Origin: Opitutales bacterium
GTDB taxonomy: Bacteria; Verrucomicrobiota; Verrucomicrobiia; Opitutales; UBA953
DNA: 64,000 nt
Assembly: GCA_030725715.1 (NCBI GenBank)
Contig: JANRFG010000006.1
Coordinates: 38,947-102,946, forward strand
Direction: 5' to 3'
Shown piece by piece: positions 1 through 64,000 of the stretch (positions within the stretch are counted from its first letter, which is position 1; each line of letters opens with the position of its first letter). The position numbers were made by a program, and so were the translations under genes. The notes under the pieces were generated by a model. The model saw nothing but the letters and a program-made list of their open reading frames with translations. It was not told the DNA's origin and ran no database searches.

Positions 1-813
1 GGCAGGCGTAGGGGCGGTGGCCGAAGCGGCCGGAGTGGTAGGAGTCGCGGCAGGAGCGACCACCGCAGGCGTCACTTCCGGCTCGGCCGGCTTACGTCCG
101 TAGAGCACGTCGATGCGTTCGGCGAGCGTCAGCGGGCGCTTGGGCGCGGCGACGACCGGGGTCGCGGCCGCGACGGTGGTGGCCGAAGGAGCGGGAGCAG
201 CCGGCGCGGCGGCGGCCGCAGCCGCGCCGGTCGGATAGGGCGAATCGAACTTCGTGCCCTTGGCGACGAGTTCGGAGACGCGCTTGCCGAGTTCGACGGC
301 GAAGTCGGTGAAGGTGCTCTTGATCTCGAACTTCGCGCCCTTGGCCCGGACCTCAAGCTGGCCGGTCGGCAGCACGCGGGTGAGCTGCAGCACCGCGCCG
401 GCCTCGAGCGCCAGGTCCTGGGGCTTCTGGCCTTCGACGTTCACGACCACCGTCGTCGGGGTCTTCACCGTGACGGCGGTCGGCCAGAGAATCAGGAAAC
501 GGGAGATCGCGGCGAAATCGAGAGCCGGCTCCGCCGAGGCGGCGACCGGAGCGGGGGTCGTCGGGGCGGCGGGCTTGGGCGTAGCGACCGCGGTCGGAGC
601 GGGCGCGACGGGCTTAGGCGCGACGGGCGCGACGGGCTTAGGCGCGGGCGTCGGCTGGGCGACGCGCGTGCCGAGATCGAGGGGTTTGATCGCGGTGTCG
701 CCGCGGCGGACGTCGACCTGGAAGCTCGGCGTCAGGAACAGGATGCCCGCGGCGCCGGCCAGGGCGCCGAAGAGGAAGAGGAGCAGACCTCGGAAGAAAG
801 CGGCCATGGGCAT
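1..813 (-). CDS. Membrane-anchored Ala/Pro-rich protein, 3' end off the window
   Basis: The reading frame is open from an ATG at 813 to the left edge, so about 271 residues are visible and the C-terminus is missing. Residues 5-28 form one hydrophobic segment (a signal anchor), followed by a low-complexity linker of PKPVAP-type repeats to about residue 95. A compact globular stretch follows (about residues 97-200), and then a second Ala/Pro-rich linker. The start overlaps the guaB stop as TGATG, so translation is probably coupled to guaB. I do not recognise the family. The architecture (anchor, flexible linker, small domain) suggests a periplasmic protein, which is inference. Confidence 0.7.
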   Translation of the reverse strand, partial: MPMAAFFRGLLLFLFGALAGAAGILFLTPSFQVDVRRGDTAIKPLDLGTRVAQPTPAPKPVAPVAPKPVAPAPTAVATPKPAAPTTPAPVAASAEPALDFAAISRFLILWPTAVTVKTPTTVVVNVEGQKPQDLALEAGAVLQLTRVLPTGQLEVRAKGAKFEIKSTFTDFAVELGKRVSELVAKGTKFDSPYPTGAAAAAAAPAAPAPSATTVAAATPVVAAPKRPLTLAERIDVLYGRKPAEPEVTPAVVAPAATPTTPAASATAPTPA

Positions 814-2387
814 CAGGAACCGGCCTTGATCTCGATGACGTCGTGCGGCGAGGCTTCGCGCTGGCCGGCGGGCGTGACGCGGATGTAGCGGGCGCGCTTG
901 CGGTGTTCGGCGAGATTGGCGGCGCCGAGGTAACCGAGGCCGCTCTGGATGCCGCCGGCGAGGGTGCCGAGGACCTGGTCGACCGTGCCGGAGACTTCCT
1001 TGAGCGCTTCGATGCCTTCGGCGGCGACCTTGCTGAACTTGCCGTTGGCGGAGTGTCCGTAGCGGGCGGCCGAACCCTTGCGCATGGCTTCGTGCGAACC
1101 CATGCCGCGGTATTCCTTATAAGTCTTGCCGTTGATCTCCATCAGCTTGCCCGGGGCTTCGCGCGAACCGGCGAGGAGGCCGCCGAGGATGACCGCGTCG
1201 GCGAGCGTGAGCGCCTTGACGATGTCGCCGCTCTTGGTGATGCCGCCGTCGGCGAGGATGCGCACGCCCTTCTTGGCGGCGGCGCGGGAGGCGACGTAGA
1301 GGGCGGTGAGCTGGGGGATGCCGACGCCCGCGACGATGCGGGTCGTGCAGATGGAGCCGGGGCCCTGGCCGATCTTGACCGTGTCGGCGCCGGCCGCGGC
1401 GAGGAACTCGACTCCTTCGCCGCTGGTGACGTTGCCGGCGATGAGCGTGATGTGCTTGTGGGACTTGCGGAGGAGGCGGAGCGCGTCGCCGACGCCCTTG
1501 GTATGGCCGTGGGCGGTGGAGATCGCGAGGGCATCGGCGCCTTCGGCGATGAGCGCGCCGACGTGTCCGAGCAGGCGGGCGCGGTCGATCTCGCCGTCCG
1601 CCGTGCGGGGGACCGAGATGGCGACGCCGACGCGCAGGCGGAAGTCCGTGTCGCGGGTCGGGCGCACGTGGGCGCGGGATTCTTCGGAGATGCGCTCGAT
1701 GTCGCTGAGGGTGAAGAGGCCGCGGAGGCGGTTCTTGGCGTCGACGACGAGGAGCTTGTTCTGGCCGACGTGGTCGGAGAACTTACGGTCGGCGGTGGCG
1801 ATCGGGTCCTTGCCGAGGTCCTTCTCCGCGACGGTGAAGACCTTGTCGCGGGGGATCATGACGGCGACGACCTTGCGCTGGCCGTGGCGTTCCTTGACGG
1901 CGCTGCCGGGCAGGAGGCCGAGGAGCGTGCCGTCGGCGGAGGTGACCGGGAAGGTGCTGAACGCCAGGCCGTCGCGTTCGATGCGGGCGAGGACTTCGGC
2001 GATGGTGTCATCGGCCGAGACGACGGCGGGGTCGCCGATCATGCCGTGGATGTGGTTCTTGACCCGGCGCACTTCGGCGACCTGGTCGGCTTCCGACATG
2101 TTATAGTGCAGGAGGCCGAGGCCGCCGTTGAGGGCCATCGCGATGGCCATGCGGTGCTCGGTCACCGTATCCATGTCGGAGGACACGATCGGCAGCGACA
2201 GCGGGAGGGCGTCCGAAAGGGAGGAGTCGAGGCGGGTCATCCGGGGCAGGACCTCGGAGTAGCGGGTAGCCAGGGAGACGTCGTCATACGTCAGGCCGAG
2301 GCCGGCGTTGGCGGGGAAGAAGTCGTCCGCGGACAGGTAGAAGCGTTCGTCGAGGGAAACGCGGCCCTTGGATTTCGAGGAGGCCAT
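813..2387 (-). CDS. guaB: Inosine-5'-monophosphate dehydrogenase
   Basis: Oxidises IMP to XMP with NAD+, the first committed step of GMP synthesis in the cytosol. The 524-residue product has the TIM-barrel start LTYDDVSL near residue 30, an inserted pair of CBS domains at about residues 110-235, the catalytic loop GPGSICTTR with Cys near residue 347, and the flap EYRGMGS. The ATG at 2387 gives [16 protein letters not shown]; the reading frame stays open upstream, but that extension (to 2702) is antisense to menC and is unlikely to be coding. The protein is slightly longer than typical (about 490), with an extended N-terminus. It diverges from menC across a 93-bp gap that holds a C/G-rich hairpin, and gmk further along supplies the next GMP step. 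Confidence 0.95.
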
Positions 2388-2416
2388 GAGTGGTCGGTTT
2401 CCCCAAAGGGTGTTAG

Positions 2417-2437
2417 GCACCCCCCCAAGGGGTGGCA
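2417..2437. repeat. Short C/G hairpin in the guaB-menC divergent spacer
   Basis: The arms CACCCC and GGGGTG face each other around a C/A-rich centre at about 2419-2435, between two divergent starts. It would lie in the guaB leader if transcription begins to its right. There is no T-tract, so it is not a classical terminator. A regulatory role is possible but unproven. Confidence 0.3.
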
Positions 2438-2480
2438 AATTGATTTTGCGAGTTTGTCCGGATTGCCGTCTATTCGTCCC

Positions 2481-3422
2481 ATGACCGGCGGCTTTTTCGA
2501 CTTCAAACGTGTCCGTCGCCGACTGCGCTCCGCGGTCGTGACCGGCGCGGGCGCCGTGGACAGCGTGGACCGCATCCTGCTGCGGACGCAATCCGACCAA
2601 GGCACGGGTTACGGTGAGATCGCCCCTTGGCCGGGGTTCCCGACCGAGACCATCGAGCAATCGCTGGAGTTCCTGCGTTCGGCCCAAGGCAACCTGCCCC
2701 ATCTGCTCGCCGCCGTGGCCGCTTCGCCGGCGCCCCTGCCCTGCCTATCGGCGGCGCTCTCCAGCTGCCGACACTGGAGCCAGATCGCCGGCTACGGCGG
2801 CAGCCTGCCCTGCGCCGGCCTGCTGACCCTTTCAGTCCTCGAGACCGAGGCGAAATCTGCCGCCGGCTTCCGCACCCTTAAGATCAAGATCTCGCCGGAG
2901 ACTTCGGAAGAAGCGATCCGCGCCGCGGCGGCGCGCTTCCCCGGCCGGTTGCGCCTCGACGCCAACGGCTCGCTGGACCTCCAGACCGCGCGACGCTGGG
3001 CGGAGTTCGCCCGCGCGCATGAGCAGGTCGAGTTCCTCGAACAGCCCCTGCCGGTCGGTCATCCGGGCTACGCGTCGCTCGGACCCGATAAGGTCGCGCT
3101 CGATGAGTCGTTCCTCACCCCGGGCGGCGTCGACTGGGCCGGGACCGTCGTCGTGAAACCGCTGCTCGCGGGCGACTGGGACGAACTGCGCGCCTGGCGC
3201 GGAGCGCACGCGGGCGCCGTCGTCTATTCTTCCTGCTTCGAGACCGCGATCGGCCGCCAAGGCGCGCTCTGGCTCGCGGCGCAGGACCCACAGGCCGGCA
3301 CCGTCGGTTTCGATACGCTCGGTCGCTTCGAGAACGACGGACGCGATCGCCATGCGGCCGGCGCGATGGCGTCCGGCCTTCCCGGTTACGACTGGGCGGG
3401 CTTCTGGCAGGAACTGACATGA
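2481..3422 (+). CDS. menC: o-Succinylbenzoate synthase
   Basis: Dehydrates SHCHC to o-succinylbenzoate in menaquinone synthesis. The 313-residue protein has the enolase-superfamily set: the KxK motif in LKIKI (Lys134/Lys136), metal ligands in RLDAN, FLEQPL and ALDES, and the opposite-face Lys in VVVKP. The length matches MenC (about 320). The ATG at 2481 has no Shine-Dalgarno sequence. A weak -35/-10 pair (TTGCGA at 2446, TCTATT at 2469, 17-bp spacer) would start transcription at or next to the ATG, so the mRNA may be leaderless. The stop overlaps the menE start as ATGA. Confidence 0.9.
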
Positions 3423-4624
3423 GCGCCGTCGCGGTCTTCGAGGCGGAGCACGCCGCGCATCTGCGCGAGGCCTTGCAGGCGCATGACGCCGGCCTGCCGG
3501 TGTTCCTGGGTAATCCTCACTGGGCCGGAGCCGATCGCGATGAAGCCGCCCGGCAGATCCCGCGCGGCACGACGATCCTCGGCGCGACCTTGGAGCCGCG
3601 CGGGCTGGGCACGTGCGATTTTCCGCTGAACTGGCGCGGTCGCGTGATGATCCCCACGGGCGGCACCGGCGGGAAGGTGAAGTTCATCATCCATTCCGGC
3701 GAGTCGCTCCGCGCCGCCGCGCTCAGCCTACGCGACGCACTCGTCGCCCGCGGGCTTTCGCCCGTGCTCCATGGCGTGACGTGTACGCCGCCGTGGCATG
3801 TCAGCGGCTTCATGCCTGCCATCCGTGCGCGTGTGACCGGCGGCCGACATCAGGTCATCGACGGTCGCTTCCCTGAAGGCTCCGCCCTGCCCTCCATCGA
3901 TCTGCCGGCAGCCGGCACCAAGATCATCTCGCTCGTGCCGGCACAGCTGACGCGCCTGCTGGCGCACGCCGACGGCGAAGCGTGGCTCCGCAACTTCCAG
4001 GTCATCCTGCTCGGCGGCTCGGCCGTGCCCGCGCCGTTGCTCACCGCGATCCGCGAGCGCCGCCTGCCGGCCTTCCTCACCTATGGGTCGACCGAGACCG
4101 CGGCGGCCTGTGCCTTGTGCCCACCGGAAAATATCTGGTCGGGTGAAACCGTGCGAGGCGCTCCTTTGCCGGGAGTCCGCTTCGCGACGACCAGCGAAGG
4201 CATCATCACCATCGCCAGCCCTTCGCTCGGTCTGGGAGTCTGGCCTGACGGCCCGATGACGAACCCATGGACGAGCGGCGACCGGGGCGACGTGGCGGCC
4301 GATGGCAGCGTGCGGATCACCGGACGCGCCGACCGCGTGATCGTCACCGGCGGCGAGAAGGTCGACCCGGCCCGCGTCGAACAGACACTGCTCGCGACGG
4401 GACTCGTCCGCGAAGCGCTCGTGCTCGGCATGGTCGACGCGACCTGGGGCGAAGTCGTCACCGCATGCGTCGTCGCCGGCCCAGAGACCGAAGCCGCGCT
4501 GCGCAAAGCCTGCGAAGGACTGGAGCCCGCCGCGCGTCCGCGGCGCTATGTGTTCGTGCCGGTCCTGCCGACGAACGCGAGCGGCAAGCCGGACCGCGAT
4601 GCGATCGCGAAGCTGACCGCTTAG
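3419..4624 (+). CDS. menE: o-Succinylbenzoate-CoA ligase (ANL superfamily)
   Basis: Activates o-succinylbenzoate to its CoA thioester after MenC. At 401 residues it is shorter than most MenE (450-490), mainly at the N-terminus, but all core adenylation motifs are there: [12 protein letters not shown] (A3, near residue 80), YGSTET (A5), TSGDRG (A7), [14 protein letters not shown] (A8 hinge) and the A10 Lys in NASGKPDR near the C-terminus. It overlaps menC by 4 nt, so the two are co-translated. Its TAG stop overlaps the kdsA stop tail to tail (TTAG), leaving no room for a terminator between them. Confidence 0.88.
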
Positions 4625-5415
4625 GCGCGGACGGCTTTCCAGACGCGCAGGCAGGATTCCACGAGGGCCGGAAATTCCGCGAGCGGCACCTGCGAGGGTC
4701 CGTCGGAGATCGCTTTCTTCGGATCCGGATGCGTCTCCATGAAAAGACCATCGGCGCCCGCGGCGAGGGCCGCCTTGGCGAGGACCGGGACGAATTCGCG
4801 CTGACCACCGGAGGAGCCGCCGGCCGCGCCGGGGAGCTGCACCGCGTGGGTGGCGTCCATGATCGTCGGGTGGCCGAAGCCGGCCATGATCGGGAAAGAA
4901 CGCATGTCGACGACCAGGTTCTGGTAGCCGAAAGTCGTGCCGCGGTCGGTCTGCCAGATCTCGGCGGCCTGGGCGCCTTCGAGCTTATCGACCACGAAGC
5001 GCATCTCGAACGGGGAAAGGAACTGGCCCTTCTTCACGTTCACGACCTTGCCGGTCTTGGCGGCCGCGACGAGGAGGTCGGTCTGGCGGCACATGAACGC
5101 CGGGATCTGCAGGACATCGACGACCTTGCCGACGGCTTCGCACTGCTCGGGTCCGTGGATGTCGGTGAGGACATCGAAGCCGTAGTCCTTCTTCACCATC
5201 GCGAGGAGGTCGAGGCCGGCCTGCATGCCCGGGCCGCGATCGCCGCCGAGCGAGGTGCGGTTGGCTTTGTCGTAAGAGCCCTTGAAGATGATGTTCAGCT
5301 CCGGGTGGCGGGCGGCCAGGGCCTTGAGCTCCGTGGCGACGGTCCGGCAGTTGGCCTCGGATTCGAGGGAGCAAGGTCCGGCGATGAGGAGCAGACGGCG
5401 CTTATCGTGCAGCAT
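4621..5415 (-). CDS. kdsA: 3-Deoxy-8-phosphooctulonate synthase (metal-dependent class)
   Basis: Condenses arabinose 5-phosphate with PEP to KDO 8-phosphate for the LPS inner core, implying an outer membrane. The 264 residues include [57 protein letters not shown] and [10 protein letters not shown]. Cys15 in AGPCSLE is the residue that marks the metal-dependent class; the E. coli type has Asn there. The ATG at 5415 begins a normal N-terminus. It is separated from polX by 49 bp on the same strand, so it may be read as the last gene of that run. Confidence 0.95.
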
Positions 5416-5464
5416 GCGGCAGGATAGGACGGGCGGCGCCCGCAGGGCGAGCCGTAAGGAGCGC

Positions 5465-7186
5465 TCAGCGACCCAGCCAGCGCAGCACTTCCGGCAGCGA
5501 CCGCGTGTTGAGCACCTGCTCCGGCGTCAGCCAACCCTTGCGGGCGATGCGCACGCCATGGGCGGCGAAGGCCAGCTGGTCGGTGTCGTGGGCGTCCGGA
5601 TTGATCGAGCAGAGCACGCCCTTCTCGGCGGCGTGGCGCCACCAACGCCAGTCGAGGTCGAGGCGCCACGGGTTGGCGTTGAGCTCGATGATCGTGTCGT
5701 TGGCCGCGGCGGCGTCGATGACCTTGGCGATGTCGACGTCGTAGGGCTCGCGCTTGTTGAGCAGGCGACCGGTGAGATGGCCGACCATGTCGACATGCTC
5801 GTTCTCGATGGCCTTGATGATGCGGGCCGTCTGGGCCTCGCGGTCCAACGTGAAGAGGTTGTGGACCGAGGCCACGACGAAGTCCAGGCGCGCGAGGACG
5901 TCATCCGCGAAGTCGAGCGTGCCGTCCTTGAGGATGTCGACCTCGCTGCCCGAGAGCACGCGGACGCGATACTTCTGCGAGGCGTTGAGCTTCGCGATGT
6001 CCTCGAGCTGCTTCGCGAGGCGGGCCTCGTCGAGACCGCCGGCCTGGAAGCTGGACTTCGAGTGGTCGGAGATACCAAGGTATTCCCAGCCATGGGCTTC
6101 GGCGGCCGCGGCCATCTGATCGAGCGTATGATCGCCGTCGGATTCCGTGGTGTGATTATGAAAGACGCCGCGCAGGTCGGCGAACTGGACGAGCTTCGGC
6201 AGTTTGCCCGCTTCGGCGGCGTCGATCTCGCCGTTGCCTTCGCGGAGCTCCGGCGGGATCCACGGCAGGCCGAGCGCGCGGAAGACTTCTTCTTCGCTGG
6301 TCGCGCCGGGCGCGGGGGTCTTCTCGTCGACGGACTTGAAGCCCCACTCGCTCATGCTGAGGCCGCGGCCGAGCGCGCGGTGGCGCATGGCGACGTTGTG
6401 CTCCTTGGAGCCGGTGAAGTGATGGAGCGCGAAATAGAACTGCTCGGCCGGGACGACGCGCAGGTCGGCCTGAAGTCCGTTCTCGAAGCGCACGCTGGAC
6501 TTCGTCTCACCGTGGGCGGTGACTTCCTTCACGCCCGGGTAGGCGACGAACCAGTCCATGATCGGCTTGGGTTCCGACGAGGCCACGAGGAAGTCGAGGT
6601 CGCCGACCGTCTCGCGGGCGCGGCGGAGCGAGCCGGCGGATTCGGCGAGCGAGACCTGCGGGAGCGCGCGCAATCCCGCGAGGATCGGTTCGGCGATGGC
6701 GGCCGCTTCGTACCAGCGGTGGCGCTTGCCGTAGGCGATGCGGTTCTTGATGCCCTCGAGGATCTTCTCCTGCGTCTTCGCGCCGAAACCCTTGAGCTCG
6801 GCGACCGCGCCGGATTCGCAGACTTCCTTCAGCTTCGCGAGGTCTTCGACCGCGAGCTGCGTCCAGAGCGCGCGGACCTTCTTCGGCCCGAGGCCCGGGA
6901 TCTGCATCACCTCGAGAAGGCCGGCGGGGATCGAGGCCTTGAGCTTCTGGTGGAAAGGCAGGACGCCGTCGCGGCGGAGCGTCGTGATCTTATCGACGAG
7001 CGCCTCGCCGAGACCAGGAATCTCGGCCAGCTTGCCGCCGTCGATCAGCTCGCCGAGGTCCTCCGTCATGTTCTCGAGGATGCGGGCGCCGGCGGAGTAG
7101 GCGCGGATCTTGAACGGGTTCTCGCCCGTCAGTTCCATGAAAGTGGCGATCTCGTCGAGGACGGCCGCGATGTCGTTCTTCTCCAT
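5465..7186 (-). CDS. polX: Family X DNA polymerase with PHP exonuclease domain
   Basis: Bacterial PolX fills short gaps during DNA repair and has a Mn-dependent 3'-5' exonuclease. The 573-residue protein has helix-hairpin-helix segments in the first 150 residues, the nucleotidyltransferase motif [15 protein letters not shown] near residue 180-195, and a C-terminal PHP domain from about residue 335 beginning [15 protein letters not shown], with [13 protein letters not shown] and ASVHN. The ATG at 7186 overlaps the gmk stop as TGATG; a GTG codon immediately upstream (7189) is in frame and is an alternative start. Confidence 0.93.
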
Positions 7187-7779
7187 CACGGACGGCGGGC
7201 CTTCTCGGCGTGGTAGATGGCGAGCAGGGCGGCGAAGTCGGCCTCGCGGGTGCCGCTCTCGATCACGTGCTGATAAGTGCCGGCGTGGCGGAGCTCCTCT
7301 TCGGCGGCGGCCACGCGACGGTCGATCTCGTCGGCCGGGTCGGTGCCGCGGCCCGTGAGGCGACGACGCAGTTCGGCGCGATCGCTGACGCGGATGAAGA
7401 CCGTGACGAGGGCGGCGGCGAGACGCGGGTCGGCGGCGCCCTTGGCGCGGATCGTGGCGGCGCCCTGGACGTCGACGTTCAGGAGCGCGTCGAAGCCGGC
7501 GCCGAGGTGGGCGGCGACGTCAGCCGCGCGCGGACCATAGAGATTGCCGTGGACGTGGGCGTGCTCGAGGAAGACGCCCGCGGCGACCTGCTGTTCGAAG
7601 CTTTCGCGCGTGAGGAAATGATAGTCGATGCCGTCGACTTCGCCGGGCCGCGGGGCGCGCGTGGTGCACGTGATCACGCGACGGATACCCTGCGGGCAGG
7701 CTCCGGTGAGGCTGGAGCACAGGGTGGTCTTGCCGCTGCCGGCGGGACCCGAGACGACGATGAGGAGCGCGCGGCTCAC
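7186..7779 (-). CDS. gmk: Guanylate kinase
   Basis: Phosphorylates GMP to GDP with ATP. The 197-residue product has the P-loop SGPAGSGKTT at residues 10-19, the GMP-binding CTTRAPRPGEVDGIDYHF, and GNLYGP followed by VDVQGA. The start overlaps the upstream membrane-protein gene as ATGA, and the stop overlaps polX as TGATG, so three genes are translationally linked. The length is close to E. coli Gmk (207). Confidence 0.93.
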   Translation of the reverse strand: MSRALLIVVSGPAGSGKTTLCSSLTGACPQGIRRVITCTTRAPRPGEVDGIDYHFLTRESFEQQVAAGVFLEHAHVHGNLYGPRAADVAAHLGAGFDALLNVDVQGAATIRAKGAADPRLAAALVTVFIRVSDRAELRRRLTGRGTDPADEIDRRVAAAEEELRHAGTYQHVIESGTREADFAALLAIYHAEKARRP

Positions 7780-8315
7780 GGGAGGTCGAAGGACTGGGCC
7801 ACGCAGGCGATACCGAGGATGAGGCTCAAGCCGCCGACGACGTTACGTCGGCCGGAAGTGGCGAGGATCCAGTCGCACTGACGGCCGAAGACGGGCGGCG
7901 AGCAGGCCCACCAGAAACCGAAGAGCACCAGCACGCCGTAGCTGACCGAAGCATCCAACAGGCTGTGCGGCAGCTGCCGGTAACCGGCGTCCAGGGTGGC
8001 GCGGGCGAGGAAGAGCATCAGGGCTCCCAGGGCGCGGACCGACAGGAGGTCGGGCATGTACACGAAGGTCGCCAGGCTGGCGCCGAGGAAGACCGCGAGG
8101 ACCAGCGTGCGGTTGATGCCGGCGAGATCCGCGTCGGGGATGTTGAACAGCCACCAGGCGAACCAGGCGATGGCGGCGAGGCCGAGCAGGTAAGTCGCGC
8201 CTTGCGAGCGGCGGAAGGTGCGAAGGACCGCGGAGTCGGTGACGATCAGCCAGCCGGCCAGGAGCAGGAAGGCGGCGAGCGCGGTGTAAGCTTGGGCGAG
8301 AGTCACGGCCTCCAT
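7776..8315 (-). CDS. Multipass membrane protein, unknown function
   Basis: A 179-residue integral membrane protein with about five to six hydrophobic helices, separated by short loops with W/F-rich edges (for example WFAWWLFNIPDADL near residue 50 and FGFWWACSPPVFGRQCDW near 135). No catalytic motif is evident and I do not recognise the family. The start ATG at 8315 lies 35 nt downstream of queG, and the stop overlaps gmk by 4 nt, so it is a conserved-looking member of this leftward operon. Confidence 0.75.
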   Translation of the reverse strand: MEAVTLAQAYTALAAFLLLAGWLIVTDSAVLRTFRRSQGATYLLGLAAIAWFAWWLFNIPDADLAGINRTLVLAVFLGASLATFVYMPDLLSVRALGALMLFLARATLDAGYRQLPHSLLDASVSYGVLVLFGFWWACSPPVFGRQCDWILATSGRRNVVGGLSLILGIACVAQSFDLP

Positions 8316-8350
8316 TAGGACGCTCCCCTCGCCTGAGGCAACCCGTAGGT

Positions 8351-9358
8351 TCAACGGGCGCGCAGACGGTCGACGGCCCAGGCGGCGTGTTCGGCGACCA
8401 TCGGATCGGGCGAGCCGAGCAGCGTCTCCGCCGCAGGCAGGTCGCCCGGCGTCCCGACGTTGCCGAGGACGGTGAGCGCGTTGCGGCGCCAGCGGGCGAG
8501 TCCGAGGCGTTCGACCGGCGTGCCTTTGAAGTGCTCCAAGAACTGCTCTTCCGTCCAGGCCAGCGTCTCGCGGAGCGGCGGGTGCGGACGCGGGGCGAAG
8601 TGGGCTTCGCGGGTGGCGACGGCCCACTTGTTCCAAGGGCAGACGTCGAGACAGTCGTCGCAGCCGAAGACGCGGTCGCCGAGGGCTGCGCGATACTCGA
8701 CCGGGATGGCGCCCTTGTGCTCGATGGTCAGGTAGGCGAGGCACTTGCGCGCATCCATCTGATAGGGCGCGATGATCGCGGCGGTCGGACAGGCGTCGAT
8801 GCAACGCGTGCAGGAACCGCAACGGTCCGGCTCCTTGGCGGCGGTGGCTTCCAGTTCGAGGGTCGTCAGGATGACGCCGAGGAAAAGCCAGGTGCCGGCG
8901 CCGCGGTGGATGAGGATCGTGCTCTTGCCCTGCCAGCCGAGGCCGGCCGCGGCCGCGACGGGCTTTTCGAGCACCGGGCCGGTGTCGACGTAAGGCTTCT
9001 GCTCGCCCCCGAGGGACTGCATCACCCCGCACAGCTCTTTGAGTCGGGCCAGGATCAGATCGTGGTAATCCGCGCCCAGCGCGTATTTCGCGATACGATA
9101 GCCCGCGGGCGGATGCGGCTGGTAATAGTTCAGGCCCACCACGACCAGGCTGCGGGCTTCAGGCAGCACCTTACGGGCGTCGGTCCGGCGGTCCGGATTG
9201 CGGGCCAGCCAGGCCATGTCGCCGTGCATCCCGTCAGCGATCCACTTCTTGAAGTAGTCCGCGCGTACGTCGACCTCGACCGGTGCGACCCCGAAGGCGT
9301 CGAAGCCCAGCTCCTTCGCCGAAGCCGCGAGACGCTGGCGGAGGGCGCGGGGGTCCAT
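8351..9358 (-). CDS. queG: Epoxyqueuosine reductase
   Basis: Reduces epoxyqueuosine to queuosine at tRNA position 34 using cobalamin and two [4Fe-4S] clusters. The 335-residue protein carries CGSCTRCIDACPT (near residue 180) and CDDCLDVCPW (near 230), giving two four-cysteine clusters, plus the N-terminal VVGLNYYQP and KYALGADYH segments typical of QueG. The C-terminal part (about 285-335) resembles a HEAT-like extension. It follows coaC by 4 nt. No other queuosine genes are in the window. Confidence 0.93.
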   Translation of the reverse strand: MDPRALRQRLAASAKELGFDAFGVAPVEVDVRADYFKKWIADGMHGDMAWLARNPDRRTDARKVLPEARSLVVVGLNYYQPHPPAGYRIAKYALGADYHDLILARLKELCGVMQSLGGEQKPYVDTGPVLEKPVAAAAGLGWQGKSTILIHRGAGTWLFLGVILTTLELEATAAKEPDRCGSCTRCIDACPTAAIIAPYQMDARKCLAYLTIEHKGAIPVEYRAALGDRVFGCDDCLDVCPWNKWAVATREAHFAPRPHPPLRETLAWTEEQFLEHFKGTPVERLGLARWRRNALTVLGNVGTPGDLPAAETLLGSPDPMVAEHAAWAVDRLRAR

Positions 9359-9362
9359 CGAC

Positions 9363-9911
9363 TCAGCCCAGGATCGAAAGCACGCGGCTCACGATCTCTT
9401 CGACCGGCGCCAGCTTGCCGACACCTTCATAACCGCAGGCCAGCATGCCTTCGGCCGGCTCGACCACGGCGTGGCCGCGGGAGCGGAGGGTCTTCAGGTT
9501 GGCCTGCGTGGCCGGGTGTTCGTACATCTTGCCGTTCATCGCCGGGCAGAGGAGGACCGGACCGCGGGTGGCGAGGTAGATGCTGGTCAGCAGATCAGGG
9601 GCGAGGCCATGGGCGAACTCCGCGAGGACATTGGCCGAAAGGGGCGCAACGAGGAGCAGGTCGGAGGAATCAGCGATCTCGATGTGGCCCGGGACGGAAT
9701 TGGCGCCCTCGGCCCAGAGGTCGAACGCCACCGGACGACGGGAAAGCACCTGGAGGGTCATCGGGGTGATGAACTGGGTGGCGCCCTTGGTCATGACCAC
9801 CTGGACCTCGGCGCCGTATTTGACGAGCTGGGAGGTCAGGTCCGCGGCCTTGTAGGCGGCGATGGAGCCGGTGACCCCGAGGGTGATACGTTTGCCGACG
9901 AGCTGGGACAT
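9363..9911 (-). CDS. coaC: Phosphopantothenoylcysteine decarboxylase (CoaC-type flavoprotein)
   Basis: An FMN-dependent decarboxylase of coenzyme A synthesis. At 182 residues it is only the flavoprotein half of the usual CoaBC fusion; no CoaB ligase domain follows, so the ligase must be encoded elsewhere. Signatures are GVTGSIAAYKAADL, the active-site His in GHIEIADSSD, APLSANVLAEFAHGLAPDLL, CPAMNGKMYEHPA and the substrate-clamp Cys in GMLACGYEGVG. The ATG at 9911 gives MSQLVGKRITLGVTG. It diverges from gnd across 143 bp. Confidence 0.88.
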   Translation of the reverse strand: MSQLVGKRITLGVTGSIAAYKAADLTSQLVKYGAEVQVVMTKGATQFITPMTLQVLSRRPVAFDLWAEGANSVPGHIEIADSSDLLLVAPLSANVLAEFAHGLAPDLLTSIYLATRGPVLLCPAMNGKMYEHPATQANLKTLRSRGHAVVEPAEGMLACGYEGVGKLAPVEEIVSRVLSILG

Positions 9912-10054
9912 GACAGCGGTGGACGATGGGACGGCCGTCGGATGAGGCGAGGGGAAAGGCGGCTCGGCCGGGTCGAAAACGGCTCCTTTTGAGCGAAATC
10001 CGCCCTTTTCTTGTTTGCCATGCCTGCCCACGGGGGTTCGCATTGGCTCCTCTT

Positions 10055-11551
10055 ATGCAATCCGACATTGGTCTCATCGGTCTGGCCGTCATGGGTCAGA
10101 ACCTCGCCCTCAACATCGCCGACCACGGCTTCGCGATCTCGGTCTACAACCGCACGACCGCCAAGACCGACGAGTTCGTGAAGGAAAACCCGAACACCCC
10201 GGGCAAGCTGACCGGCTGCCCCACCATGAAGGACTTCGCGGCCTCCCTGAAGAAGCCCCGCAAGGCCGTCATCCTCGTCAAGGCCGGCGGCCCGACCGAC
10301 GCCGTGATCAACGAGCTCGCCGCGGTCTTCGAGCCGGGCGACATCATCATCGACGGCGGCAACGCCCTCTGGACCGACACCATCCGCCGCGAACGCGAAC
10401 TCAAGGCCAAGGGCCTCCGCTTCATCGGCTCCGGCGTCTCCGGCGGCGAAGAAGGCGCCCGTTTCGGACCGTCCCTCATGCCCGGTGGCGACCCCGCCGC
10501 CTGGGCCGAGCTCAAGCCCATCTGGGAAGCCGTCGCCTCCAAGGTCGATGCCGTCACCGGCGTCGAACTCACCGGCGCGACCCCCGGCAAGCCCATCAAG
10601 GGCGGCGTCCCCTGCGTGGCCCACATCGGCCCCGACGGCGCCGGCCACTACGTGAAGATGGTCCACAACGGCATCGAGTACGGCGACATGCAGATGATCT
10701 GCGAAGCCTACGACCTCATGCGCGGCCTCCTGGGCATGACCCCGGACGAGATCGGCTCCACCTTCGAAGAATGGAACAAGGGCGACCTGAACTCCTTCCT
10801 CATCGAGATCACCGCCAAGGTGCTCAAGCAGAAGGACCCTGAGACCGGCGTGCCGCTGGTCGACGTCATCCTCGACACCGCCGGCCAGAAGGGCACGGGC
10901 AAGTGGACGAGCGCCAACGCCCTCGACATGGGCGTCGCCGCCCCGACCATCGCCGAAGCCGTCTTCGCCCGCTGCCTCTCCGCCGTGAAGGACGAGCGCG
11001 TCAAGGCCGCCAAGGTCCTCCGCGGCCCGAAGCGCGCGATGACGAATCCCGACAAGGCCAAGGTCATCGAACAGATCCGGGACGCCCTCTACTGCTCCAA
11101 GATCTGCTCCTACGCCCAGGGCTTCCAGCTCATGCGCGAGGCCCAGAACGAGTACAAGTGGAAGCTCAACTTCGGCGAGATCGCCCAGATCTGGCGCGGC
11201 GGTTGCATCATCCGCGCGAGCTTCCTGCAGAAGATCACCGAAGCCTTCGCCAAGAAGCGCTCGCTGGATAACCTGCTCCTCGACCCGTACTTCAAGAAGA
11301 CCGTCAAGAAGGCCCAGAAGAACTGGCGCAAGGTCATCGCCCTCGCGGTGAAGCACGGCATCCCCGTGCCGACCCTCGGTTCGGCGCTCTCGTACTTCGA
11401 CTCGTACCGCACCGAAGACCTCCCGCAGAACCTGCTCCAGGGTCAGCGCGACTTCTTCGGCGCCCACACCTACGAGCGCAAGGACAAGCCCCGCGGCGAG
11501 TTCTTCCACATCGACTGGCCGGATCCCAAGCGCCCGCAGATCAAGGCCTGA
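10055..11551 (+). CDS. gnd: 6-Phosphogluconate dehydrogenase, decarboxylating
   Basis: Oxidatively decarboxylates 6-phosphogluconate to ribulose 5-phosphate with NADP+ in the pentose phosphate pathway. The 498-residue protein has the Rossmann start [13 protein letters not shown], the signature [17 protein letters not shown], and the catalytic Lys/Asn region [16 protein letters not shown]. It is some 25-30 residues longer than E. coli Gnd (468). The ATG at 10055 lacks a Shine-Dalgarno sequence (the leader is TTGGCTCCTCTT). Codons are strongly C-ending, as in the atp operon, suggesting high expression. A strong terminator follows 20 nt after the stop. Confidence 0.95.
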
Positions 11552-11570
11552 GCGCCTTGACCGGCAACAG

Positions 11571-11602
11571 AAAGGGCGTCCGCAAGGACGCCCTTCTTCT
11601 TT
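11571..11602 (+). terminator. Rho-independent terminator of gnd
   Basis: A perfect 10-bp stem AAGGGCGTCC / GGACGCCCTT with a GCAA tetraloop is followed by CTTCTTT. It lies 20 nt after the gnd stop. Confidence 0.9.
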
Positions 11603-11642
11603 GCGCGCATAGGTCAGACCTCACGCCTCACGCCTACCCATC

Positions 11643-11764
11643 GGTAGGGTCAGCACTGCGTGCTGACCTAGTCGCATCTTTTACAATGAGTAGCACACTA
11701 GAATGCCAAACGCGGCGGCGCCAGCACCCATCACCCTAGGTCAGCACGCAGTGCTGACCCTACC
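11643..11764. repeat. REPIN-like doublet: two inverted GTAG-flanked palindromes
   Basis: Two 29-bp elements at 11643-11671 and 11736-11764 are perfect inverted copies of each other, separated by 64 bp. Each begins (reading inward) with GGTAG, followed by an imperfect palindrome GGTCAGCAC-TGC-GTGCTGACC. A GTAG tetranucleotide in front of a short palindrome, present twice in opposite orientation, is the layout of REPINs mobilised by RAYT transposases. No RAYT gene is in this window. The element fills the convergent gap between gnd and the TolC-like gene. Confidence 0.8.
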
Positions 11765-11772
11765 AAGGAAAG

Positions 11773-13149
11773 TCACTGGGCGGACCAACCGCCGCCCGTG
11801 GCCGCGGCGAGGCGCACGGCGACCTGCCGGCGTTCCCACACGACCATCGAAAGCGTGCGCGCGGCCAGCGCTTCGTCGCGGCGCGCGAGCGTGAGCTCGT
11901 TCTCGTTGGCGAGGCCGGCCTTTCGGCGGGCTTCGGCGTTGGCAAGGCGGGAGCGCACGGCGGCGAGCACGCGGGCGGTGAGTTCTTCCTGGAGCGCGAG
12001 TTCGCGGAGATCGGCGAGCGCGTCCTCGACCTCACGGAAGGCGCCGAGCACGGCCTTGGTCCATTCGGCGCCGGAGCCGTCGATCCGCGCGCGCGCGGCC
12101 TCGAGGTTCGCTTCGCGACGACCCGCATCGAAGATGGGGAGGTCGATCGCAGGAGTGAGGCTCCAGAAACCGGCGGCACCGCGGCCGATCTGCGAAGCCG
12201 GGTCGGCCTGCCAGCCGGCCTGGCCGGTCAACGTGACGGAAGGATAGAAATCCGCGCGAGCCGCGCCTTCGCGGGAGACCGCGGCGTCGAGACGCGCGGC
12301 GGCGGCGGCGAGGTCGGGACGACGCAGCAGGAGCTCGGACGGCACGCCCGCGCCGAAGCCGGGCATCGTGGCGACGCCTTGGGCGACCGGGAGGCTTTCG
12401 CCGGGAGCGGCGCCGATGAGCGCGCGCAGCGCGTTCTCCGCGGCGGCGAGGCGACGGCGTCCGAGGCCTTCGTCGACCTTGGCCTGCGCGGCGGCGAGGC
12501 GCGCGGAGGAGAGCGGATCGGAGTCGATCAGGCCGGCGGCGACGGTCTGCTCGACGAGTTCCATCTCGCGGAAGCGCGTGGCGAATTCGGTCTCGAGGAA
12601 AGCGAGCTGCTCACGGGCGCCGCGGACGGCGAACCAGAGACGGGCGACTTCGGCGGACAAGGCGAGGTCGGCCTGCGCGGCGGTGAACTTCGCGGCGCGG
12701 ACGTCCGCTTCGGCGGCCTGCGACTTCGCGGCCTCACGGCCCCAGATATCGAGTTCCCACGAAGCCTTGGCGGCGACGGCGGTGACATCCGTACGGCGCG
12801 GGATGCCCGGAGGGAAACGTCCGTTGGCGACGGAAATACGGGAAGCCTCCTGGCCGGCGGCGAGGGAGAGCGCGGGCTGGTCACCGGCATCCGCGGCGCG
12901 GAGCAAGGCGACGGCTTCGCGCTGACGCGCGCGGGCGAGCGCGAGGTCGGGGCTCCCCTTGCGGGCGCGGGCGAGGAGATCGAGCAGCGCAGGGTCGGCG
13001 AACGCTTCGGCCCACTTCGCGTCCGCGACGACGCCGGCCTGCGAGAACGCGGCGGGCGCGGTCGGCGCGGACGGCCTGACCGCCGGATCGTGCGCGCAGC
13101 CCGCGAGCGCGAGCGCCGCGAGCAGGAACGACTTATTTGCCCGGCGCAT
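11773..13149 (-). CDS. TolC/NodT-family outer-membrane efflux lipoprotein
   Basis: The outer-membrane channel of the tripartite exporter encoded upstream. The 458-residue protein starts with a lipoprotein signal ending in the lipobox LAGC (Cys about residue 18). It contains two OEP repeats rich in Ala coiled-coil helices (about residues 60-240 and 265-450), with the family motif LLLRRPDLAAAAARLDAA and DFYPSVTLTGQAGW. It overlaps the adaptor gene by 17 nt, so it is the last gene of the operon. Substrate is unknown. Confidence 0.88.
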   Translation of the reverse strand: MRRANKSFLLAALALAGCAHDPAVRPSAPTAPAAFSQAGVVADAKWAEAFADPALLDLLARARKGSPDLALARARQREAVALLRAADAGDQPALSLAAGQEASRISVANGRFPPGIPRRTDVTAVAAKASWELDIWGREAAKSQAAEADVRAAKFTAAQADLALSAEVARLWFAVRGAREQLAFLETEFATRFREMELVEQTVAAGLIDSDPLSSARLAAAQAKVDEGLGRRRLAAAENALRALIGAAPGESLPVAQGVATMPGFGAGVPSELLLRRPDLAAAAARLDAAVSREGAARADFYPSVTLTGQAGWQADPASQIGRGAAGFWSLTPAIDLPIFDAGRREANLEAARARIDGSGAEWTKAVLGAFREVEDALADLRELALQEELTARVLAAVRSRLANAEARRKAGLANENELTLARRDEALAARTLSMVVWERRQVAVRLAAATGGGWSAQ

Positions 13150-14056
13150 CTTGGGAAGCGTCGATATAGACGTCCATCTGCTGGCCGACGAAGAGCGAGC
13201 GGCCCGTCGGGCGGTCGAACTGGTAGATCACCTGCAGGACGCGCGTGTCGACGCGCTCGACGCTCGCGCCGGTGAGGGAGGTCTTCGGGATGACGAAGGG
13301 CTCGATGCGGACGAACTTCAGCGCGATGGAGCGATCCTGGCCGCCGGCGAGGGAGCTCTCGCCCTTGAGGTAGCCCTTGGCGGGCAGGCCTTCGCGCATG
13401 CGCGTGGCGAGCTGCTCGTCGACGTCGCAGCGGATCTGCAGGCGCGTGATATCGCCGAGGACGACCGGGGCCTTGGCGCCGGCGGCGACGAACTCGCCGG
13501 CGCGGACGCCGACCTGGAGCACGGTGGCGGCGATGGGCGAACGGAGGACGAGACGGTCGAGCAGCACGGCGGTCTGGTCGAGCTGGGCCTGAGCGAGCGC
13601 GAGCTTCGCCTGGGCTTCCTTGGCGGCCATCTGGTAGGAGAGCAGGTCGGCGGCGGAGACCGCGCCGCTGTCCTTGATGCCGGTCCAGCGGCGGGCGGCG
13701 TCGGCGGCGCGCTCGGCCGTGGCGGCCGCGGCGTCGACGGCGGCCTTCTGCACGGCGTGCTGGGCGCGGAGGTCGCGGTCGTCGAGCGTGAGGATCGGAT
13801 CGCCGGCCTTCACCTTGTCCCAGACCTTCACGTGGACCTTGGCGACCGTGCCGGAAGTCGGCGAACCGAGGAGCGTGTTCTCGGCGACGGCTTCGATCAG
13901 GCCCGCGGCGGCGATGAGGCCGTCCTTGTCGCGGGTGGCCGGTTCGTAGGGCGGCGGCTTGATGGGCGCTTCGGTGGCCGTGCCGCGGGTGAGCTGCAAG
14001 GCGGCGCCGGCGCCGGCGAGGGCGAGGGCGAAGAGCAGGATGCGTTTCTTGAACAT
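13133..14056 (-). CDS. HlyD/MacA-like periplasmic adaptor (membrane fusion protein)
   Basis: Bridges the inner-membrane ABC permease and the TolC-like channel. The 307-residue protein has an N-terminal anchor (residues 4-22), a biotinyl-lipoyl half at about 55-95 (TVAKVHVKVWDKVKAGDPILTLDDRDL), an Ala-rich alpha-hairpin (about 95-170), the second lipoyl half (LRSPIAATVLQVGVRAGEFV), and beta-barrel and membrane-proximal regions. It starts 8 nt after the ATPase stop. Confidence 0.88.
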   Translation of the reverse strand: MFKKRILLFALALAGAGAALQLTRGTATEAPIKPPPYEPATRDKDGLIAAAGLIEAVAENTLLGSPTSGTVAKVHVKVWDKVKAGDPILTLDDRDLRAQHAVQKAAVDAAAATAERAADAARRWTGIKDSGAVSAADLLSYQMAAKEAQAKLALAQAQLDQTAVLLDRLVLRSPIAATVLQVGVRAGEFVAAGAKAPVVLGDITRLQIRCDVDEQLATRMREGLPAKGYLKGESSLAGGQDRSIALKFVRIEPFVIPKTSLTGASVERVDTRVLQVIYQFDRPTGRSLFVGQQMDVYIDASQDAPGK

Positions 14057-14064
14057 AAGGGGAA

Positions 14065-14793
14065 TCAGAGATGCGTCGTATCGAGGAGCTTCGGGTCGTC
14101 GACCACGCGGCTGATGCGGCCGTCTTCCATCTCCGCGATACGGTCGGCGAAACGGAAGATGCGGTGGTCGTGCGTCACGACGACGACGCAGCGTTCGGGC
14201 GAGCGGGACAGGTCGCGGACCATCTGCATGATCTGGGCGCCGGTGTCCTTATCGAGGGCCGAGGTCGGTTCGTCGCAGATCAGCAGCGGCGGTTCGTGCA
14301 CGAGGGCGCGGGCGATGGCGACGCGCTGCTGCTGGCCGCCGGAGAGCGCGTTGGGGCGGCCTTCCTCGCGGCCCTTGAGGCCGACCTTGTCGAGGATCGC
14401 CAGGGCGCGGGCGTGGGCTTCGTCGAAGGGACGTCCCTGGATGAGCAGCGGCACCATCACGTTCTCGACGACCGTGAGCGTCGGGATGAGGTTGAAGGAC
14501 TGGAAGACGAAGCCGAGGCTCCGGCGGCGGAAGGTCGTGAGCGCTTCCTGGCCGAGCCCGTCGAGGCGCTGGCCGAAGACCTCGACCGTGCCGGCCTGGG
14601 GGGTGAGCGTGCCCGCGATGACGGAGAGCAGCGTCGTCTTCCCGCAACCGGACGGACCGACGAGCATGATGAGCTCGCCGCGGCGGGCTTCGAAATCGGC
14701 CTGCTTGAGGGCGACGACGCGGTTCTCCGGCGTGCCGAAGAACATGTCGACGCCGGTGGCGCGGAAGGCGACGGTGTGGGCTGGGTGGCTCAT
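14065..14793 (-). CDS. ABC transporter ATP-binding protein (MacB/LolD/DevA type)
   Basis: The ATPase of the exporter. The 242 residues show Walker A GPSGCGKTT near residue 45, the Q-loop FVFQSFNLIPTLTVVENV, signature LSGGQQQRVAIARAL, Walker B LLICDEPTSALD and the H-loop VVTHD. The LPTLTVxENV and LSGGQQQR style is typical of ATPases that pair with FtsX-type permeases. The ATG at 14793 overlaps the permease stop as ATGA. Confidence 0.92.
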   Translation of the reverse strand: MSHPAHTVAFRATGVDMFFGTPENRVVALKQADFEARRGELIMLVGPSGCGKTTLLSVIAGTLTPQAGTVEVFGQRLDGLGQEALTTFRRRSLGFVFQSFNLIPTLTVVENVMVPLLIQGRPFDEAHARALAILDKVGLKGREEGRPNALSGGQQQRVAIARALVHEPPLLICDEPTSALDKDTGAQIMQMVRDLSRSPERCVVVVTHDHRIFRFADRIAEMEDGRISRVVDDPKLLDTTHL

Positions 14794-15980
14794 CCGCGGA
14801 AGACGGAGGCGGCGTCGACGCGCGACACCTTGATGATGCCGATGACGGCGGAGACGAAGCTGATGCCCAGCACGAGGGCGAACGTCGCCCAGAGGATCTG
14901 CGGATACATCACGAAAGGCGGCATGCCCTTCTCGATCATCACGCGGCCGATGGCCTGCGCCATCCCGGCCCCGAGGCCGAAGCCGATGAGCCCCGCGGTG
15001 AAGGCCTGCACGAAGAGCATGCGCGCGATGACGCCCATGCCCGCGCCCATCGCCTTGATCGCGGCGAAATACTTCAGATTCTCGAGCACGAAGGAGTAGA
15101 ACGTCTGGCCCGAGATCGCGATGCCCACGAACAGGCCGAGCAGCACCGCGGTGCCGAAGGAGAACGGGATGCCCGTGTTGGTCCAGAACCACCAGAACGT
15201 ATTGCGGGCCAGGCTCCGCTCGCCCCAGCTCCAGATCACCGTGTCGGACGTCCAGGCCTTGAGGTCGGTGTCGCGCTCGATGCGGTCGCAGAGCTCGGCG
15301 GGGGCGACGCCCTTCTGCGGCTCGACGAGCATGAAGCTCAGCGTGCGGCGGGCGCCGAGGGTGTAGCCCTTGGCGCGGTCGTAGGTGGTGTAGACGAACG
15401 GACCGCCCGTGAAGGCGCGCTTGACCCGGCAGATGCCGACGATGCGGGCCTGGATGTCGTTGATCTCGAACGTGTCGCCGACTTGGAGCGGCGTGTTCTT
15501 GGGCTTGCCGTCGGGTCCGACGCTCATGCGACCCATCAGCGCGGCGCCCCATTCGTCGACGATGACGGTGTCCGGCAGGCGCAGGTCCTCGATGCGTCCC
15601 TGCGAAAGGACGGCCGGCGCGCCGGCGAAGGTGTCGGCGTCGATGCCGACGAGGGTGATCAGCTTGAAGTTGCCGTCCTGCATGCGCGCCTGGACGAAGG
15701 ACGTGTGGAGCGGGGCGGCCCAGGCGACGCCGTCGACGGAGCGCACGCGGCCGAGGTCGGTGTCGCGGAGCGGCTTGGCGTCGTTGACCTGCTCGACCAT
15801 CGGGTCGCTGACCCAGACCTGCGCGCGGATGTTGACCATCGGCGTGTAGGTCCAGCTCATGATGCCGAAGAAGACCGAGCTCTGCTGGGCCATCAGGAGC
15901 GCCGAGAAGGCCAGCCCGCACAGGAGCATCGCCAGCTTGGCGCGGTCTCCGAAGAGCATGTTGAGGGCGAGGCGATACAT
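14790..15980 (-). CDS. FtsX-family ABC permease (DevC/MacB-like)
   Basis: The inner-membrane component of the exporter. The 396-residue protein has one N-terminal membrane helix (about 17-35), a large periplasmic domain (about 45-265), and three C-terminal helices (about 270-300, 320-345 and 360-385). It ends in VSRVDAASVFRG, the usual FtsX C-terminal pattern. The motif AQVWVSDPMVEQVNDAKPLRDTDLGRV marks the DevC-like group. It is the first gene of the operon permease-ATPase-adaptor-TolC, whose ends all overlap or nearly touch. Confidence 0.88.
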   Translation of the reverse strand: MYRLALNMLFGDRAKLAMLLCGLAFSALLMAQQSSVFFGIMSWTYTPMVNIRAQVWVSDPMVEQVNDAKPLRDTDLGRVRSVDGVAWAAPLHTSFVQARMQDGNFKLITLVGIDADTFAGAPAVLSQGRIEDLRLPDTVIVDEWGAALMGRMSVGPDGKPKNTPLQVGDTFEINDIQARIVGICRVKRAFTGGPFVYTTYDRAKGYTLGARRTLSFMLVEPQKGVAPAELCDRIERDTDLKAWTSDTVIWSWGERSLARNTFWWFWTNTGIPFSFGTAVLLGLFVGIAISGQTFYSFVLENLKYFAAIKAMGAGMGVIARMLFVQAFTAGLIGFGLGAGMAQAIGRVMIEKGMPPFVMYPQILWATFALVLGISFVSAVIGIIKVSRVDAASVFRG

Positions 15981-16029
15981 CGGAGACGGCGGACCGGGAG
16001 AGTCTCACCTGAACAAGCCCTGCGTCAAC

Positions 16030-16064
16030 GGGAAGTCAAACGGCCCGGACATTGTCCGGGCCGT
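16030..16064 (-). terminator. Hairpin terminator after the small four-helix membrane gene
   Basis: An 11-bp perfect stem ACGGCCCGGAC / GTCCGGGCCGT with a 3-nt loop lies at 16040-16064. On the minus strand it is followed by TTTGACTT, a weak T-tract. It separates the upstream minus-strand gene from the export operon. Confidence 0.7.
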
Positions 16065-16089
16065 CGTGACCGAAACGTGACTCAGACGC

Positions 16090-16482
16090 TTACGGGGCGA
16101 CCGGTGCGGTGGCGCCGACCTTGAACATCAGCGTGCTCTTGAAGAAGTCCGGGCCCCAGGAGGCGTTGACGGACCAGGCGGCGACGAGGAGGACGAGGGC
16201 GATCGAGAAGCAGCGGACGACCTTGGCCTTGTCTTCGCTCTTGGCGCCGGCGTGCAGGAGACCGACCGCACCGAGGGCGAAGATCGGGTGGAACCAAGAG
16301 ATCGGCTTGGCCGTGTAGAACAGGGTGACGATGCCGACGACGAGGTTGATGTCGACGAGGACGGCGACGATACGCTGCAAGACGGGCTTCGGACCCTTGG
16401 TCAGCGCCACGATGATGACGGCGAGGACCAGGACGAGGAGGAGGGAACCGTAGTGCTTGTGGGCGGTGAGGAGCGGAGACAT
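16090..16482 (-). CDS. Small four-helix membrane protein, cytochrome-b-like family
   Basis: A 130-residue protein of four membrane helices with conserved-looking residues at helix ends: His in TAHKHYGSLLL, VLVDINLVVGI, FHPIFALGAVGLLHAG and a final hydrophobic helix. This pattern resembles the small 'cytochrome B' / YisL-like membrane proteins of Bacteroidetes and relatives, where the histidines could bind heme; neither heme nor function is shown. It stands alone, with a hairpin terminator after it. Confidence 0.6.
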   Translation of the reverse strand: MSPLLTAHKHYGSLLLVLVLAVIIVALTKGPKPVLQRIVAVLVDINLVVGIVTLFYTAKPISWFHPIFALGAVGLLHAGAKSEDKAKVVRCFSIALVLLVAAWSVNASWGPDFFKSTLMFKVGATAPVAP

Positions 16483-16532
16483 GCCCCCACCTTGGACCCT
16501 GCCCGCCCCGATTCAAGCCCTCCCGCAGGTTT

Positions 16533-17231
16533 TCAGCGGTCTTCCGGGAAGAGATACCGGAAGAACCAGGCGGCCAAGGCAGCGCCGAGGAGCTGGACGC
16601 CCACTTCGGCCAGGACGCGCGGCGCCATCTTGGCGAGGTAGACCGTCTCGGTGACGAAGGCCTTGGTGCCCTCCAGCCCCTCGGAGAGCGCGGCGCAGGC
16701 CCCGAAGAGCGACGAGGCCAACGCCGTGGCCGGATTGATGGACGACCCGAAATCACTGAAGATGCCCGCCACGCCGAGGGCGGCCAAGGCGATCGCAAAG
16801 CCATAGTAGCTGTTCCCGGCGGTCAGCCGGGACGTGCCGACCATCAGGACGACGAACGCGAAGAGGAAGGTGCCGAGCAGTTCGATGGTCGCGGAAGCCA
16901 GGAAACCTTCGAAGGCGGGCGAGCCCAGGGCGTCCACGGCGGCCTTGGCTCGCTCCGTATCATGACCGATCAGGGCGCCGGCGACGAGGGCCGCGACGAG
17001 CGCGGCGAGGAGCTGGACGCCGATGAAGGCGCCGAGGGCGCGGGTGCCGATCCGGCCACGGAGACGGAAGGCCAGCGTGACGGCCGGGCTGTAGTGCGGG
17101 AGCGAGACCGGCGCGCCCATGTAGACCAACGCGCAGAGCAGCGCGGCGACCGGCAGCGGACCTCCGCTCACCAGGACGGCGAGGCACAGGAAGAAGGTGC
17201 CGACGGCCTCGACGAGGAGCTTGTTCCGCAT
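16533..17231 (-). CDS. Divergent aquaporin/MIP-family channel
   Basis: A 232-residue protein with six hydrophobic helices arranged as two homologous halves. It has the MIP N-terminal VEAVGTFFLCLAV and a half-helix motif in each repeat. The first motif reads PHYSPAVTLAF instead of HFNPAVTLA, and the second reads SSINPATALA, where Thr replaces the Arg of the usual NPAR. The selectivity-filter Arg is therefore absent. The fold assignment is good; the transported substrate cannot be inferred. Confidence 0.75.
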   Translation of the reverse strand: MRNKLLVEAVGTFFLCLAVLVSGGPLPVAALLCALVYMGAPVSLPHYSPAVTLAFRLRGRIGTRALGAFIGVQLLAALVAALVAGALIGHDTERAKAAVDALGSPAFEGFLASATIELLGTFLFAFVVLMVGTSRLTAGNSYYGFAIALAALGVAGIFSDFGSSINPATALASSLFGACAALSEGLEGTKAFVTETVYLAKMAPRVLAEVGVQLLGAALAAWFFRYLFPEDR

Positions 17232-17276
17232 CCCGTCAATCTCTCCGTTCCTGGGCCGGGCTCAAGCGCGGAGTCC

Positions 17277-18428
17277 TCAGCGCGCGCCGCCGGCGGTCAG
17301 CCAGTTCTCGCTGAACGAGGCCATCTCCTCGAAGCCGGGCAGACGGCGGGTCTTGTAGCGCAGCTCGCGCGCCGCCTCTTCCTGCGCCGCATAGAGCGAG
17401 GTGAGCGTGGCGTGCAGAGGGGTCTTCTGGTTCTTGTTATCGACGAGCCAGAAGCCGACCTGTTCGCCGGCCACGACCTCGTTGTTGTAATACTGCCAGA
17501 AGAGGACCATCGCCGGCTTCCACGAGAGGAACTTCGTGAGGATCTCGCGGTTGCGCTGCTCGTGCTTCGCGCCGTCCCCGCCGCAGGCCTTCCAGGAAAG
17601 CCCGCATTCGCCGATTAAGACGCGCTTCGCCGGCAGGCCCGCCTTGGGCGGCAGCTGGGCGTTGACATAATCGAGGGTGGCGCGGACTTCTTCGGCCGGC
17701 AGCAGCTGGCAGTCGTAGGCGGAGTAGGAGACGAAATCGACGGCGAGCTTCGGCAGCACCGCGTTGACCATGCGCTGGCGGCCGTCCTTCATCGCGTCCC
17801 GGACGCGGTTCACTTCGGCGTAGGTGTAGACCCGGCACTTCGTGTAGGGGACTTCGGCGCGCGCGTCGTCGACGGCCTTCTGACGGAGGGCGAACCACTC
17901 GATCATCGCGGCGATCCGTTCCGGCGGCGCGTCCTTCTTCACGTCCTGTCCGGGCAGGAGGTACCAGTCGCCTTCCCAGTGTCCGATGAAGAAAGTCTTC
18001 CCCGTCGTGTCGTAACGCGTGAGCAGATCCTTGGTGAAGAGATACATCGCGTTGTATTCGCGACGGCGGAGTTCCGGGGTGAGGCCCTTGGTCCAGGCGT
18101 CGTTGGACCGGTACCAGATGACGTAGTGCGTGAACGGCATCGCGATGTACGGCGTCAGCTGACCGCCCGAGACGGCGTCGATCTTGAGGATGCGCGAGCC
18201 CATCGCCGAGATGCCCTTGGCGGCTTCGAGCACCGCCGGGTCCTTGGTGAACTTGTATGCCGGACCGAAGGCCTGGGTGCCGACGACCTGGGGGAACGCG
18301 TCAGGCATCGTCGGGACGGCCGGCAGCGGCGTCATCTCGAGCTGCGGGGACGGACGGTTCTTCTGCGCGGTCAGGAGGGTCGGGAAAAGCAGGAAGACTC
18401 CCAGTAGGAGACGGAGGGTTGGACTCAT
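17277..18428 (-). CDS. Secreted protein, possible TIM-barrel glycosidase-like fold
   Basis: A 383-residue protein with a signal peptide (hydrophobic LRLLLGVFLLFPTLL, cleavage likely after LTA). The mature part has alternating helices and strands with FFIGHWEGDWYLLP near residue 150 and VLIGECGLSW near residue 270. Acidic residues at strand ends in this spacing recall retaining glycosidases of clan GH-A, but I do not recognise a family and the activity is inference. The ATG at 18428 was chosen because it begins the signal peptide; the open frame continues upstream without one. It diverges from the small gene at 18505. Confidence 0.65.
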   Translation of the reverse strand: MSPTLRLLLGVFLLFPTLLTAQKNRPSPQLEMTPLPAVPTMPDAFPQVVGTQAFGPAYKFTKDPAVLEAAKGISAMGSRILKIDAVSGGQLTPYIAMPFTHYVIWYRSNDAWTKGLTPELRRREYNAMYLFTKDLLTRYDTTGKTFFIGHWEGDWYLLPGQDVKKDAPPERIAAMIEWFALRQKAVDDARAEVPYTKCRVYTYAEVNRVRDAMKDGRQRMVNAVLPKLAVDFVSYSAYDCQLLPAEEVRATLDYVNAQLPPKAGLPAKRVLIGECGLSWKACGGDGAKHEQRNREILTKFLSWKPAMVLFWQYYNNEVVAGEQVGFWLVDNKNQKTPLHATLTSLYAAQEEAARELRYKTRRLPGFEEMASFSENWLTAGGAR

Positions 18429-18504
18429 GGGGCGGACCTCAGGGTGAGGGACTTGTATTGTCCGAGTTCGACACCCTTCCTTCAAGCCCGTTCCCACCCA
18501 CACC

Positions 18505-18960
18505 ATGAACACCACCCAAGCCACCCTCGCCGCCGTGCTCCTCGCCGTCGGCGTCCACACCCACCTCATCGCCGCTCCCGCCAAGGAGACCGGTGCGGCG
18601 GCCGACCCCGATCACGCCCGCCTCGTCGCCGCCCGCAAGGCGGCTTTGGAGCTGCCCGAGATCGCCGCGGCCGAACAGCAGGCCAAGGCCGACCGAGCCC
18701 TCACCACCAAGGCCTACGCGGAATACAAGACCGCCCGGAAACGCTCGAACGACTCCGAAGCGGCCTACCGCAAGGCCTACGACGAGGCGCTCGGCAAGGT
18801 CGACCCGGCGGCACCGGCGCTCCAGGAGAAGGAGCGCGCGGCCTTCCGCGAACGCATGCTCAAGGCGCGCACGGCCAAGAAGGGCGGCGCGAAGAAGCCG
18901 TCCGCCAAGGACGATGAGGCCGACGACGAACCGACGTCCGACCAGAAGGACGCCGAGTGA
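18505..18960 (+). CDS. Small secreted Ala/Lys-rich helical protein
   Basis: A 151-residue product with a signal peptide (residues 1-24, ending IAAPA) and a mature part that is almost wholly charged, Ala-rich helix, probably a coiled coil. The tail is very basic and then very acidic (AKKGGAKKPSAKDDEADDEP). No family recognised. It ends just before a strong bidirectional hairpin shared with the convergent cystathionine gamma-synthase-like gene. Confidence 0.7.
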   Translation: MNTTQATLAAVLLAVGVHTHLIAAPAKETGAAADPDHARLVAARKAALELPEIAAAEQQAKADRALTTKAYAEYKTARKRSNDSEAAYRKAYDEALGKVDPAAPALQEKERAAFRERMLKARTAKKGGAKKPSAKDDEADDEPTSDQKDAE

Positions 18961-18967
18961 ACCCCGC

Positions 18968-18997
18968 GCGACCCGCCGACCGGCGGGTCGCTTATTT
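18968..18997. terminator. Bidirectional terminator between convergent genes
   Basis: A perfect 10-bp stem GCGACCCGCC / GGCGGGTCGC with a GACC loop is followed by TTATTT on the plus strand. The T-rich end coincides with the TAA stop of the convergent minus-strand gene. Confidence 0.8.
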
Positions 18998-20449
18998 GGG
19001 AAGCGCGGCGGCGAACGCGGCCCAGATCTCTTCGATCGGCTCGAGGCCGACGGAGATGCGCAGCAGGTCGGGGTCGAGGCCCGCGGCACGGATGCCCGCC
19101 CTGCCCTGCTCGTTCGTCACTTCTTCGAAATGCGCGAGCCAGAGGAACGGAGCGGCCAAGGTGTAGCGGAGTCCGAAGCTCGGGCCCTTGCCGACGGCGA
19201 GGCGGTCATAGACCGCGCGCATGTCGCCGCGCAGTTCGATGGTGATGAGCGCGCCGGCGCCGGCGCCCGGACGGCGGACACGGGCGTACGCTCCGGCGGT
19301 CGGACCTTGGTCGGCGGTGCGCACGCGGGCGACCGCCGGGTGCGCGGCGAGACGACGCACGAGTTCGGCGGCGTTGGCGGAGAGACGGCGGGTGACTTCC
19401 TCCATGCGGCCGATCTGCGCGGCGAGCGCGCGGAGGTCGAGCGCGTGCAAAGGCTCCAGGCGGCGACGCGCGGCGGCGAGCATCGCGGCGGCGTCGGGCC
19501 GGGCGGGATCGATGGCGAGCACGCCGGCCATGACGTCGCCTTCGGAGCCGGCGTATTTCGTCAGGCTCGAGACGACGACGTCGGCGAACGGCAGGACGTC
19601 GACGGAAGCGAGGCCGACGCTGCTCGGATCGAGGAGCAGCTTGGCGCCGTACCGATCACAGAGGGCACGGAGCGCCGGCAGGTCGGCGGTCTCGAGCTGC
19701 GGGTTGTTCGGGATCTCCGTGAGGACGCCGGCGACGGCGCCGCTCGCGAGGAGACGTTCGACCGCGGCGAGGTCGCGCACGTCGGCGACGAAGCGGTACC
19801 TGGCGTCGCGCGCTTTCTCGAAGAGGCGCGCGGAGTCGACATAGAGCCAGCCGAGCTGAATCCACTCGGTGCGACCGCGGGGACGCTGGACGGCTTCGAC
19901 GGCGGCGAGGCCGGCGGCGACCGCGTTCATCCCGGCGGAGGCGATGAGGATGTCCGCCGATGGCACGCCGGCGAGATACGGGGCGAGCGTGGCGCGGATC
20001 GTCGCGGTCGCGGCGGCGCCGTCGACGGGCGCTTCGCCCGCGAGCCAGGCTTCGGCCTGACGCGAGGAGATGAGCGTGCCGGTGTGCTGCACCATCTTCG
20101 CGAGACGCAAGGCGGCGTCGCCGGCGGGCGTCACGGCCAGCCACCAGTCGCCGACGGCGTCGAGCGAAGTCAGCGGCGCGCCGACATGTTCGGCGAGGCG
20201 TCGGGCGGCCGCTTCCGAGACGAGCGGGAAAAGTTCGCCGGTACGGCCGAGGCGGCGCGCGGCTTCCTGCGCGGCCCGCGCGACGAGGGCGTTGCGGACG
20301 AAACGCGGGTAGCCGGAACGCAGCAGGTCCCAGACGCGCGCTTCCTTCCGCTCGTAGCTCTCGACGTCGGCGAGCGTCGGCAGACAGACGACCGTCGCAT
20401 GCGGCGAGTCCGGCAACGTCTCACCCAGCGCTGGCGAAAGGAGCGCCAC
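18992..20449 (-). CDS. Cystathionine gamma-synthase-like PLP enzyme, fungal-type
   Basis: A 485-residue Cys/Met-metabolism PLP enzyme. The PLP-binding Lys is in SSLTKYAGSEGDVMAG near residue 297, preceded by LLLDPSSVG and TEIPNNPQLE, and the C-terminus has LRISVGLEPIEEI. Unlike the roughly 380-residue bacterial MetB, it has about 110 extra N-terminal residues containing SPHATVVCLPTL and LRSGYPRFVRN, the pattern I associate with fungal cystathionine gamma-synthases (PHAVSVSLPTW, GYPRFF). It starts with GTG at 20449, 2 nt after the lysA stop. The role is probably O-acylhomoserine sulfhydrylation or transsulfuration towards methionine; the exact substrate is uncertain. Confidence 0.75.
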   Translation of the reverse strand: MALLSPALGETLPDSPHATVVCLPTLADVESYERKEARVWDLLRSGYPRFVRNALVARAAQEAARRLGRTGELFPLVSEAAARRLAEHVGAPLTSLDAVGDWWLAVTPAGDAALRLAKMVQHTGTLISSRQAEAWLAGEAPVDGAAATATIRATLAPYLAGVPSADILIASAGMNAVAAGLAAVEAVQRPRGRTEWIQLGWLYVDSARLFEKARDARYRFVADVRDLAAVERLLASGAVAGVLTEIPNNPQLETADLPALRALCDRYGAKLLLDPSSVGLASVDVLPFADVVVSSLTKYAGSEGDVMAGVLAIDPARPDAAAMLAAARRRLEPLHALDLRALAAQIGRMEEVTRRLSANAAELVRRLAAHPAVARVRTADQGPTAGAYARVRRPGAGAGALITIELRGDMRAVYDRLAVGKGPSFGLRYTLAAPFLWLAHFEEVTNEQGRAGIRAAGLDPDLLRISVGLEPIEEIWAAFAAALPK

Positions 20450-20451
20450 GT

Positions 20452-21708
20452 TCAGAGACCTTCGGCGGGCAGTTCGTTCTGGAGGATCTGCTCGAGGGAC
20501 TGGCGGCGACGGATGAGCGAGAAGCCGCCGTCGCGACGGAGGAGGACTTCCGGGGCTTCGGGGAACGAATTGTAATTCTTGGTGCTCATCCCGGCGCAGT
20601 AGGCGCCGGCGCCGCCGATCACGCAGAGATCGCCCGGGACGGCGACAGGCAGACGACGCGTGGCGAGCGTCTCCGGTTCGCCGGGCGCGCAGCTGATGAG
20701 GTCGCCCGATTCGCAGCAGTGTCCGACGATCACGTAGTCGCGTTCACCGGCGGCGGGCTTCGCAGGATAGAGGTGCACCGGATGCTGCGAGCCGTAGAGC
20801 GAAGGACGCAGGATCTCCGTCATGCCGGAGTCGAGCTTGAGGAATTCGCGGGCGCCGGTGGAGACGACGTCCTGGACGCGGGAGACGACCGCGCCGGCGT
20901 TGGCGACGAGGAACGTGCCGGGCTCGATCTCCAAGCGGAGCCTGCGGCCGTCGGCCGCGGCGAACTTCTCGAAGGCGACCTTGACCGGCGCGCCGACGAC
21001 CTGCGGGTCGGTGCCCTTCTCCGTCGATACGCGCGCGACCTTGTAGCCGCCGCCGAGGTTGAGGGTCTGGACGGTCGGGAAGCGGGCGACGAGCGCGAGG
21101 CTGGCGGCGGAGACTTCCTGCCAGACCAGCGGATCGCTGCCGGAGCCGATATGGGTGTGGACGCGGACGACCTTGAGGCCGTACTGCTTCACGATGGCCT
21201 GAGCCTGGTCGGCCCATTCGTGCCAGATGCCGAAGGAGGAGTCGGGGCCGCCGACGTTGGTCTTACCGTTGCCGCCCGAACCCTTGCCGGGGTTGAAGCG
21301 CAGGCCGACCTCATGGCCGGGGAGGGCCTGGCCGATGCGTTCGAGCTGGAGGAGGGAGCAGGCGTTCACGTGCACGCCCTTATTAAGGAGGGGCGCGAAA
21401 TCCTCCGGCAGCTCCTGGGAGGAAAGCGAGATCCGGTCGGCCGGGACCCCGGCGTACATGGCGCGGCGGACTTCCCAGCCCGAGCTGGCGTCGAAATGGA
21501 GCCCTTTGTTGGCGAAGACCTTGAGGATGGCCGCGTTCGGGCAGGCCTTCATCGCGAAACGGACCGTCAGCCCGAAGGCGTTCGGGAACGCCAGCATGGC
21601 GTCGGCCTGGGCCTCGAGGGTCGCCTGGTCGTAGACGTAGCAAGGGGTGCCATGGGCCGCCGCGATCTGGCGGGCCGGGTCAGGAAGAAGGAAGCGGTGA
21701 TTTTCCAC
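20452..21708 (-). CDS. lysA: Diaminopimelate decarboxylase
   Basis: Decarboxylates meso-diaminopimelate to lysine. The 418-residue protein has the PLP-Lys motif FAMKACPN near residue 50, the signatures [17 protein letters not shown] and [13 protein letters not shown], and the catalytic Cys in CCESGDLI. The reading frame is open far upstream, but homology begins at about the GTG at 21708 ([11 protein letters not shown]); upstream is antisense to mnmE. It is probably co-transcribed with the downstream PLP enzyme, linking lysine and methionine branches of the aspartate family. Confidence 0.88.
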
Positions 21709-21829
21709 GGGAGTGTCTCGGGCGGACTTTGGCAGGCCCGCCCTTCCCTTCCAGCCTTTTTGCGGACGTATGACACCGCTTGCCTCCCCTCCCCTCGCCC
21801 CTTGGGATGACCTCGGCTCACGCCTTCCC

Positions 21830-23188
21830 ATGTCCGTCACCGAGACCATCGTCGCCGCCGCGACTCCTGCGGGCCGTTCGGCCCTGGCGATCGTCCGCGT
21901 CGACGGACCGCTCGCCGCGACCATCGCGACCGCCGCGCTCGGCCGGAAGTCGCCGCCCGCGGAGAAGAAGTCGACCCTCGGCATCTGGCGCGACCAGGCC
22001 GGCGCGCCGATCGACCAGGTCGTGGCCGTGCTCTGGTCCGCCGGACGTTCGTTCACCGGCAATGATTCGCTCGAGATCACCTGCCATGGCAACCCGCTGC
22101 TCGTGCGCCGGATCACCGAAGACTGCCTCGCGCGCGGCGGCCGCCTCGCCGAGCCCGGCGAGTTCACCCGGCGCTCGTACCTCGCGGGCCGCATCGACCT
22201 GACGCAGGCCGAAGCCGTCGCCGACCTGATCCACGCCAGCTCCGAACGCGCGCTCGCCTCGGCGCGGCGCATGCTCGCCGGCGAGCTCGGCCGGCACGTC
22301 GCCCGCTGGAGCGACCGCACGTTGCAGGTCCTCGCCGAACTCGAGGCCCACATCGATTTCCCCGAAGAAGACCTCCCGCCGGAGGACCCGCGCGGCCCTG
22401 CGGCCCGCTTGGCCGAAATCGCGTCAGAACTTTCCGCATACGCCCGCACCGCGAAGCACGACGGCGCCCTGCGGGCCGGCCTGCGCGTGGCCGTCGTCGG
22501 CGCGCCGAACGCCGGCAAGTCGAGCCTGCTCAACGCGCTGACCGGCGCCGAACGCGCGATCGTGAGCCCGGAAGCCGGCACCACGCGCGACTACCTCGAA
22601 GCGCCCGTCGCCGGCCTGCCGCTCGCCGTCACCGCGATCGACACCGCCGGCCTGCGCGACGGCGGCTCGACGGTCGAGAACCTCGGCATGACGCGCTCGC
22701 TCGAACAGGCGCGCAGCGCTCATCTTCTCCTCCTGGTCGTCGACGCTTCGGCCGAGCCCCCTGCCCTGCCCGCAGAACTCGTCGCCTTGCTCGACCCCGC
22801 GCGCACGCTCGTGGTCGCGAACAAAGCGGACCTCCCCCCGCACCCCACGCAGAAAGATTTCCTGCCTCAGCTCACCAAACTGTCGGCCTGCCTCCTGGAT
22901 GGCCGCGACGCCGAGCAGCTGCGCGCCAAGCTCGGCGACTTCCTGATCACCCAGGAGATCGCCCCGGGCGCCGAAGAGCTCGTCGTCTCGGTCCGCCACG
23001 CCGAGGCCATGGCCCGGGCGGCGGTCGCCCTGACCGAAGCCGGCGGCCACCTGAAGGCCCCGATCCAGACCGAGCTGGCGGCCGCCCAGGCCCGGGCCGC
23101 CCTGGACGCCCTGGGGGAGATCGTCGGACGCATCGATAATGAGCGTATGCTGGACAAGCTCTTTGCTTCCTTCTGCATAGGTAAGTGA
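21830..23188 (+). CDS. mnmE: tRNA modification GTPase MnmE
   Basis: With MnmG it installs the 5-carboxymethylaminomethyl group on wobble U34. The 452-residue protein has the N-terminal tetrahydrofolate-binding domain ([20 protein letters not shown]), a helical domain, the GTPase G1 [12 protein letters not shown] near residue 225, G2 TTRD, G3 DTAG, G4 NKAD, and the C-terminal CIGK whose Cys is conserved in the family. The ATG at 21830 gives the standard N-terminus; an in-frame ATG 60 nt upstream is less likely. Its stop is followed 23 nt later by the mnmG start. Confidence 0.95.
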
Positions 23189-23211
23189 TTCCCTCCGGTG
23201 AGGGAGCGCCT

Positions 23212-25092
23212 ATGCGACCTCACAAACAAATCCGCCTCGGGCCCGACCGCCCCTACGACGTCATCGTCTGCGGGGCCGGCCATGCCGGCGTGGAAGCCGC
23301 CCTGGCCGCGGCCCGCATGGGCGTGGACGTCCTGCTCCTGACGGGCAACGTCGACACCATCGCCCAGATGAGCTGCAACCCCGCCATCGGGGGGCAGGCC
23401 AAGGGGCATATCGTCCGGGAGATCGACGCCCTCGGGGGCGAGATGGGCCTGACCGCCGATGTCACCGGCATCCAGTTCCGCCTGCTCAACTCTTCCAAGG
23501 GCCCGGCCGTCCAGGCTCCCCGCGCCCAGTGTGATAAGAAGGCGTACCAGTTCCGGATGAAGCACCTCTGCGAGCTGCAGGAAGGCCTGACCATCTTCCA
23601 GGCCCAAGTCACCGGGCTGATCTTCAAGGCCGGCGCCGTCGTCGGTGTACAGACCAACTTGGATCTCGATTTCCATGGTAAGACCGTGGTCGTCACTACG
23701 GGTACTTTCTTGCGTGGCCTGATGCATATCGGGGCGAATAAGACCGAAGGCGGACGGCTGGGTGATTTTAGTGCTAAGTCCTTGTCAGCCAGTTTCTTAG
23801 AGGCTGGAATTGAACTCCAAAGACTTAAGACGGGCACCCCTCCGCGTATCCTCGGTTCCTCCATTGATTTCAGCAAGTGCGAAGAGCAGCCGGGCGATGC
23901 CTGCCCTACCCTTTTCGCCTTCCACGACACCCGTCAGCAGACCGATTTGTTCCACGTGGAACAAGCGGGTGAACGCCTCCCCGGGTGGACTCCTGGGAGC
24001 GACCAGGTTTCTTGTTGGATGACGGAGGCCACGGGCGCCACCGGCAAGATCGTCCAAGAGAACCTCCACCTCTCCCCCCTCTATGGAGGCGAGATCGCCG
24101 GGGTCGGTCCGCGCTACTGCCCTTCCATCGAGGACAAGTTCGTGAAGTTCTCGGATAAGGACGCCCATAAGCTCTACCTCGAGCCCGAAGGCCGTAATAC
24201 CGACGAATGGTATATCAACGGCCTGTCGACCTCCCTGCCCTTTACCGTCCAGCTGCAGATGCTGGCTTCGGTCCCAGGATTGGAGAAAGCCGTCATGCTA
24301 CGCCCGGCCTATGCCGTAGAGTACGATTTCGCGCCCCCGACCCAGCTCTACCCCACCCTGGAGTCCAAAAAGGTCGATGCCCTCTTCTTTGCCGGCCAGA
24401 TCAATGGTACGTCTGGCTATGAGGAAGCCGCCGCCCAAGGCCTAGTGGCCGGGGTTAACGCCGCCTGTAAGATCAAAGGCCAGACTCCCATGGTCCTAGG
24501 CCGCGACGAGGCCTATATCGGCGTCCTCATTGACGACCTCGTGACTAAAGGCACCCAGGAGCCTTACCGGATGTTCACCAGCCGGGCTGAATTCCGTCTA
24601 TTGTTCAATCACGGCAGCGCTGAACTTCGTCTGAAGGATAAAATCGCTGAATTCGGCCTCGTACCCCCTGATCGGCTATCCCGCATACAGGCCAAGGCCC
24701 AAAAGGTCTCCCATTGGATTGAATACCTCGAGAAACTGGCGATCCCGGGCGGGATCGCGGGAGATGTCATCCGCCGTAACTGGGATTCGACCCCCAAGGA
24801 CTTGCCGCCGACATTCCTTGCCGAAGCACCCGAGGTTCAGGCCGAAGTCATGTATCGGGTCAAATACCGCGGCTATCTGGAGCGCGAAACGCGGAACGCC
24901 CGCAAGCTTCACGACCTGGATTCCTTTAAGGTGCCTGAAGGCTTTGATTTTCTAAAAGCCTACGGCTTGCGAATCGAGGCCCGCCAGAAGCTCCAGACCA
25001 TCCAGCCCAAGACCCTGGGTCAGGCCAGCCGGATCAGCGGGGTGAACCCGGCCGACATCTCGCTACTGATGGTCCTTTTCCGCTCTAAGTAA
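23212..25092 (+). CDS. mnmG: tRNA modification FAD protein MnmG (GidA)
   Basis: The FAD partner of MnmE. The 626 residues begin with the dinucleotide-binding [21 protein letters not shown] and [24 protein letters not shown], and later have [26 protein letters not shown] and [11 protein letters not shown] chose the ATG at 23212 because GGTGAGGG lies 7 nt upstream; a GTG overlapping the mnmE stop (GTGA, 23185) is in frame. A segment near residues 225-265 differs from the family's usual sequence and carries a parS site coding for LFHVEQ. Composition falls to about half GC around 23761-23880, against about three quarters in mnmE. Confidence 0.95.
23947..23964. other. parS site 1 (ParB-binding centromere), inside mnmG
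   Basis: A perfect palindrome TGTTCCACGTGGAACA at 23948-23963, extended by one T/A pair on each side. It matches the consensus TGTTNCACGTGNAACA of chromosomal parS at all defined positions. It is in the mnmG reading frame. Confidence 0.88.
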
Positions 25093-25122
25093 GGAGCGCA
25101 TCCAGAGGGGGGAGGGAAGGGA

Positions 25123-25142
25123 GGTGTTCCACGTGGAACACC
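25123..25142. other. parS site 2, just after mnmG
   Basis: The same 16-bp palindrome TGTTCCACGTGGAACA at 25125-25140, extended to a 20-bp perfect palindrome by GG/CC flanks, 32 bp after the mnmG stop. The two sites are about 1.18 kb apart. Confidence 0.9.
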
Positions 25143-25169
25143 CCTATGTAAAGATTGTGGCCGCACGGT

Positions 25170-25198
25170 GTGACGGTCATGTTTCTAAAATCTATAAA
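25170..25198 (+). promoter_or_regulatory. Candidate promoter of the phoB-phoR-like pair
   Basis: GTGACG (25170-25175) and TATAAA (25193-25198) are separated by 17 bp in the only AT-rich stretch of the gap after mnmG. This would give a leader of about 105 nt before the phoB-like ATG. I saw no clear Pho box. The rest of the 218-bp gap holds parS site 2 and nothing else recognisable. Confidence 0.45.
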
Positions 25199-25310
25199 TA
25201 CTTGGCGAGCAATGACATATGGAACAAATAGAGGTGCGTCACGCAACCGCCATCATTGACACCTAACTCTGGCGCTACGGGGCCTGGTGCTTTTAAGTGA
25301 GGGCGCACCC

Positions 25311-26006
25311 ATGGACGCCGAACATCTCAAGCGCATCTTGATCGTCGACGACGAAGCCGACGTCACCGAGCTCTTGGACTATAAGTTCAAGCAGGCGGGC
25401 TACGCCATCCGGACGCTCAACGACCCGCTGCGGGCCATCGGCCTCGCGCGGGACTTCCGCCCGGACCTGATCATCCTCGACGTGATGATGCCGGAACTCA
25501 CCGGCGTGCAGCTGCTCCGCATGATCCGCGCCGACGCGCTGCTCCAGGACACGCCCGTGATCTTCCTCACGGCCAAGGGCGAGACGGTCGACAAGGTGAA
25601 GGGCCTCGAGTCCGGCGCCGACGACTACGTGACCAAGCCTTTCGACGCGCGCGAGCTGATGCTCCGCGCCCAGGCGCTCCTGCGCCGCGCCAAGTCCGCC
25701 GCCGCCCAGCCGACGACGCGGCTCGCCGCCGGCGCGCTGCTCCTCGACATCGAGCGGCATGAAGTGACCGCGGCGGGCAAGCCCGTCGACCTCACGGCGA
25801 CCGAGTTCAAGCTGCTCCGCCTGCTCCTCGAGCGGAAGGGCAGGGTGCAGTCGCGGGAAGAACTGCTTTCGGACGTGTGGAATTATTCGCCCGACCTCGA
25901 GACGCGCACCGTGGACACGCACGTCCGCCGCCTGCGCGAGAAACTCGGACCGGCCGGCGACGTGATCGATACGGTGCGCGGCGTCGGTTATCGCGTGAAC
26001 GGCTGA
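25311..26006 (+). CDS. phoB: OmpR/PhoB-family response regulator
   Basis: A 231-residue two-component regulator. The receiver domain (residues 8-122) has the acidic pair VDDEAD, phospho-acceptor Asp57 in IILDVMM, and Lys in VTKPF. A winged-helix domain of OmpR type follows (about 135-230) with LTATEFKLLRLLLERKG, TVDTHVRRLREKLG and IDTVRGVGYRV. The ATG at 25311 has AGTGAGGG 7 nt upstream, the same arrangement as mnmG. The neighbouring kinase and PstS-like protein suggest phosphate control, hence the symbol, but this is inference. Confidence 0.8.
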   Translation: MDAEHLKRILIVDDEADVTELLDYKFKQAGYAIRTLNDPLRAIGLARDFRPDLIILDVMMPELTGVQLLRMIRADALLQDTPVIFLTAKGETVDKVKGLESGADDYVTKPFDARELMLRAQALLRRAKSAAAQPTTRLAAGALLLDIERHEVTAAGKPVDLTATEFKLLRLLLERKGRVQSREELLSDVWNYSPDLETRTVDTHVRRLREKLGPAGDVIDTVRGVGYRVNG

Positions 26007-26055
26007 ACCGCTTTGCGCTCGCGCGTCCCCGCGCCGCCGACAGCATCCGAAGCCG

Positions 26056-27297
26056 ATGACCTGGCTCCCTTGGCTGCTCCTGCTCGCGCTCGGCGCGGCC
26101 GCCGTCTGGGCGCTGGGGGAACACGGCGCGCACCTCCGCTGGGCGCGGCGCGCCTTGCGCGGTGACGCCGACGCGAAGCGCCCGCAGGGGTGGCTCGTCC
26201 GGGCCCTGCAGCTGGAGGAGCTCTTCATGGCGATCGAGCGCCGGGCCGAGAACGAGGACGAGATCCGCGCCGCCGCGGGGCGGCGCATCGAGGCCTTGCT
26301 GGCGCCGCTCACCGACGCGGTGCTCGTCGTCGACGCGCAGGACCGCCTCCGTCTCGCGAACCCGGCGGCGGTGGCCTTGTTCGGGCTCGCCGAGGAGGAC
26401 ATCGGCGGCCCGGTCGTGCCGCTCGTCCGCAGCGCGGACTTCATCGAACTGATCCGGCGCGTCCGCGGCGAAGGCGACGCGCGCGCCACGCTGCTCCTCA
26501 ACCGCGCGCCCCTGGCCGACGTCTGGCTGCAGGCCGCCGGCGCCCGCACCGACCCGGAGGCGTTCGGCGAGGACGCCGCGATCTTCGTGCTCGCGGACGT
26601 GACCGCGCTGAAGCGCCTGCAGGCCATGGAGCGCGACTTCGTGACGAACGTCTCGCATGACCTCCGGACGCCGGTGACGATCCTGCGCGGCTACGCGGAG
26701 ACGCTCGCCGAAGACCAGGCGACGATGTCGGCCGAAGACCGCGCGCGCTTCACGCAGAAGATCGTGGGCTCCGTCGGCCGCCTCCAAGGGCTCGTCGAAG
26801 GCCTGCTCGCGCTGGCGAGCCTCGAGTCATCCCGCGAGGTCCGGCGCGAAGCCGGCGCGCTGCACGCGGCGGCGCGCGAGGTGGCCGCGGAGTTCGAAGC
26901 CCGCTGCAAGGCCGCGGGCGTCACGATCGGCCTGGAGCTGACGGCGCAGCAGGACGTCGGCGCCGACCCGATCCAGGCGCGCCGGCTCATCCAGAACCTG
27001 ATCGACAATGCGCTGGCCCACGCCGCCGGGCTGACCCGGCTCCGGATCACGACCCGAGACACGGAGGACGGGACCGAACTGAGCGTCGAAGACGACGGGG
27101 CGGGGGTGACGAACGCCGACCTGCCGAGGCTCTTCGATCGCTTCTACCGGACCGACAAATCTCGACGGGCAGGCGGCAGCGGCCTGGGCCTGAGCATCGT
27201 CCGCCAGGTGGCGGAGCTGCATGGCGGCTCGGCCGGGGCCGAACCCGCGCGCCCGAAAGGCCTCCGGGTGATCGTCACCATCCCGCGGGTCGACTGA
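26056..27297 (+). CDS. phoR: Sensor histidine kinase, PhoR-like
   Basis: A 413-residue kinase and the likely partner of the regulator 49 nt upstream. It has one N-terminal membrane helix (residues 2-20), no periplasmic sensor, a PAS domain (about 70-185, starting IEALLAPLTDAVLVVD), the H-box FVTNVSHDLRTPVTILRGY near residue 200, N-box LIQNLIDNALAHA, G1 DDGAGV, F-box FYRTDKSR and G2 GSGLGLSIV. The single helix plus PAS fits PhoR, which senses through the transporter rather than directly. Confidence 0.82.
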   Translation: MTWLPWLLLLALGAAAVWALGEHGAHLRWARRALRGDADAKRPQGWLVRALQLEELFMAIERRAENEDEIRAAAGRRIEALLAPLTDAVLVVDAQDRLRLANPAAVALFGLAEEDIGGPVVPLVRSADFIELIRRVRGEGDARATLLLNRAPLADVWLQAAGARTDPEAFGEDAAIFVLADVTALKRLQAMERDFVTNVSHDLRTPVTILRGYAETLAEDQATMSAEDRARFTQKIVGSVGRLQGLVEGLLALASLESSREVRREAGALHAAAREVAAEFEARCKAAGVTIGLELTAQQDVGADPIQARRLIQNLIDNALAHAAGLTRLRITTRDTEDGTELSVEDDGAGVTNADLPRLFDRFYRTDKSRRAGGSGLGLSIVRQVAELHGGSAGAEPARPKGLRVIVTIPRVD

Positions 27298-27309
27298 AGG
27301 TCCCGAAAT

Positions 27310-27339
27310 GAAAAACCCGCCGGGTTTCGGCGGGTTTTG
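27310..27339. terminator. Bidirectional terminator between phoR and tRNA-Gly
   Basis: AAAACCCGCC pairs with GGCGGGTTTT, with flanking A- and T-runs on both sides, so it can stop transcription from phoR rightwards and from the tRNA/PBP gene leftwards. Confidence 0.88.
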
Positions 27340-27354
27340 GCTCCATTTTTAAAG

Positions 27355-27429
27355 TGGAGCGCGCGACTGGACTTGAACCAGCAACAGCCACCTTGGCAAG
27401 GTGGTACTCTACCATTGAGCTACGCGCGC
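27355..27429 (-). tRNA. tRNA-Gly, anticodon GCC, CCA encoded
   Basis: The minus strand folds into a full cloverleaf: acceptor stem GCGCGCG / CGCGCGC, D-arm GCTC-AATGGTA-GAGT, anticodon arm CCACC-TTGCCAA-GGTGG with anticodon GCC, T-arm GCTGG-TTCAAGT-CCAGT with one G-U pair, discriminator U and an encoded CCA. The length is 75 nt with CCA. It reads only GGC and GGU codons. Confidence 0.97.
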
Positions 27430-27455
27430 GTTGGACGAGGAGCAGACCAAACGGC

Positions 27456-28292
27456 TCAACGAGTGTCAAGCCTTTGGAGGAAGGCCGTCCGGGCGGCCGC
27501 CGGGGCGGGGGTCAGGCCTTGGTCCGACAGTAAGGCGGCCGCCGCGTCCGAGCAGAGCCAGCGGAGGGCAGGGCGGAGGGTGGCGACTTTGTCCGGGCGG
27601 ACGTAAAGGATGAGCGGCACCTGGAGGGGGTAGTCGCCGTTGTGCACGTTGGTCTCATCCGGACCGTAGGCGGTGGCGGACCGACCGGGGCGACCATCGG
27701 AGACCGGCAGGACCCGGCCGCGGGCGGCCGGGGGCTTGGGTAAGAGGACGATGCTACCCGCCCGTGCGGCGAGGAGGTCGGCCGCCAAGGACGGCTCGAC
27801 GCGGAGCCGGACATCCGGGCGGAACGGCTGGCCTTCGAGGACGAGGCCCTGGAAGACCTCGAGCACCAGCGTGCCGGGCGGAGAGCTCAACGCCGGCGTC
27901 ATGAGTTCCGAACGCGCGGCCGGATCGAGGTCGTTCCAATTGCGCGCCGGCGCCCGGGCGTCGCGGGCATACGCGTTGGCGAGCTGCTCGAAGCTGATCT
28001 GCTCCATGCGGTTGCTCCCGTGCGTCGCGACGACGACCACCGCCGAGGCCAGGCGGAATTCCCTCAGGCCGGCGGCCGGAGCCGCTTCACCAGGACGCAC
28101 CATCAGGATGGCGGCCGCCGAGCGGCCTTCGACCAAGGCGCGTCGGGCAGGCAGGGTGCCCGCGAAATCAGCCGAGTCCTGACCGGCCGCGGCGCGCAGG
28201 CCGGCGGCGAAACGTCCGTCGAGCAGATCGCTGCCGACGACGTCCGCGGCTTGGACGGCGCAGACGAAGAGAAGACCAAGAAGGTGCCTCAC
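27456..28292 (-). CDS. PstS-like periplasmic substrate-binding protein
   Basis: A 278-residue secreted protein. The signal is VRHLLGLLFVCAVQA, and the mature start ADVVGSDLLDGRF followed by GLREFRLASAVVVVATHGSNRMEQISFEQLANAYA is the pattern of PstS-like phosphate-binding domains (strand, then a 'gsN' ligand loop, then the short linker). The C-terminal lobe has NGDYPLQVPLILYV, typical of the PstS family. The GTG start at 28292 overlaps the stop of the regulator gene as GTGA. No pstCAB follows. Position beside a PhoB/PhoR-like pair supports a phosphate-related role. Confidence 0.75.
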   Translation of the reverse strand: MRHLLGLLFVCAVQAADVVGSDLLDGRFAAGLRAAAGQDSADFAGTLPARRALVEGRSAAAILMVRPGEAAPAAGLREFRLASAVVVVATHGSNRMEQISFEQLANAYARDARAPARNWNDLDPAARSELMTPALSSPPGTLVLEVFQGLVLEGQPFRPDVRLRVEPSLAADLLAARAGSIVLLPKPPAARGRVLPVSDGRPGRSATAYGPDETNVHNGDYPLQVPLILYVRPDKVATLRPALRWLCSDAAAALLSDQGLTPAPAAARTAFLQRLDTR

Positions 28293-29668
28293 GCCGTCTC
28301 GGGGCCCGGATCGAGTTCCGGCCACTGCAGGAGTTTGCGGTGCAAGGTGCGACGCGAGATGCCCATGAGCTCCGCGGCGCGCGTGCGGTTGCCCGCCGCG
28401 GCGGCGAGCGCCTGCTTGAGCAGCTGCTTCTCGTTCAAGGTGCGGTCGAGGTTGCCCGAAGCGCCCAAGGCCGGAGCGGCCAAGCCGGCGGCGAGGGCGG
28501 GAGCGCTGAAGCGCGGGTCGAGGTCGGCCGGGCCGACCGTCCTGCCGGCGCGGAGCACCGCGAGGTTCTCGCACGCGTTGCGCAGTTCGCGGATGTTGCC
28601 GGGCCACGGATAGCGCACGAAGACCGCCAGCGCGTCAGGAGAGAGCCTCGGCGCCGGGGCGCCGTTCTCTTTCGCGAAACGCTCGAGATAATGCGCGAGC
28701 AGGAGCGGGATATCGTCGGTGCGTTCGCGCAGCGGCGGCAGACGCAGCGGCACCACCGAGAGGCGGTAGTAGAGATCTTCGCGGAACCTGCCTTCCTTCA
28801 CCATCTGCTGGAGGTCGCGGTTCGTCGCGCAGACGAGACGCAGGTCCAGGGCGATCGGCCGGTGCGAGCCGAGACGTTCGACGGCGCGCGTCTCGAGGAA
28901 GCGCAGGAGCTTCACCTGGGTGGTCGCGTCGATCTCGCCGATCTCGTCGAGGAAGAGCGTGCCGCCGTCGGCCGATTCGAAACGGCCCACACGACGTTCG
29001 TTCGCGCCGGTGAAGGCGCCTTTCTCGTGGCCGAAAAGTTCGGACTCCAGGAGGTTCGCCGGGATCGCGGCGCAATGCACCGCCATGAAGGGACCCTTCG
29101 CGCGCTGGCTCGCCTGGTGGATCATCTGGGCGAAGAGTTCCTTGCCCGTGCCGGTCTCCCCAAGGAGGAGGACGGTCGCATTCGAAGATGCGACCGAGCG
29201 GACCTGTTCGATCGAATGCTGGAGGGAGGCGGAGGAACCGACGACTTCGCCGAGGGAGAACTTGCGGTCGAGACGCGCCTTGAGCGTCACGACTTCCTTC
29301 TCGGTCGTGCGCGCCTTCAGGCCGCGTTCGAGCACGAGCTCCACCTGACGGAGGTCGACCGGTTTCTGGAAGAACCAATAGGCGCCGCGGCTCATCGCCG
29401 TCACGGCCGTCTCCACGTCGCCGTAGGCCGTCATCATGATGCAGACCGGCTGGTGCGGGAGCTTGAGCGCGCGGTCGATGACCGCCATGCCGTCCTCGCC
29501 GGCCATGCGGAGGTCGGTGAGCACGGCGTCGGGCGGCACGTCCTGCATGAGGCGCGCCGCTTCCGCGGCGTCCTTCGCGACGAAGGTCTCGTAGCGGTCC
29601 TCCAGCGCGGCGCGGAGGCCTTCGCGGATGTTCTTCTCGTCGTCGACGATGAGTACCGTGGGCTTCAT
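28289..29668 (-). CDS. NtrC-family sigma-54-dependent response regulator
   Basis: A 459-residue enhancer-binding protein. It has a receiver domain (1-118, Asp52 in AVLTDLRM, Lys in FQKPVDL), an AAA+ domain (about 135-370) with Walker A GETGTGKE, the sigma-54 contact loop GAFTGA, Walker B GGTLFLDEIGEI and the R-finger region, and a Fis-type HTH at the C-terminus (NRTRAAELMGISRRTLHRKL). No partner kinase is adjacent. Overlap with the binding-protein gene suggests that the two are expressed together. Confidence 0.92.
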   Translation of the reverse strand: MKPTVLIVDDEKNIREGLRAALEDRYETFVAKDAAEAARLMQDVPPDAVLTDLRMAGEDGMAVIDRALKLPHQPVCIMMTAYGDVETAVTAMSRGAYWFFQKPVDLRQVELVLERGLKARTTEKEVVTLKARLDRKFSLGEVVGSSASLQHSIEQVRSVASSNATVLLLGETGTGKELFAQMIHQASQRAKGPFMAVHCAAIPANLLESELFGHEKGAFTGANERRVGRFESADGGTLFLDEIGEIDATTQVKLLRFLETRAVERLGSHRPIALDLRLVCATNRDLQQMVKEGRFREDLYYRLSVVPLRLPPLRERTDDIPLLLAHYLERFAKENGAPAPRLSPDALAVFVRYPWPGNIRELRNACENLAVLRAGRTVGPADLDPRFSAPALAAGLAAPALGASGNLDRTLNEKQLLKQALAAAAGNRTRAAELMGISRRTLHRKLLQWPELDPGPETA

Positions 29669-29671
29669 GGT

Positions 29672-30712
29672 TCAGGCTTCCGGGGAGGCTTGATGGTTGG
29701 CGGCGCCCCAGGCGCGCGCCGCCTTCTCGGCGAGGGCCGCGCGGGCGCGGTCGACTTCGGCGAGCCGGGCCTTGAGGTTGGCGTTGGACACGGCCGCGAG
29801 GTCGTCGAGGTCGCAGAGGTAGGCGCCTTCGAGCGAACGGGCCGCGACGTCGAAGTTGCGCGGCACGCCGAGATCGACGAGGAGCAGCGGGCGGCCTTGG
29901 CGTCGCGCGACGGACTCGCGGAGGGCGACGGCGTCGAGGAGCGCGCGATCCACCGTCGCGCAGCCGACGATCACGTCGTGCGCATGCGCCTGCCGGAGCG
30001 CGTCGGCGAGCGTGAGGGAGGAACCGGCGAACTCTTCGGCGAGCACGCGGGCGTTCTCGAAAGTGCGGGAGGCGACGGAGACCTGCGCGGCGCCGCGCGA
30101 GACGAGGGCCTGCACGACCTGCCGGCCGACGTCACCGGTGCCGAGGACCAGCACGCGGGCTTCGTCGAGCGAACCGAACACGCGCTGCGCGAGTTCGACG
30201 GCGACGTTGCCGAGGCTGACCTGGCCTTGCGAGATCCCGGTGTGCGTGCGCGCCCAGGCGCCGGCCTGGAACGCGCGCTGGAAGACGCGGTTGAGCACCG
30301 GGCCCGTCATGCCGCGCGCGAGCGCGTCGGCGTAGGCGTCCTTCACCTGGCCGGCGATCTCGACCTCGCCGACCATCTGGGATTCGAGTCCGGAGACGAC
30401 GGCGAAGAGATGCTCGACCGCCTCGAGGCCCGGCACGGGACGGAGATGCTGGTCGAGGACCGCGGGCGCCGCGCCCGTCGCCCTGATGAGGGCGCTGCGC
30501 ACATGGAGGGCGGCGGCTTCGTCGCCGACGCCGTAGGCTTCGAGCCGGTTGCACGTGGCGAGCAGCACCGCCTCGGCGAGCCCCGCCTCGCGCGCGGCGG
30601 CGTAGAAGGCCTCGGCGCCGCCGGCGGGCACGGTGAAGGCCGCGCGTTCATCGAGGCCGGCGGTGCGATGGGTGGCGCTGAGCGCCACGAGATTGCGGAC
30701 GCGTTCGCTCAT
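29672..30712 (-). CDS. hemA: Glutamyl-tRNA reductase, short form
   Basis: Reduces glutamyl-tRNA to glutamate-1-semialdehyde for heme synthesis. The 346 residues include the catalytic Cys54 in LATCNRLEAYG, ESQMVGEVEIAGQVKDAY, the helix KD/ARTHTGISQGQVSLGNVAVELA, and the NADPH fold GTGDVGRQV. It ends after the spinal helix region, so the C-terminal dimerisation domain of about 100 residues found in most HemA (about 420) is missing. The start at 30712 overlaps ccsA as ATGA, an arrangement common for hemA with ccsA/hemX. Confidence 0.88.
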   Translation of the reverse strand: MSERVRNLVALSATHRTAGLDERAAFTVPAGGAEAFYAAAREAGLAEAVLLATCNRLEAYGVGDEAAALHVRSALIRATGAAPAVLDQHLRPVPGLEAVEHLFAVVSGLESQMVGEVEIAGQVKDAYADALARGMTGPVLNRVFQRAFQAGAWARTHTGISQGQVSLGNVAVELAQRVFGSLDEARVLVLGTGDVGRQVVQALVSRGAAQVSVASRTFENARVLAEEFAGSSLTLADALRQAHAHDVIVGCATVDRALLDAVALRESVARRQGRPLLLVDLGVPRNFDVAARSLEGAYLCDLDDLAAVSNANLKARLAEVDRARAALAEKAARAWGAANHQASPEA

Positions 30713-31527
30713 CGGGCGGCGGGGAGCGAGAGATAGAGGGCGACGAGCGCGGGGATGAAGACGAACAGCGAAGCGCGGGCGTAGGCCGCGCCCGCGAGGC
30801 GATGACGGCGGCGCTGGACGGTGACGAAGAGGCAGGCGACCCAGGTCAGCAGAGCGGTCCCGAGCTTGGGCAAGGCGACGAGGGCGAGGTCGCGCTGCGC
30901 CCAGTCGGTCGCGCCGATCACGAGCGAAAGGCCGAGCAGCCAGACGGCGGCGCCCATGAGCTGGCCGCCGATGCGATCGAGGGGCACCAACGCCGGGAGC
31001 AGGGCGTAGATGCCGCCGAACTCCCGGCGGGCGAGCGCGCGGTCCTGCAGGAGATAGGCGGCGGAGTTCAAGGCCTGCGCGCCGAGCACGCAGTAGGCGA
31101 GGACGGCGGCGCCGACATGGATGACGATCAGCGGCTTGTCGGCGAGGTCGGTGGGCTGGCCGACGACCCCCAGGAAGGCGGCCGCCACCAGACAAGCCGT
31201 CGTCGCGCCGGCGATCACCCAGGTCGGCAGCCGATGGGTGAAGGTCAGGTCCAGGAAGAGGGCGAGGCCGGAGAGACCCCAGGCGATGGAAAGCAGGAGC
31301 TCAGCCGCGCTGCTGATCGGCAAGGCGTGCGTCCGGAGGCCTTGGTAAGCCAGCATCGTGGTGAGCATGATCCAACCTCCGCGCAGCAACCAGAGCCCCG
31401 CCGACGGCCAGCGGCCGGAAGCGTCTTTCGCCGCCAACCCATCCAAGAGAGCCGCGGCCAGAAACACGGCGGCACAACCCAGCAGGCATTCCCGGGTGAG
31501 GGGATGCTCAGCGAGCGCTGCAGCCAT
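30709..31527 (-). CDS. Cytochrome c assembly protein, CcsA/HemX family
   Basis: A multipass membrane protein (about eight helices in 272 residues) of the CcsA/HemX group, acting in heme delivery or in control of heme synthesis. The region LIVIHVGAAVLAYCVLGAQALNSAAYLLQDRAL with its His and helix pattern is typical. I chose the ATG at 31527 (MAAALAEHPL) because GGTAGGT lies upstream; in-frame ATG at 31536 and TTG at 31572 are alternatives. It precedes and overlaps hemA. Confidence 0.75.
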   Translation of the reverse strand: MAAALAEHPLTRECLLGCAAVFLAAALLDGLAAKDASGRWPSAGLWLLRGGWIMLTTMLAYQGLRTHALPISSAAELLLSIAWGLSGLALFLDLTFTHRLPTWVIAGATTACLVAAAFLGVVGQPTDLADKPLIVIHVGAAVLAYCVLGAQALNSAAYLLQDRALARREFGGIYALLPALVPLDRIGGQLMGAAVWLLGLSLVIGATDWAQRDLALVALPKLGTALLTWVACLFVTVQRRRHRLAGAAYARASLFVFIPALVALYLSLPAAR

Positions 31528-31544
31528 GGGGAACATACCTACCC

Positions 31545-31572
31545 AATAAAGAGCGGTGTGACATTTTGGCAA
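31545..31572 (-). promoter_or_regulatory. Candidate promoter of ccsA-hemA
   Basis: TTGCCA (31572-31567) and TTTATT (31550-31545) are spaced by 16 bp on the minus strand, placing a start of transcription near 31538, just before the preferred ATG. The -35 box matches at five of six positions and the -10 box at four. Confidence 0.4.
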
Positions 31573-31633
31573 ACCTCCAAAACAACCTGTTTTCTTGCGA
31601 AAGCAGGGCAGGGGGGTAGTTTCGGGCTTACCT

Positions 31634-32089
31634 ATGGCCCACGACCTCTACGACCTCACCCAGCACCCCCCTCGCAGCCCTCGGGTTCGCCTCGGCGGCC
31701 TGGTCATCCTCCCGCGCATGATCGACAAGGCCCGGGCGACGAAAGCCGGGAAAAATGGCGAATATACCTATGGATGCTCCCTAGACCGTAACGTCCTGGA
31801 CTTCCTGGGAATCGAGGCAGATGCCATTAAGGCTCAGATTGACAATGGTTTAGGTGATGGCGAGATCCTCGCTTGGTTGATGGCCAATGCCAAGAAGCCC
31901 CGGCTGGCCTATGAAATCGCCGCCTTTAGCGCTTACCACGAACAACGCGCTCCCGGCGGCCCTGGCGGCCGAGCCAAGGTCAGCGAGTACCAATCTTCGA
32001 CTCCGGCCGGCGCCAAGCGCGAGGACATCGTCACCTGGTTCGACGTCCTGGACCTGGACGATCACCAGAGCTTCGGCGGCAAGGTCTGA
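31634..32089 (+). CDS. DUF5069-domain protein
   Basis: A 151-residue cytosolic protein of the DUF5069 family, which is common in Verrucomicrobiota and Planctomycetes. Family-like segments are YDLTQHPPRSPRVRLGGLVILPRMIDKARA at the N-terminus, KNGEYTYGCSLDRNVLDFLGI, and TWFDVLDLDDHQSFGGKV at the end. Function is not established. Its codons are more AT-rich than those of its neighbours. It lies 3 nt before the phosphatase gene. Confidence 0.75.
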   Translation: MAHDLYDLTQHPPRSPRVRLGGLVILPRMIDKARATKAGKNGEYTYGCSLDRNVLDFLGIEADAIKAQIDNGLGDGEILAWLMANAKKPRLAYEIAAFSAYHEQRAPGGPGGRAKVSEYQSSTPAGAKREDIVTWFDVLDLDDHQSFGGKV

Positions 32090-32092
32090 GCC

Positions 32093-32560
32093 GTGGCCAA
32101 GGTCGGTCCGCCCCGTCGGGTGCTGTTGGTCTGCATGGGCAACATCTGCCGCTCTCCGACGGCGGAGGAGGTCCTGCGCGTCAAGACCCGGCAAGCCGGC
32201 CTAAGCATCGAGTTCGATTCCGCCGGCACCGAGAACTACCACATCGGCGACGCGCCGGATCCGCGCTCCGTGCGTCACGCGCGTGACCGCGGGTATGACC
32301 TGTCGGCCCTGCGCGCCCGTCAGGTGCACGCGGCGGATTTCCACGAGTTCGATCTCATCCTCGCCGCCGACGAACTCAACCTGCGCGAACTCCGGCGGCG
32401 TTGTCCGCCCGGACAACATCATCGTCTGGCGCTCTTCCTCGGCGACAGCGCCTTGCCCGATCCCTATTACGGCGAAAGCGACGATTTCGAAAAAGTGCTG
32501 GATTTGGTGGAAAAACAGGCCTTGCGCTTCGTGTCCGCGTGGGCGCGGGCAACTGAATGA
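32093..32560 (+). CDS. Low-molecular-weight protein tyrosine phosphatase
   Basis: A 155-residue phosphatase with the P-loop VCMGNICRSPTAEE (Cys14 nucleophile, Arg20) near the N-terminus and the general-acid Asp in DPYYG near residue 123. It starts with GTG at 32093. Members dephosphorylate protein tyrosine residues, often tyrosine kinases of exopolysaccharide systems. No such kinase is nearby, so the partner is unknown. Confidence 0.88.
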   Translation: MAKVGPPRRVLLVCMGNICRSPTAEEVLRVKTRQAGLSIEFDSAGTENYHIGDAPDPRSVRHARDRGYDLSALRARQVHAADFHEFDLILAADELNLRELRRRCPPGQHHRLALFLGDSALPDPYYGESDDFEKVLDLVEKQALRFVSAWARATE

Positions 32561-32600
32561 TTGCGGTGCGGACGCCCTCCGCGTTTGCTCGTCCCCACCG

Positions 32601-32957
32601 ATGTACCAAGTGAATTTCAGCGATCAGGCGATGCGCGAGCTCGCGAAGCTGCCGACCTTGGAGCAGATGGAAGTCGTCGAAGCGTTCACTTCGCTCACCG
32701 CCGAGGAGCTCCTGCGCGGTAGTTCCGAACTCGGGACCGTCCGCCGCGGAGGCCACACCTATCACCGTCTGCGCGTCGGCGAGTTCCGCATCTATTTCGA
32801 AGCCAGCGAAGGCTCGCTGCTCGCCCATTACGTGCTCCATAAGCATACCTACGCCGACTTCGCGTTCCGTTCCCACCTGCCTTTCCCGGAAGACGAGGCG
32901 CGGATCGAACAAGAAGGCGGTTTCTGGAAATACCTCGACGAACCTCCGAAGTCCTGA
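32601..32957 (+). CDS. RelE/ParE-fold protein, antitoxin not seen
   Basis: A 118-residue protein with the RelE/ParE toxin pattern: MYQVNFSDQAMRELAKLP at the start, then GTVRRGGHTYHRLRVGEFRIYFE, the central basic strand and FRIYF segment of the family. The C-terminal extension (residues 88-118) is unusual. No antitoxin-like gene flanks it: LMW-PTP lies 40 nt upstream and pssA 3 nt downstream. It may be a domesticated regulator rather than an active toxin. Confidence 0.7.
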   Translation: MYQVNFSDQAMRELAKLPTLEQMEVVEAFTSLTAEELLRGSSELGTVRRGGHTYHRLRVGEFRIYFEASEGSLLAHYVLHKHTYADFAFRSHLPFPEDEARIEQEGGFWKYLDEPPKS

Positions 32958-32959
32958 CC

Positions 32960-33853
32960 GTGACGAATCCGCCCGAAAAACGCCCGTATGCTTCGCCTGA
33001 GGAGGCCGCCCGCATCTACCTGCTGCCGAACCTGTTCACGGCCGGCAACATGCTCTGCGGCTTCCTGGCCATCAAGAACTGCATCGAAGCCCGGTTCACG
33101 ACGCTCACGCCGGAAGGCCGGGCTGAGCACTATAACATGGCGGTCTGGTTCATCCTTTTCGCCTGCGTCTGCGATCTCTTCGACGGTCGCGTCGCCCGCG
33201 CCACCAAGCGGGAATCCCTGTTCGGGGCCGAGTTCGATTCCATCGCCGATACGGTCTCCTTCGGCGTCGCCCCGGCCCTCATGGCGTGCTTCCTGTTGAT
33301 CAAGCCCGGCGCCACCGACAACGTCCAGCTGGTCACCTGGCTGCTCGCGTTCATCTACCTGCTTTGCGCCGGCGTCCGCCTGGCACGGTTCAATGTCCTC
33401 ACCAACCCGTTGGTCCCGGGTAATGAAAAACGCGCCGCCGGAGGCGATTTCGTCGGCCTGCCCTCGCCGGCCGCCGCCGGCATGATCGCCTCCCTGGTGC
33501 TCGTATTGTCCAATCCGATCGGCAACCCGGACCAGAAGGACGCGGTCGAACAGGCCGTCCTCAAATGGCCGTACATCCTCCTGCCGGTCATGCTCGTCAT
33601 CTCGTTCCTGATGGTCAGCAACGTCCGCTTCCCGAGCTTCAAGAAGCTCGATTGGACCGCCCGGGCCAAGACCCGTGGTTTCATCCTGATCATCATCCTG
33701 GCCGCCGTGGTCTTCCGTTACCCGCAGTATACCTTCCCGGCGATCTTCCTCGGTTACGTCGTCTACAGCCTTTTCCGTCACGCTTTCCTGCTCAAGAAAA
33801 GCGAGATGGACCCGGCGCCCGACGACGATGATGAGCCGGTGTCCAAGGTGTGA
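32960..33853 (+). CDS. pssA: CDP-diacylglycerol-serine O-phosphatidyltransferase
   Basis: Makes phosphatidylserine from CDP-diacylglycerol and serine, the precursor of phosphatidylethanolamine. The 297-residue membrane protein has the CDP-alcohol phosphotransferase motif as CDLFDGRVAR...GAEFDSIAD near residues 75-98, preceded by LPNLFTAGNMLCGFLAI, and about seven helices. The start is GTG at 32960, 3 nt after the RelE-like gene. The C-terminal tail is acidic (DPAPDDDDEP). Confidence 0.88.
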   Translation: MTNPPEKRPYASPEEAARIYLLPNLFTAGNMLCGFLAIKNCIEARFTTLTPEGRAEHYNMAVWFILFACVCDLFDGRVARATKRESLFGAEFDSIADTVSFGVAPALMACFLLIKPGATDNVQLVTWLLAFIYLLCAGVRLARFNVLTNPLVPGNEKRAAGGDFVGLPSPAAAGMIASLVLVLSNPIGNPDQKDAVEQAVLKWPYILLPVMLVISFLMVSNVRFPSFKKLDWTARAKTRGFILIIILAAVVFRYPQYTFPAIFLGYVVYSLFRHAFLLKKSEMDPAPDDDDEPVSKV

Positions 33854-34020
33854 ACAGCCGGTGGGCAACCCGTGCCTCGGGGCCTCTGTGAACAAGCCGA
33901 GGGTTATTCACGCCCGGGACACATGAGGGGGCGGCACGGATGCTCCCACTCATCAGCGTGTTGCGGAACTGTGTACGGACTTCCGCCCCCTGCTGATGCT
34001 ACGGGTATTTATAAATGAAG
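33849..34020. other. Candidate oriC/DnaA-binding region upstream of dnaN
   Basis: The 249-bp gap before dnaN holds three 9-mers one mismatch from the DnaA-box consensus: TGTGAACAG (33849), TGTGAACAA (33887) and TTATTCACG (33904); the last two form an inverted pair. GGGGGCGG and CCGCCCCC arms follow (about 33926-33991), then an AT-rich stretch TATTTATAAATG near 34006-34017. This could be an origin, a DnaA-controlled dnaN promoter, or both. Confidence 0.4.
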
Positions 34021-34102
34021 AGAGAATAGAGACAGTACCGTCCGGGATGTGGGCAATGAGGGGTTGCCTCTGCCCCCGCGGATGCTCAATTCTGACGTCA
34101 TC

Positions 34103-35230
34103 ATGAAGTTCAAGGTTAACCGGAATCACTTTTTCAACGGCCTCTCGAGCGTCACGAACGTCGTCGGCAGCCGTGCGACGATGCCGATCCTCCAGAACGT
34201 GCTCATCGAAGCGGAAGGCGACACGGTCACCCTCACGACGACCAACCTCGATCTCGGCATCTGCTGTCGGATCAAAGCCTCCGTTTCTTCTCCCGGTCGC
34301 ATCACCCTCCCGGTCAAGAAGCTCGTCCCGATCGTGCGCGCGCTCTCGAGCAGCGACACCATCGTCGAACTCACCGGCAAGGACCGCGTGAAGATCACCT
34401 CCGGCAGCTCCGTCTTCCAGGTCGCCGGCCTCCCGGCCGACCAGTTCCCCCCGATCTCCAATTTCGCCGGCCAGCCGACCATCTCGATCAACCAGGACGA
34501 TCTCGGTGACATGCTCCGCAAGGTGAGCTACGCCCAGTCGTCCGACGAGAACCGTTACATCCTCAACGGGGTGTTCTTCGAATTCGCCGAAGGCAAGCTG
34601 ACCGTCGTCGCGACCGACGGCCGCCGTCTCGCCAAGTGCGAACGCAAGCTCGCCGGCACCGACAAGGCCCTGGCCCTGATCCTGCCGGCCCGCACCATCA
34701 TGGAGCTGATGCGCCTGCTGAAGTCCGGCGGCGAAGCCCACGTCTCGCACAACGAACGCCAGGTCGGCTTCACGATCGACATCCCGAAGAACGAAGAAGG
34801 CCTCGTGGACCGCATCCAGCTCGTCTCCAAGGTCGTCGAAGGCAACTACCCGAACTACCGCCAGGTCATCCCGAAGGAAGCCGGCTCCAAGGTCCGCCTC
34901 GAACGCGAGAAGCTCCTCGAGAGCGTCAACCGCGCCGCGCTCATGACCGATGACCGCAACAACACCATCCGGATGAGCGTCACGAAGAAGACGCAGAACC
35001 TCGAGATCTCCGCGAAGTCCGACAGCGGCGAAGCCCACGAGCCGATCGCCGTGAAATACGAAGGCCCGGACGTGAACATCGCGTTCAATCCGCAGTACAT
35101 CATCGACCCGCTCAAGGCCCTCACCGAGGACGAGATCGACTTCGAGTTCAAGGACGAGATGTCCCCGGGCGTGATCCGCGGACTCAAGGACGACTTCCTC
35201 TGCGTCGTGATGCCGCAGCGGATCTCGTAA
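34103..35230 (+). CDS. dnaN: DNA polymerase III beta sliding clamp
   Basis: The 375-residue processivity clamp. It has the three-fold clamp pattern starting MKFKVNRNHFFNGLSSVTNVVGSRATMPILQNVLIEA, with IRYILNGVFFEF, VATDGRRLA and the C-terminal VIRGLKDDFLCVVMPQRI. The length fits the family (366-380). The ATG at 34103 matches usual N-termini; an in-frame ATG seven codons upstream is possible. No dnaA is adjacent. A 7-bp hairpin (35230-35253) overlaps the convergent plsC stop and may act as a weak terminator. Confidence 0.95.
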   Translation: MKFKVNRNHFFNGLSSVTNVVGSRATMPILQNVLIEAEGDTVTLTTTNLDLGICCRIKASVSSPGRITLPVKKLVPIVRALSSSDTIVELTGKDRVKITSGSSVFQVAGLPADQFPPISNFAGQPTISINQDDLGDMLRKVSYAQSSDENRYILNGVFFEFAEGKLTVVATDGRRLAKCERKLAGTDKALALILPARTIMELMRLLKSGGEAHVSHNERQVGFTIDIPKNEEGLVDRIQLVSKVVEGNYPNYRQVIPKEAGSKVRLEREKLLESVNRAALMTDDRNNTIRMSVTKKTQNLEISAKSDSGEAHEPIAVKYEGPDVNIAFNPQYIIDPLKALTEDEIDFEFKDEMSPGVIRGLKDDFLCVVMPQRIS

Positions 35231-35239
35231 GCCCGGGGT

Positions 35240-35884
35240 TCAGAGACCGGGCTCGGCGCAATCCGGGAGCGACTTGATCCGCTCCAGGATGCGGCGCGAC
35301 GCCTCGATCGAACGGTCGCGATGCTCCGCGCCCGGATCGTATTCCGCCGGCTGCATCGCCTGGCCGAAACGCACGCGGATGCGGGCCGAACCGGTCGGGA
35401 AATTCGCGCCACGAGGCAGCACGTCGCGGGCGCCCCGGATGTGGATCGGGACGACCGGCACGCCGGACCTGCAGGCGAGGAGGCCGGCGCCGGCCTTGGG
35501 CGAGGCGATCACGCCGTCATGGCTGCGGGTGCCCTCCGGGAAGATGAGCAGGCCTTCGCCGGCTCCCAGGGCGGCCAAGGCCGCGCGGATCGCGCCGATG
35601 TCCGCTTCGCCGCGGTCGACGGGGATGGAATGGCAGGCGCGGATCACGAACCCGAAGACGGGGTTGTCGAAGAGCGTGCGGCGGGCGATGAAGGAGATCT
35701 CGCGCGGCAGGCACGACCCGAGCAAGGGCGGATCCAACATGCTCTGGTGGTTCGAGGCGAAGAGGCACGCGCCGTCCGGCACGTTCTCCCAGCCTTCGAC
35801 TTCCAGGGTGGCGAAGACCTCGATGAACGACCGCGCGCCGTGGTAGACGGCCTTGTAGATCAGGTTCTTCGAATCGAGGATCAT
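35240..35884 (-). CDS. plsC: 1-Acylglycerol-3-phosphate O-acyltransferase (PlsC family)
   Basis: Acylates lysophosphatidic acid to phosphatidic acid at the inner membrane. The 214-residue protein has the H(X)4D motif in SNHQSMLDPPLLG near residue 46, FIARRTLFDNPVFGFVIRA, and the substrate motif LIFPEGTRSHDG near residue 118. The ATG at 35884 overlaps the aroA-cmk stop as ATGA. The pairing with cmk recalls the common cmk-plsC order. Confidence 0.88.
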   Translation of the reverse strand: MILDSKNLIYKAVYHGARSFIEVFATLEVEGWENVPDGACLFASNHQSMLDPPLLGSCLPREISFIARRTLFDNPVFGFVIRACHSIPVDRGEADIGAIRAALAALGAGEGLLIFPEGTRSHDGVIASPKAGAGLLACRSGVPVVPIHIRGARDVLPRGANFPTGSARIRVRFGQAMQPAEYDPGAEHRDRSIEASRRILERIKSLPDCAEPGL

Positions 35885-37914
35885 CGGGGCAGGGCGGCCA
35901 CCTTGATCAGTTCGCCGATCTGGGCCACGACGGCCTCGAGCGGCAGGTGCGTGTTGTCCAGGCGGCAGGCCCCGTTCGGGCAGACCATCGGCGCGGTCTT
36001 GCGCGTGGCGTCGAGATGGTCGCGCTGGGTGACCTGATCGGCCTGGCCTTCGGCGGCCCGGCGCCGGGCGCGCGCGTCGGCGTCGGCTTCGAGGAAGATG
36101 CGCACTTCGGCGTCCGGCAGGACGACCGAACCGATGTCGCGTCCTTCCATCACCACGCCCGCGAAACCTTGCTCGCTCGCGAGCTTCACCTGGGAGCGCT
36201 GGTATTCGAGGAGGAAGGTCCGGACGGAGGGCAGGGCGGCGATCTTCGAGACCGCCGCGTTGACCTCGGGCGTGCGCAGGTCGGCGTCATCAGGGAGGGC
36301 GCCGTCGAGCGTGAGGGCCGAGCTGCGCGCGCCTTGACGGGCGACGAGGCGCGAGCCGATGCGCAGCCTGGCCAGCGCGGCCTTCACGGAGGCGGGATCG
36401 TCGGCGGAAGCGCCCGCGAGGAGCAGGGCGCGGGTGAGGCTGCGGTAATGCGCGCCGGTGTCGACGTGCAGCAGGCCGTGCAGCTGGGCGAGCCGGCGGC
36501 TGGTGCTGGACTTGCCCGAAGCGGCGCCACCGTCCACCGAGACGCGCACGAAGTTCGTGCGGAGGGACTCGAGCGCCCGGAAGAAATGCGGGAAGGTCTT
36601 GCCGGTGCAGGCGGGATCCTGGATCGCGATCCACGGACGGCCGTCGCCGAAGAGGTCGAAGCTGCCGAGGACGCCGAAGCTCATCGCCATGCGGTGGTCT
36701 TCATAGGTGCGGATCTCGACAGGGCCGGCGGCGGCCGCCTGGCGCAGGGCCGCCTTGTTCGGGAAGACGGTCAGCGAGGAGAGCGACTCATCCGCGCGGA
36801 GCTGCGCGGCGGAAGGCTCGACCTTCAGGCCGAGGCGTTCCAGTTCGGTCGCCATCGCGAGCACGCGGTCGGTCTCCTGCTTCCGGGTGTGGGCGATGCC
36901 GCGGATCTTCACCGGCCCGTCCGCCAAGGCGGCCACGGTCGCCAGCGTGAGGAACGTATCCGAGAAAGCGTTGAAGTCGAAGTCGCCGCTCCGGATGCCC
37001 GACCAGGAATCCGCGACCAACGTGCCGTCGGCCGCACGCAGCTTGGCGCCACAGGCCGCGGCGACCTTGGCGAAGGCGGTGTCACCTTGGAGGCCGCCGT
37101 CGGCGTAGCCTTCGATACGGACGGACGCGCGGGCGCCGGTGACGGCGGGCAGGGCGATGAAATAGCTGGCGGCGGTGGCGTCAGGTTCGATCGCGTAGGC
37201 GGGCTGGGCGACGTACGAGCCGGGCGCGGGACAGCTCCAGCTGCCGTCGGCGAGTCGGGCCAGGGGGCGGCCGAACTGGCCGCACATGCGCGCCGTCATC
37301 TCGACGAAAGGTTCGGAGACCGTGGAGCCCTTCATGCTCACCGTCGCTCCGGCCGAAAGCGGGAGCACCATGAGCAGCGCGGAGAGCAGCTGGGAAGAAG
37401 CCGAGGCATCGACCTCCAGCCGGCCGAGCTTCCCGGTCGTGTGGAGCGTGAACGGGAAACCGTCCGCCGCGGAACCATCGGGAGCGACCGCGCGGCAGCC
37501 GGCCGCGCGCAGGGCGTCGAGCAGCCCGCGCATGGGGCGGGCCCGCATGGCTTCGTCGCCGTCGAGCTCGTATTCGCCGCCCGGGGCGAGCGCGAGGAAG
37601 GCGGTGAGGAAGCGCGCCGCGGTGCCGGCGTTGCCGACGTGCAGCTTGGCCCGATCGCGCGGGATGCGGCCGCCGAGGCCGACGATCCGGATCGTGCCGG
37701 CGGCTTCATCGTCGGTCACCTCGAAGCCCAACGCGCGCAGGGCGGCGATGAGGATGCGGGTGTCGCGGCTGAAGAGCGCGCCGGTGAACAGCGTGACGCC
37801 GTCGGCGAGCGCGGCCAGGATCAGGGCGCGGTTGGTGATGCTCTTCGAGCCCGGGACCTGGGCGACGCCGCGGGCAGGGGTCTGGAAGGGGCGGATGACG
37901 AGGGTCGGGCTCAT
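35881..37914 (-). CDS. aroA-cmk: Bifunctional EPSP synthase / cytidylate kinase fusion
   Basis: A single 677-residue reading frame with two enzymes. Residues 1 to about 450 are 5-enolpyruvylshikimate-3-phosphate synthase: VPGSKSITNRALILAAL, LHVGNAGTAARFLTA, and the active-site RTYEDHRMAMSFG. From about 455 comes a complete CMP kinase: P-loop SVDGGAASGKSS near residue 461, VDTGAHYRSLT, and MEGRDIGSVVLPDAEVRIFLEA. There is no stop or frameshift between them. The fusion joins the shikimate pathway with pyrimidine nucleotide supply. It overlaps tyrA and plsC by 4 nt at either end. Confidence 0.93.
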   Translation of the reverse strand: MSPTLVIRPFQTPARGVAQVPGSKSITNRALILAALADGVTLFTGALFSRDTRILIAALRALGFEVTDDEAAGTIRIVGLGGRIPRDRAKLHVGNAGTAARFLTAFLALAPGGEYELDGDEAMRARPMRGLLDALRAAGCRAVAPDGSAADGFPFTLHTTGKLGRLEVDASASSQLLSALLMVLPLSAGATVSMKGSTVSEPFVEMTARMCGQFGRPLARLADGSWSCPAPGSYVAQPAYAIEPDATAASYFIALPAVTGARASVRIEGYADGGLQGDTAFAKVAAACGAKLRAADGTLVADSWSGIRSGDFDFNAFSDTFLTLATVAALADGPVKIRGIAHTRKQETDRVLAMATELERLGLKVEPSAAQLRADESLSSLTVFPNKAALRQAAAAGPVEIRTYEDHRMAMSFGVLGSFDLFGDGRPWIAIQDPACTGKTFPHFFRALESLRTNFVRVSVDGGAASGKSSTSRRLAQLHGLLHVDTGAHYRSLTRALLLAGASADDPASVKAALARLRIGSRLVARQGARSSALTLDGALPDDADLRTPEVNAAVSKIAALPSVRTFLLEYQRSQVKLASEQGFAGVVMEGRDIGSVVLPDAEVRIFLEADADARARRRAAEGQADQVTQRDHLDATRKTAPMVCPNGACRLDNTHLPLEAVVAQIGELIKVAALPR

Positions 37915-38765
37915 TCGGACCGGTCGAGGTTCTGGCGGGCGATGCGGGCTTCGGCGAGGAGACGACGTAACGAGGCCGCGTCGTTCGCTTCCACGGCCGT
38001 GCGGAGTTCGGCGGCGCGCCGCTCGAGGTCGCGGAGGCCGGCGGCGGTATGCCGGGCGTTGGCGAGCATGATGCCGACCCAGAGATTCTCTTCGCCGGCG
38101 GCGACGCGGGTCGTGTCACGCAGGCCGGCGCCGACCGCGAAGCGGCGGAAGCCGGGCTGGTCCATCACGGCGAGCATGAGCGCGGAGGCGGCGGCGTGCG
38201 GCACATGGCTGATCGCGGCGACGATCTCGTCGTGCTTGGCGGCGTCGGTCTCGTGGAGGACCGAGCCGAGTTCCTGCCAGAAACGGCGGACGGTCGCCAA
38301 GGCCTGCGGGTCTTCGGCGCCGGTGGGCGTCAGGAAACAGACACGTCCTTCGAAAAGTTGGGCGGCTGCGTGCGTGGCTCCGGCCTTTTCTCCGCCGGCC
38401 ATCGGATGGGCCCCGACGAAGGGATTGGCCGCGGGCAGGCGACGGGCGGCGAGCAGGATCGAACCTTTGACGCTCCCGGCGTCGGTGACGACGGCCCCCG
38501 GGGCCAGCCCCGGCGTGATGGCCAGGAAGGTCTCTTCCGCGGTGTCGACGGGCGTCGTCACGATGACCAGGTCCGCGCCGCGGACGCAGTCGGCCGCGGT
38601 CTCGAAGACTTCCGCCACGCCGAACCCGCGCAAGGTCTCCCGCGATCCGGCCGAGCGCGACCAGCACGCCAGCGAACCGGCCAGGCCCTTCCGCGCCGCC
38701 GCGAGGAGGATGGAGCCGCCGATGAGGCCGGCGCCGACGACGGCGATGCGCTTGAATTGAGCCAT
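37911..38765 (-). CDS. tyrA: Prephenate/arogenate dehydrogenase
   Basis: Oxidises prephenate (or arogenate) in tyrosine synthesis. The 284-residue protein has the NAD(P) fold IAVVGAGLIGGSILLAA at the N-terminus, VTTPVD, VTDAGSVK, GAHPMAGGEKAG with the catalytic His, and SHVPHAAASALM. The ATG at 38765 is preferred; a TTG two codons upstream is also in frame. Its stop overlaps aroA-cmk as ATGA, making an aromatic amino acid operon tyrA-aroA-cmk-plsC. Confidence 0.9.
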   Translation of the reverse strand: MAQFKRIAVVGAGLIGGSILLAAARKGLAGSLACWSRSAGSRETLRGFGVAEVFETAADCVRGADLVIVTTPVDTAEETFLAITPGLAPGAVVTDAGSVKGSILLAARRLPAANPFVGAHPMAGGEKAGATHAAAQLFEGRVCFLTPTGAEDPQALATVRRFWQELGSVLHETDAAKHDEIVAAISHVPHAAASALMLAVMDQPGFRRFAVGAGLRDTTRVAAGEENLWVGIMLANARHTAAGLRDLERRAAELRTAVEANDAASLRRLLAEARIARQNLDRSE

Positions 38766-38787
38766 TTCCAATATTGAAGGTATGGCT

Positions 38788-38815
38788 TTGATGAACCAGA
38801 GTGACCAACTATTAA
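38788..38815 (+). promoter_or_regulatory. Candidate promoter of the FGE-like gene
   Basis: TTGATG (38788-38793) and TATTAA (38810-38815) with a 16-bp spacer lie in the AT-rich gap between tyrA and the divergent gene, about 40 nt before its ATG. Confidence 0.4.
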
Positions 38816-38854
38816 AGCAAACAAACCGCCGGCGACGAAGTTGTCGGTCCGCTC

Positions 38855-40612
38855 ATGAGCAACGGCCCCCGACCACCCAGCCCCGACTTCGTCCCTGCCG
38901 CGGATCCCCGGGCGCGTCGCGGTCGTTTCTCCTTCGAGTCCGTCTGGGCCCGGGTGCGTCTGCCCTTGCTGCTGCTGGTGATCGCCTCCCTGGCCGTCGC
39001 CTCCCTGCTGCTCTACACGGCGGAGCGCCGGACGACCCGCCGCTCCGAGCTCACGGTGTCCGCCGCGGACGCCGAGGCCCTCCGGCAGCGTTCGCTCGCG
39101 GCGGAAGCGGCCTTCGAGAAAGTCCGCCAAGAGCGCTTCGAGCTCACCGAGGACGATGTCCGCCTGCTGGAACAGGCCCTGCTGACCTACGAGGAATATC
39201 TTTCGGCCCGCCGCTCGGTCGGCACCGAAGACCCGCGGCTGGTCTCCCTGCGTCGCCGGCTGCACCTCCTCCGGGGCGAACGGTTGCGCCAGGAGTCGGT
39301 CTCGCTCGAGACCGCGGCGCTCACCCTCGCCAAGAACGACGAAGCCGCGGCCGCCGAGAAGCTCCGCCGCGCGGTCGCCTGCGAGCAGGAGATCGCCGAC
39401 CGCTGGCAGTTCTCCGGCCTCGCCGACTCCGGTCGCCGCGCCTTGCTGGACACCCGCCTCCGTCGTCTTGAATCCTCGGCGCTCTGGCAGAAGGGACGCG
39501 CGCTGGAAGCCGAGGCGGAGAAGTCCTTCGCCGCCGGCCGTTACGCCGAGGCCGCGGAACGTTTCACGGCGGCCCTCGACGCCGAGAACGAATTCCTCGC
39601 GCGTTATCGCGACGTGCGTGACACCGCCTTCGGCCGGGCGGAACAGCTGGCCATCCGCCGCGAGACCGCGGTGTCCGGCCTCGTCTGGGAAGAAGTCAGC
39701 CGGCATCAGGCCGCCGCCGCCGCCGCTGAAGCGAAGGCCGACTGGCCTGGCGCCGCCGCCCGCTGGCAGGACGCGGTCGATGCGTTCGCGCGCCTGCTCA
39801 CGGCGCATCCGCGCAGCCAGTTCGCCGACCGCGCCAAGGAGGCCTCGATCGTGACGCGTCTGAACTTCGCCCGTTTCCACGACGACATCATGCGTGTCCG
39901 CGCCGACGTCGGCCGCTTGCGCCAGGCTTTGCGGGCCCGGCAGGCCGACGACGCCCTCCGTCTGGCGGAAACGGTCCTCGCGGCCGCACGTCGTCTGGCC
40001 GAGGCGGGGACCGGCGTCTTCCGGCCCGAGTCCGAAGAGCGCCAGGAACTGGAATACATCGCCTCCCATGCCGCGACGATCCGGGGTTACCTGCCGGCGG
40101 CGGATCGGCAGCTGCTCCCCGTCCCGGGGAAGTCCGTCCGGATGTACCGCACCGAGATCCCGCAGGGTCTTTACGCGTCGCTGATGGACGCCAATCCGAG
40201 CGCCCTGCGCCGCGAAGCCAATCCGGTGGAGTCGGTCGCCTATGCCGACGCCGAACTTTTCGCCCGCCGATTGGGATGGATCCTCGGCGGCCGCGCCCGT
40301 CTCCCGACCATCGCCGAGCACACGGCGGCGGCCGGCGACCTGACCACGCCGGCTCCGGCCGAGAACGCCTGGACCGCGGCGAACACCGAAGGCGTCGACG
40401 CCCGGCCGGTGGGCACCGCCCGGGCCGATGCGCGCGGCTTCCATGACTTGGTGGGCAACGTGGAAGAGTGGACGGCCGCCGAGGAGGGCGAGACCCGCGC
40501 CCCCGTCGTGGGTGGCAGCGTGGCCTCCGCCCCGGTCGCCGGGCTGGCGGTCCGGCAGGTCCATAAGCGCGAGAAAAGCCGGACCCTCGGCTTCCGCATC
40601 GTCATTGAATAA
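38855..40612 (+). CDS. Membrane-anchored coiled-coil protein with C-terminal FGE/SUMF-like domain
   Basis: A 585-residue protein: a Pro-rich cytosolic tail (1-30), one membrane helix (about 33-52), a long Ala/Glu/Arg helical region with repeat-like segments (about 60-410, e.g. AAGRYAEAAERFTAALDAE), then a C-terminal domain with ARLPTIAEHTAAAG, LVGNVEEWTA and TLGFRIVI, the signature spacing of formylglycine-generating-enzyme-like (C-type-lectin) folds. The catalytic Cys pair of true FGE is not seen. Function is unknown; it may bind ligand or peptide. The sugar dehydratase gene begins 32 nt after it. Confidence 0.7.
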   Translation: MSNGPRPPSPDFVPAADPRARRGRFSFESVWARVRLPLLLLVIASLAVASLLLYTAERRTTRRSELTVSAADAEALRQRSLAAEAAFEKVRQERFELTEDDVRLLEQALLTYEEYLSARRSVGTEDPRLVSLRRRLHLLRGERLRQESVSLETAALTLAKNDEAAAAEKLRRAVACEQEIADRWQFSGLADSGRRALLDTRLRRLESSALWQKGRALEAEAEKSFAAGRYAEAAERFTAALDAENEFLARYRDVRDTAFGRAEQLAIRRETAVSGLVWEEVSRHQAAAAAAEAKADWPGAAARWQDAVDAFARLLTAHPRSQFADRAKEASIVTRLNFARFHDDIMRVRADVGRLRQALRARQADDALRLAETVLAAARRLAEAGTGVFRPESEERQELEYIASHAATIRGYLPAADRQLLPVPGKSVRMYRTEIPQGLYASLMDANPSALRREANPVESVAYADAELFARRLGWILGGRARLPTIAEHTAAAGDLTTPAPAENAWTAANTEGVDARPVGTARADARGFHDLVGNVEEWTAAEEGETRAPVVGGSVASAPVAGLAVRQVHKREKSRTLGFRIVIE

Positions 40613-40644
40613 TCGGCTCCCGGCCCTAATCATCGGCGGACCCC

Positions 40645-42546
40645 ATGGCTAACCCCGCCCCCCGCCTCAAGCGCGCCGCGTCCTTCTTCGCGGCCTACGG
40701 GATGCTGGCCGCGCTCTCGCTCTGGTTCGCCTATGAGCTCCGCTTCGTCGGCGCCGACGAACCGACCACCGCGGAGCACCTCGCTTTCGAGGCCTATCTT
40801 TATCAGCAACGGCCGTTCGCCTTGCTCTGGCTGGTCCCGCTCAAAGTGGCCTTGCTCGCGCTCTGGGGTCAGTTCCGCGGCGTGTTCTATTACTTCCGTC
40901 TGCCCGACGCCCTCCGCACCGCCCTCGCCCTCGCGACGGCGACCTTCGCGGCGCTCGCCCTGCCGAATCTCCTGGGCAGCGGCGCCCCTGGTGATCCGTT
41001 CAGCCTGCCGCGCGGCGTCACGCTGATCGACTTCAACCTGTCGTTGGTCTTGTTCATCGGCTTCCGCGTCTCCGTCCGCGCCCTCCGTGAGCGTTTCTCC
41101 GCGGGCCCGGGTTCGCCGGCCGGCATCGTCGAGCGCATCGCCGTCGTCGGCGCCGGTCAGGCTGGCGCCCAGCTCGTCGCCGACCTGCTCGGTCGCCGCG
41201 GCCACGGCCTCGAACCGGTCTGCTTCCTCGACGACGACGTCGCCAAGCACGACCTGCACATCCACGGCGTCCCGGTGGTCGGTTCGCCGGCGCGCATGGG
41301 CGAACTTGCGGAGAAGTTCGGCGTCACCGAGATCATCCTCGCCCTGCCTGCCTCCAGCGTCCGCCGCATCCGCGAAGTCAGCGCCCTCGCCGCCGCCAAT
41401 AATCTCCGCGTGCTCGTCGTCCCCTCGATGGCGGAGCTCGCCGGCGGCCGCGTCCGCGCCTCCGACATCCGCCCGATCTCCGTCGAGGACATCCTCGGCC
41501 GCGTGCCCGCGCAGCTCGATGACGTCGCGATCGGCGCGATGGTCAAGGGACGCGTCGTGCTCGTCACCGGCGCCGGCGGCAGCATCGGCCTCGAGCTCAG
41601 CCGACAGGTCGCGGCGCACGGCCCGGCCCGGCTCCTGCTGCTCGATCAGTGCGAGGTGCTCCTTTATCAGGCCGAGCAGGAACTCATCGCGTCCGGTCAT
41701 GGCGCCCTCATCACGCCGCTGGTCGGCGACGTCACGGACCTCGCCCGGATGACGGCCGTCTTCGCGGCGCATCGCCCGAGCCTCGTGCTGCACGCCGCGG
41801 CGCACAAGCACGTCCCCATGATGGAAGCCCAGCCGGGCGAGGCCCTGAAGAACAACGTCGAGGGGACCTGGGTCGTCGCGCATCTCGCCGCGGCGCATGG
41901 CGCGGAGAAGTTCGTGCTCATCTCCTCGGACAAGGCGGTCAACCCCACCAACGTCATGGGCGCCAGCAAGCGGCTCGCCGAGCTGATGCTCCGCTCGCTC
42001 CAGGCCCGGACCGGCGGCCGCACGAGTTTCATGGCCGTGCGCTTCGGCAACGTGCTCGGCTCGTCGGGATCGGTCATCCCCATCTTCCGTCGGCAGATCG
42101 CCGCGGGCGGACCGGTCACGGTCACGCATCCGGACGTGAAGCGTTATTTCATGACGATCCCTGAGGCGGTCGGCCTCGTCCTCCAGAGCGCGACGCTCGG
42201 CCAGGGCGGCGACATCCTGGTCCTCGAGATGGGCGAACCGCTGAAGATCATCGACGTCGCCCGTCAGCTCATCGAACTCAGCGGCCTGCGGCCGGACACC
42301 GACATCGAGATCCGGATCATCGGCCTGCGTCCCGGCGAGAAGCTCGTCGAGGAACTGCAGTGCGCCGGCGAGCAGTTCCGGCCGACGACCCACCCGCGGG
42401 TCTTCCGTTTCGTGGCCGCGGGCGAGACATCCCTGTCGCCCGACGCCTTGCGCGCGCAGGTGACCGAGCTCCTTCGCCTGGAACCGGGCGCCTGCAAGCA
42501 GGGCATCCGGGACCTCGTGCCGGAATACGTCCCGTTCGTGGAGTAG
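40645..42546 (+). CDS. Membrane NDP-sugar 4,6-dehydratase, PglF/WbpM/CapD type
   Basis: A 633-residue protein of the FlaA1/PglF/WbpM group, which makes UDP-4-keto-6-deoxy sugars for surface glycans. Four helices lie in the first 150 residues, followed by a Rossmann-like domain starting RIAVVGAGQAGAQLV, and the catalytic SDR domain from about 303 (VTGAGGSIGLELSRQ). The active site reads SSDKAVNPTNVMGASK, in which Met replaces the SDR Tyr (MxxxK), as in this dehydratase class. It is followed by purE after 51 nt. Confidence 0.88.
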   Translation: MANPAPRLKRAASFFAAYGMLAALSLWFAYELRFVGADEPTTAEHLAFEAYLYQQRPFALLWLVPLKVALLALWGQFRGVFYYFRLPDALRTALALATATFAALALPNLLGSGAPGDPFSLPRGVTLIDFNLSLVLFIGFRVSVRALRERFSAGPGSPAGIVERIAVVGAGQAGAQLVADLLGRRGHGLEPVCFLDDDVAKHDLHIHGVPVVGSPARMGELAEKFGVTEIILALPASSVRRIREVSALAAANNLRVLVVPSMAELAGGRVRASDIRPISVEDILGRVPAQLDDVAIGAMVKGRVVLVTGAGGSIGLELSRQVAAHGPARLLLLDQCEVLLYQAEQELIASGHGALITPLVGDVTDLARMTAVFAAHRPSLVLHAAAHKHVPMMEAQPGEALKNNVEGTWVVAHLAAAHGAEKFVLISSDKAVNPTNVMGASKRLAELMLRSLQARTGGRTSFMAVRFGNVLGSSGSVIPIFRRQIAAGGPVTVTHPDVKRYFMTIPEAVGLVLQSATLGQGGDILVLEMGEPLKIIDVARQLIELSGLRPDTDIEIRIIGLRPGEKLVEELQCAGEQFRPTTHPRVFRFVAAGETSLSPDALRAQVTELLRLEPGACKQGIRDLVPEYVPFVE

Positions 42547-42597
42547 TTTTTACGCTTCGGGCTTCACAGCAGGGCGGGGGTTCGCCACGCTTCGGCC

Positions 42598-43119
42598 ATG
42601 GCTCGCGCGCTTTCCTCCGCACCTCAGGTCGGCATCATCATGGGTTCTCAGTCCGACTGGGAGACGATGGTCAACGCCGCCGATACGCTCAAGAAACTCG
42701 GCGTCGCTTTCGAAGCCGAAGTCGTCAGCGCGCACCGCACGCCGCTGAAGCTCAAGGACTACGCCCTGGCGGCCCGTCGTCGTGGCCTGAAGGTGATCAT
42801 CGCCGGCGCCGGTGGCGCGGCTCACCTGCCCGGCATGGTCGCCGCGATGACCTCGCTCCCGGTCATGGGCGTCCCGGTGCAGTCCAAGTCCCTCGACGGC
42901 ATCGATTCGCTCCTCTCCATCGTCCAGATGCCGGCCGGCATCCCCGTGCATACGTTCGCGATCGGCCGCGCCGGCGCGATCAACGCCGCCCTCGGCGCCG
43001 CCGCGGTGCTCGCTCTCTCCGATGCGAAGCTCGCCAAGAAGCTCGACGCCTACCGCGCCGAGCAGACCAAGGCCGTGCTCGATAACCCGATCCCCGGCCG
43101 CAAAGGCAAGAAGCGCTAA
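42598..43119 (+). CDS. purE: N5-carboxyaminoimidazole ribonucleotide mutase
   Basis: Converts N5-CAIR to CAIR in purine synthesis. The 173-residue protein has [24 protein letters not shown] and [16 protein letters not shown] with the [21 protein letters not shown] segment, all typical of class I PurE. It is separated from purK by 3 nt, forming the usual purEK operon. Confidence 0.95.
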
Positions 43120-43122
43120 GCC

Positions 43123-44256
43123 ATGGAGCGACCCCTGCAGCCCGGCGGAACCATCGGCATCCTCGGCGGAGGCCAGCTCGGCCGCATGTCGGCCATCGCC
43201 GCCCGTCGGCTCGGTTACAAGGTGCGTACGTTCGATCCGTCCGCCGGCGCCTGTGCCGCGGCGATCGCCGATGAGCATGTCACTGCTGATTGGAGCGACA
43301 CCGCCGCGCTCACGCGTTTCGCCCAAGGCTGCGGCCGCGTCACGCTCGAGTTCGAGAACATCCCGCCCGCGACGGTCGAGTTCGTCGCGAAATCCGTACC
43401 GTGCCATCCGTCCGCCTCTGTCCTGGCGACCTGCCAGAACCGCCGTCGCGAGAAGGAGTTCCTCCGCGCCTCCGGCATCCCGTGCGCCGACTTCGCCGTC
43501 GTCTCCTCGCTTGCCGAGTTGCAGGCCGCGGTGAAGTCCGTCGGCTTCCCTTGCGTGCTTAAGACCGCTGACTTCGGTTACGACGGCAAGGGCCAGGTCA
43601 AGCTGCCGACCGCCGAAGCCGACCTCGCCGCCGCGTGGGCGAAGATCGGCGGCGCCGGGGGCGTCCTCGAAGCCTGGGTGCCTTTCCAGATGGAGATCTC
43701 CGTGCTCGTCGCGCGCACCGTCGATGGTCGCACCGCCGTCTACGACCCCGCCGAGAACATCCACCGTGACCATATCCTGCACCTCTCGCTCTCGCCGGCC
43801 CGCATCTCCGCGGCCACCGCCGCCGAGGCGCGCGAACTCGCGCTGAGCATCGCCGACAAGATCCAGCTGGTCGGCCTGCTCGCCGTCGAGATGTTCGTGC
43901 GGGACGGCCGCATCGTCGTCAACGAACTCGCCCCGCGTCCGCACAACAGCGGTCACCAGACTTTCGACGCCCACGAGACCAGCCAGTTCGAACAGCATGT
44001 CCGCGCCGTCTGCGGCCTCCCGCTCGGCGGCACCAAGCCGCTCGCGCCTTCGGCGATGGTGAACCTTCTCGGCGATGTCTGGCGCGACGGCCAGGAGCCC
44101 GATTGGACCAAGGTCCTCGCCGATCCCTCCGCCAAGCTGCACCTCTACGACAAGGGCAAGGCTGCGCCGGGCCGGAAGATGGGCCACATCACCGTCACCG
44201 CGCCGACCGTCGAAGAAGCGATGCGTCGCGCCGAGGCGCTGCACGCCGCGCTCTGA
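43123..44256 (+). CDS. purK: N5-carboxyaminoimidazole ribonucleotide synthetase
   Basis: The ATP-grasp enzyme that supplies PurE with N5-CAIR. The 377-residue protein has the N-terminal IGILGGGQLGRMSAIAARRLGY, ATP-grasp segments GFPCVLKTADFGYDGKGQ and EAWVPFQMEISVLVAR, and the metal-binding VNELAPRPHNSGHQT. The TGA stop abuts the TCA of the convergent membrane gene (TGATCA), leaving no terminator space. Confidence 0.95.
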   Translation: MERPLQPGGTIGILGGGQLGRMSAIAARRLGYKVRTFDPSAGACAAAIADEHVTADWSDTAALTRFAQGCGRVTLEFENIPPATVEFVAKSVPCHPSASVLATCQNRRREKEFLRASGIPCADFAVVSSLAELQAAVKSVGFPCVLKTADFGYDGKGQVKLPTAEADLAAAWAKIGGAGGVLEAWVPFQMEISVLVARTVDGRTAVYDPAENIHRDHILHLSLSPARISAATAAEARELALSIADKIQLVGLLAVEMFVRDGRIVVNELAPRPHNSGHQTFDAHETSQFEQHVRAVCGLPLGGTKPLAPSAMVNLLGDVWRDGQEPDWTKVLADPSAKLHLYDKGKAAPGRKMGHITVTAPTVEEAMRRAEALHAAL

Positions 44257-44709
44257 TCAGTCGAGCAGCTGAGGCTTGCGGCTGAAGAGCTCGAGCGGGA
44301 TCTGGCCGAGGCACAGGAATAGCAGCACCGCCTGGAAGACCGGGATGCGCGCCTTCATGCCGGCGGCCTGGGCGACGTAGTTCTTGGCCATGACTTCGGA
44401 GATCATCGCGAAGGCGAAGATCAGCGAGGCGACGCAGAGCACCACGAAGAGCCGGTTCCAGACCTTCGCCGACGTGATGCGGCGCCAAGGCAGGAAGAGC
44501 AGTCCGGCATAGGCGATGAGGAACCAGGATTCGGCGCGCAGCGCGCGGGGGAAGGTCACGACCGCGGGATCCCAGCGCGGCGGGATCTTCGCGAAGCCGA
44601 GATTCAGGCCGCCGAGCAGTTCGTTCAGCGCCAGCAGCAGGCAGAAGACGCCGAAGCCTAGGGCGATGAAGCGTCCGTACCGGATACGTTGGGCGGCGGT
44701 CTCGTGCAT
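44257..44709 (-). CDS. Four-helix membrane protein, unknown function
   Basis: A 150-residue protein with four hydrophobic helices (about 13-32, 64-80, 87-108 and 125-142) and a hydrophilic loop PRWDPAVVTFPRALRAES. The C-terminus is SRKPQLLD. No motif or family recognised. It follows prmA on the same strand after 39 bp, in the run purN-prmA. Confidence 0.65.
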   Translation of the reverse strand: MHETAAQRIRYGRFIALGFGVFCLLLALNELLGGLNLGFAKIPPRWDPAVVTFPRALRAESWFLIAYAGLLFLPWRRITSAKVWNRLFVVLCVASLIFAFAMISEVMAKNYVAQAAGMKARIPVFQAVLLFLCLGQIPLELFSRKPQLLD

Positions 44710-44748
44710 GAGGATCAGGTTGGACGGCGCCGGAGCGGACGCAAATCC

Positions 44749-45636
44749 TCAGAGCGGACGGAAGAGGGCGACGTCGCTCCACTCGCCCATGATGCGGCCG
44801 TCGGCGCGGGTACCGGCGCCCCAGGCGGCCTGGCACTTCGCTTCGAAATGCGCACGGACGGCGTCCTGCTCCTTCGCGAGGATGCCGCTGAGGGCGAGTA
44901 CGCCTCCCGGACTGACGGAGTCGACGAGGTTGTCGGCGTAGATGCAGAGGACGTCGCTGATGATGTTGGCCAGCACGACGTCGGCCCGGCCGGTCAGGCG
45001 GAAGCCTTCTTCCAGGCCGGCGTGATGGAAGGCGACCGCCTCGTCGGCGATGCCGTTCTCCTCGCGGTTGGCGATGCTCACGCGGACGGATTCCGGATCG
45101 CGGTCGAAACCGGCGATACGTCCGCAGCCGAGCTTGGCCGCGGAGAGGGCGAGGATGCCGGAGCCGCAACCGGCGTCGGTGACGGAGACCTGCGCGGCAG
45201 GATGCGTCTCGAGGAAGTCCATCATGCGGATCGCGCACAGGCGGGTCGTTGGGTGGTCGCCGGTGCCGAACGCCAGGCCGGCGTCGAACCAGATCACCGC
45301 GGCGTCAGCCGGGACGGCGTGCTTGCCGCGCATCCAGGCGGGGACCCAGTGGAGACGTCCGTGGTCCCACGGCTTGAGGTGCTCCTTGTAAGCTTCCTTC
45401 CAGTCCTTGTCGGCCATGACGGTCTCTTCGTAGGCCTCGGGCAGTTTCTTGAAGGCCTTGCGCAGTCCGGCCCAAGCCTCGTCGGCTTCGGCCTTCGTGT
45501 CGAAGTAGCCCATCACGAAGTGCGGCTTCCCGGGACCTTCATGGAAGAGCATCCAGGAGGAGCGGGTGAGTTCGCAGAAATGGTCCTCCAGCGGCTGGAC
45601 CATGTCTTCGTGGATGGGGCACTTCAGTTCGATCAT
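44749..45636 (-). CDS. prmA: Ribosomal protein L11 methyltransferase
   Basis: A SAM-dependent methyltransferase that trimethylates ribosomal protein L11. The 295 residues have WKEAYKEHLKPW, the PrmA signature GLAFGTGDHPTTRLC, the SAM motif VTDAGCGSGILALSAAKLG and the post-motif LANIISDVL. The ATG at 45636 overlaps the purN stop as TGATG. Everything upstream in the open frame is antisense-like and not coding. Confidence 0.88.
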   Translation of the reverse strand: MIELKCPIHEDMVQPLEDHFCELTRSSWMLFHEGPGKPHFVMGYFDTKAEADEAWAGLRKAFKKLPEAYEETVMADKDWKEAYKEHLKPWDHGRLHWVPAWMRGKHAVPADAAVIWFDAGLAFGTGDHPTTRLCAIRMMDFLETHPAAQVSVTDAGCGSGILALSAAKLGCGRIAGFDRDPESVRVSIANREENGIADEAVAFHHAGLEEGFRLTGRADVVLANIISDVLCIYADNLVDSVSPGGVLALSGILAKEQDAVRAHFEAKCQAAWGAGTRADGRIMGEWSDVALFRPL

Positions 45637-46214
45637 CAGGAAAGCGTCTCGCTCAGGCGGGCGATCACCGCGGGCAGCAGGGCGTGCTCGGCGGCGTGGA
45701 TCTTCTGAGCGAAGGTGTCGAGGGTGTCGGCCGGCTCGCGGGCGACGCGGGTCTGGCCGAGGTGGGCGCCGCCGTCGATCTCGGCGTTGACCCAGTGGAC
45801 GGTGCAACCGGCTTCCGGCACGCCGGCGTTCCAAGCCTGGCCGATGCCGTCGAGTCCCGGGAAGGCGGGCAGGAGGCTCGGGTGGAGGTTGATGATGCGG
45901 CCGGCGAAGGCGTCGAGCAGGGGGGCTTTGATCACGCGCATGAAGCCCGCGAGCACCACCAGGTCGACCTGCGCCGCCTTGAGGGCGTCAGCCCAGGCCT
46001 GCTCGCGTTCGGGCGAGAACTTCGTCTTGAACGGGCCGGTGTCGAGGAAGCGGGCGGGGACGCCGTACTTCGGGCCGAGCTCCAGCATCTTGCACGTCGG
46101 GACGTCGCACCAGAGGCCGACGACCTTGGCCTTGCCCAGACGGCCTTCGGCCTGGGCGCGGAGGACCGCGTCGGCGTTGGAGCCGCGACCGGAACCGAGG
46201 AGGGCGACGCGCAT
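45636..46214 (-). CDS. purN: Phosphoribosylglycinamide formyltransferase
   Basis: Transfers a formyl group from 10-formyl-THF to GAR. The 192-residue protein has the start VALLGSGRGSNADA, the catalytic Asn/His/Asp region VVLAGFMRVI, INLHPSLLPAFPGLDGIGQAW and GCTVHWVNAEIDGG. The length fits PurN (about 200). It is translationally coupled to prmA. Confidence 0.95.
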   Translation of the reverse strand: MRVALLGSGRGSNADAVLRAQAEGRLGKAKVVGLWCDVPTCKMLELGPKYGVPARFLDTGPFKTKFSPEREQAWADALKAAQVDLVVLAGFMRVIKAPLLDAFAGRIINLHPSLLPAFPGLDGIGQAWNAGVPEAGCTVHWVNAEIDGGAHLGQTRVAREPADTLDTFAQKIHAAEHALLPAVIARLSETLS

Positions 46215-46315
46215 GGCGGGAAGGTGTCGGCGGGGACCGTCGCCTGCAAACGGATTTTCGATTTCGGACTTTGCACCGTTCGGCGAAAGGCCGAAGATGC
46301 GGTCACTGCTTCCCC

Positions 46316-47626
46316 ATGGACCGACGCGACTTCCTTCACCTCACCGCCTTGGGTTCGCTGGGCGCCTACGCTCTGTCCGGTTGCGCGGGCGGTGGCGGCG
46401 GTTCCGTCAGCGTGCCGTCCGTGCGGTCCGTTCCCTCCCGCGGCGCGCCGACCGGTCGGGTGATGCTCGGCATCGACGTCCTCGCGGCCGAAGGCTTCGC
46501 CCGCCTCCAAGGTCTCCGCTGCGGACTCGTCACGCATCGTGCCGGCGTCAACGGCGCCGGCCAGCGCACCGCCGACGTGCTCGCGCGCGCGCCGGGCGTG
46601 AAGCTCGTGAAGCTGTTCGGGCCGGAACACGGCATCGATGGCGTGGCCAAGGCCGACGTCAAGGTCGGCCATGCGAAGGACACGCGCACCGGCCTGCCGG
46701 TCTACTCCCTCTACGGCGCGACGCGTAAGCCGACCCCGGAGATGTTGTCCGGCCTCGATGCGGTCATCATCGATTTCCAGGACATCGGCGCACGTTCCTA
46801 TACCTACGTCAGCTGCATGCGCCTCGTCATCGAGGCCTGCTTCGCTTTGCCCCGTCCGGTCCGCGTCATCGTGCTTGACCGGCCCAACCCGCTCGGCGGA
46901 GAGAAGGTCGACGGGCCGTTCCTCGACCGTAAGTGGCGCAGCTACGTCGGCTCCTACGAGACCCCTTACGTCCACGGCCTCACCATCGGTGAGCTCGCCC
47001 GCTGGGCGGTCGCCACGCCCGGAGTGCTCGAGATCGACGAAGCCAAGCGCCGGCGCGGCCAGCTCGAAGTCGTGACGATGCGCGGCTGGCGCCGTTCGAT
47101 GACGTGGAACCTCACCGGCCTGAACTGGACGGCGACCTCGCCGATGATCGACAGCCCGCAGGCCGCGTTCGGTTACGCCATGACCGGCCTCGGCTGCATG
47201 GATTCGGGCTTCAGCCACAGCGCCGGGGCCGGCCGTAACTTCCGGTTCCTCACCTACCCGCGTCGCAAGGCCGCCGAACTCACCGCCGCGCTGGGATCCG
47301 CGGTTCCCGGACTCACGCTCCAGCCGCAGCAGCTCGCGGACGGCACGCAGGGCGTCTATCTCGCCATCAACGATTACGCCGTGTTCCGCCCCACCGCGAT
47401 CTCGCTGCACCTCTTCCGGCAGGCCTGCGTCTGGGCGCCGAACCCCTTCGCCGGCCTCACCGGCGGCAAGCGCGAGCTCTTCATCAAGCACCTCGGCAGC
47501 GAGGCGTTCTTCGAGGAACTGCGTACGCAGGGCGCGCGCATCGACCTCGCCCGCTGGATGCGCCGCTGGGACGGCGACGCGGCGGCCTTCCGCGCGCGCA
47601 CCGCTCCGTTCCGCCTCTACGCCTGA
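46316..47626 (+). CDS. NamZ-like exo-beta-N-acetylmuramidase lipoprotein (DUF1343)
   Basis: A DUF1343-family protein of 436 residues; characterised relatives (NamZ) release MurNAc from muropeptide glycan ends during cell-wall recycling. The N-terminus has MDRRDFLHL, a Tat-like twin-arginine, and a lipobox LSGC (Cys about residue 23), so it should be a Tat-exported lipoprotein. Family segments are GLVTHRAGVN, KLFGPEHGI, VIIDFQDIGARSYTYVSCM and VIVLDRPNPLGG. It converges on purF with abutting stops. Confidence 0.82.
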   Translation: MDRRDFLHLTALGSLGAYALSGCAGGGGGSVSVPSVRSVPSRGAPTGRVMLGIDVLAAEGFARLQGLRCGLVTHRAGVNGAGQRTADVLARAPGVKLVKLFGPEHGIDGVAKADVKVGHAKDTRTGLPVYSLYGATRKPTPEMLSGLDAVIIDFQDIGARSYTYVSCMRLVIEACFALPRPVRVIVLDRPNPLGGEKVDGPFLDRKWRSYVGSYETPYVHGLTIGELARWAVATPGVLEIDEAKRRRGQLEVVTMRGWRRSMTWNLTGLNWTATSPMIDSPQAAFGYAMTGLGCMDSGFSHSAGAGRNFRFLTYPRRKAAELTAALGSAVPGLTLQPQQLADGTQGVYLAINDYAVFRPTAISLHLFRQACVWAPNPFAGLTGGKRELFIKHLGSEAFFEELRTQGARIDLARWMRRWDGDAAAFRARTAPFRLYA

Positions 47627-49540
47627 TCAGTAGGAGCGGCCTTCGCGCTTCTCCCAGTAATTGATGTAGGCCTGGTTGAGCACGCCGAGACCGCCCGGCG
47701 TCGGGTAGTCGCCGGTGAAATACCAGTCGCCTCGGCTCGAGGGACAGGCCTTGTGCAGTGAGGCGATCTTCTGGAAGACCAGGACGAGCTCGCCCTTCCA
47801 GCCGCTCTTCGCGGGGTAGACGAGTTCGGCCGCCTTGGCGGCGATCTCCTCTTCGGTGAAGGCGTCGTAGATGCGCTTCACGTGGTTGCGCATCTCCTTG
47901 GTCGGCTTCTTCGCCTGCGCGACGCAGTCCTCGTAGACCTCGCGGAGGAGGTCGGCCATCCCGCGTTCCTTGCAGAGCGCGACGGCCGCCTGGAAGGCGA
48001 GGAACTTGCCCATCTCGGACATGTCGATGCCGTAGCAGTCCGGGTAGCGGATCTGCGGGGCGGTCGAGGCGATGACGATGCGCTTCGGGTTGGGGCGGGC
48101 GAGGATGCGGAGGATGGACTGGCGCAGCGTGGTGCCGCGGACGATCGAGTCGTCGACGCAGACGAGCGTGTCGCCTTCGCGGACGGTGCCGTAGGTGATG
48201 TCGTAGACGTGCGAGGCCATCTGCATGCGGTTCTTCTCCTGGGAGATGAACGTGCGTAGCTTGACGTCCTTGTGGGCGACCTTCTCGCCGCGCGGCCAGC
48301 CGCCGAGCACGAGCTTCTCGATCATGGCCTCGTCGAGCTTGCCGGCGCGCTGCGCGGCGATCAGCCTGTCGCTGACCTGCGCGCGGCGGCGTTTGCGGAG
48401 CTCTTCCATCAGGCCGTACCAGGCGATCTCCGCCGTATTGGGGATGTAGGAGAAGACCGCGTTGTCGTGGTCGTCGCGGATCTGGGCCAGGACGTCGTCG
48501 GCGAGGGCGGCGCCCAAGGCCTTGCGTTCGGCGTAGATCTCGGGGTCGTTGCCGCGGGAGAAGTAGATGCGCTCGAAGGAGCAGTGGCGGACCTCGCCGG
48601 GGGCGTGGAAGGCTTCGACCGAATGACGTCCGTCCGCCTTCATGATCAGCGCGTGGCCGGCCGGGAGCTCGTGGACGTCCGCCTGGCTGACGCCGACGAT
48701 GGTCATCAGCGCGACGCGTTCGGAGGCGACGGCGATGAGGTCCTCGGTGCGGGCATACCAGCAGGGGCGGATGCCGTTGGGGTCGCGGATGACGAAGCTG
48801 TCGCCGTTGCCGACGAGGCCGGCGATGGCGTAGCCGCCGTCCCAGTGCTTGGCGGCGCGGCGCAGGACGTTGCCGATGTCCATGTGCTTGGAGATCTCCG
48901 CCTGCACGGCGGCGCCTTCCAGGCCCTGGTCCTTGAAGGCCTTGAAGAGCCGGTCATGTTCCTCGTCGAGCCAGAAGCCGATCTCCTCGAGGATGGACTG
49001 GGTGTCGGTCGAGTAGATGACGTGCGCGCCGCGCTGCGTGAGCGAGGCGTTGAGCTCGGCGGTGTTCGTGAGGTTGAAGTTGCCGGCGACGAGCAGGTTG
49101 CGGGTCGGCCAGATGGACTTGCGCGCGTACGGGTGGCAGGAGACCGAGTCGAAGCTGCCGGAGGTGCCGTAACGCAGGTGGCCGAGCAGGAGCTCGCCGC
49201 CGAAGTCGAAGTGGCGCTTCACCGTCTCGGGGAACTCCGGGACGATGACCGCCTCGCGCATCTTGTCGGAGTAGGCCTTGATCTGGCGGGTGAAGATCTG
49301 GGTCAGGCCCTGGGCGCCGATCTCACGGTCGCGGAAGAGGAAGGCCTCGCCGTTCTCGGAGCCGATCTTGACGCAGCCGATCCCGGCGCCGTCCTGGCCG
49401 CGGTTGTGCTGCTTCTCCATCAGGAGGAAGAGCTGGTTGAAGCCGTGCAGCGGGGTGCCATACTTCTCCTGATACCACTTCAGGTCCTTGGTCAGCCGGA
49501 CAAGGGCAATGCCGCATTCGTGCCTTAAGGAGTCGCTCAT
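47627..49540 (-). CDS. purF: Amidophosphoribosyltransferase, long Bacteroidetes-like form
   Basis: Catalyses the first step of purine synthesis. The 637-residue product is much longer than the usual 450-510. The nucleophile Cys is at residue 9 (RHECGIALVRL), so a short propeptide must be removed. Glutaminase segments MEKQHNRGQDGAG and LLLGHLRYGTSGS are present, as are the phosphoribosyltransferase motif VCVDDSIVRGTTL and long insertions around residues 300-440. The N-terminus and length resemble Bacteroidetes PurF. It ends next to the NamZ-like gene. Confidence 0.93.
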   Translation of the reverse strand: MSDSLRHECGIALVRLTKDLKWYQEKYGTPLHGFNQLFLLMEKQHNRGQDGAGIGCVKIGSENGEAFLFRDREIGAQGLTQIFTRQIKAYSDKMREAVIVPEFPETVKRHFDFGGELLLGHLRYGTSGSFDSVSCHPYARKSIWPTRNLLVAGNFNLTNTAELNASLTQRGAHVIYSTDTQSILEEIGFWLDEEHDRLFKAFKDQGLEGAAVQAEISKHMDIGNVLRRAAKHWDGGYAIAGLVGNGDSFVIRDPNGIRPCWYARTEDLIAVASERVALMTIVGVSQADVHELPAGHALIMKADGRHSVEAFHAPGEVRHCSFERIYFSRGNDPEIYAERKALGAALADDVLAQIRDDHDNAVFSYIPNTAEIAWYGLMEELRKRRRAQVSDRLIAAQRAGKLDEAMIEKLVLGGWPRGEKVAHKDVKLRTFISQEKNRMQMASHVYDITYGTVREGDTLVCVDDSIVRGTTLRQSILRILARPNPKRIVIASTAPQIRYPDCYGIDMSEMGKFLAFQAAVALCKERGMADLLREVYEDCVAQAKKPTKEMRNHVKRIYDAFTEEEIAAKAAELVYPAKSGWKGELVLVFQKIASLHKACPSSRGDWYFTGDYPTPGGLGVLNQAYINYWEKREGRSY

Positions 49541-49592
49541 CGCAGGCCTCGGAGTTTGCCCGCCCGGCGCGCGTCCTGTCCAGCGCTTACTA

Positions 49593-50645
49593 TTAAGAGC
49601 GCAACAACCGGTCGAGCCGGGCGAGGCTCTCGCCGATCAGGCCCGCCATGTCGGTGTGCTGCCGGAAGGCCGGGTCCCGGTGGTATTCGGCCAGGCCGTC
49701 GGCGAGTTCCTTGGCTTTTTCGGGCGAGGTCAGGGGATTGGCCCGCATGGCGGCCAGCAGGTCCTTGACCCGGTCGGGCGCGGCGAGGTGGCGGCGGTGG
49801 ATCAGCGACTGCTCCTCGCGTCGGTACTGGGCGGCGGAGGCGGCGTTGATGTGCTTGGCGCAGAGCTGGGCGAACGGCCGGTTCTCCTTGAACGAGCCGG
49901 GGAGGTAGAACCGGAGGCGCCCGTCGTAGCTCTGCTGGTCGAAGTCCATGGCGCGCACGCGGATGGCGGTGGCGTCGAAGTCCGGGGTGACGGCGATGAC
50001 GAAGTTGTAGGCGCGCATGTCGCCGAGCAGGCGCACGAGGCAGCGCTCCTCGAACTTGATGAGCTCCTTGGCGAGGCGCACCGGGTGGTGGCCGTCGGCG
50101 GCCAGCCATTTCTCGGCGAAGATGTCACCGGGGATGCCGGTGACGTGCTCCTCGACCAGCGTCTCGCCCCAGGTGAGGTAGAGCATGCGGTTCGGCGAGA
50201 GCAGGTGCTCGAGCTCGAGCCCGCAGACGCGCGAGGCGTCGCCGACCTTCACGTAGAAGTAGTCGTGGTTCTCGTTGTACGCGTTGACGATGCGGACGCG
50301 GAAGGGCTGCGAGTTGCCGAAGGAACAGAAGTCCACGCGGTCCACGTAGACGTGGCTGAAGACCTTCATGCCGCCTTCGCCGCGCAGGAGCGCGTAAGTC
50401 TCGAGCAGGCCCTGCGAAAGCCGCCCCATCTCCTCCGGCGGATACGCGACGGTCTCCCAGAGGGTGTCCTTGCCGCGTTCGAGCAGGGGCATCGCCGCGG
50501 TGAACTCGCGCAGCTGGGCGTAGGAGACGGGCAGGGGGACTTCGCGTCCTTCGCGCGAAAGGTAAGCGCGGAGTTCTTCGCCGATCGGATACGCCGGCTT
50601 GCGGTTGGTCCGCTTGAACTCGGCTTCGCTTCCGGCGGCGTCCAT
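49593..50645 (-). CDS. Conserved-looking protein of unknown function (HipA-like kinase fold possible)
   Basis: A 350-residue cytosolic protein with no signal or membrane helix. It has MKVFSHVYVDRVDFCSFGNSQPFRVRIVNAYNENHDYFYVKVGDASRVCGLELEHLLSPNRMLY in its first half and IRVRAMDFDQQSYDGRLRFYLPG near residue 230, where DFD could be a metal-binding kinase-like motif. No clear family. The start ATG at 50645 is 2 nt after the Nudix gene, so the two are in one operon ahead of purF. Confidence 0.6.
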   Translation of the reverse strand: MDAAGSEAEFKRTNRKPAYPIGEELRAYLSREGREVPLPVSYAQLREFTAAMPLLERGKDTLWETVAYPPEEMGRLSQGLLETYALLRGEGGMKVFSHVYVDRVDFCSFGNSQPFRVRIVNAYNENHDYFYVKVGDASRVCGLELEHLLSPNRMLYLTWGETLVEEHVTGIPGDIFAEKWLAADGHHPVRLAKELIKFEERCLVRLLGDMRAYNFVIAVTPDFDATAIRVRAMDFDQQSYDGRLRFYLPGSFKENRPFAQLCAKHINAASAAQYRREEQSLIHRRHLAAPDRVKDLLAAMRANPLTSPEKAKELADGLAEYHRDPAFRQHTDMAGLIGESLARLDRLLRS

Positions 50646-50647
50646 CG

Positions 50648-51169
50648 TCAGTCGAGGTTCGGCTGCGCGCCGGTCTCTTCGACCACGACCCGCAGCGGCG
50701 CGCCCGGATGGCATTCGGCCCGGTAGGCGATGAAGCCGCGGCGGTGCTCGTCATAGACCGGCCAGAGCAGCGTGCGGTCCGTCTCCGGCACGGCGACGTC
50801 GCCGAGCTCTTCGCGCGCGAAGAAGGCGAAGCGGCCTTCGTCGATCGTCGCGGGCAGCGTCTGCAGCGGCTTGCGGCAGTCGAAGAGGAACATGAGCCAG
50901 TGCGACTGGCCTTCGTAGCCTTTCTCGGAGATCATGCCGAAGAGATGGAGGTCTTCGGTCGCGACGCCCACGCCGGTCTCCTCGAAGGTCTCGCGTACGG
51001 CGCATTCGAACGGCGACTCGCCGGCGCCCATCTCGAGCTTGCCGCCGATCGGGCTCCAGCAGCCGAGATTCGGGGCCTTGGTGCGCTGGATGAGCAGGAG
51101 GCGGCCCGCCTCGTCGCGCAGGAAGACGAGGACGCTGATCTTGAAGGGCAGGGCGGCGCCGGCGGTCAT
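50648..51169 (-). CDS. Nudix hydrolase
   Basis: A 173-residue pyrophosphohydrolase. The Nudix box reads GGKLEMGAGESPFECAVRETFEETGV (near residues 45-70), with REX2EE intact. A two-residue insertion before its Glu is a common variant in nucleotide-cleaving members. Substrate is unknown. I chose the ATG at 51169 (MTAGAALPFKISVL), where the domain begins. Confidence 0.82.
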   Translation of the reverse strand: MTAGAALPFKISVLVFLRDEAGRLLLIQRTKAPNLGCWSPIGGKLEMGAGESPFECAVRETFEETGVGVATEDLHLFGMISEKGYEGQSHWLMFLFDCRKPLQTLPATIDEGRFAFFAREELGDVAVPETDRTLLWPVYDEHRRGFIAYRAECHPGAPLRVVVEETGAQPNLD

Positions 51170-51217
51170 GGCCACACCCTTGCGGGCGGAGTCCGGCGGC
51201 ACAACCCCGGAGTGCGT

Positions 51218-52210
51218 TCAGCCGGCGAGGATGGCGTCGATCCGCTTGAGTTCCTCCGAGGCGAACGGCGCCGACGAAGCCGCGGCCACGCATTGCTCGA
51301 GCTGGGCGACCTTGCTGGCCCCGATGATGGCGGACGTCACGCGGCGGTCCCGCAGGACCCAGGCGATCGCCATCGACGCGAGCGGCTGGCCGCGTTCGGC
51401 GGCGACTTCCGCGAGGCGGCGGACTTTCCTCATGCGCACGGCGTCGAGCTGTTCGGGGCGCAGGTAGCCGTGCGGCTTGCCGGCGCGCGCGTCGGCGGGG
51501 ATGCCCTGCAGGTAGCGGTCGGTGAGCATGCCTTGCGCGAGCGGCGAGAAGACCGCGCAGCCGAGGCCTTCTTTCTCCACGACGTCGAGCAAGCCCGCCT
51601 CGGGGGTGCGCTCGAAGAGGCTGTACTTGGGCTGATGCATGACGCACGGCGTGCCGAGTTCGCGCAGGAGGGCGCAGGCGCGCGCGGTGTCGGCGGGATC
51701 ATAGTTGGAGATCGCGGCGTACAACGCCTTGCCCGAGCGCACCGCCTGGGCGAGCGCGCCCATGGTCTCCTCGAGCGGCGTGTGCGGATCGCGCCGGTGG
51801 CTGTAGAAGACGTCGACGTAAGGCAGGCCCATCCGCTTCAGCGACTGGTCGAGCGAGGCCAGGAGGTATTTGCGGGAGCCGAAGTCGCCGTGCGGTCCGG
51901 GCCACATGGTGTAGCCGGCCTTGGTGGAGATGATGAGCTCGTCGCGGTAGGCGCCGAGGTCTTCGCGCAGGATCCGGCCGAAGGTCTCTTCGGCGCTGCC
52001 GGGCACAGGGCCGTAGTTGTTCGCGAGGTCGAAGTGCGTGACGCCGAGGTCGAAGGCGCGCAGGGCGATCGCGCGCGCGTTGGCGTAGTCGTCGACGCTC
52101 CCGAAGTTATGCCAGAGGCCGAGCGAGACCTTGGGCAGGTGCAAGCCGGACTTCCCGCAGCGGGCTTGGAAAGACTTCTGGGCGTAGCGGGCGGGGTCGG
52201 CCGGATGCAT
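51218..52210 (-). CDS. Aldo/keto reductase, YghZ/Gpr-like
   Basis: A 330-residue NADPH-dependent reductase of the AKR14/Kv-beta group; E. coli YghZ reduces L-glyceraldehyde 3-phosphate and methylglyoxal. It has VSLGLWHNFG, FDLANNYGP with catalytic Asp/Tyr, IISTKAGYTMWPGPHGDFGSRKYL with the Lys, DVFYSHRRDPHTPLEETM with the His, and the cofactor loop SAIIGASKVAQLEQ. It is a single gene between the Nudix and small unknown genes. Confidence 0.85.
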   Translation of the reverse strand: MHPADPARYAQKSFQARCGKSGLHLPKVSLGLWHNFGSVDDYANARAIALRAFDLGVTHFDLANNYGPVPGSAEETFGRILREDLGAYRDELIISTKAGYTMWPGPHGDFGSRKYLLASLDQSLKRMGLPYVDVFYSHRRDPHTPLEETMGALAQAVRSGKALYAAISNYDPADTARACALLRELGTPCVMHQPKYSLFERTPEAGLLDVVEKEGLGCAVFSPLAQGMLTDRYLQGIPADARAGKPHGYLRPEQLDAVRMRKVRRLAEVAAERGQPLASMAIAWVLRDRRVTSAIIGASKVAQLEQCVAAASSAPFASEELKRIDAILAG

Positions 52211-52249
52211 GCCCCTTAATCAATTCACCGTCCCCGACGAAGCCAGCGC

Positions 52250-52516
52250 TTAAGCGGCTGCCTGTTGGGCCTGGATGGCGGACTTCTTCGTGCGGGCGGA
52301 GGTTTCGAAAGGTTCGACGGTCAGGGTGCCGACCGAAGACGGGACCAAGGTCAGGAGGCCATGGCTGTCGACCAGGCTCAGGGCCCGGACGGCCTTGCGG
52401 GCGATCTCCTTACCTAAGGTCGCGGTGGCGTGGATATACGTCAGCAGGCAGAAGAGGATGATGCCCCAGAGTCGGAGCATCGGGAAGAGGGATGGCGTGG
52501 ATGAGCCCATGCTCAT
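52250..52516 (-). CDS. Small membrane protein, hypothetical
   Basis: An 88-residue product with one hydrophobic segment (about residues 15-32: LWGIILFCLLTYIHATATL) and a hydrophilic C-terminus ending in AQQAAA. Several in-frame ATG codons (52516, 52510, 52480) make the exact start uncertain. Codon use is atypical for the region and no family is recognised, so coding is plausible but not certain. Confidence 0.45.
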   Translation of the reverse strand: MSMGSSTPSLFPMLRLWGIILFCLLTYIHATATLGKEIARKAVRALSLVDSHGLLTLVPSSVGTLTVEPFETSARTKKSAIQAQQAAA

Positions 52517-52548
52517 TATTATGCAGACCCCGTGCCAACGTCCTTAGG

Positions 52549-52582
52549 GGGTATTTTTGCCTAAAATTAGGCACAAATACCC
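52549..52582. repeat. 34-bp near-perfect palindrome in a divergent spacer
   Basis: GGGTATTTTTGCCTAA and its inverted copy TTAGGCACAAATACCC flank an AA centre, with one mismatch in 16 pairs. It is in an AT-rich 141-bp gap between the small membrane gene and mutM, which diverge. A regulator operator is likelier than a terminator. Confidence 0.6.
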
Positions 52583-52657
52583 AGGGAGACGCTCTAAAAT
52601 CAAAATAAAGCCCCGGCTTTCCTTCGTTCTGGCTCCTGCTTAGGTGGGAGTACCCCG

Positions 52658-53473
52658 ATGCCCGAGCTCGCCGAAGTCGAATATTTCCGCCGCCGCTGGG
52701 ACGTCGGCCTAGGCCGCAAGGTTTCGGCGGTTCATCTTAATACTCAGGCACGGATCGGCCGCGGGGTCGCCCCGGCGACGCTGACCAAGGCCCTGGCGGG
52801 AGCCAAATTCGTCGAGTCCTTCGCCGCGGCGAAGCAGATGGCCTTCCGCTTCTCGGGCGGGGCCTGGCTCGGCGTCCATCTCGGCATGACCGGTCGGCTC
52901 GAAGCGGGCGACGCGGACCGCGAGCCGACGCCTTACGACCACTTCAAACTGCGGATGACCGGCGGCAAGGAACTGGTCTTCGTCGACCCACGGCAGTTCG
53001 GCCGCGTCCTGTTCTGGCAAGGCGACGGCGTGCCGCCGTGGTGGGAGAAGATCCCGCCCGCGATCCTTTCGCCGGAGTTCACCGTCGGCGTCGTCGAGGT
53101 GTTCCTGCGTCGCCGCGCGCGCACGGCGATCAAGCCGGTGCTCCTCATGCAGGAACGTTTCCCGGGAATCGGCAACTGGATGGCCGACGAGGTGCTCTGG
53201 CGCGCGGGCTTCCATCCGCAGGCCAAGGCCGGATCGTTCGGACCGAAATCCGTCCGTAAGCTCCACGCGACCTTGCGCGAGGTCTGCGCCGAGGCGATGG
53301 ACGTCATCGGCAAGGATTGGTCCGACCCGCCCGATACCTGGCTCTTCAACCATCGCTGGAAGGACGGCGGCCGTTGTCCGCGCTCCAAGAAGCCGCTCGT
53401 CCGCGAGGATGTCGGCGGACGCACCACCTGCTGGTCACCCCAACGGCAGGTCCTCGGCGCCGAACGCCGTTGA
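52658..53473 (+). CDS. mutM: Formamidopyrimidine-DNA glycosylase family, degenerate zinc finger
   Basis: A 271-residue Fpg/Nei-family base-excision enzyme. Pro2 and Glu3 (MPELAEVE) are conserved, along with the Lys in AAKQMAF, HLGMTGRLE, DPRQFGRV and the helix-two-turn-helix FPGIGNWMADEVLWRAGFHP. In the C-terminal finger the first pair reads CPRS and the last TCWSPQRQ, so two of the four zinc cysteines are gone, while the Arg of GRTT is kept. AGGTGGGAG lies 7 nt before the ATG. Confidence 0.85.
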   Translation: MPELAEVEYFRRRWDVGLGRKVSAVHLNTQARIGRGVAPATLTKALAGAKFVESFAAAKQMAFRFSGGAWLGVHLGMTGRLEAGDADREPTPYDHFKLRMTGGKELVFVDPRQFGRVLFWQGDGVPPWWEKIPPAILSPEFTVGVVEVFLRRRARTAIKPVLLMQERFPGIGNWMADEVLWRAGFHPQAKAGSFGPKSVRKLHATLREVCAEAMDVIGKDWSDPPDTWLFNHRWKDGGRCPRSKKPLVREDVGGRTTCWSPQRQVLGAERR

Positions 53474-53503
53474 CCTTCCGCGCGGCCGCGCGAACTTGGA
53501 CGC

Positions 53504-54070
53504 ATGCGCGTCACCGGCGGCATCGCCCGAGGCATCCAGCTCCGCGTCCCCACGCAGGGCGGCGTCCGTCCGGCCACGGATTACATCCGCGAAGCGGTCT
53601 TCAACTCGCTCGCGGCCTTCGTCCCCGGCACGGCGGTGCTCGACCTCTTCGCCGGCACCGGCGCCTACGGACTCGAGTCGCTCAGCCGCGGCGCCCTGCG
53701 CGCGACGTGCGTCGACCAACGTATCGGCGCGGAGCTCACCGCCAACGCCGCCGCGGTCGCGAAGTCGATGGGTGTCGCCGAGCTGCCTTTCACGAAGATC
53801 ACCGGCGATGCGACCAAGCCCGGCGTGACCGAAGGCCGCTTCGACCTCGTGTTCGCCGATCCGCCTTGGGAACTCTGGCAGACCAAGGGCGCGGAGATCG
53901 CCGCGACGGCGGTGAGCTACGCGGAAGAGGGCGCGCACGTGCGCGTGATCCTCGAAGCGCCCGGCGGCTTCGAAGTCCCGGTGCCCGAGGGTTGGAAGCT
54001 GCGCAAGGTGATCGGCAAAGGCAAAGGCCAGCCCGCCGCGTCCGTCCTTGTCCGCAAGGCGTCGGAGTGA
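53504..54070 (+). CDS. rsmD: 16S rRNA (guanine966-N2)-methyltransferase
   Basis: The 188-residue enzyme methylates G966 of 16S rRNA. It starts MRVTGGIARGIQLRVP and has the motifs PATDYIREAVFNSL, VLDLFAGTGAYGLESLSRGA and the catalytic DPPWE of N-methyltransferases (FADPPWELW). It lies 30 nt after mutM. Its stop TGA abuts the rsmE stop (TGATCA). Confidence 0.88.
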   Translation: MRVTGGIARGIQLRVPTQGGVRPATDYIREAVFNSLAAFVPGTAVLDLFAGTGAYGLESLSRGALRATCVDQRIGAELTANAAAVAKSMGVAELPFTKITGDATKPGVTEGRFDLVFADPPWELWQTKGAEIAATAVSYAEEGAHVRVILEAPGGFEVPVPEGWKLRKVIGKGKGQPAASVLVRKASE

Positions 54071-54805
54071 TCAGTCGCCGACCGGCCGGTGCTTCGCCCA
54101 GGCGCGCAACTGCGCGAGCATGAGCGCGCCGCCGACGAGCGCCGCGGCTTCGACGCGCAGGATGCGGTCGCCGAGATGCGCGAAGCCGAAGCCCGCGGCC
54201 CGGAGCGCCGCGCGTTCCGTTTCCGCGAAGCCGCGCTCCGGTCCGATCGCGAGCACCGCGGCTTGGGCCGGAGTGGAAAGTTCCGGCGCGGCGGTGGCTT
54301 CATAGGGATCGAGCGCGACCTTCCACGCGTCGCCCGCGATGAGCGCCACGGCCTCCGCGAGCGAACCGACTCGCGTCACTTCCGGCACGAGCGTCGAGCA
54401 CGCCTGTTCGGTTCCCTTGAGGACATGCTCGCGCCACTCGCCGTCTTTCCACAGCGAGCTCGTGAGGTAGCCCGGGTCGCCTTTCGCCGACTCGAAGAAG
54501 ATGATGCGCGCGGCGCCGAGGCTCGCGAGGTCGTGCAGGACTTTCTTCGCGGTCTGCGGACGCGGGAGCCCGACGAGCACCGAGAGCGGCAGGCGCGCCT
54601 GCGGAGATCTCTCCCACGCGACCGAGAACGTGAGCTTCGGCGCGAGCGCGGTGATCGTCGCGATCCCGCGCAGTCCGTTCTCGACGCCGACGTGGAACGA
54701 ACCGCCGACGGCGAGTCCGACCGTCTCGCGCAGGTGGCGCGCGCGCGCGTCCTCGGACGGGAGTCCGGTCGCCGCTTCGTCGGGGGTGATCAGCACCAAG
54801 TTCAC
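54071..54805 (-). CDS. rsmE: 16S rRNA (uracil1498-N3)-methyltransferase
   Basis: A SPOUT-class RNA methyltransferase of 244 residues. The C-terminal knot has VLAIGPERGFAETERAAL, the SAM-binding signature of RsmE (usual IGPEGG), and DRILRVEAAA near the end. The start is GTG at 54805. The region upstream in this frame is not coding. Confidence 0.85.
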   Translation of the reverse strand: MNLVLITPDEAATGLPSEDARARHLRETVGLAVGGSFHVGVENGLRGIATITALAPKLTFSVAWERSPQARLPLSVLVGLPRPQTAKKVLHDLASLGAARIIFFESAKGDPGYLTSSLWKDGEWREHVLKGTEQACSTLVPEVTRVGSLAEAVALIAGDAWKVALDPYEATAAPELSTPAQAAVLAIGPERGFAETERAALRAAGFGFAHLGDRILRVEAAALVGGALMLAQLRAWAKHRPVGD

Positions 54806-54893
54806 GGCTGCTAAAGTGAGCCGGCGACCTCGACTGGCGAGAGGGAAGGGCGCTAACGCTTGCGCGCGCCGACGACTCTTTCATGATGGGGCC

Positions 54894-55529
54894 ATGGACC
54901 TTTCGGACTTCCGTAAAGAGTATGCCGCCCACGGGATCGACCGGCACGAGCTGCTCGACGCGCCGTTGGCCCAATTCAAGGCGTGGTTCGATCAGGCCAA
55001 GTCCGCCGGCGTGGTGGAGCCCAATGCGATGGTCCTCTCGACCCACGGCCTGGACGGTTTCCCCTCCTCCCGGACCGTGCTGCTTAAGGCCGCCGATGAA
55101 CGGGGGTTCTCTTTCTTCACTAACTACCGCAGCAAGAAGGGGGACGAAATCGCCGCCAATCCCCGCGTGACGCTGCTTTTCCCGTGGTTCGCCTTGGAGC
55201 GACAGATTCACATAACTGGCTCATTGGTAAGGACTTCCGATGAAGAGTCGGTGGCCTATTTCGCCCGTCGCCCCTACGGTAGCCAGCTCGGCGCTCTGGC
55301 GTCCGACCAGAGTGATGTCATCGCCGATCGGCAGGTCCTGGAGTCGCGCCTTGCCGAGTTGCAGGCCAAGCACGCCGAAGGGCAGGTACCCAAGCCGCCG
55401 CACTGGGGCGGGTATCGCCTCATTCCGACCCACTTCGAGTTCTGGCAGGGCCGGACCAACCGACTGCACGACCGGTTCCAATACACCCTTAAGTCGGGGG
55501 TTTGGGAGATCGTACGGCTCTCGCCTTGA
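54894..55529 (+). CDS. pdxH: Pyridoxamine 5'-phosphate oxidase
   Basis: Oxidises PNP or PMP to pyridoxal phosphate with FMN. The 211 residues include AMVLSTHGLDGFPSSRTVLLK, GFSFFTNYRSKKGDEIAANP, the FMN/PLP-binding PWFALERQIHITG, SRPYGSQLGALASDQS-type segment and the C-terminal WGGYRLIPTHFEFWQGRTNRLHDR. The length and both ends match PdxH. It is 121 bp upstream of atpB and on the same strand. Confidence 0.93.
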   Translation: MDLSDFRKEYAAHGIDRHELLDAPLAQFKAWFDQAKSAGVVEPNAMVLSTHGLDGFPSSRTVLLKAADERGFSFFTNYRSKKGDEIAANPRVTLLFPWFALERQIHITGSLVRTSDEESVAYFARRPYGSQLGALASDQSDVIADRQVLESRLAELQAKHAEGQVPKPPHWGGYRLIPTHFEFWQGRTNRLHDRFQYTLKSGVWEIVRLSP

Positions 55530-55650
55530 AGGCCGGATAGGATAAGCCCACCTTATAGGGATATCCTTGGGTGCTTACTCTGGGGCGGAGGGTGCTCGCA
55601 GGATTGACCATTCTTCACGGAATCGTTCACCAATCGGTTCCCGCGTCTAA

Positions 55651-56496
55651 ATGCGCCCTCTTTTCTTCCTCAGTCTCCTGGCCCCGGCCTTCGTTCTTGC
55701 GAGCGAGGAAGGCGTCAATCCGAAGGCGACCGACCTCTTCGAGATCGGCGGCATCCCGGTCTCCAACTCGATCCTGACCACCTGGATCCTCACGGCCCTC
55801 ATCATCATCGCCATCCGCGTCCTCGTCGGCTCCCCCAAGATCGTCCCGAGCAAGGGTCAGGCCCTGGTCGAGAACATGGCCTCAGGCTTGCGCGACGCCC
55901 TTGAACCGATCGTCGGGAAGAGCATGATCGGCAAGGTTTTCCCGACCCTCTGCGGCTTCTTCGTCTTCATCCTCCTGATGAACTGGAGCGGCCTGCTCCC
56001 GGGAGTCGGCACCATCAAATACGGCGAGCCCGGCCACTGGCTTGACGCCATCCGCCCGGCCACCTCCGACCTCAACACCACCTTGGCCTTGTCGGCCATC
56101 TCCTTCGTCGCCTGGACTTATTTCGTCCTGCGTTACGCCGGCTTCAAGGTGCTGATCTTCGATCTCTTCGGCAACAAGGCCGACAAGAAGGAGCTGAGCT
56201 TCCCGATGTGGATCATGCTCAGCTTCATCTTCCTCGGCGTCGGCGGCATCGAGGTCGTCTCCATCGCCTTCCGCCTCATCTCCCTTTCGTTCCGACTCTA
56301 CGGCAACGTCTACGGCGGCGAGAACCTGATCCACGCGCTCGGCGGCATCGCCCCGTATGTCATCCCCGCAGTCGCGGGCCTGCTCGAAGTCCTCGTCGGC
56401 CTCATCCAGGCCTTCGTCTTCACGCTGCTTTCCGCCGTCTACATCGGCCTCATCTGCAACCACGAAGGCGGCCACGACGAGGAGCACGCCCACTGA
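55651..56496 (+). CDS. atpB: ATP synthase F0 subunit a
   Basis: The membrane half of the proton channel. The 281-residue protein begins with a signal-like hydrophobic stretch (residues 3-17) and has six further hydrophobic regions. It has the essential Arg in SLSFRLYGNVYGGENLI (near residue 212) and the C-terminal LIQAFVFTLLSAVYIGL. The 'EEHAH' tail is His/Glu rich. It starts the order atpB-E-F-H-A-G-D-C; no atpI is in front. Confidence 0.93.
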   Translation: MRPLFFLSLLAPAFVLASEEGVNPKATDLFEIGGIPVSNSILTTWILTALIIIAIRVLVGSPKIVPSKGQALVENMASGLRDALEPIVGKSMIGKVFPTLCGFFVFILLMNWSGLLPGVGTIKYGEPGHWLDAIRPATSDLNTTLALSAISFVAWTYFVLRYAGFKVLIFDLFGNKADKKELSFPMWIMLSFIFLGVGGIEVVSIAFRLISLSFRLYGNVYGGENLIHALGGIAPYVIPAVAGLLEVLVGLIQAFVFTLLSAVYIGLICNHEGGHDEEHAH

Positions 56497-56511
56497 CCTT
56501 TTCGCTTTCGA

Positions 56512-56548
56512 GGCGCGTGACCTGCCGGGAGTCCCCCGGCGGCGCGCC
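56512..56548 (+). promoter_or_regulatory. Nested hairpin upstream of atpE
   Basis: The outer arms GGCGCG/CGCGCC enclose the inner arms GCCGGG/CCCGGC with a 5-nt loop, ending 28 nt before the atpE ATG. The 28-nt stretch after it is nearly all A and C (AAGGAAAAACCAAAAACAAC and so on) and should be unstructured, recalling the translation-enhancing leader of E. coli atpE. Confidence 0.65.
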
Positions 56549-56576
56549 AAGGAAAAACCAAAAACAACACAACAAC

Positions 56577-56780
56577 ATGATCATCGCTGAAATCACTGGT
56601 TCCCTCCCTGCCGCCGCCGGCTGTCTCGCCGCCGCCATCGGCGTGGGTCTCGTCGGTGCCAAGGCCGTCGAGTCCGTGGGTCGCAATCCCGACGCGTCCG
56701 GCAAGATCCTCGTCCAGTCCATCCTGGGCATGGCTCTCGCCGAAGCCGTCGCGTTCTACGCGATCTTCCTCGCCAAGTAA
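56577..56780 (+). CDS. atpE: ATP synthase F0 subunit c
   Basis: The 67-residue hairpin protein of the rotor ring. Two helices flank the polar loop GRNPDAS. The ion-binding carboxylate is Glu56 in MALAEAVAFYAIF. Positions that make a Na+ site in other bacteria (a Gln in helix 1, Ser/Thr after the Glu) are Val and Ala here, so the ring is probably proton-driven. There is no Shine-Dalgarno, but an A/C-rich leader, and strong hairpins lie before and after the gene. Confidence 0.95.
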   Translation: MIIAEITGSLPAAAGCLAAAIGVGLVGAKAVESVGRNPDASGKILVQSILGMALAEAVAFYAIFLAK

Positions 56781-56788
56781 CCGGTCAC

Positions 56789-56817
56789 GTGGCGTGGCCC
56801 CGCGAGGGGCCCGCCAC
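56789..56817 (+). promoter_or_regulatory. Intercistronic hairpin between atpE and atpF
   Basis: The arms GTGGCGTGGCCCC (56789-56801) and GGGGCCCGCCAC (56806-56817) pair as a 12-bp stem with one bulged T, capped by the GNRA loop GCGA. TTCTCTTTCC follows. It is a stable stem with a weak T-tract inside the operon. Confidence 0.75.
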
Positions 56818-56864
56818 TTCTCTTTCCCAGCGCTGAAACCCACACCTATTTCAAAGTCCTCACC

Positions 56865-57449
56865 ATGACCTTCCTCTCCGCCCTCCTCGCCGCCGACACC
56901 GCCAAGGCCGCCGCGCCCGCCGCCGGGTCCTCCGGCCCCATCGACGACATCATCAAGCTCTTCGGCGACTTCGGCGTCGATGGCCCGCACCTGCTCGTCC
57001 AGGTCATTAACTTCGCGATCCTTGCCTTCGTCCTCTACAAGTTCGCCATCAAGCCCGCCCTCGGCCAGCTCGAGGAGCGCATCCGTCAGGCCGAGCAGCT
57101 CCAGAAGGACCGCGCCGCCGCCGAAGCCCAGCTCGCTTCCGCGCAGAAGACGGCCGAAGCCCAGCTGGTCGCCGCTTCCGACGAAGCCGCCAAGATCCTC
57201 GCCGACGCCCGTAATTCCGCCAAAGCCGCCATCGAAGCCGCCCGCGCCGAAGCCCAGGCCGCCCAGACCGAAGTCATCGCCAAGGCCAAGGCCGCCATCG
57301 AAGCCGACCGCGTGAAGATGATGAACGAAGTCCGCGGCGAAGTCTCCCGTCTCGTCGTCGAGACCGCCGCCAAGGTGCTCGAACAGAACCTCGACGACGC
57401 CCAGCGCGGCCGCCTCAACGAGGCCGCCGTCAAGCAGCTCGCCCGCTAA
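56865..57449 (+). CDS. atpF: ATP synthase F0 subunit b
   Basis: The peripheral stalk, 194 residues. One membrane helix (about 40-65: HLLVQVINFAILAFVLYKFAI) is followed by the long Ala/Lys/Glu coiled coil that spans the rest. An N-terminal stretch of about 35 residues (AADTAKAAAPAAGSS) precedes the helix and looks like a secretory signal or linker. It is separated from atpE by a hairpin and from atpH by 15 nt. Confidence 0.92.
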   Translation: MTFLSALLAADTAKAAAPAAGSSGPIDDIIKLFGDFGVDGPHLLVQVINFAILAFVLYKFAIKPALGQLEERIRQAEQLQKDRAAAEAQLASAQKTAEAQLVAASDEAAKILADARNSAKAAIEAARAEAQAAQTEVIAKAKAAIEADRVKMMNEVRGEVSRLVVETAAKVLEQNLDDAQRGRLNEAAVKQLAR

Positions 57450-57464
57450 GCCCTTTCTCTTCCG

Positions 57465-57860
57465 ATGTCCGCCGCCTCCGTCCGAGCCGAAGCCAAGCGC
57501 CTCCTCGCCATGTCCCTCGAGGGCGGCGTGGTCTCCGCCGACCTGGTCGGCGCCGTGCTCGCCGCGCTCACGAAGTCCCGCGCGTCCCACCAGCTCCGCC
57601 CGCTCCTCCGCGCCTATCTCGCGAACGTCCGTCGCGAGCTCGCCCGCGGCGAAGCCCGTATCGAGCACGCCGGTCCGCTTGCCGCGGCCGACGCCGATGC
57701 GATCGCCGCGCACTTCTCCAAAGTACTCGGTCGTACCGTCCGCCCGGTCGCCCGTCGCAACGACGCGCTCCTCGGCGGCTTCCGCGTCCGCGTGGGCGAC
57801 GACGTCACCGACCTCACGGCCTCGCTCCGCCTGGCCAACCTCGCCAAGTCCCTTTCCTGA
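57465..57860 (+). CDS. atpH: ATP synthase F1 subunit delta, short form
   Basis: Connects the stalk to F1. At 131 residues it is well short of the usual 175-180. The visible part has the C-terminal LGRTVRPVARRNDALLGGFRVRVGDDVTDLTASLRLANLAKS typical of delta, but the N-terminal helical bundle is much reduced. No other reading frame supplies it upstream. Position between atpF and atpA confirms identity. Confidence 0.85.
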   Translation: MSAASVRAEAKRLLAMSLEGGVVSADLVGAVLAALTKSRASHQLRPLLRAYLANVRRELARGEARIEHAGPLAAADADAIAAHFSKVLGRTVRPVARRNDALLGGFRVRVGDDVTDLTASLRLANLAKSLS

Positions 57861-57897
57861 ACACCTCCCCCAACCTTAACCCGCTTTACTAAACACA

Positions 57898-59424
57898 ATG
57901 AGCAACGCGATCGACCAGATCCAGAAAGCCATCGCCGGCCTTGATACCCGCGCCGGCAAATCCAACGTCGGCACCATCGTCTCCCTCGCGGACGGCGTCG
58001 CCTCCATCGACGGCCTCTCGGGCGTCATGATGAACGAGATGATCGAACTCCCCGGCGGCCTCCAGGGCGTCGCGCTGAACCTCGCCGAAGACACCGTCGG
58101 CTGCGTCATCATGGGCGACATCTCCAGCCTCAAGGAAGGCATGGAAGCCAAGACCACCGGCCGCCTCCTCTCCATCCCCGTCGGCAAGGGCCTCCTCGGC
58201 CGCGTCGTCGACGCCCTCGGCAACCCGCTCGACGGCAAGGGTCCCATCGCCTCCAGCGAACGCTACCCGGTCGAGAAGATCGCCCCGGGCATCATCCCCC
58301 GCAAGTCCGTCGACCAGCCGATGCAGACCGGCATCATGGCCATCGACGCCATGATCCCGATCGGCCGCGGCCAGCGCGAGCTCATCATCGGTGACCGCGC
58401 CACGGGCAAGACCACCATCGCGATCGACACGATCATCAACCAGGCCAACGCCAACCGCGTCGGCCTCGCCTCCGGCGACGCCAACTTCCGCCCGGTGTAC
58501 TCGATCTACGTCGCCATCGGCACGAAGAACTCCTCCATCGCCCGCACGATCGGCACCCTCGAGAAGGCCGGCGCCATGGAATTCACCGTCGTCGTCGCCG
58601 CCTCGGCCGCCGACAACGCCGCCAACCAGGTCTTCGCGCCTTTCTCCGGCACCGCCATCGGCGAGTGGTTCATGGAAAACGGCCAGGACGCGCTCATCGT
58701 CTATGATGACCTTTCCAAGCACGCCGCCGCCTACCGCCAGATCTCGCTCATCCTGAAGCGCCCGTCCGGCCGCGAAGCCTACCCGGGCGACGTGTTCTAC
58801 CTCCACTCCCGCCTCCTCGAGCGCTCCGCGCGTCTCGCCGGCAAGGGCTCGCTCACCGCGCTGCCGATCATCGAGACGCAGGCCGGCGACGTGTCCGCGT
58901 ACATCCCGACCAACGTGATCTCGATCACCGACGGCCAGGTGTTCCTCCAGACCGACCTCTTCAACCAAGGCATCCGCCCCGCGGTCTCCGTCGGCCTCTC
59001 CGTCTCCCGCGTCGGTTCCGCCGCGCAGATCAAGGCCTTCAAGCAGGTCGCCGGCAAGGTGAAGGGCGAACTCGCCAACTACCGCGAACTCGCGGCGTTC
59101 GCGCAGTTCGGTTCCGACCTCGACGAGAAGACCAAGGCGATCCTCGATAAGGGCGACCGCTTCGTGGAGCTCTTCAAGCAGCCCCCGACCGCCCCGAAGT
59201 CCGCCGACATCCAGTGCGGCATCATCTGGGCGATGCAGAACGGCTTCTTCAACGACATGCCGGTGAAGTCCGTGCAGGCCGCCGCCGCTTCCCTCCAGGC
59301 CCACCTCGAGACCGCCAAGCCCGCCATCCTCGCCAAGATCCGCCTCGGCAACAAGATCGAGAAGGACGGCGAAGCCGAGCTTAAGTCCGCCTGCGAGACC
59401 TGGCGCCGCAGCTTCAAGGCCTGA
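57898..59424 (+). CDS. atpA: ATP synthase F1 subunit alpha
   Basis: The non-catalytic nucleotide-binding subunit. The 508 residues have the P-loop GDRATGKTT near residue 170, QRELIIGD, the visible catalytic Arg in [11 protein letters not shown] near residue 370 and the C-terminal helical domain. Codons are very C-rich, as in the other atp genes. It starts without a Shine-Dalgarno (leader CTTTACTAAACACA). Confidence 0.97.
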
Positions 59425-59464
59425 GCCGCGAAGCCTTCCTCCTTCCTAGCCACCGCCCCGCTCC

Positions 59465-60343
59465 ATGCCCAAAGGACTCCGCGAGATCCGCAACCGAATC
59501 AAATCGGTCAAGAGCACCGGCCAGATCACCCGGGCCATGCAGCTCGTGGCTTCGTCGAAGATGAAGCGCGCGCAGGATTCCGCCCGCGCGGGCCGCGCCT
59601 ACGCCGAGCTCCTCGGCGAGATCCTCGACACCGCCCAGGCCAAGGTCGGCGATTTCACCCACCCGCTCCTCACCAAGCGCGACGTCAAGGTCCGCGGCAT
59701 CCTCCTCGTCACGCCTGACAAGGGCATGGCCGGCGCCCTCAACGGCAACCTGATCCGCCTCGCCGCCGAACAGCAGGACGCCGTCTTCGTCTGCATCGGC
59801 CGCAAGGGCGCCCAGGCGCTCGCGCGTTCCGGCCGCAAGGTCCTCGCCGACTTCCCCGTCACCGACCGCGCCGGCTTCAACGAAGTCCGCCCGGCCGCCG
59901 AGTACCTCCTCAAGGCCTTCACCGAAGGCACGGTCGACACCGTCGAGGTCCTCTTCGCCCACTTCAAGAACACGATGGTGCAGACCCCGCGCGTCCAGCA
60001 GCTCCTGCCGGCCGACAGCCTGGTGAACCAGGCCCGCGAGTTCCGCGCCAAACTCGGCCTGCCCGAGCCGAAGTTCGAGGAAGACGAACGCGACATGCTC
60101 TTCGAGCCGTCCGCCGCCGCGATCCTCGACCAGCTGCCGGCCCTCTTCTTCAAGCAGGCCGTCCACCAGGCCGTCCTCGAATCCAAGGCCTCCGAATTCA
60201 GCGCGCGCATGGTCGCCATGAAGGCCGCCACCGACAACGCCAAGAAGATCGGCGCCGCCCTCTCCCTTGAATACAACAAGGCCCGTCAGGCCGCGATCAC
60301 CCAGGAAATCCTGGAGCTCACCGCCGGCGCCGCCGCCCAGTAA
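59465..60343 (+). CDS. atpG: ATP synthase F1 subunit gamma
   Basis: The central shaft, 292 residues. The N-terminal helix GLREIRNRIKSVKSTGQITRAMQLVASSKMKRAQ and C-terminal SLEYNKARQAAITQEILELTAGAAA form the coiled coil; the middle (about 75-200) is the Rossmann-like globular part. The family signature is near the C-terminus. It lies between atpA and atpD. Confidence 0.95.
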   Translation: MPKGLREIRNRIKSVKSTGQITRAMQLVASSKMKRAQDSARAGRAYAELLGEILDTAQAKVGDFTHPLLTKRDVKVRGILLVTPDKGMAGALNGNLIRLAAEQQDAVFVCIGRKGAQALARSGRKVLADFPVTDRAGFNEVRPAAEYLLKAFTEGTVDTVEVLFAHFKNTMVQTPRVQQLLPADSLVNQAREFRAKLGLPEPKFEEDERDMLFEPSAAAILDQLPALFFKQAVHQAVLESKASEFSARMVAMKAATDNAKKIGAALSLEYNKARQAAITQEILELTAGAAAQ

Positions 60344-61795
<1,452 letters not shown>

Positions 61796-61804
61796 TCCGA
61801 CCCG

Positions 61805-62236
61805 ATGTCCCTTAAGGTCGAAATCGTCACCCCTGACCGCCGCGCCTACGAAGGCACGGCGGACAAGGTGACCCTGCCCACCGCGATGGGCAGCATCGGC
61901 ATCCTGCCCGGCCACCAGCCCATCACCGCGGTCATCGCCGCCGGCGAAGTCATCCTCACGGTCGAAGGCAAGGTCACGCGCCTCGCCATCGACCAGGGTT
62001 TCGTCCGCGTCGTCTCCGATAAGGTCTCGGTCGTGACCGAAGCCGCGATCGACGAGGCGAAGATCGACCTGAAGGCCGTCGAGAACGCCGAAGCCCGCGC
62101 CCGCGAGGCCGTGGAGGCCGCCCGCAATCAGAAGGACGTCGACCCGGTCGAGGTCGCGAAGATGGAGCAGATCCTCCGCTTCGCCTTGGTGCAGCGTCTC
62201 GTGAAGAGCCGCACCTCGCAGGGAATGACGGAGTAA
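61805..62236 (+). CDS. atpC: ATP synthase F1 subunit epsilon
   Basis: The 143-residue regulatory and coupling subunit. The N-terminal beta sandwich (LKVEIVTPDRRAYEGTADKVTLPTAMGSIGILPGHQPI) is followed by the C-terminal helical hairpin from about residue 90. It ends the operon, 9 nt after atpD. Confidence 0.93.
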   Translation: MSLKVEIVTPDRRAYEGTADKVTLPTAMGSIGILPGHQPITAVIAAGEVILTVEGKVTRLAIDQGFVRVVSDKVSVVTEAAIDEAKIDLKAVENAEARAREAVEAARNQKDVDPVEVAKMEQILRFALVQRLVKSRTSQGMTE

Positions 62237-62295
62237 GTTGCCGCTTCTCGGCCTCCTCGCTCCGTTTTTCGTTTAAAGTCATTTAAGCGGAACTT
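62235..62295 (+). terminator. Long inverted repeat after atpC, possible terminator/attenuator
   Basis: AAGTTGCCGCTT (62235-62246) pairs with AAGCGGAACTT (62285-62295) with one bulged G, around a 38-nt loop that holds a T-run (CCGTTTTTCGTTTAAAG). It starts at the atpC stop codon. A second small hairpin with CACC/GGTG arms follows (62300-62312). I read this as the operon end, but no classical T-tract follows the stem. Confidence 0.4.
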
Positions 62296-62328
62296 GCCCC
62301 ACCTTCACGGTGAGGGCAGAGTTCCCCT

Positions 62329-63147
62329 GTGATTAAATCTGCGATCACGGTCTCGCTCGTCGCCCAAGCCAAGGGCGGACCGTTCGTCTATTGGGACGGC
62401 CTCGCCCCCGCCGCGGCTTCCGCCGCGAAGCTGGGGTTCGACGCGATCGAGGTCTTCGCTCCGTCCGCCGCTTCCATCGACCGCCCGGCGCTCCACGCCC
62501 TGCTGAAGCAGCATGGTCTCGTCGCCGCGGCCTTCGGCACCGGCGGCGGCTGGCTCGTCCATAAGTGGCACCTGACCCACGCCGACCCGGCCATCCGAGC
62601 CCAGGCCCGCGAGTTCATCCGCGCGATCATCGACGTCGGCGGCGAATTCAAGGCGTCCGCGATCATCGGCTCGATGCAGGGCAAGGCCGAGGGCGACGTC
62701 TCCCGCGAACAGGCGCTCACCTGGCTCGCCGAGGCGCTGACCGACCTGGGCGCCCATGCCGCCCGCTACGGCGTGCCGTTGCTCTACGAGCCGCTCAACC
62801 GCTACGAGACGAATCTCCTCAATCGCCAGCTCGAGGCGGCGCAGTTCCTCGAAGTGCGCCAGGTCGCGAACGTGAAGCTGCTCTGCGACCTGTTCCATAT
62901 GAACATCGAGGAGGTCTCGAACGCCGCCACGCTCCGCGCCTGCGGACGTCACGTCGGCCACGTCCACTTCGCCGACAGTAATCGTCAGGCGATCGGCTTC
63001 GGCCACACGGACGCCGCCTCGGTCATCGCCGCGCTCCAGGACATCGGTTTCGCCGGCTATCTCTCCGGCGAGATCCTGCCGCTGCCCGACTCCGAAGCCG
63101 CCGCCGCGCAGACGATCAAGGCCATCCGCACCCACTTACCCCGCTAA
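62329..63147 (+). CDS. Sugar phosphate isomerase/epimerase, xylose-isomerase-like TIM barrel
   Basis: A 272-residue AP_endonuc_2-fold enzyme. The metal-binding set of the tagatose/psicose 3-epimerase group can be read: Glu in LLYEPLNRYET (near 152), Asp in LLCDLFHMNIEE, His in GHVHFADSNRQ and Glu in SGEILPLP. It starts with GTG at 62329, behind GGTGAGGG. Substrate is uncertain: ketose 3-epimerase, hydroxypyruvate isomerase and L-rhamnose or fucose pathway epimerase are all possible. It is followed by FucU/RbsD and an aldo/keto reductase. Confidence 0.8.
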   Translation: MIKSAITVSLVAQAKGGPFVYWDGLAPAAASAAKLGFDAIEVFAPSAASIDRPALHALLKQHGLVAAAFGTGGGWLVHKWHLTHADPAIRAQAREFIRAIIDVGGEFKASAIIGSMQGKAEGDVSREQALTWLAEALTDLGAHAARYGVPLLYEPLNRYETNLLNRQLEAAQFLEVRQVANVKLLCDLFHMNIEEVSNAATLRACGRHVGHVHFADSNRQAIGFGHTDAASVIAALQDIGFAGYLSGEILPLPDSEAAAAQTIKAIRTHLPR

Positions 63148-63151
63148 GACC

Positions 63152-63598
63152 ATGCTCAAGCACCAGCTCATCCATCCGAAGATCTCCGAAGTGCTCGCCC
63201 GCGCGGGCCACCACTCCGTGATCCTGATCGCCGACGGCAATTACCCGGTCTGGGGCAAGAAGGGCCCGCACGCCGAACTGGTCTCGCTCAATCTTTCGCC
63301 GGGTATCCCGACGGTCGCCCAAGTGCTGCGCGCGGTGCTCAGCGCCGTGCCCGTTGACGCCGTCAACACGATGGGCATCCCGCCCGATGACTCCTACGCG
63401 CAGAAGGGTGAGCCGCCCGTGTGGGCCGAGTTCCGCCAGGAAGTGAAGGCCGCTGGCCTGAAGCTCGAACTGCAGCCGGTCCTGAAGTGGGATTTCTACA
63501 AGGCCGTCGAATCCGCCGACCACATCCTCACCATCCAGACCGGTGACCAGGCGCTCTGGGGCAACGTGCTCCTCACCGTCGGCTGTCGCACCGCCTGA
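63152..63598 (+). CDS. RbsD/FucU-family sugar mutarotase
   Basis: A 148-residue pyranase/mutarotase (FucU for L-fucose, RbsD for ribose). The start MLKHQLIHPKISEVLARAGHHSVILIADGNYPV has the conserved catalytic His and IADGN. VGCRTA ends the protein and DFYKAVESADHILTIQTGD is family-like. The neighbouring genes suggest FucU-like use with deoxy or keto sugars, but the substrate is inference. It starts 4 nt after the epimerase. Confidence 0.82.
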   Translation: MLKHQLIHPKISEVLARAGHHSVILIADGNYPVWGKKGPHAELVSLNLSPGIPTVAQVLRAVLSAVPVDAVNTMGIPPDDSYAQKGEPPVWAEFRQEVKAAGLKLELQPVLKWDFYKAVESADHILTIQTGDQALWGNVLLTVGCRTA

Positions 63599-63609
63599 AC
63601 TTTCGTCCT

Positions 63610-64000
63610 ATGAAGACCCGTACCCTCGGTAAGACCGGCATCGAACTCCCGATCCTCAGCTTCGGCGCCTCGTCGCTCGGACAGGAATTCCGCAGCGTCG
63701 CCCTCGACGACGCCCTGAAGTCCGTCCAGGTCGCCCTCGACTGCGGCCTCAACTTCATCGACACGTCGCCCTTCTACGGCCGTGGCATGTCCGAAGTGCT
63801 CCTGGGCATCGCCCTCCGCGGCGTGCCTCGCGACAGCTATAAGCTCTGCACGAAGATCGGCCGCTACGATCTCCCGCACTTCGACTTCTCCGCCAAGCGC
63901 GTCGCAGAGAGCATCGACGTCTCCCTGCACCGCCTTGGCACCGACCACCTCGACATCGTCCTCTGCCACGACATTGAGTTCGTCCCGATGCAGCAGATCG
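63610..64000 (+). CDS. Aldo/keto reductase, L-fucose/L-galactose dehydrogenase-like, truncated by the window end
   Basis: The 5' 391 bases of a gene that runs off the right edge. The visible 130 residues start MKTRTLGKTGIELPILSFGASSLGQEFRS, then LNFIDTSPFYGRGMSEVLLG with the Asp/Tyr catalytic residues, LCTKIGRYD with the Lys, and ILVLCHDIEF-type His segment (DIVLCHDIEF). The form is that of L-galactose or L-fucose/D-threo-aldose dehydrogenases. It follows the FucU/RbsD gene by 11 nt, so the three probably act in one sugar pathway. Confidence 0.8.
   Translation, partial: MKTRTLGKTGIELPILSFGASSLGQEFRSVALDDALKSVQVALDCGLNFIDTSPFYGRGMSEVLLGIALRGVPRDSYKLCTKIGRYDLPHFDFSAKRVAESIDVSLHRLGTDHLDIVLCHDIEFVPMQQI

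Follow-up and report, generated by a model that had tools for sequence, protein, structure and literature searches.

The window, by which we mean the whole stretch of 64,000 nucleotides that was analysed, carries a short palindromic element at 11643-11764 in the intergenic space between the convergent 3' ends of two genes. To its left lies a gene for 6-phosphogluconate dehydrogenase (6PGD) on the forward strand (9926-11551 from the start of the open reading frame, with the methionine at 10055 as the likelier start), which is followed on the same strand by a rho-independent-type terminator at 11572-11595. To its right lies a gene for an outer-membrane efflux protein (OEP/TolC-like) on the reverse strand (11773-13149). 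The terminator is conserved in relatives without the element and is therefore not part of it. The 35 bp that adjoin the element on the left (AGGTCAG...CCTACCC, 11608-11642), which were delimited by eye and are missing from the empty sites, possibly represent a decayed older REP.

The element comprises two arms of 29 nt with the sequence GGTAGGGTCAGCACTGCGTGCTGACCTAG, REP copy 1 on the forward strand (11643-11671) and the inverted REP copy 2 on the reverse strand (11736-11764), separated by a spacer of 64 bp (11672-11735). Among perfect inverted repeats of the window with arms no more than 200 bp apart, these 29 nt rank first, and the maximum in 40 first-order Markov shuffles of the window was 16 nt. 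The inner palindrome GGTCAGCACNNNGTGCTGACC was found, with up to 3 mismatches allowed, at only two sites in the window, both of them in the element (chance expectation 0.06). Each arm alone is also a palindrome, G-GTAG-G-GTCAGCAC-TGC-GTGCTGAC-CTAG, in which a GTAG foot (11644-11647 in copy 1) and one extra G precede an 8-bp stem (GTCAGCAC/GTGCTGAC) closed by the loop TGC and followed by CTAG; both arms have the arrangement of a GTAG REP, namely G-GTAG-G 5' of a short palindrome with a stem of 8-9 bp and a 3-nt loop. The two GTAG feet point outward, giving the head-to-head doublet of inverted REPs that characterizes a REPIN. As single-stranded DNA the whole element was predicted to fold into one long hairpin (-40.2 kcal/mol, z = -9.2), and a search of Rfam returned no family match for the element region. 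An earlier note on this DNA had described two perfect 29-bp inverted copies around 64 bp, each a GTAG-led palindrome, placed behind a terminator and between convergent genes; the coordinates, the 100% complementarity of the arms and the position were all confirmed.

The genome is a 1.93-Mb draft of 37 contigs with a completeness of 95%, in which the sequence around the matches was read. The palindrome of the element, here called T type (GTAGGGTCAGCAC), has 18 exact copies in it, REP copy 1 being one of them, and none was obtained with the control. The 13-mer core with at most one mismatch occurs 81 times (4 for the reversed control), and the pattern GGTAGGG...CCTA gave 76 matches, mostly REP palindromes (7 for the reversed control), so that the T-type palindrome is present in many dispersed copies, as in REPINs. 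Several sister palindromes were also identified, including A (GACAGCAC, 37 copies), the GATGCGAT type (16), G (10), Tg (8) and less frequent others; of these counts, all but those of A and T are limited to the sequence read around matches. The subtypes share GGTAGGG, and the differences in their stems are paired (GACAGCAC/GTGCTGTC, GTCAGCAC/GTGCTGAC, GGCAGCAC/GTGCTGCC and GTCGGCAC/GTGCCGAC), which indicates that the hairpin rather than its letters is conserved. Eight of the 18 T copies lie in head-to-head pairs and the remaining ones are single or in mosaics.

Such arms bear on the possibility that the element is a MITE of a conventional DDE insertion sequence, which would move as double-stranded DNA by its 29-bp terminal inverted repeats. 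A MITE would likewise have a short non-coding centre enclosed by perfect terminal inverted repeats, but each arm here is a GTAG-footed palindrome that also occurs singly throughout the genome, and arms of this palindrome family flank RAYT genes in relatives, which makes a MITE extremely improbable.

Three other features of the REPs in this genome were recorded. Head-to-tail mosaics of differing REP types have a period of 38 bp, made up of a 28-bp REP and a 10-nt linker (C15:88827-88891, C15:99301-99365, C8:183-245 and C24:1843-1905). The palindrome GATGCGATGACATCGCATCC is present 16 times (e.g. C17:95-119) and its RAYT partner was seen only in a relative (L061, G064); this type is a second REP population without its RAYT in the draft. 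The motif TGYMTYGR is enriched directly 5' of GGTAG for several REP types; as an example, at least 7 of its 8 positions match in 7 of the 17 T-type REPs that have no REP just upstream and in 4 of the 7 such G-type REPs (background 0.5%). It is perhaps a target or cutting site common to different RAYTs.

The history of the site was read from 29 relatives in which the pair of 6PGD and efflux genes is conserved. The junction is without any REP in 27 of them, with a gap of 47-79 bp, and these element-free junctions include the two nearest relatives by identity of the efflux gene (98% and 95%). The junction of two more distant relatives (L156 and L157; G028 and G001) retains the end of a T-type REP, approximately its last 20 bp, with a similar short flank after it. 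This half-REP remnant, ACACGCAGTGCTGACCCTGCCAA and a variant of it, lies just downstream of the 6PGD gene and implies at least one occupation of the site outside this species. One old insertion that most lines have lost or two insertions may lie behind this, and transfer by recombination or a repeated target may also account for it. The 64-bp spacer of the element has no other occurrence in its own genome or in the 54 congeners, and copying of the doublet as one unit is thereby ruled out within the sampled genomes.

The same comparison bears on whether the hairpin is a regulatory structure kept by the host for its function, either as a second terminator or as an RNA-stabilising 3' end of the efflux transcript. 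Its position downstream of both convergent genes and the very stable predicted fold of the efflux-strand RNA (-79.4 kcal/mol, z = -8.7) would suit such a role, which we nevertheless consider improbable, since the empty junctions in most relatives, the two nearest included, indicate that the hairpin is not needed there, and the palindrome is also dispersed at other sites of the genome. No T-run follows the hairpin, and for this reason, together with its absence in relatives, the second-terminator reading was rejected.

A search of the genome with the NF047646 model (REP-associated tyrosine transposase) revealed two RAYT genes, one on contig C27 (163 aa, scored at 70.9 and at 71.6 bits, the latter with 6e-20) and one on contig C16 (151 aa, 67.7 bits). 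Both are slightly below the curated cut-off of 80 bits, which is an annotation rule and not a biological definition; congeneric RAYTs reach 85 bits, so the lower scores reflect divergence within the family. With Pfam Y1_Tnp alone, one RAYT was detected, below the cut-off of that model, and the second was recovered by NF047646. The C27 RAYT matched the structure of E. coli TnpA-REP (4er8) at 4e-10, and a Y1 transposase fold is predicted for these proteins. The C27 gene is bracketed by two inverted A-type palindromes, with its stop codon at the edge of one, and the C16 gene is flanked by another palindrome, GTAGGGCACGAACGTAGTCGTGCCCCTAC, so that both resident RAYTs are associated with sister palindromes and not with the T type. 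A T-clade RAYT was not found in the draft, the best matches being the two RAYTs already described (47%), and this absence is weak evidence because draft assemblies often lose genes that lie between identical repeats.

RAYTs were identified in 36 of the 55 genomes of the genus, and the REP core was found in 28 of 37 genomes of the genus and gave one match in total among 20 genomes of other families. HUH, WQ and YxxxNP, that is, the HUH motif with a single catalytic tyrosine, are conserved in each of the 49 RAYTs, and 48 of the 49 have WQ(8)R, the pattern of the residues W94, Q95 and R104 with which E. coli TnpA-REP contacts GTAG (PMC6006769, PMC8266576). Flanks were read for 67 transposase frames, from which approximately 15 RAYT/palindrome pairs were distinguished by eye in the genus. 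Four RAYTs, each from a different relative (L073, L079, L094 and L102), are bracketed by T and Tg palindromes and form one clade (support 100/99.9); in L073 and L094 a 91-bp T/Tg REPIN with an identical spacer is present in one copy on each side of the RAYT gene. When the palindrome types were placed as labels (A, G, T, X and other; 43 labelled RAYTs) on the RAYT tree, 4 changes were required, which is the minimum for five labels, compared with 15-21 in 300 shuffles. Between the A, G, T and X palindrome clades, the identity of RAYTs is only 43-57%.

Copy numbers were compared with RAYT presence, with p-values that are only indicative because the genomes are related. A-type REPs average 22.7 in genomes with an A-clade RAYT and 5.8 in those without (p = 9e-5). 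For the T type the means are 6.0 and 3.7 (p = 0.09, four RAYT-bearing drafts), which shows no clear dependence, and a tracking of T copy number by the presence of the T RAYT is thus unsupported.

Some side observations were made on these genes and genomes. In L032:3925-4416, L073 and L094 the RAYT reading frame ends within the downstream REP or at its edge, the stop being the TAG of CTAG or GTAG. When named genomes were scanned with the C27 RAYT, five relatives were recovered, four from uncultured or strain-level Opitutae and one from a genome labelled Akkermansia; in this last, a MAG labelled Akkermansia muciniphila (L134, CALQLO010000040.1), the RAYT is 78% identical to the Opitutae one, and the label is probably wrong. 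From the sample codes in the records of relatives and general knowledge, we infer a freshwater habitat for the genus.

The T-type REPs could also be moved by the resident A-clade RAYT instead of a T-clade enzyme. An A-clade RAYT is present in the genome and a T-clade one was not found, and the A and T palindromes have GTAGG, the stem length and most of the stem in common. Against such cross-mobilisation, no A-, G-, T- or X-clade RAYT among the 43 labelled rows has the palindrome of another clade at its flanks, the loops, on which group-3 RAYTs decisively depend (PMC8266576), differ (CAC and TGC), and the T RAYT could be missing merely because repeat-flanked genes drop out of drafts. We therefore regard movement by the A-clade enzyme as unlikely, although less so than the regulatory hairpin or the MITE.

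Taken together, the element is very probably a REPIN, a non-autonomous mobile element of approximately 120 bp with two inverted GTAG REPs that is moved by a RAYT, and a RAYT is almost certainly what moved this palindrome around the genome. This reading, which the earlier note had put forward, is supported by the repeat structure, the compensatory subtypes, the RAYT genes, the copy number, the strict correspondence of RAYT clade and palindrome and the empty sites in relatives; the note had named a single copy or the lack of a RAYT as evidence against it, and the genome holds 18 exact copies, 81 with at most one mismatch, and two RAYT genes. As to the RAYT flanked by the same palindrome that the note had expected, the two RAYTs of the draft are flanked by sister palindromes, and T-flanked RAYTs were seen only in the four relatives. 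RAYTs of E. coli, Stenotrophomonas and Marinomonas bind the single-stranded GTAG hairpin, read its foot, stem and loop, cut at an adjacent CT or CA and join the ends (PMC8266576). All the parts that this requires are present in the genus. In a single-stranded region every REP by itself, or the 29-bp inverted repeat as a whole, would fold into a hairpin, which the RAYT, an HUH/Y1 single-strand transposase, would recognise by its GTAG foot, stem and loop, and the catalytic tyrosine of the enzyme would cut beside the hairpin and join it elsewhere. This cutting and joining, and any present-day mobility, are inferred. The putative mover is the T-clade RAYT known from four congeneric genomes between T and Tg palindromes, a lineage that would have inserted the REPIN as single-stranded DNA. 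At its landing site, with the 6PGD terminator on one side and the 3' end of the efflux gene on the other, the element would do little harm. It probably makes up the 3'-terminal part of the efflux transcript, in which it may fold into a stable hairpin with a putative effect on that RNA.

The T-type REPIN is possibly now orphaned. A wider picture, in which approximately 15 diverged and strictly co-evolved RAYT/palindrome pairs coexist with several REP populations, T included, that persist at high copy after loss of their RAYT, either frozen or sustained by non-cognate RAYTs or interspecies exchange, is offered tentatively and may well not hold. The genus offers favourable natural material for the study of RAYT specificity, with many closely related RAYT clades whose palindromes differ by a few paired bases and the loop. 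The residues that determine specificity could be read off from clades with matched palindromes and tested, and it could be asked whether a REP population survives the loss of its RAYT.

REPINs were defined in 2011 in Pseudomonas fluorescens SBW25 (Bertels and Rainey, PMC3116915). The present element has in common with them the inverted REP doublet that folds as one hairpin and, for this copy, the intergenic position, and several REP groups here likewise have a RAYT of their own. The palindrome sequence and the host phylum are different, and, unlike in SBW25, the T copies are mostly outside doublets and many REPs lie in head-to-tail mosaics of mixed types. The remark of the earlier note that REPINs are less described in Verrucomicrobiota needs qualification, as GTAG REPs had already been reported there in 2013: according to Di Nocera et al. 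(PMC3733652), several families with repeat-specific REPtrons were found in a genome set that included the verrucomicrobium Opitutus terrae, which was highly enriched. The O. terrae families (GTAG-17, -19 and -20 being named) agree with the present ones in phylum, class, GTAG foot, several families per genome, repeat-specific REPtrons and head-to-head dimers, a likeness at the level of description, and the present genus lay outside that survey. The group 3 TnpA-REP/REP duos of S. maltophilia and Marinomonas (PMC8266576) resemble the present system in the short near-perfect palindrome, the GTAG foot, the short loop and the size of the RAYT, a likeness in features of genes and repeats, and differ in that one extra unpaired G follows GTAG here. 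A REPIN with GTAG REPs is thus of a known kind and the element itself is ordinary, while the number of RAYT/palindrome pairs in one genus and the head-to-tail mosaics are mildly notable.

Follow-up and report, generated by a model that had tools for sequence, protein, structure and literature searches.

Two exact copies of the 16-mer TGTTCCACGTGGAACA stand about 1.2 kb apart in the 64,000-nucleotide window (the whole stretch of DNA that was analysed), and very likely both function as parS centromeres in a chromosomal ParABS system, the first of them embedded in mnmG. This assignment is made by sequence comparison, in which both sites match the parS consensus TGTTNCACGTGNAACA exactly. Site 1 occupies positions 23948–23963 inside mnmG (gidA; 23212–25092, forward strand, 626 aa; PF01134 2.3e-154, PF13932 4.7e-21), where the codons TTG TTC CAC GTG GAA CAA (23947–23964) encode residues L246 to Q251 of MnmG in frame, reading LFHVEQ. 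Site 2 at 25125–25140 is intergenic, its first base being the 33rd after the mnmG stop codon (32 bp lie between), and is followed by the gene of a PhoB-type response regulator. The perfect palindrome is 18 bp long at site 1 and reaches 20 bp at site 2. The initial annotation had described two perfect parS copies at this spacing, one intergenic and palindromic over 20 bp, the other coding LFHVEQ within the mnmG frame, and each of these points was confirmed together with the positions.

With up to three mismatches allowed, these remained the only two places found in the window, while dinucleotide shuffles of the window gave a mean of 0.54 matches under the same setting and two or more matches in 11 of 100 cases. 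The exact consensus likewise occurs only at sites 1 and 2 in the whole assembly (1,927,859 bases in 37 contigs, 94.86% complete), and the clustering of copies that had been anticipated from the window thus holds genome-wide. A two-mismatch setting returned one further parS-like place in the genome, as many as its reversed-pattern control, which in its exact form gave no match.

MnmG was identified by its GIDA and C-terminal domains, the MnmG fold and the RYCPSIEDK region; R301, Y302, C303, P304 and S305 are invariant in 62 aligned sequences. Upstream lies mnmE (21713–23188, forward strand; PF12631, PF10396, PF01926), whose true start may be downstream of the first possible codon. The response regulator gene 3′ of site 2 (25287–26006, forward strand; PF00072, PF00486) is succeeded by that of a histidine kinase, PhoR-type by position (26056–27297, forward strand; PF02518, PF00512). 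The same mnmE-mnmG-phoB order is found in G146, a genome of the same genus. Between site 2 and phoB, a block resembling TTG[AT]CACCTAACTCTGGC (25256–25273) is shared by 26 of the 30 genus sequences, and GTAAAGATT (25148–25156) by 13 of the 30; as a guess, these blocks (within 25148–25276) may be Pho boxes or origin elements.

Could the palindrome be the target of another DNA-binding protein or, at site 2, part of an mnmG transcription terminator? We consider this very unlikely. Base complementarity does extend into the flanks of the intergenic site, where 76 of 176 cells in 22 genus loci are complementary compared to a mean of 55.6 and a maximum of 73 in 500 shuffles, yet the 16-mer is the exact parS consensus and the sites have decayed in two complete genomes that lack ParB (see below), both of which argue against either form of this explanation. 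The terminator is furthermore disfavoured by the absence of a T run directly 3′ of site 2 and by the position of site 1 in the middle of a gene, leaving it a weak possibility for site 2.

Conservation of the sites was assessed in 57 genomes of the genus and order, which were searched with the MnmG protein and, separately, with the parS motif. The protein search supplied 48 mnmG loci, namely the best 30 matches, all from the genus, together with every order-level genome that matched (18). The exact site sits in mnmG at the homologous place and in the FHVE frame in 44 of these 48 protein-selected loci (28 of the 30 genus loci and 16 of the 18 from other families), and 22 of the 30 genus loci also carry an exact parS 3′ of mnmG. 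The mnmG matches of two of the 18 order-level genomes, G043 and G052, contain an in-frame TAA. Both genus exceptions, G014 and G018, differ by one synonymous change in the site, GTG to GTA; G018 keeps the exact site 3′ of mnmG, and G014 has a downstream site with one mismatch and an exact site on another contig. Among the order exceptions, G042 gave neither an exact parS nor a ParB match, and G038 has its exact site about 20 kb off, with MFHVEQ in frame in another long ORF. That parS-bearing gene (L055:1259–4000) encodes a PD-(D/E)XK nuclease domain, and mnmG there is without a site. Overall, an exact parS was found in 50 of the 57 genomes; six of the seven others gave no full mnmG, and the seventh is G042.

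The class was sampled with 286 genomes, 56 from the order and 230 from outside. In 54 of the 286 (45 of 56 and 9 of 230, respectively), an exact copy precedes the RYCP codons by a fixed distance; the count is a minimum, as the spacing between site and RYCP varies. G119 and G178 carry the exact mnmG site at another distance, raising the order to 47 of 56, and allowing one mismatch adds G018, G201, G108, G277, G114, G282 and G325, bringing it to 54 of 56. Of the remaining two, G299 has lost the mnmG site and G329 gave only a partial mnmG match. The mnmG site is the sole exact parS in 33 of the 56 order genomes. In G119 (L343) the MnmG loop around the site has grown to dozens of residues and holds one exact and one single-mismatch site. 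Outside the order, 139 of 230 genomes contain an exact parS; of the 130 of these that do not show the site at the fixed distance, 46, which are not a random draw, were examined, and the site lies in frame inside mnmG in 37 of them and within about 500 bp of the mnmG match in three, the last six having no mnmG in the stretch. Its place within the loop varies by group (FWKDDLFHVEHSG..., or NGMFHVEQIPCW).

Other classes of the phylum share the site as well: among 76 genomes from beyond the class, 13 carry an exact copy at the fixed RYCP distance. A motif scan of named genomes yielded at least 118 stretches, among them 114 with the site in frame in mnmG, three without and one undecided, and their titles are mostly from Opitutales, other Verrucomicrobia, Kiritimatiellae and Lentisphaerae. 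Pelagicoccus, Cerasicoccus and Pontiella (L216, L254, L196 and L163) are examples of cultured relatives with the site. In seven loci (L162, L233, L234, L237, L247, L257 and L258) the site lies about 10 residues further upstream in MnmG, reading RGVFHVEHGD or similar, and six of these carry acidobacterial titles, which suggests a separate origin of the site in acidobacterial-type loci. Three of them (L233, L234 and L247) have a further exact copy roughly 1.9 kb past the one in mnmG. L241, titled Acidobacteriaceae, has a Verrucomicrobia-like loop and may be mislabelled. No member was gained outside the two phyla from L202 (Neisseria) and L175, in which parS is present and mnmG is missing from the stretch, nor from L213 (Bacillota), whose sites lie outside mnmG; L153, the undecided locus, was covered by two blast pieces. 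An MnmG tree of 135 mostly motif-selected rows required 14 changes of site class compared to 32.6 in shuffles, but it only hints at vertical inheritance because at least L040 and L257 were misclassified by the regular expression. The feature is not peculiar to the genome of the window.

The way the site is encoded points to the DNA. In a codon test over 18 families, all 16 that have FHVE use TTC CAC GTG GAA, although third-position GC across these families varies between 0.29 and 0.79. The product of probabilities for FHVE, calculated from the codon usage of each gene with families treated as independent, is 10^-26.5. None of the 271 other conserved columns uses one codon throughout between families. 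Within the genus the contrast is weaker, with 19 of 500 other columns being single-codon and GTA occurring in the site in two genomes. Five loci (L151, L182, L195, L218 and L262) hold an additional site in mnmG that is read in another frame, as VPRGT.

Loss of the partner protein was followed in the same sample. ParB was matched in 279 of the 286 class genomes, and 99 of the 286 are without an exact parS. We searched 26 of the latter with MnmG, of which 23 gave mnmG and 18 of these 23 have a site with one or two mismatches there. The five without a near site are G071, G080, G299, G089 and G329, the match of G329 missing the loop. G071 and G080 are complete 0.9-Mb genomes with no ParB and no exact parS, the best match in their mnmG loops has at least four mismatches, and the relics FHVKQ and FHVRQ are left there, while G142 from the genus of these two has both ParB and the exact site. 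G299 possesses ParB and has lost the loop site, with two single-mismatch sites upstream of mnmG. In G089 ParB is present as well, the loop is left with the relic FHARQ, and no exact parS was found (L327). The reverse case, an exact site and no ParB match, is seen in G045, G195, G204 and G209, which are drafts of 20–540 contigs with 86–95% completeness. In G073 (L337) the usual loop has decayed to FRMEQMPCW, and an exact parS is located at nucleotide 1567 of the mnmG match, encoding MFHVEH.

Selection therefore seems to act on the DNA rather than on the peptide, as judged from these sequence patterns. The opposite reading, in which LFHVE[QH] serves MnmG as a functional peptide and the palindrome results from conservation of the protein, appears highly improbable to us. 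It could draw on the in-frame peptide in 114 of the at least 118 scan stretches, which were however picked by the DNA motif, and on the partial peptides retained in the ParB-less G071 and G080. Yet it is at odds with the single codon set in 16 of 16 families as against none of 271 other conserved columns, with the second sites read as VPRGT in five loci and with the intergenic copy in the window, and the peptide is gone in G038, G042 and G299 while mnmG is open. The proposal in the initial annotation that protein evolution at this place accommodated a DNA centromere is hence backed by the codon test, by sites read in another frame and by the decay in ParB-less genomes, the last with G089 as a counter-example. 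Selection for the DNA palindrome would fix 16 consecutive bases and thereby dictate [LMV]FHVE[QH] in a tolerant loop of MnmG.

The segment coding for this loop (about residues 240–262; 23929–23997, forward strand) falls into a gap in the alignments with three solved MnmG structures, 2zxh, 3cp8 and 3cp2, so that the description of this segment as unlike the usual MnmG sequence holds against these three. A model of the protein built from 62 sequences reached a mean pLDDT of 90.9, and the solved structures closest to it are those of MnmG/GidA. Residues 249–252, in and just after the parS-coded peptide, form its sole stretch of at least three residues with pLDDT below 50; the loop is not the least confident part of the model, since block 451–460 scores lower (60) than blocks 241–250 (64) and 251–260 (67). 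A cryo-EM report on E. coli MnmG assigns residues 193–348 to insertion domain 2 (PMC12397908). Counted along the alignment, the loop falls in this domain before Cys277; it does not adjoin this catalytic residue, which follows about 35 residues after it. The loop probably has no conserved role in the enzyme, its neutrality for MnmG being deduced.

The genome encodes a predicted Spo0J-family ParB on contig C10 (TIGR00180 1e-47; matches to Spo0J 1vz0 with 6.4e-53 and to ParB 6t1f with 9.9e-44), which contains the ParB_N, HTH_ParB and ParB_C domains, i.e. N-terminal, HTH and dimerisation domains. We take the GERRFRA motif of ParB to have a role with CTP and the N-terminal domain to be the CTP-binding one. 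The best putative ParA-type ATPase is found on contig C18 (PF13614 1.9e-52). On the contig of the window, C6, neither ParB (TIGR00180) nor ParA-type (PF13614) genes were among the matches listed, and no parA was seen by eye among the neighbours of parB. The statement that the window holds no parA or parB gene was thus correct and can be refined, as both are on other contigs and apart from each other, and the ParB gene sought in the genome is present. parS, parB and the best parA candidate are spread over the three contigs C6, C10 and C18. The ParA-type and ParB genes of G040 (0.366 and 0.985 Mb) and G055 (2.391 and 2.527 Mb) are also far from parS; in G040, parS, the parA-type gene and parB are all hundreds of kb apart.

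ParB loading, CTP-driven spreading and a function in segregation are established for the ParB family, and by analogy we infer the same for the sites described here. ParB made from another contig would be expected to load with CTP at both sites and then to spread over the mnmE-mnmG-phoB stretch, and ParA would move ParB so that the origin region segregates after replication. The ParA-type and ParB genes lie at a distance from the sites and also from one another, which might suggest remnants of an older segregation system now out of use; this is hardly credible given the intact ParB domains and the strict synonymous constraint on the site across families.

Four relatives have the site at or near the GC-skew minimum; in the genome of the window, too, the sites may lie close to the replication origin. 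The skew of G040 turns at about 2.290 Mb with the site at 2.274 Mb, that of G055 at about 0.90 Mb with the site at 0.883 Mb, and that of contig C4 of G146 at about 92 kb with the site at 82 kb (20-kb resolution); G078 has its minimum somewhere between the 4.05 Mb sample and the contig end, and the site is at 4.237 Mb. The contig of the window itself shows no V-shaped skew: values are mostly positive up to about 60 kb, mixed from there to 95 kb and negative beyond.

Chromosomal ParABS systems with parS sites are known from Bacillus subtilis (Spo0J), Caulobacter (ParB) and Pseudomonas aeruginosa. The loci described here share with them the 16-bp consensus, a Spo0J-type ParB and the location near the skew minimum in the four relatives, but they differ in the small number of sites (34 of the 56 order genomes have one exact site, 14 have two and eight none), in having one site at a fixed place of one gene, and in the separation of the ParA-type and ParB genes both from parS and from one another in the genomes inspected. 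Many bacteria have a gidA-gidB-parAB-oriC neighbourhood, which is resembled here by mnmE-mnmG adjoining parS and, in the four relatives, by the nearby skew minimum, whereas phoB follows mnmG here and parA and parB are encoded elsewhere. parS sites, also inside genes, are already known: nine of ten predicted parS of P. aeruginosa PAO1 most likely lie within genes (PMC4368675). The present site shares this location inside a coding sequence but, beyond what the passages on PAO1 describe, occupies a homologous place of one gene in many families, within a protein segment that three solved relatives lack. A Hi-C study of gut bacteria including Akkermansia places origins by parS, with no gene named in the portion available (PMC10197239). 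Among the titles and abstract openings listed for the literature searched, none dealt with parS in mnmG/gidA of Verrucomicrobia or Acidobacteria, or with a parS position that is constant within one enzyme across a clade and visibly affects the protein.

A further-reaching idea would be that mnmG holds the chief and often only centromere of much of the phylum, that this arrangement arose independently in two phyla, and that it couples functions, with ParB loading modulating mnmEG transcription or transcription modulating centromere assembly, thereby linking tRNA modification to origin segregation. Taken as a whole, we judge this to be unlikely.

If our assignment of both 16-mers as parS is right, a centromere would have become lodged in a single conserved gene and set part of its protein sequence throughout a large clade, a clear example of protein sequence being written by selection at the DNA level. 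Strong conservation of a peptide in an enzyme could then reflect DNA rather than protein. The parts of this ParABS system would be scattered over the chromosome, and G071 and G080 compared with G142 would offer a natural ParB-loss comparison. The mnmG site would furthermore predict the position of the centromere in many uncultured Verrucomicrobiota.
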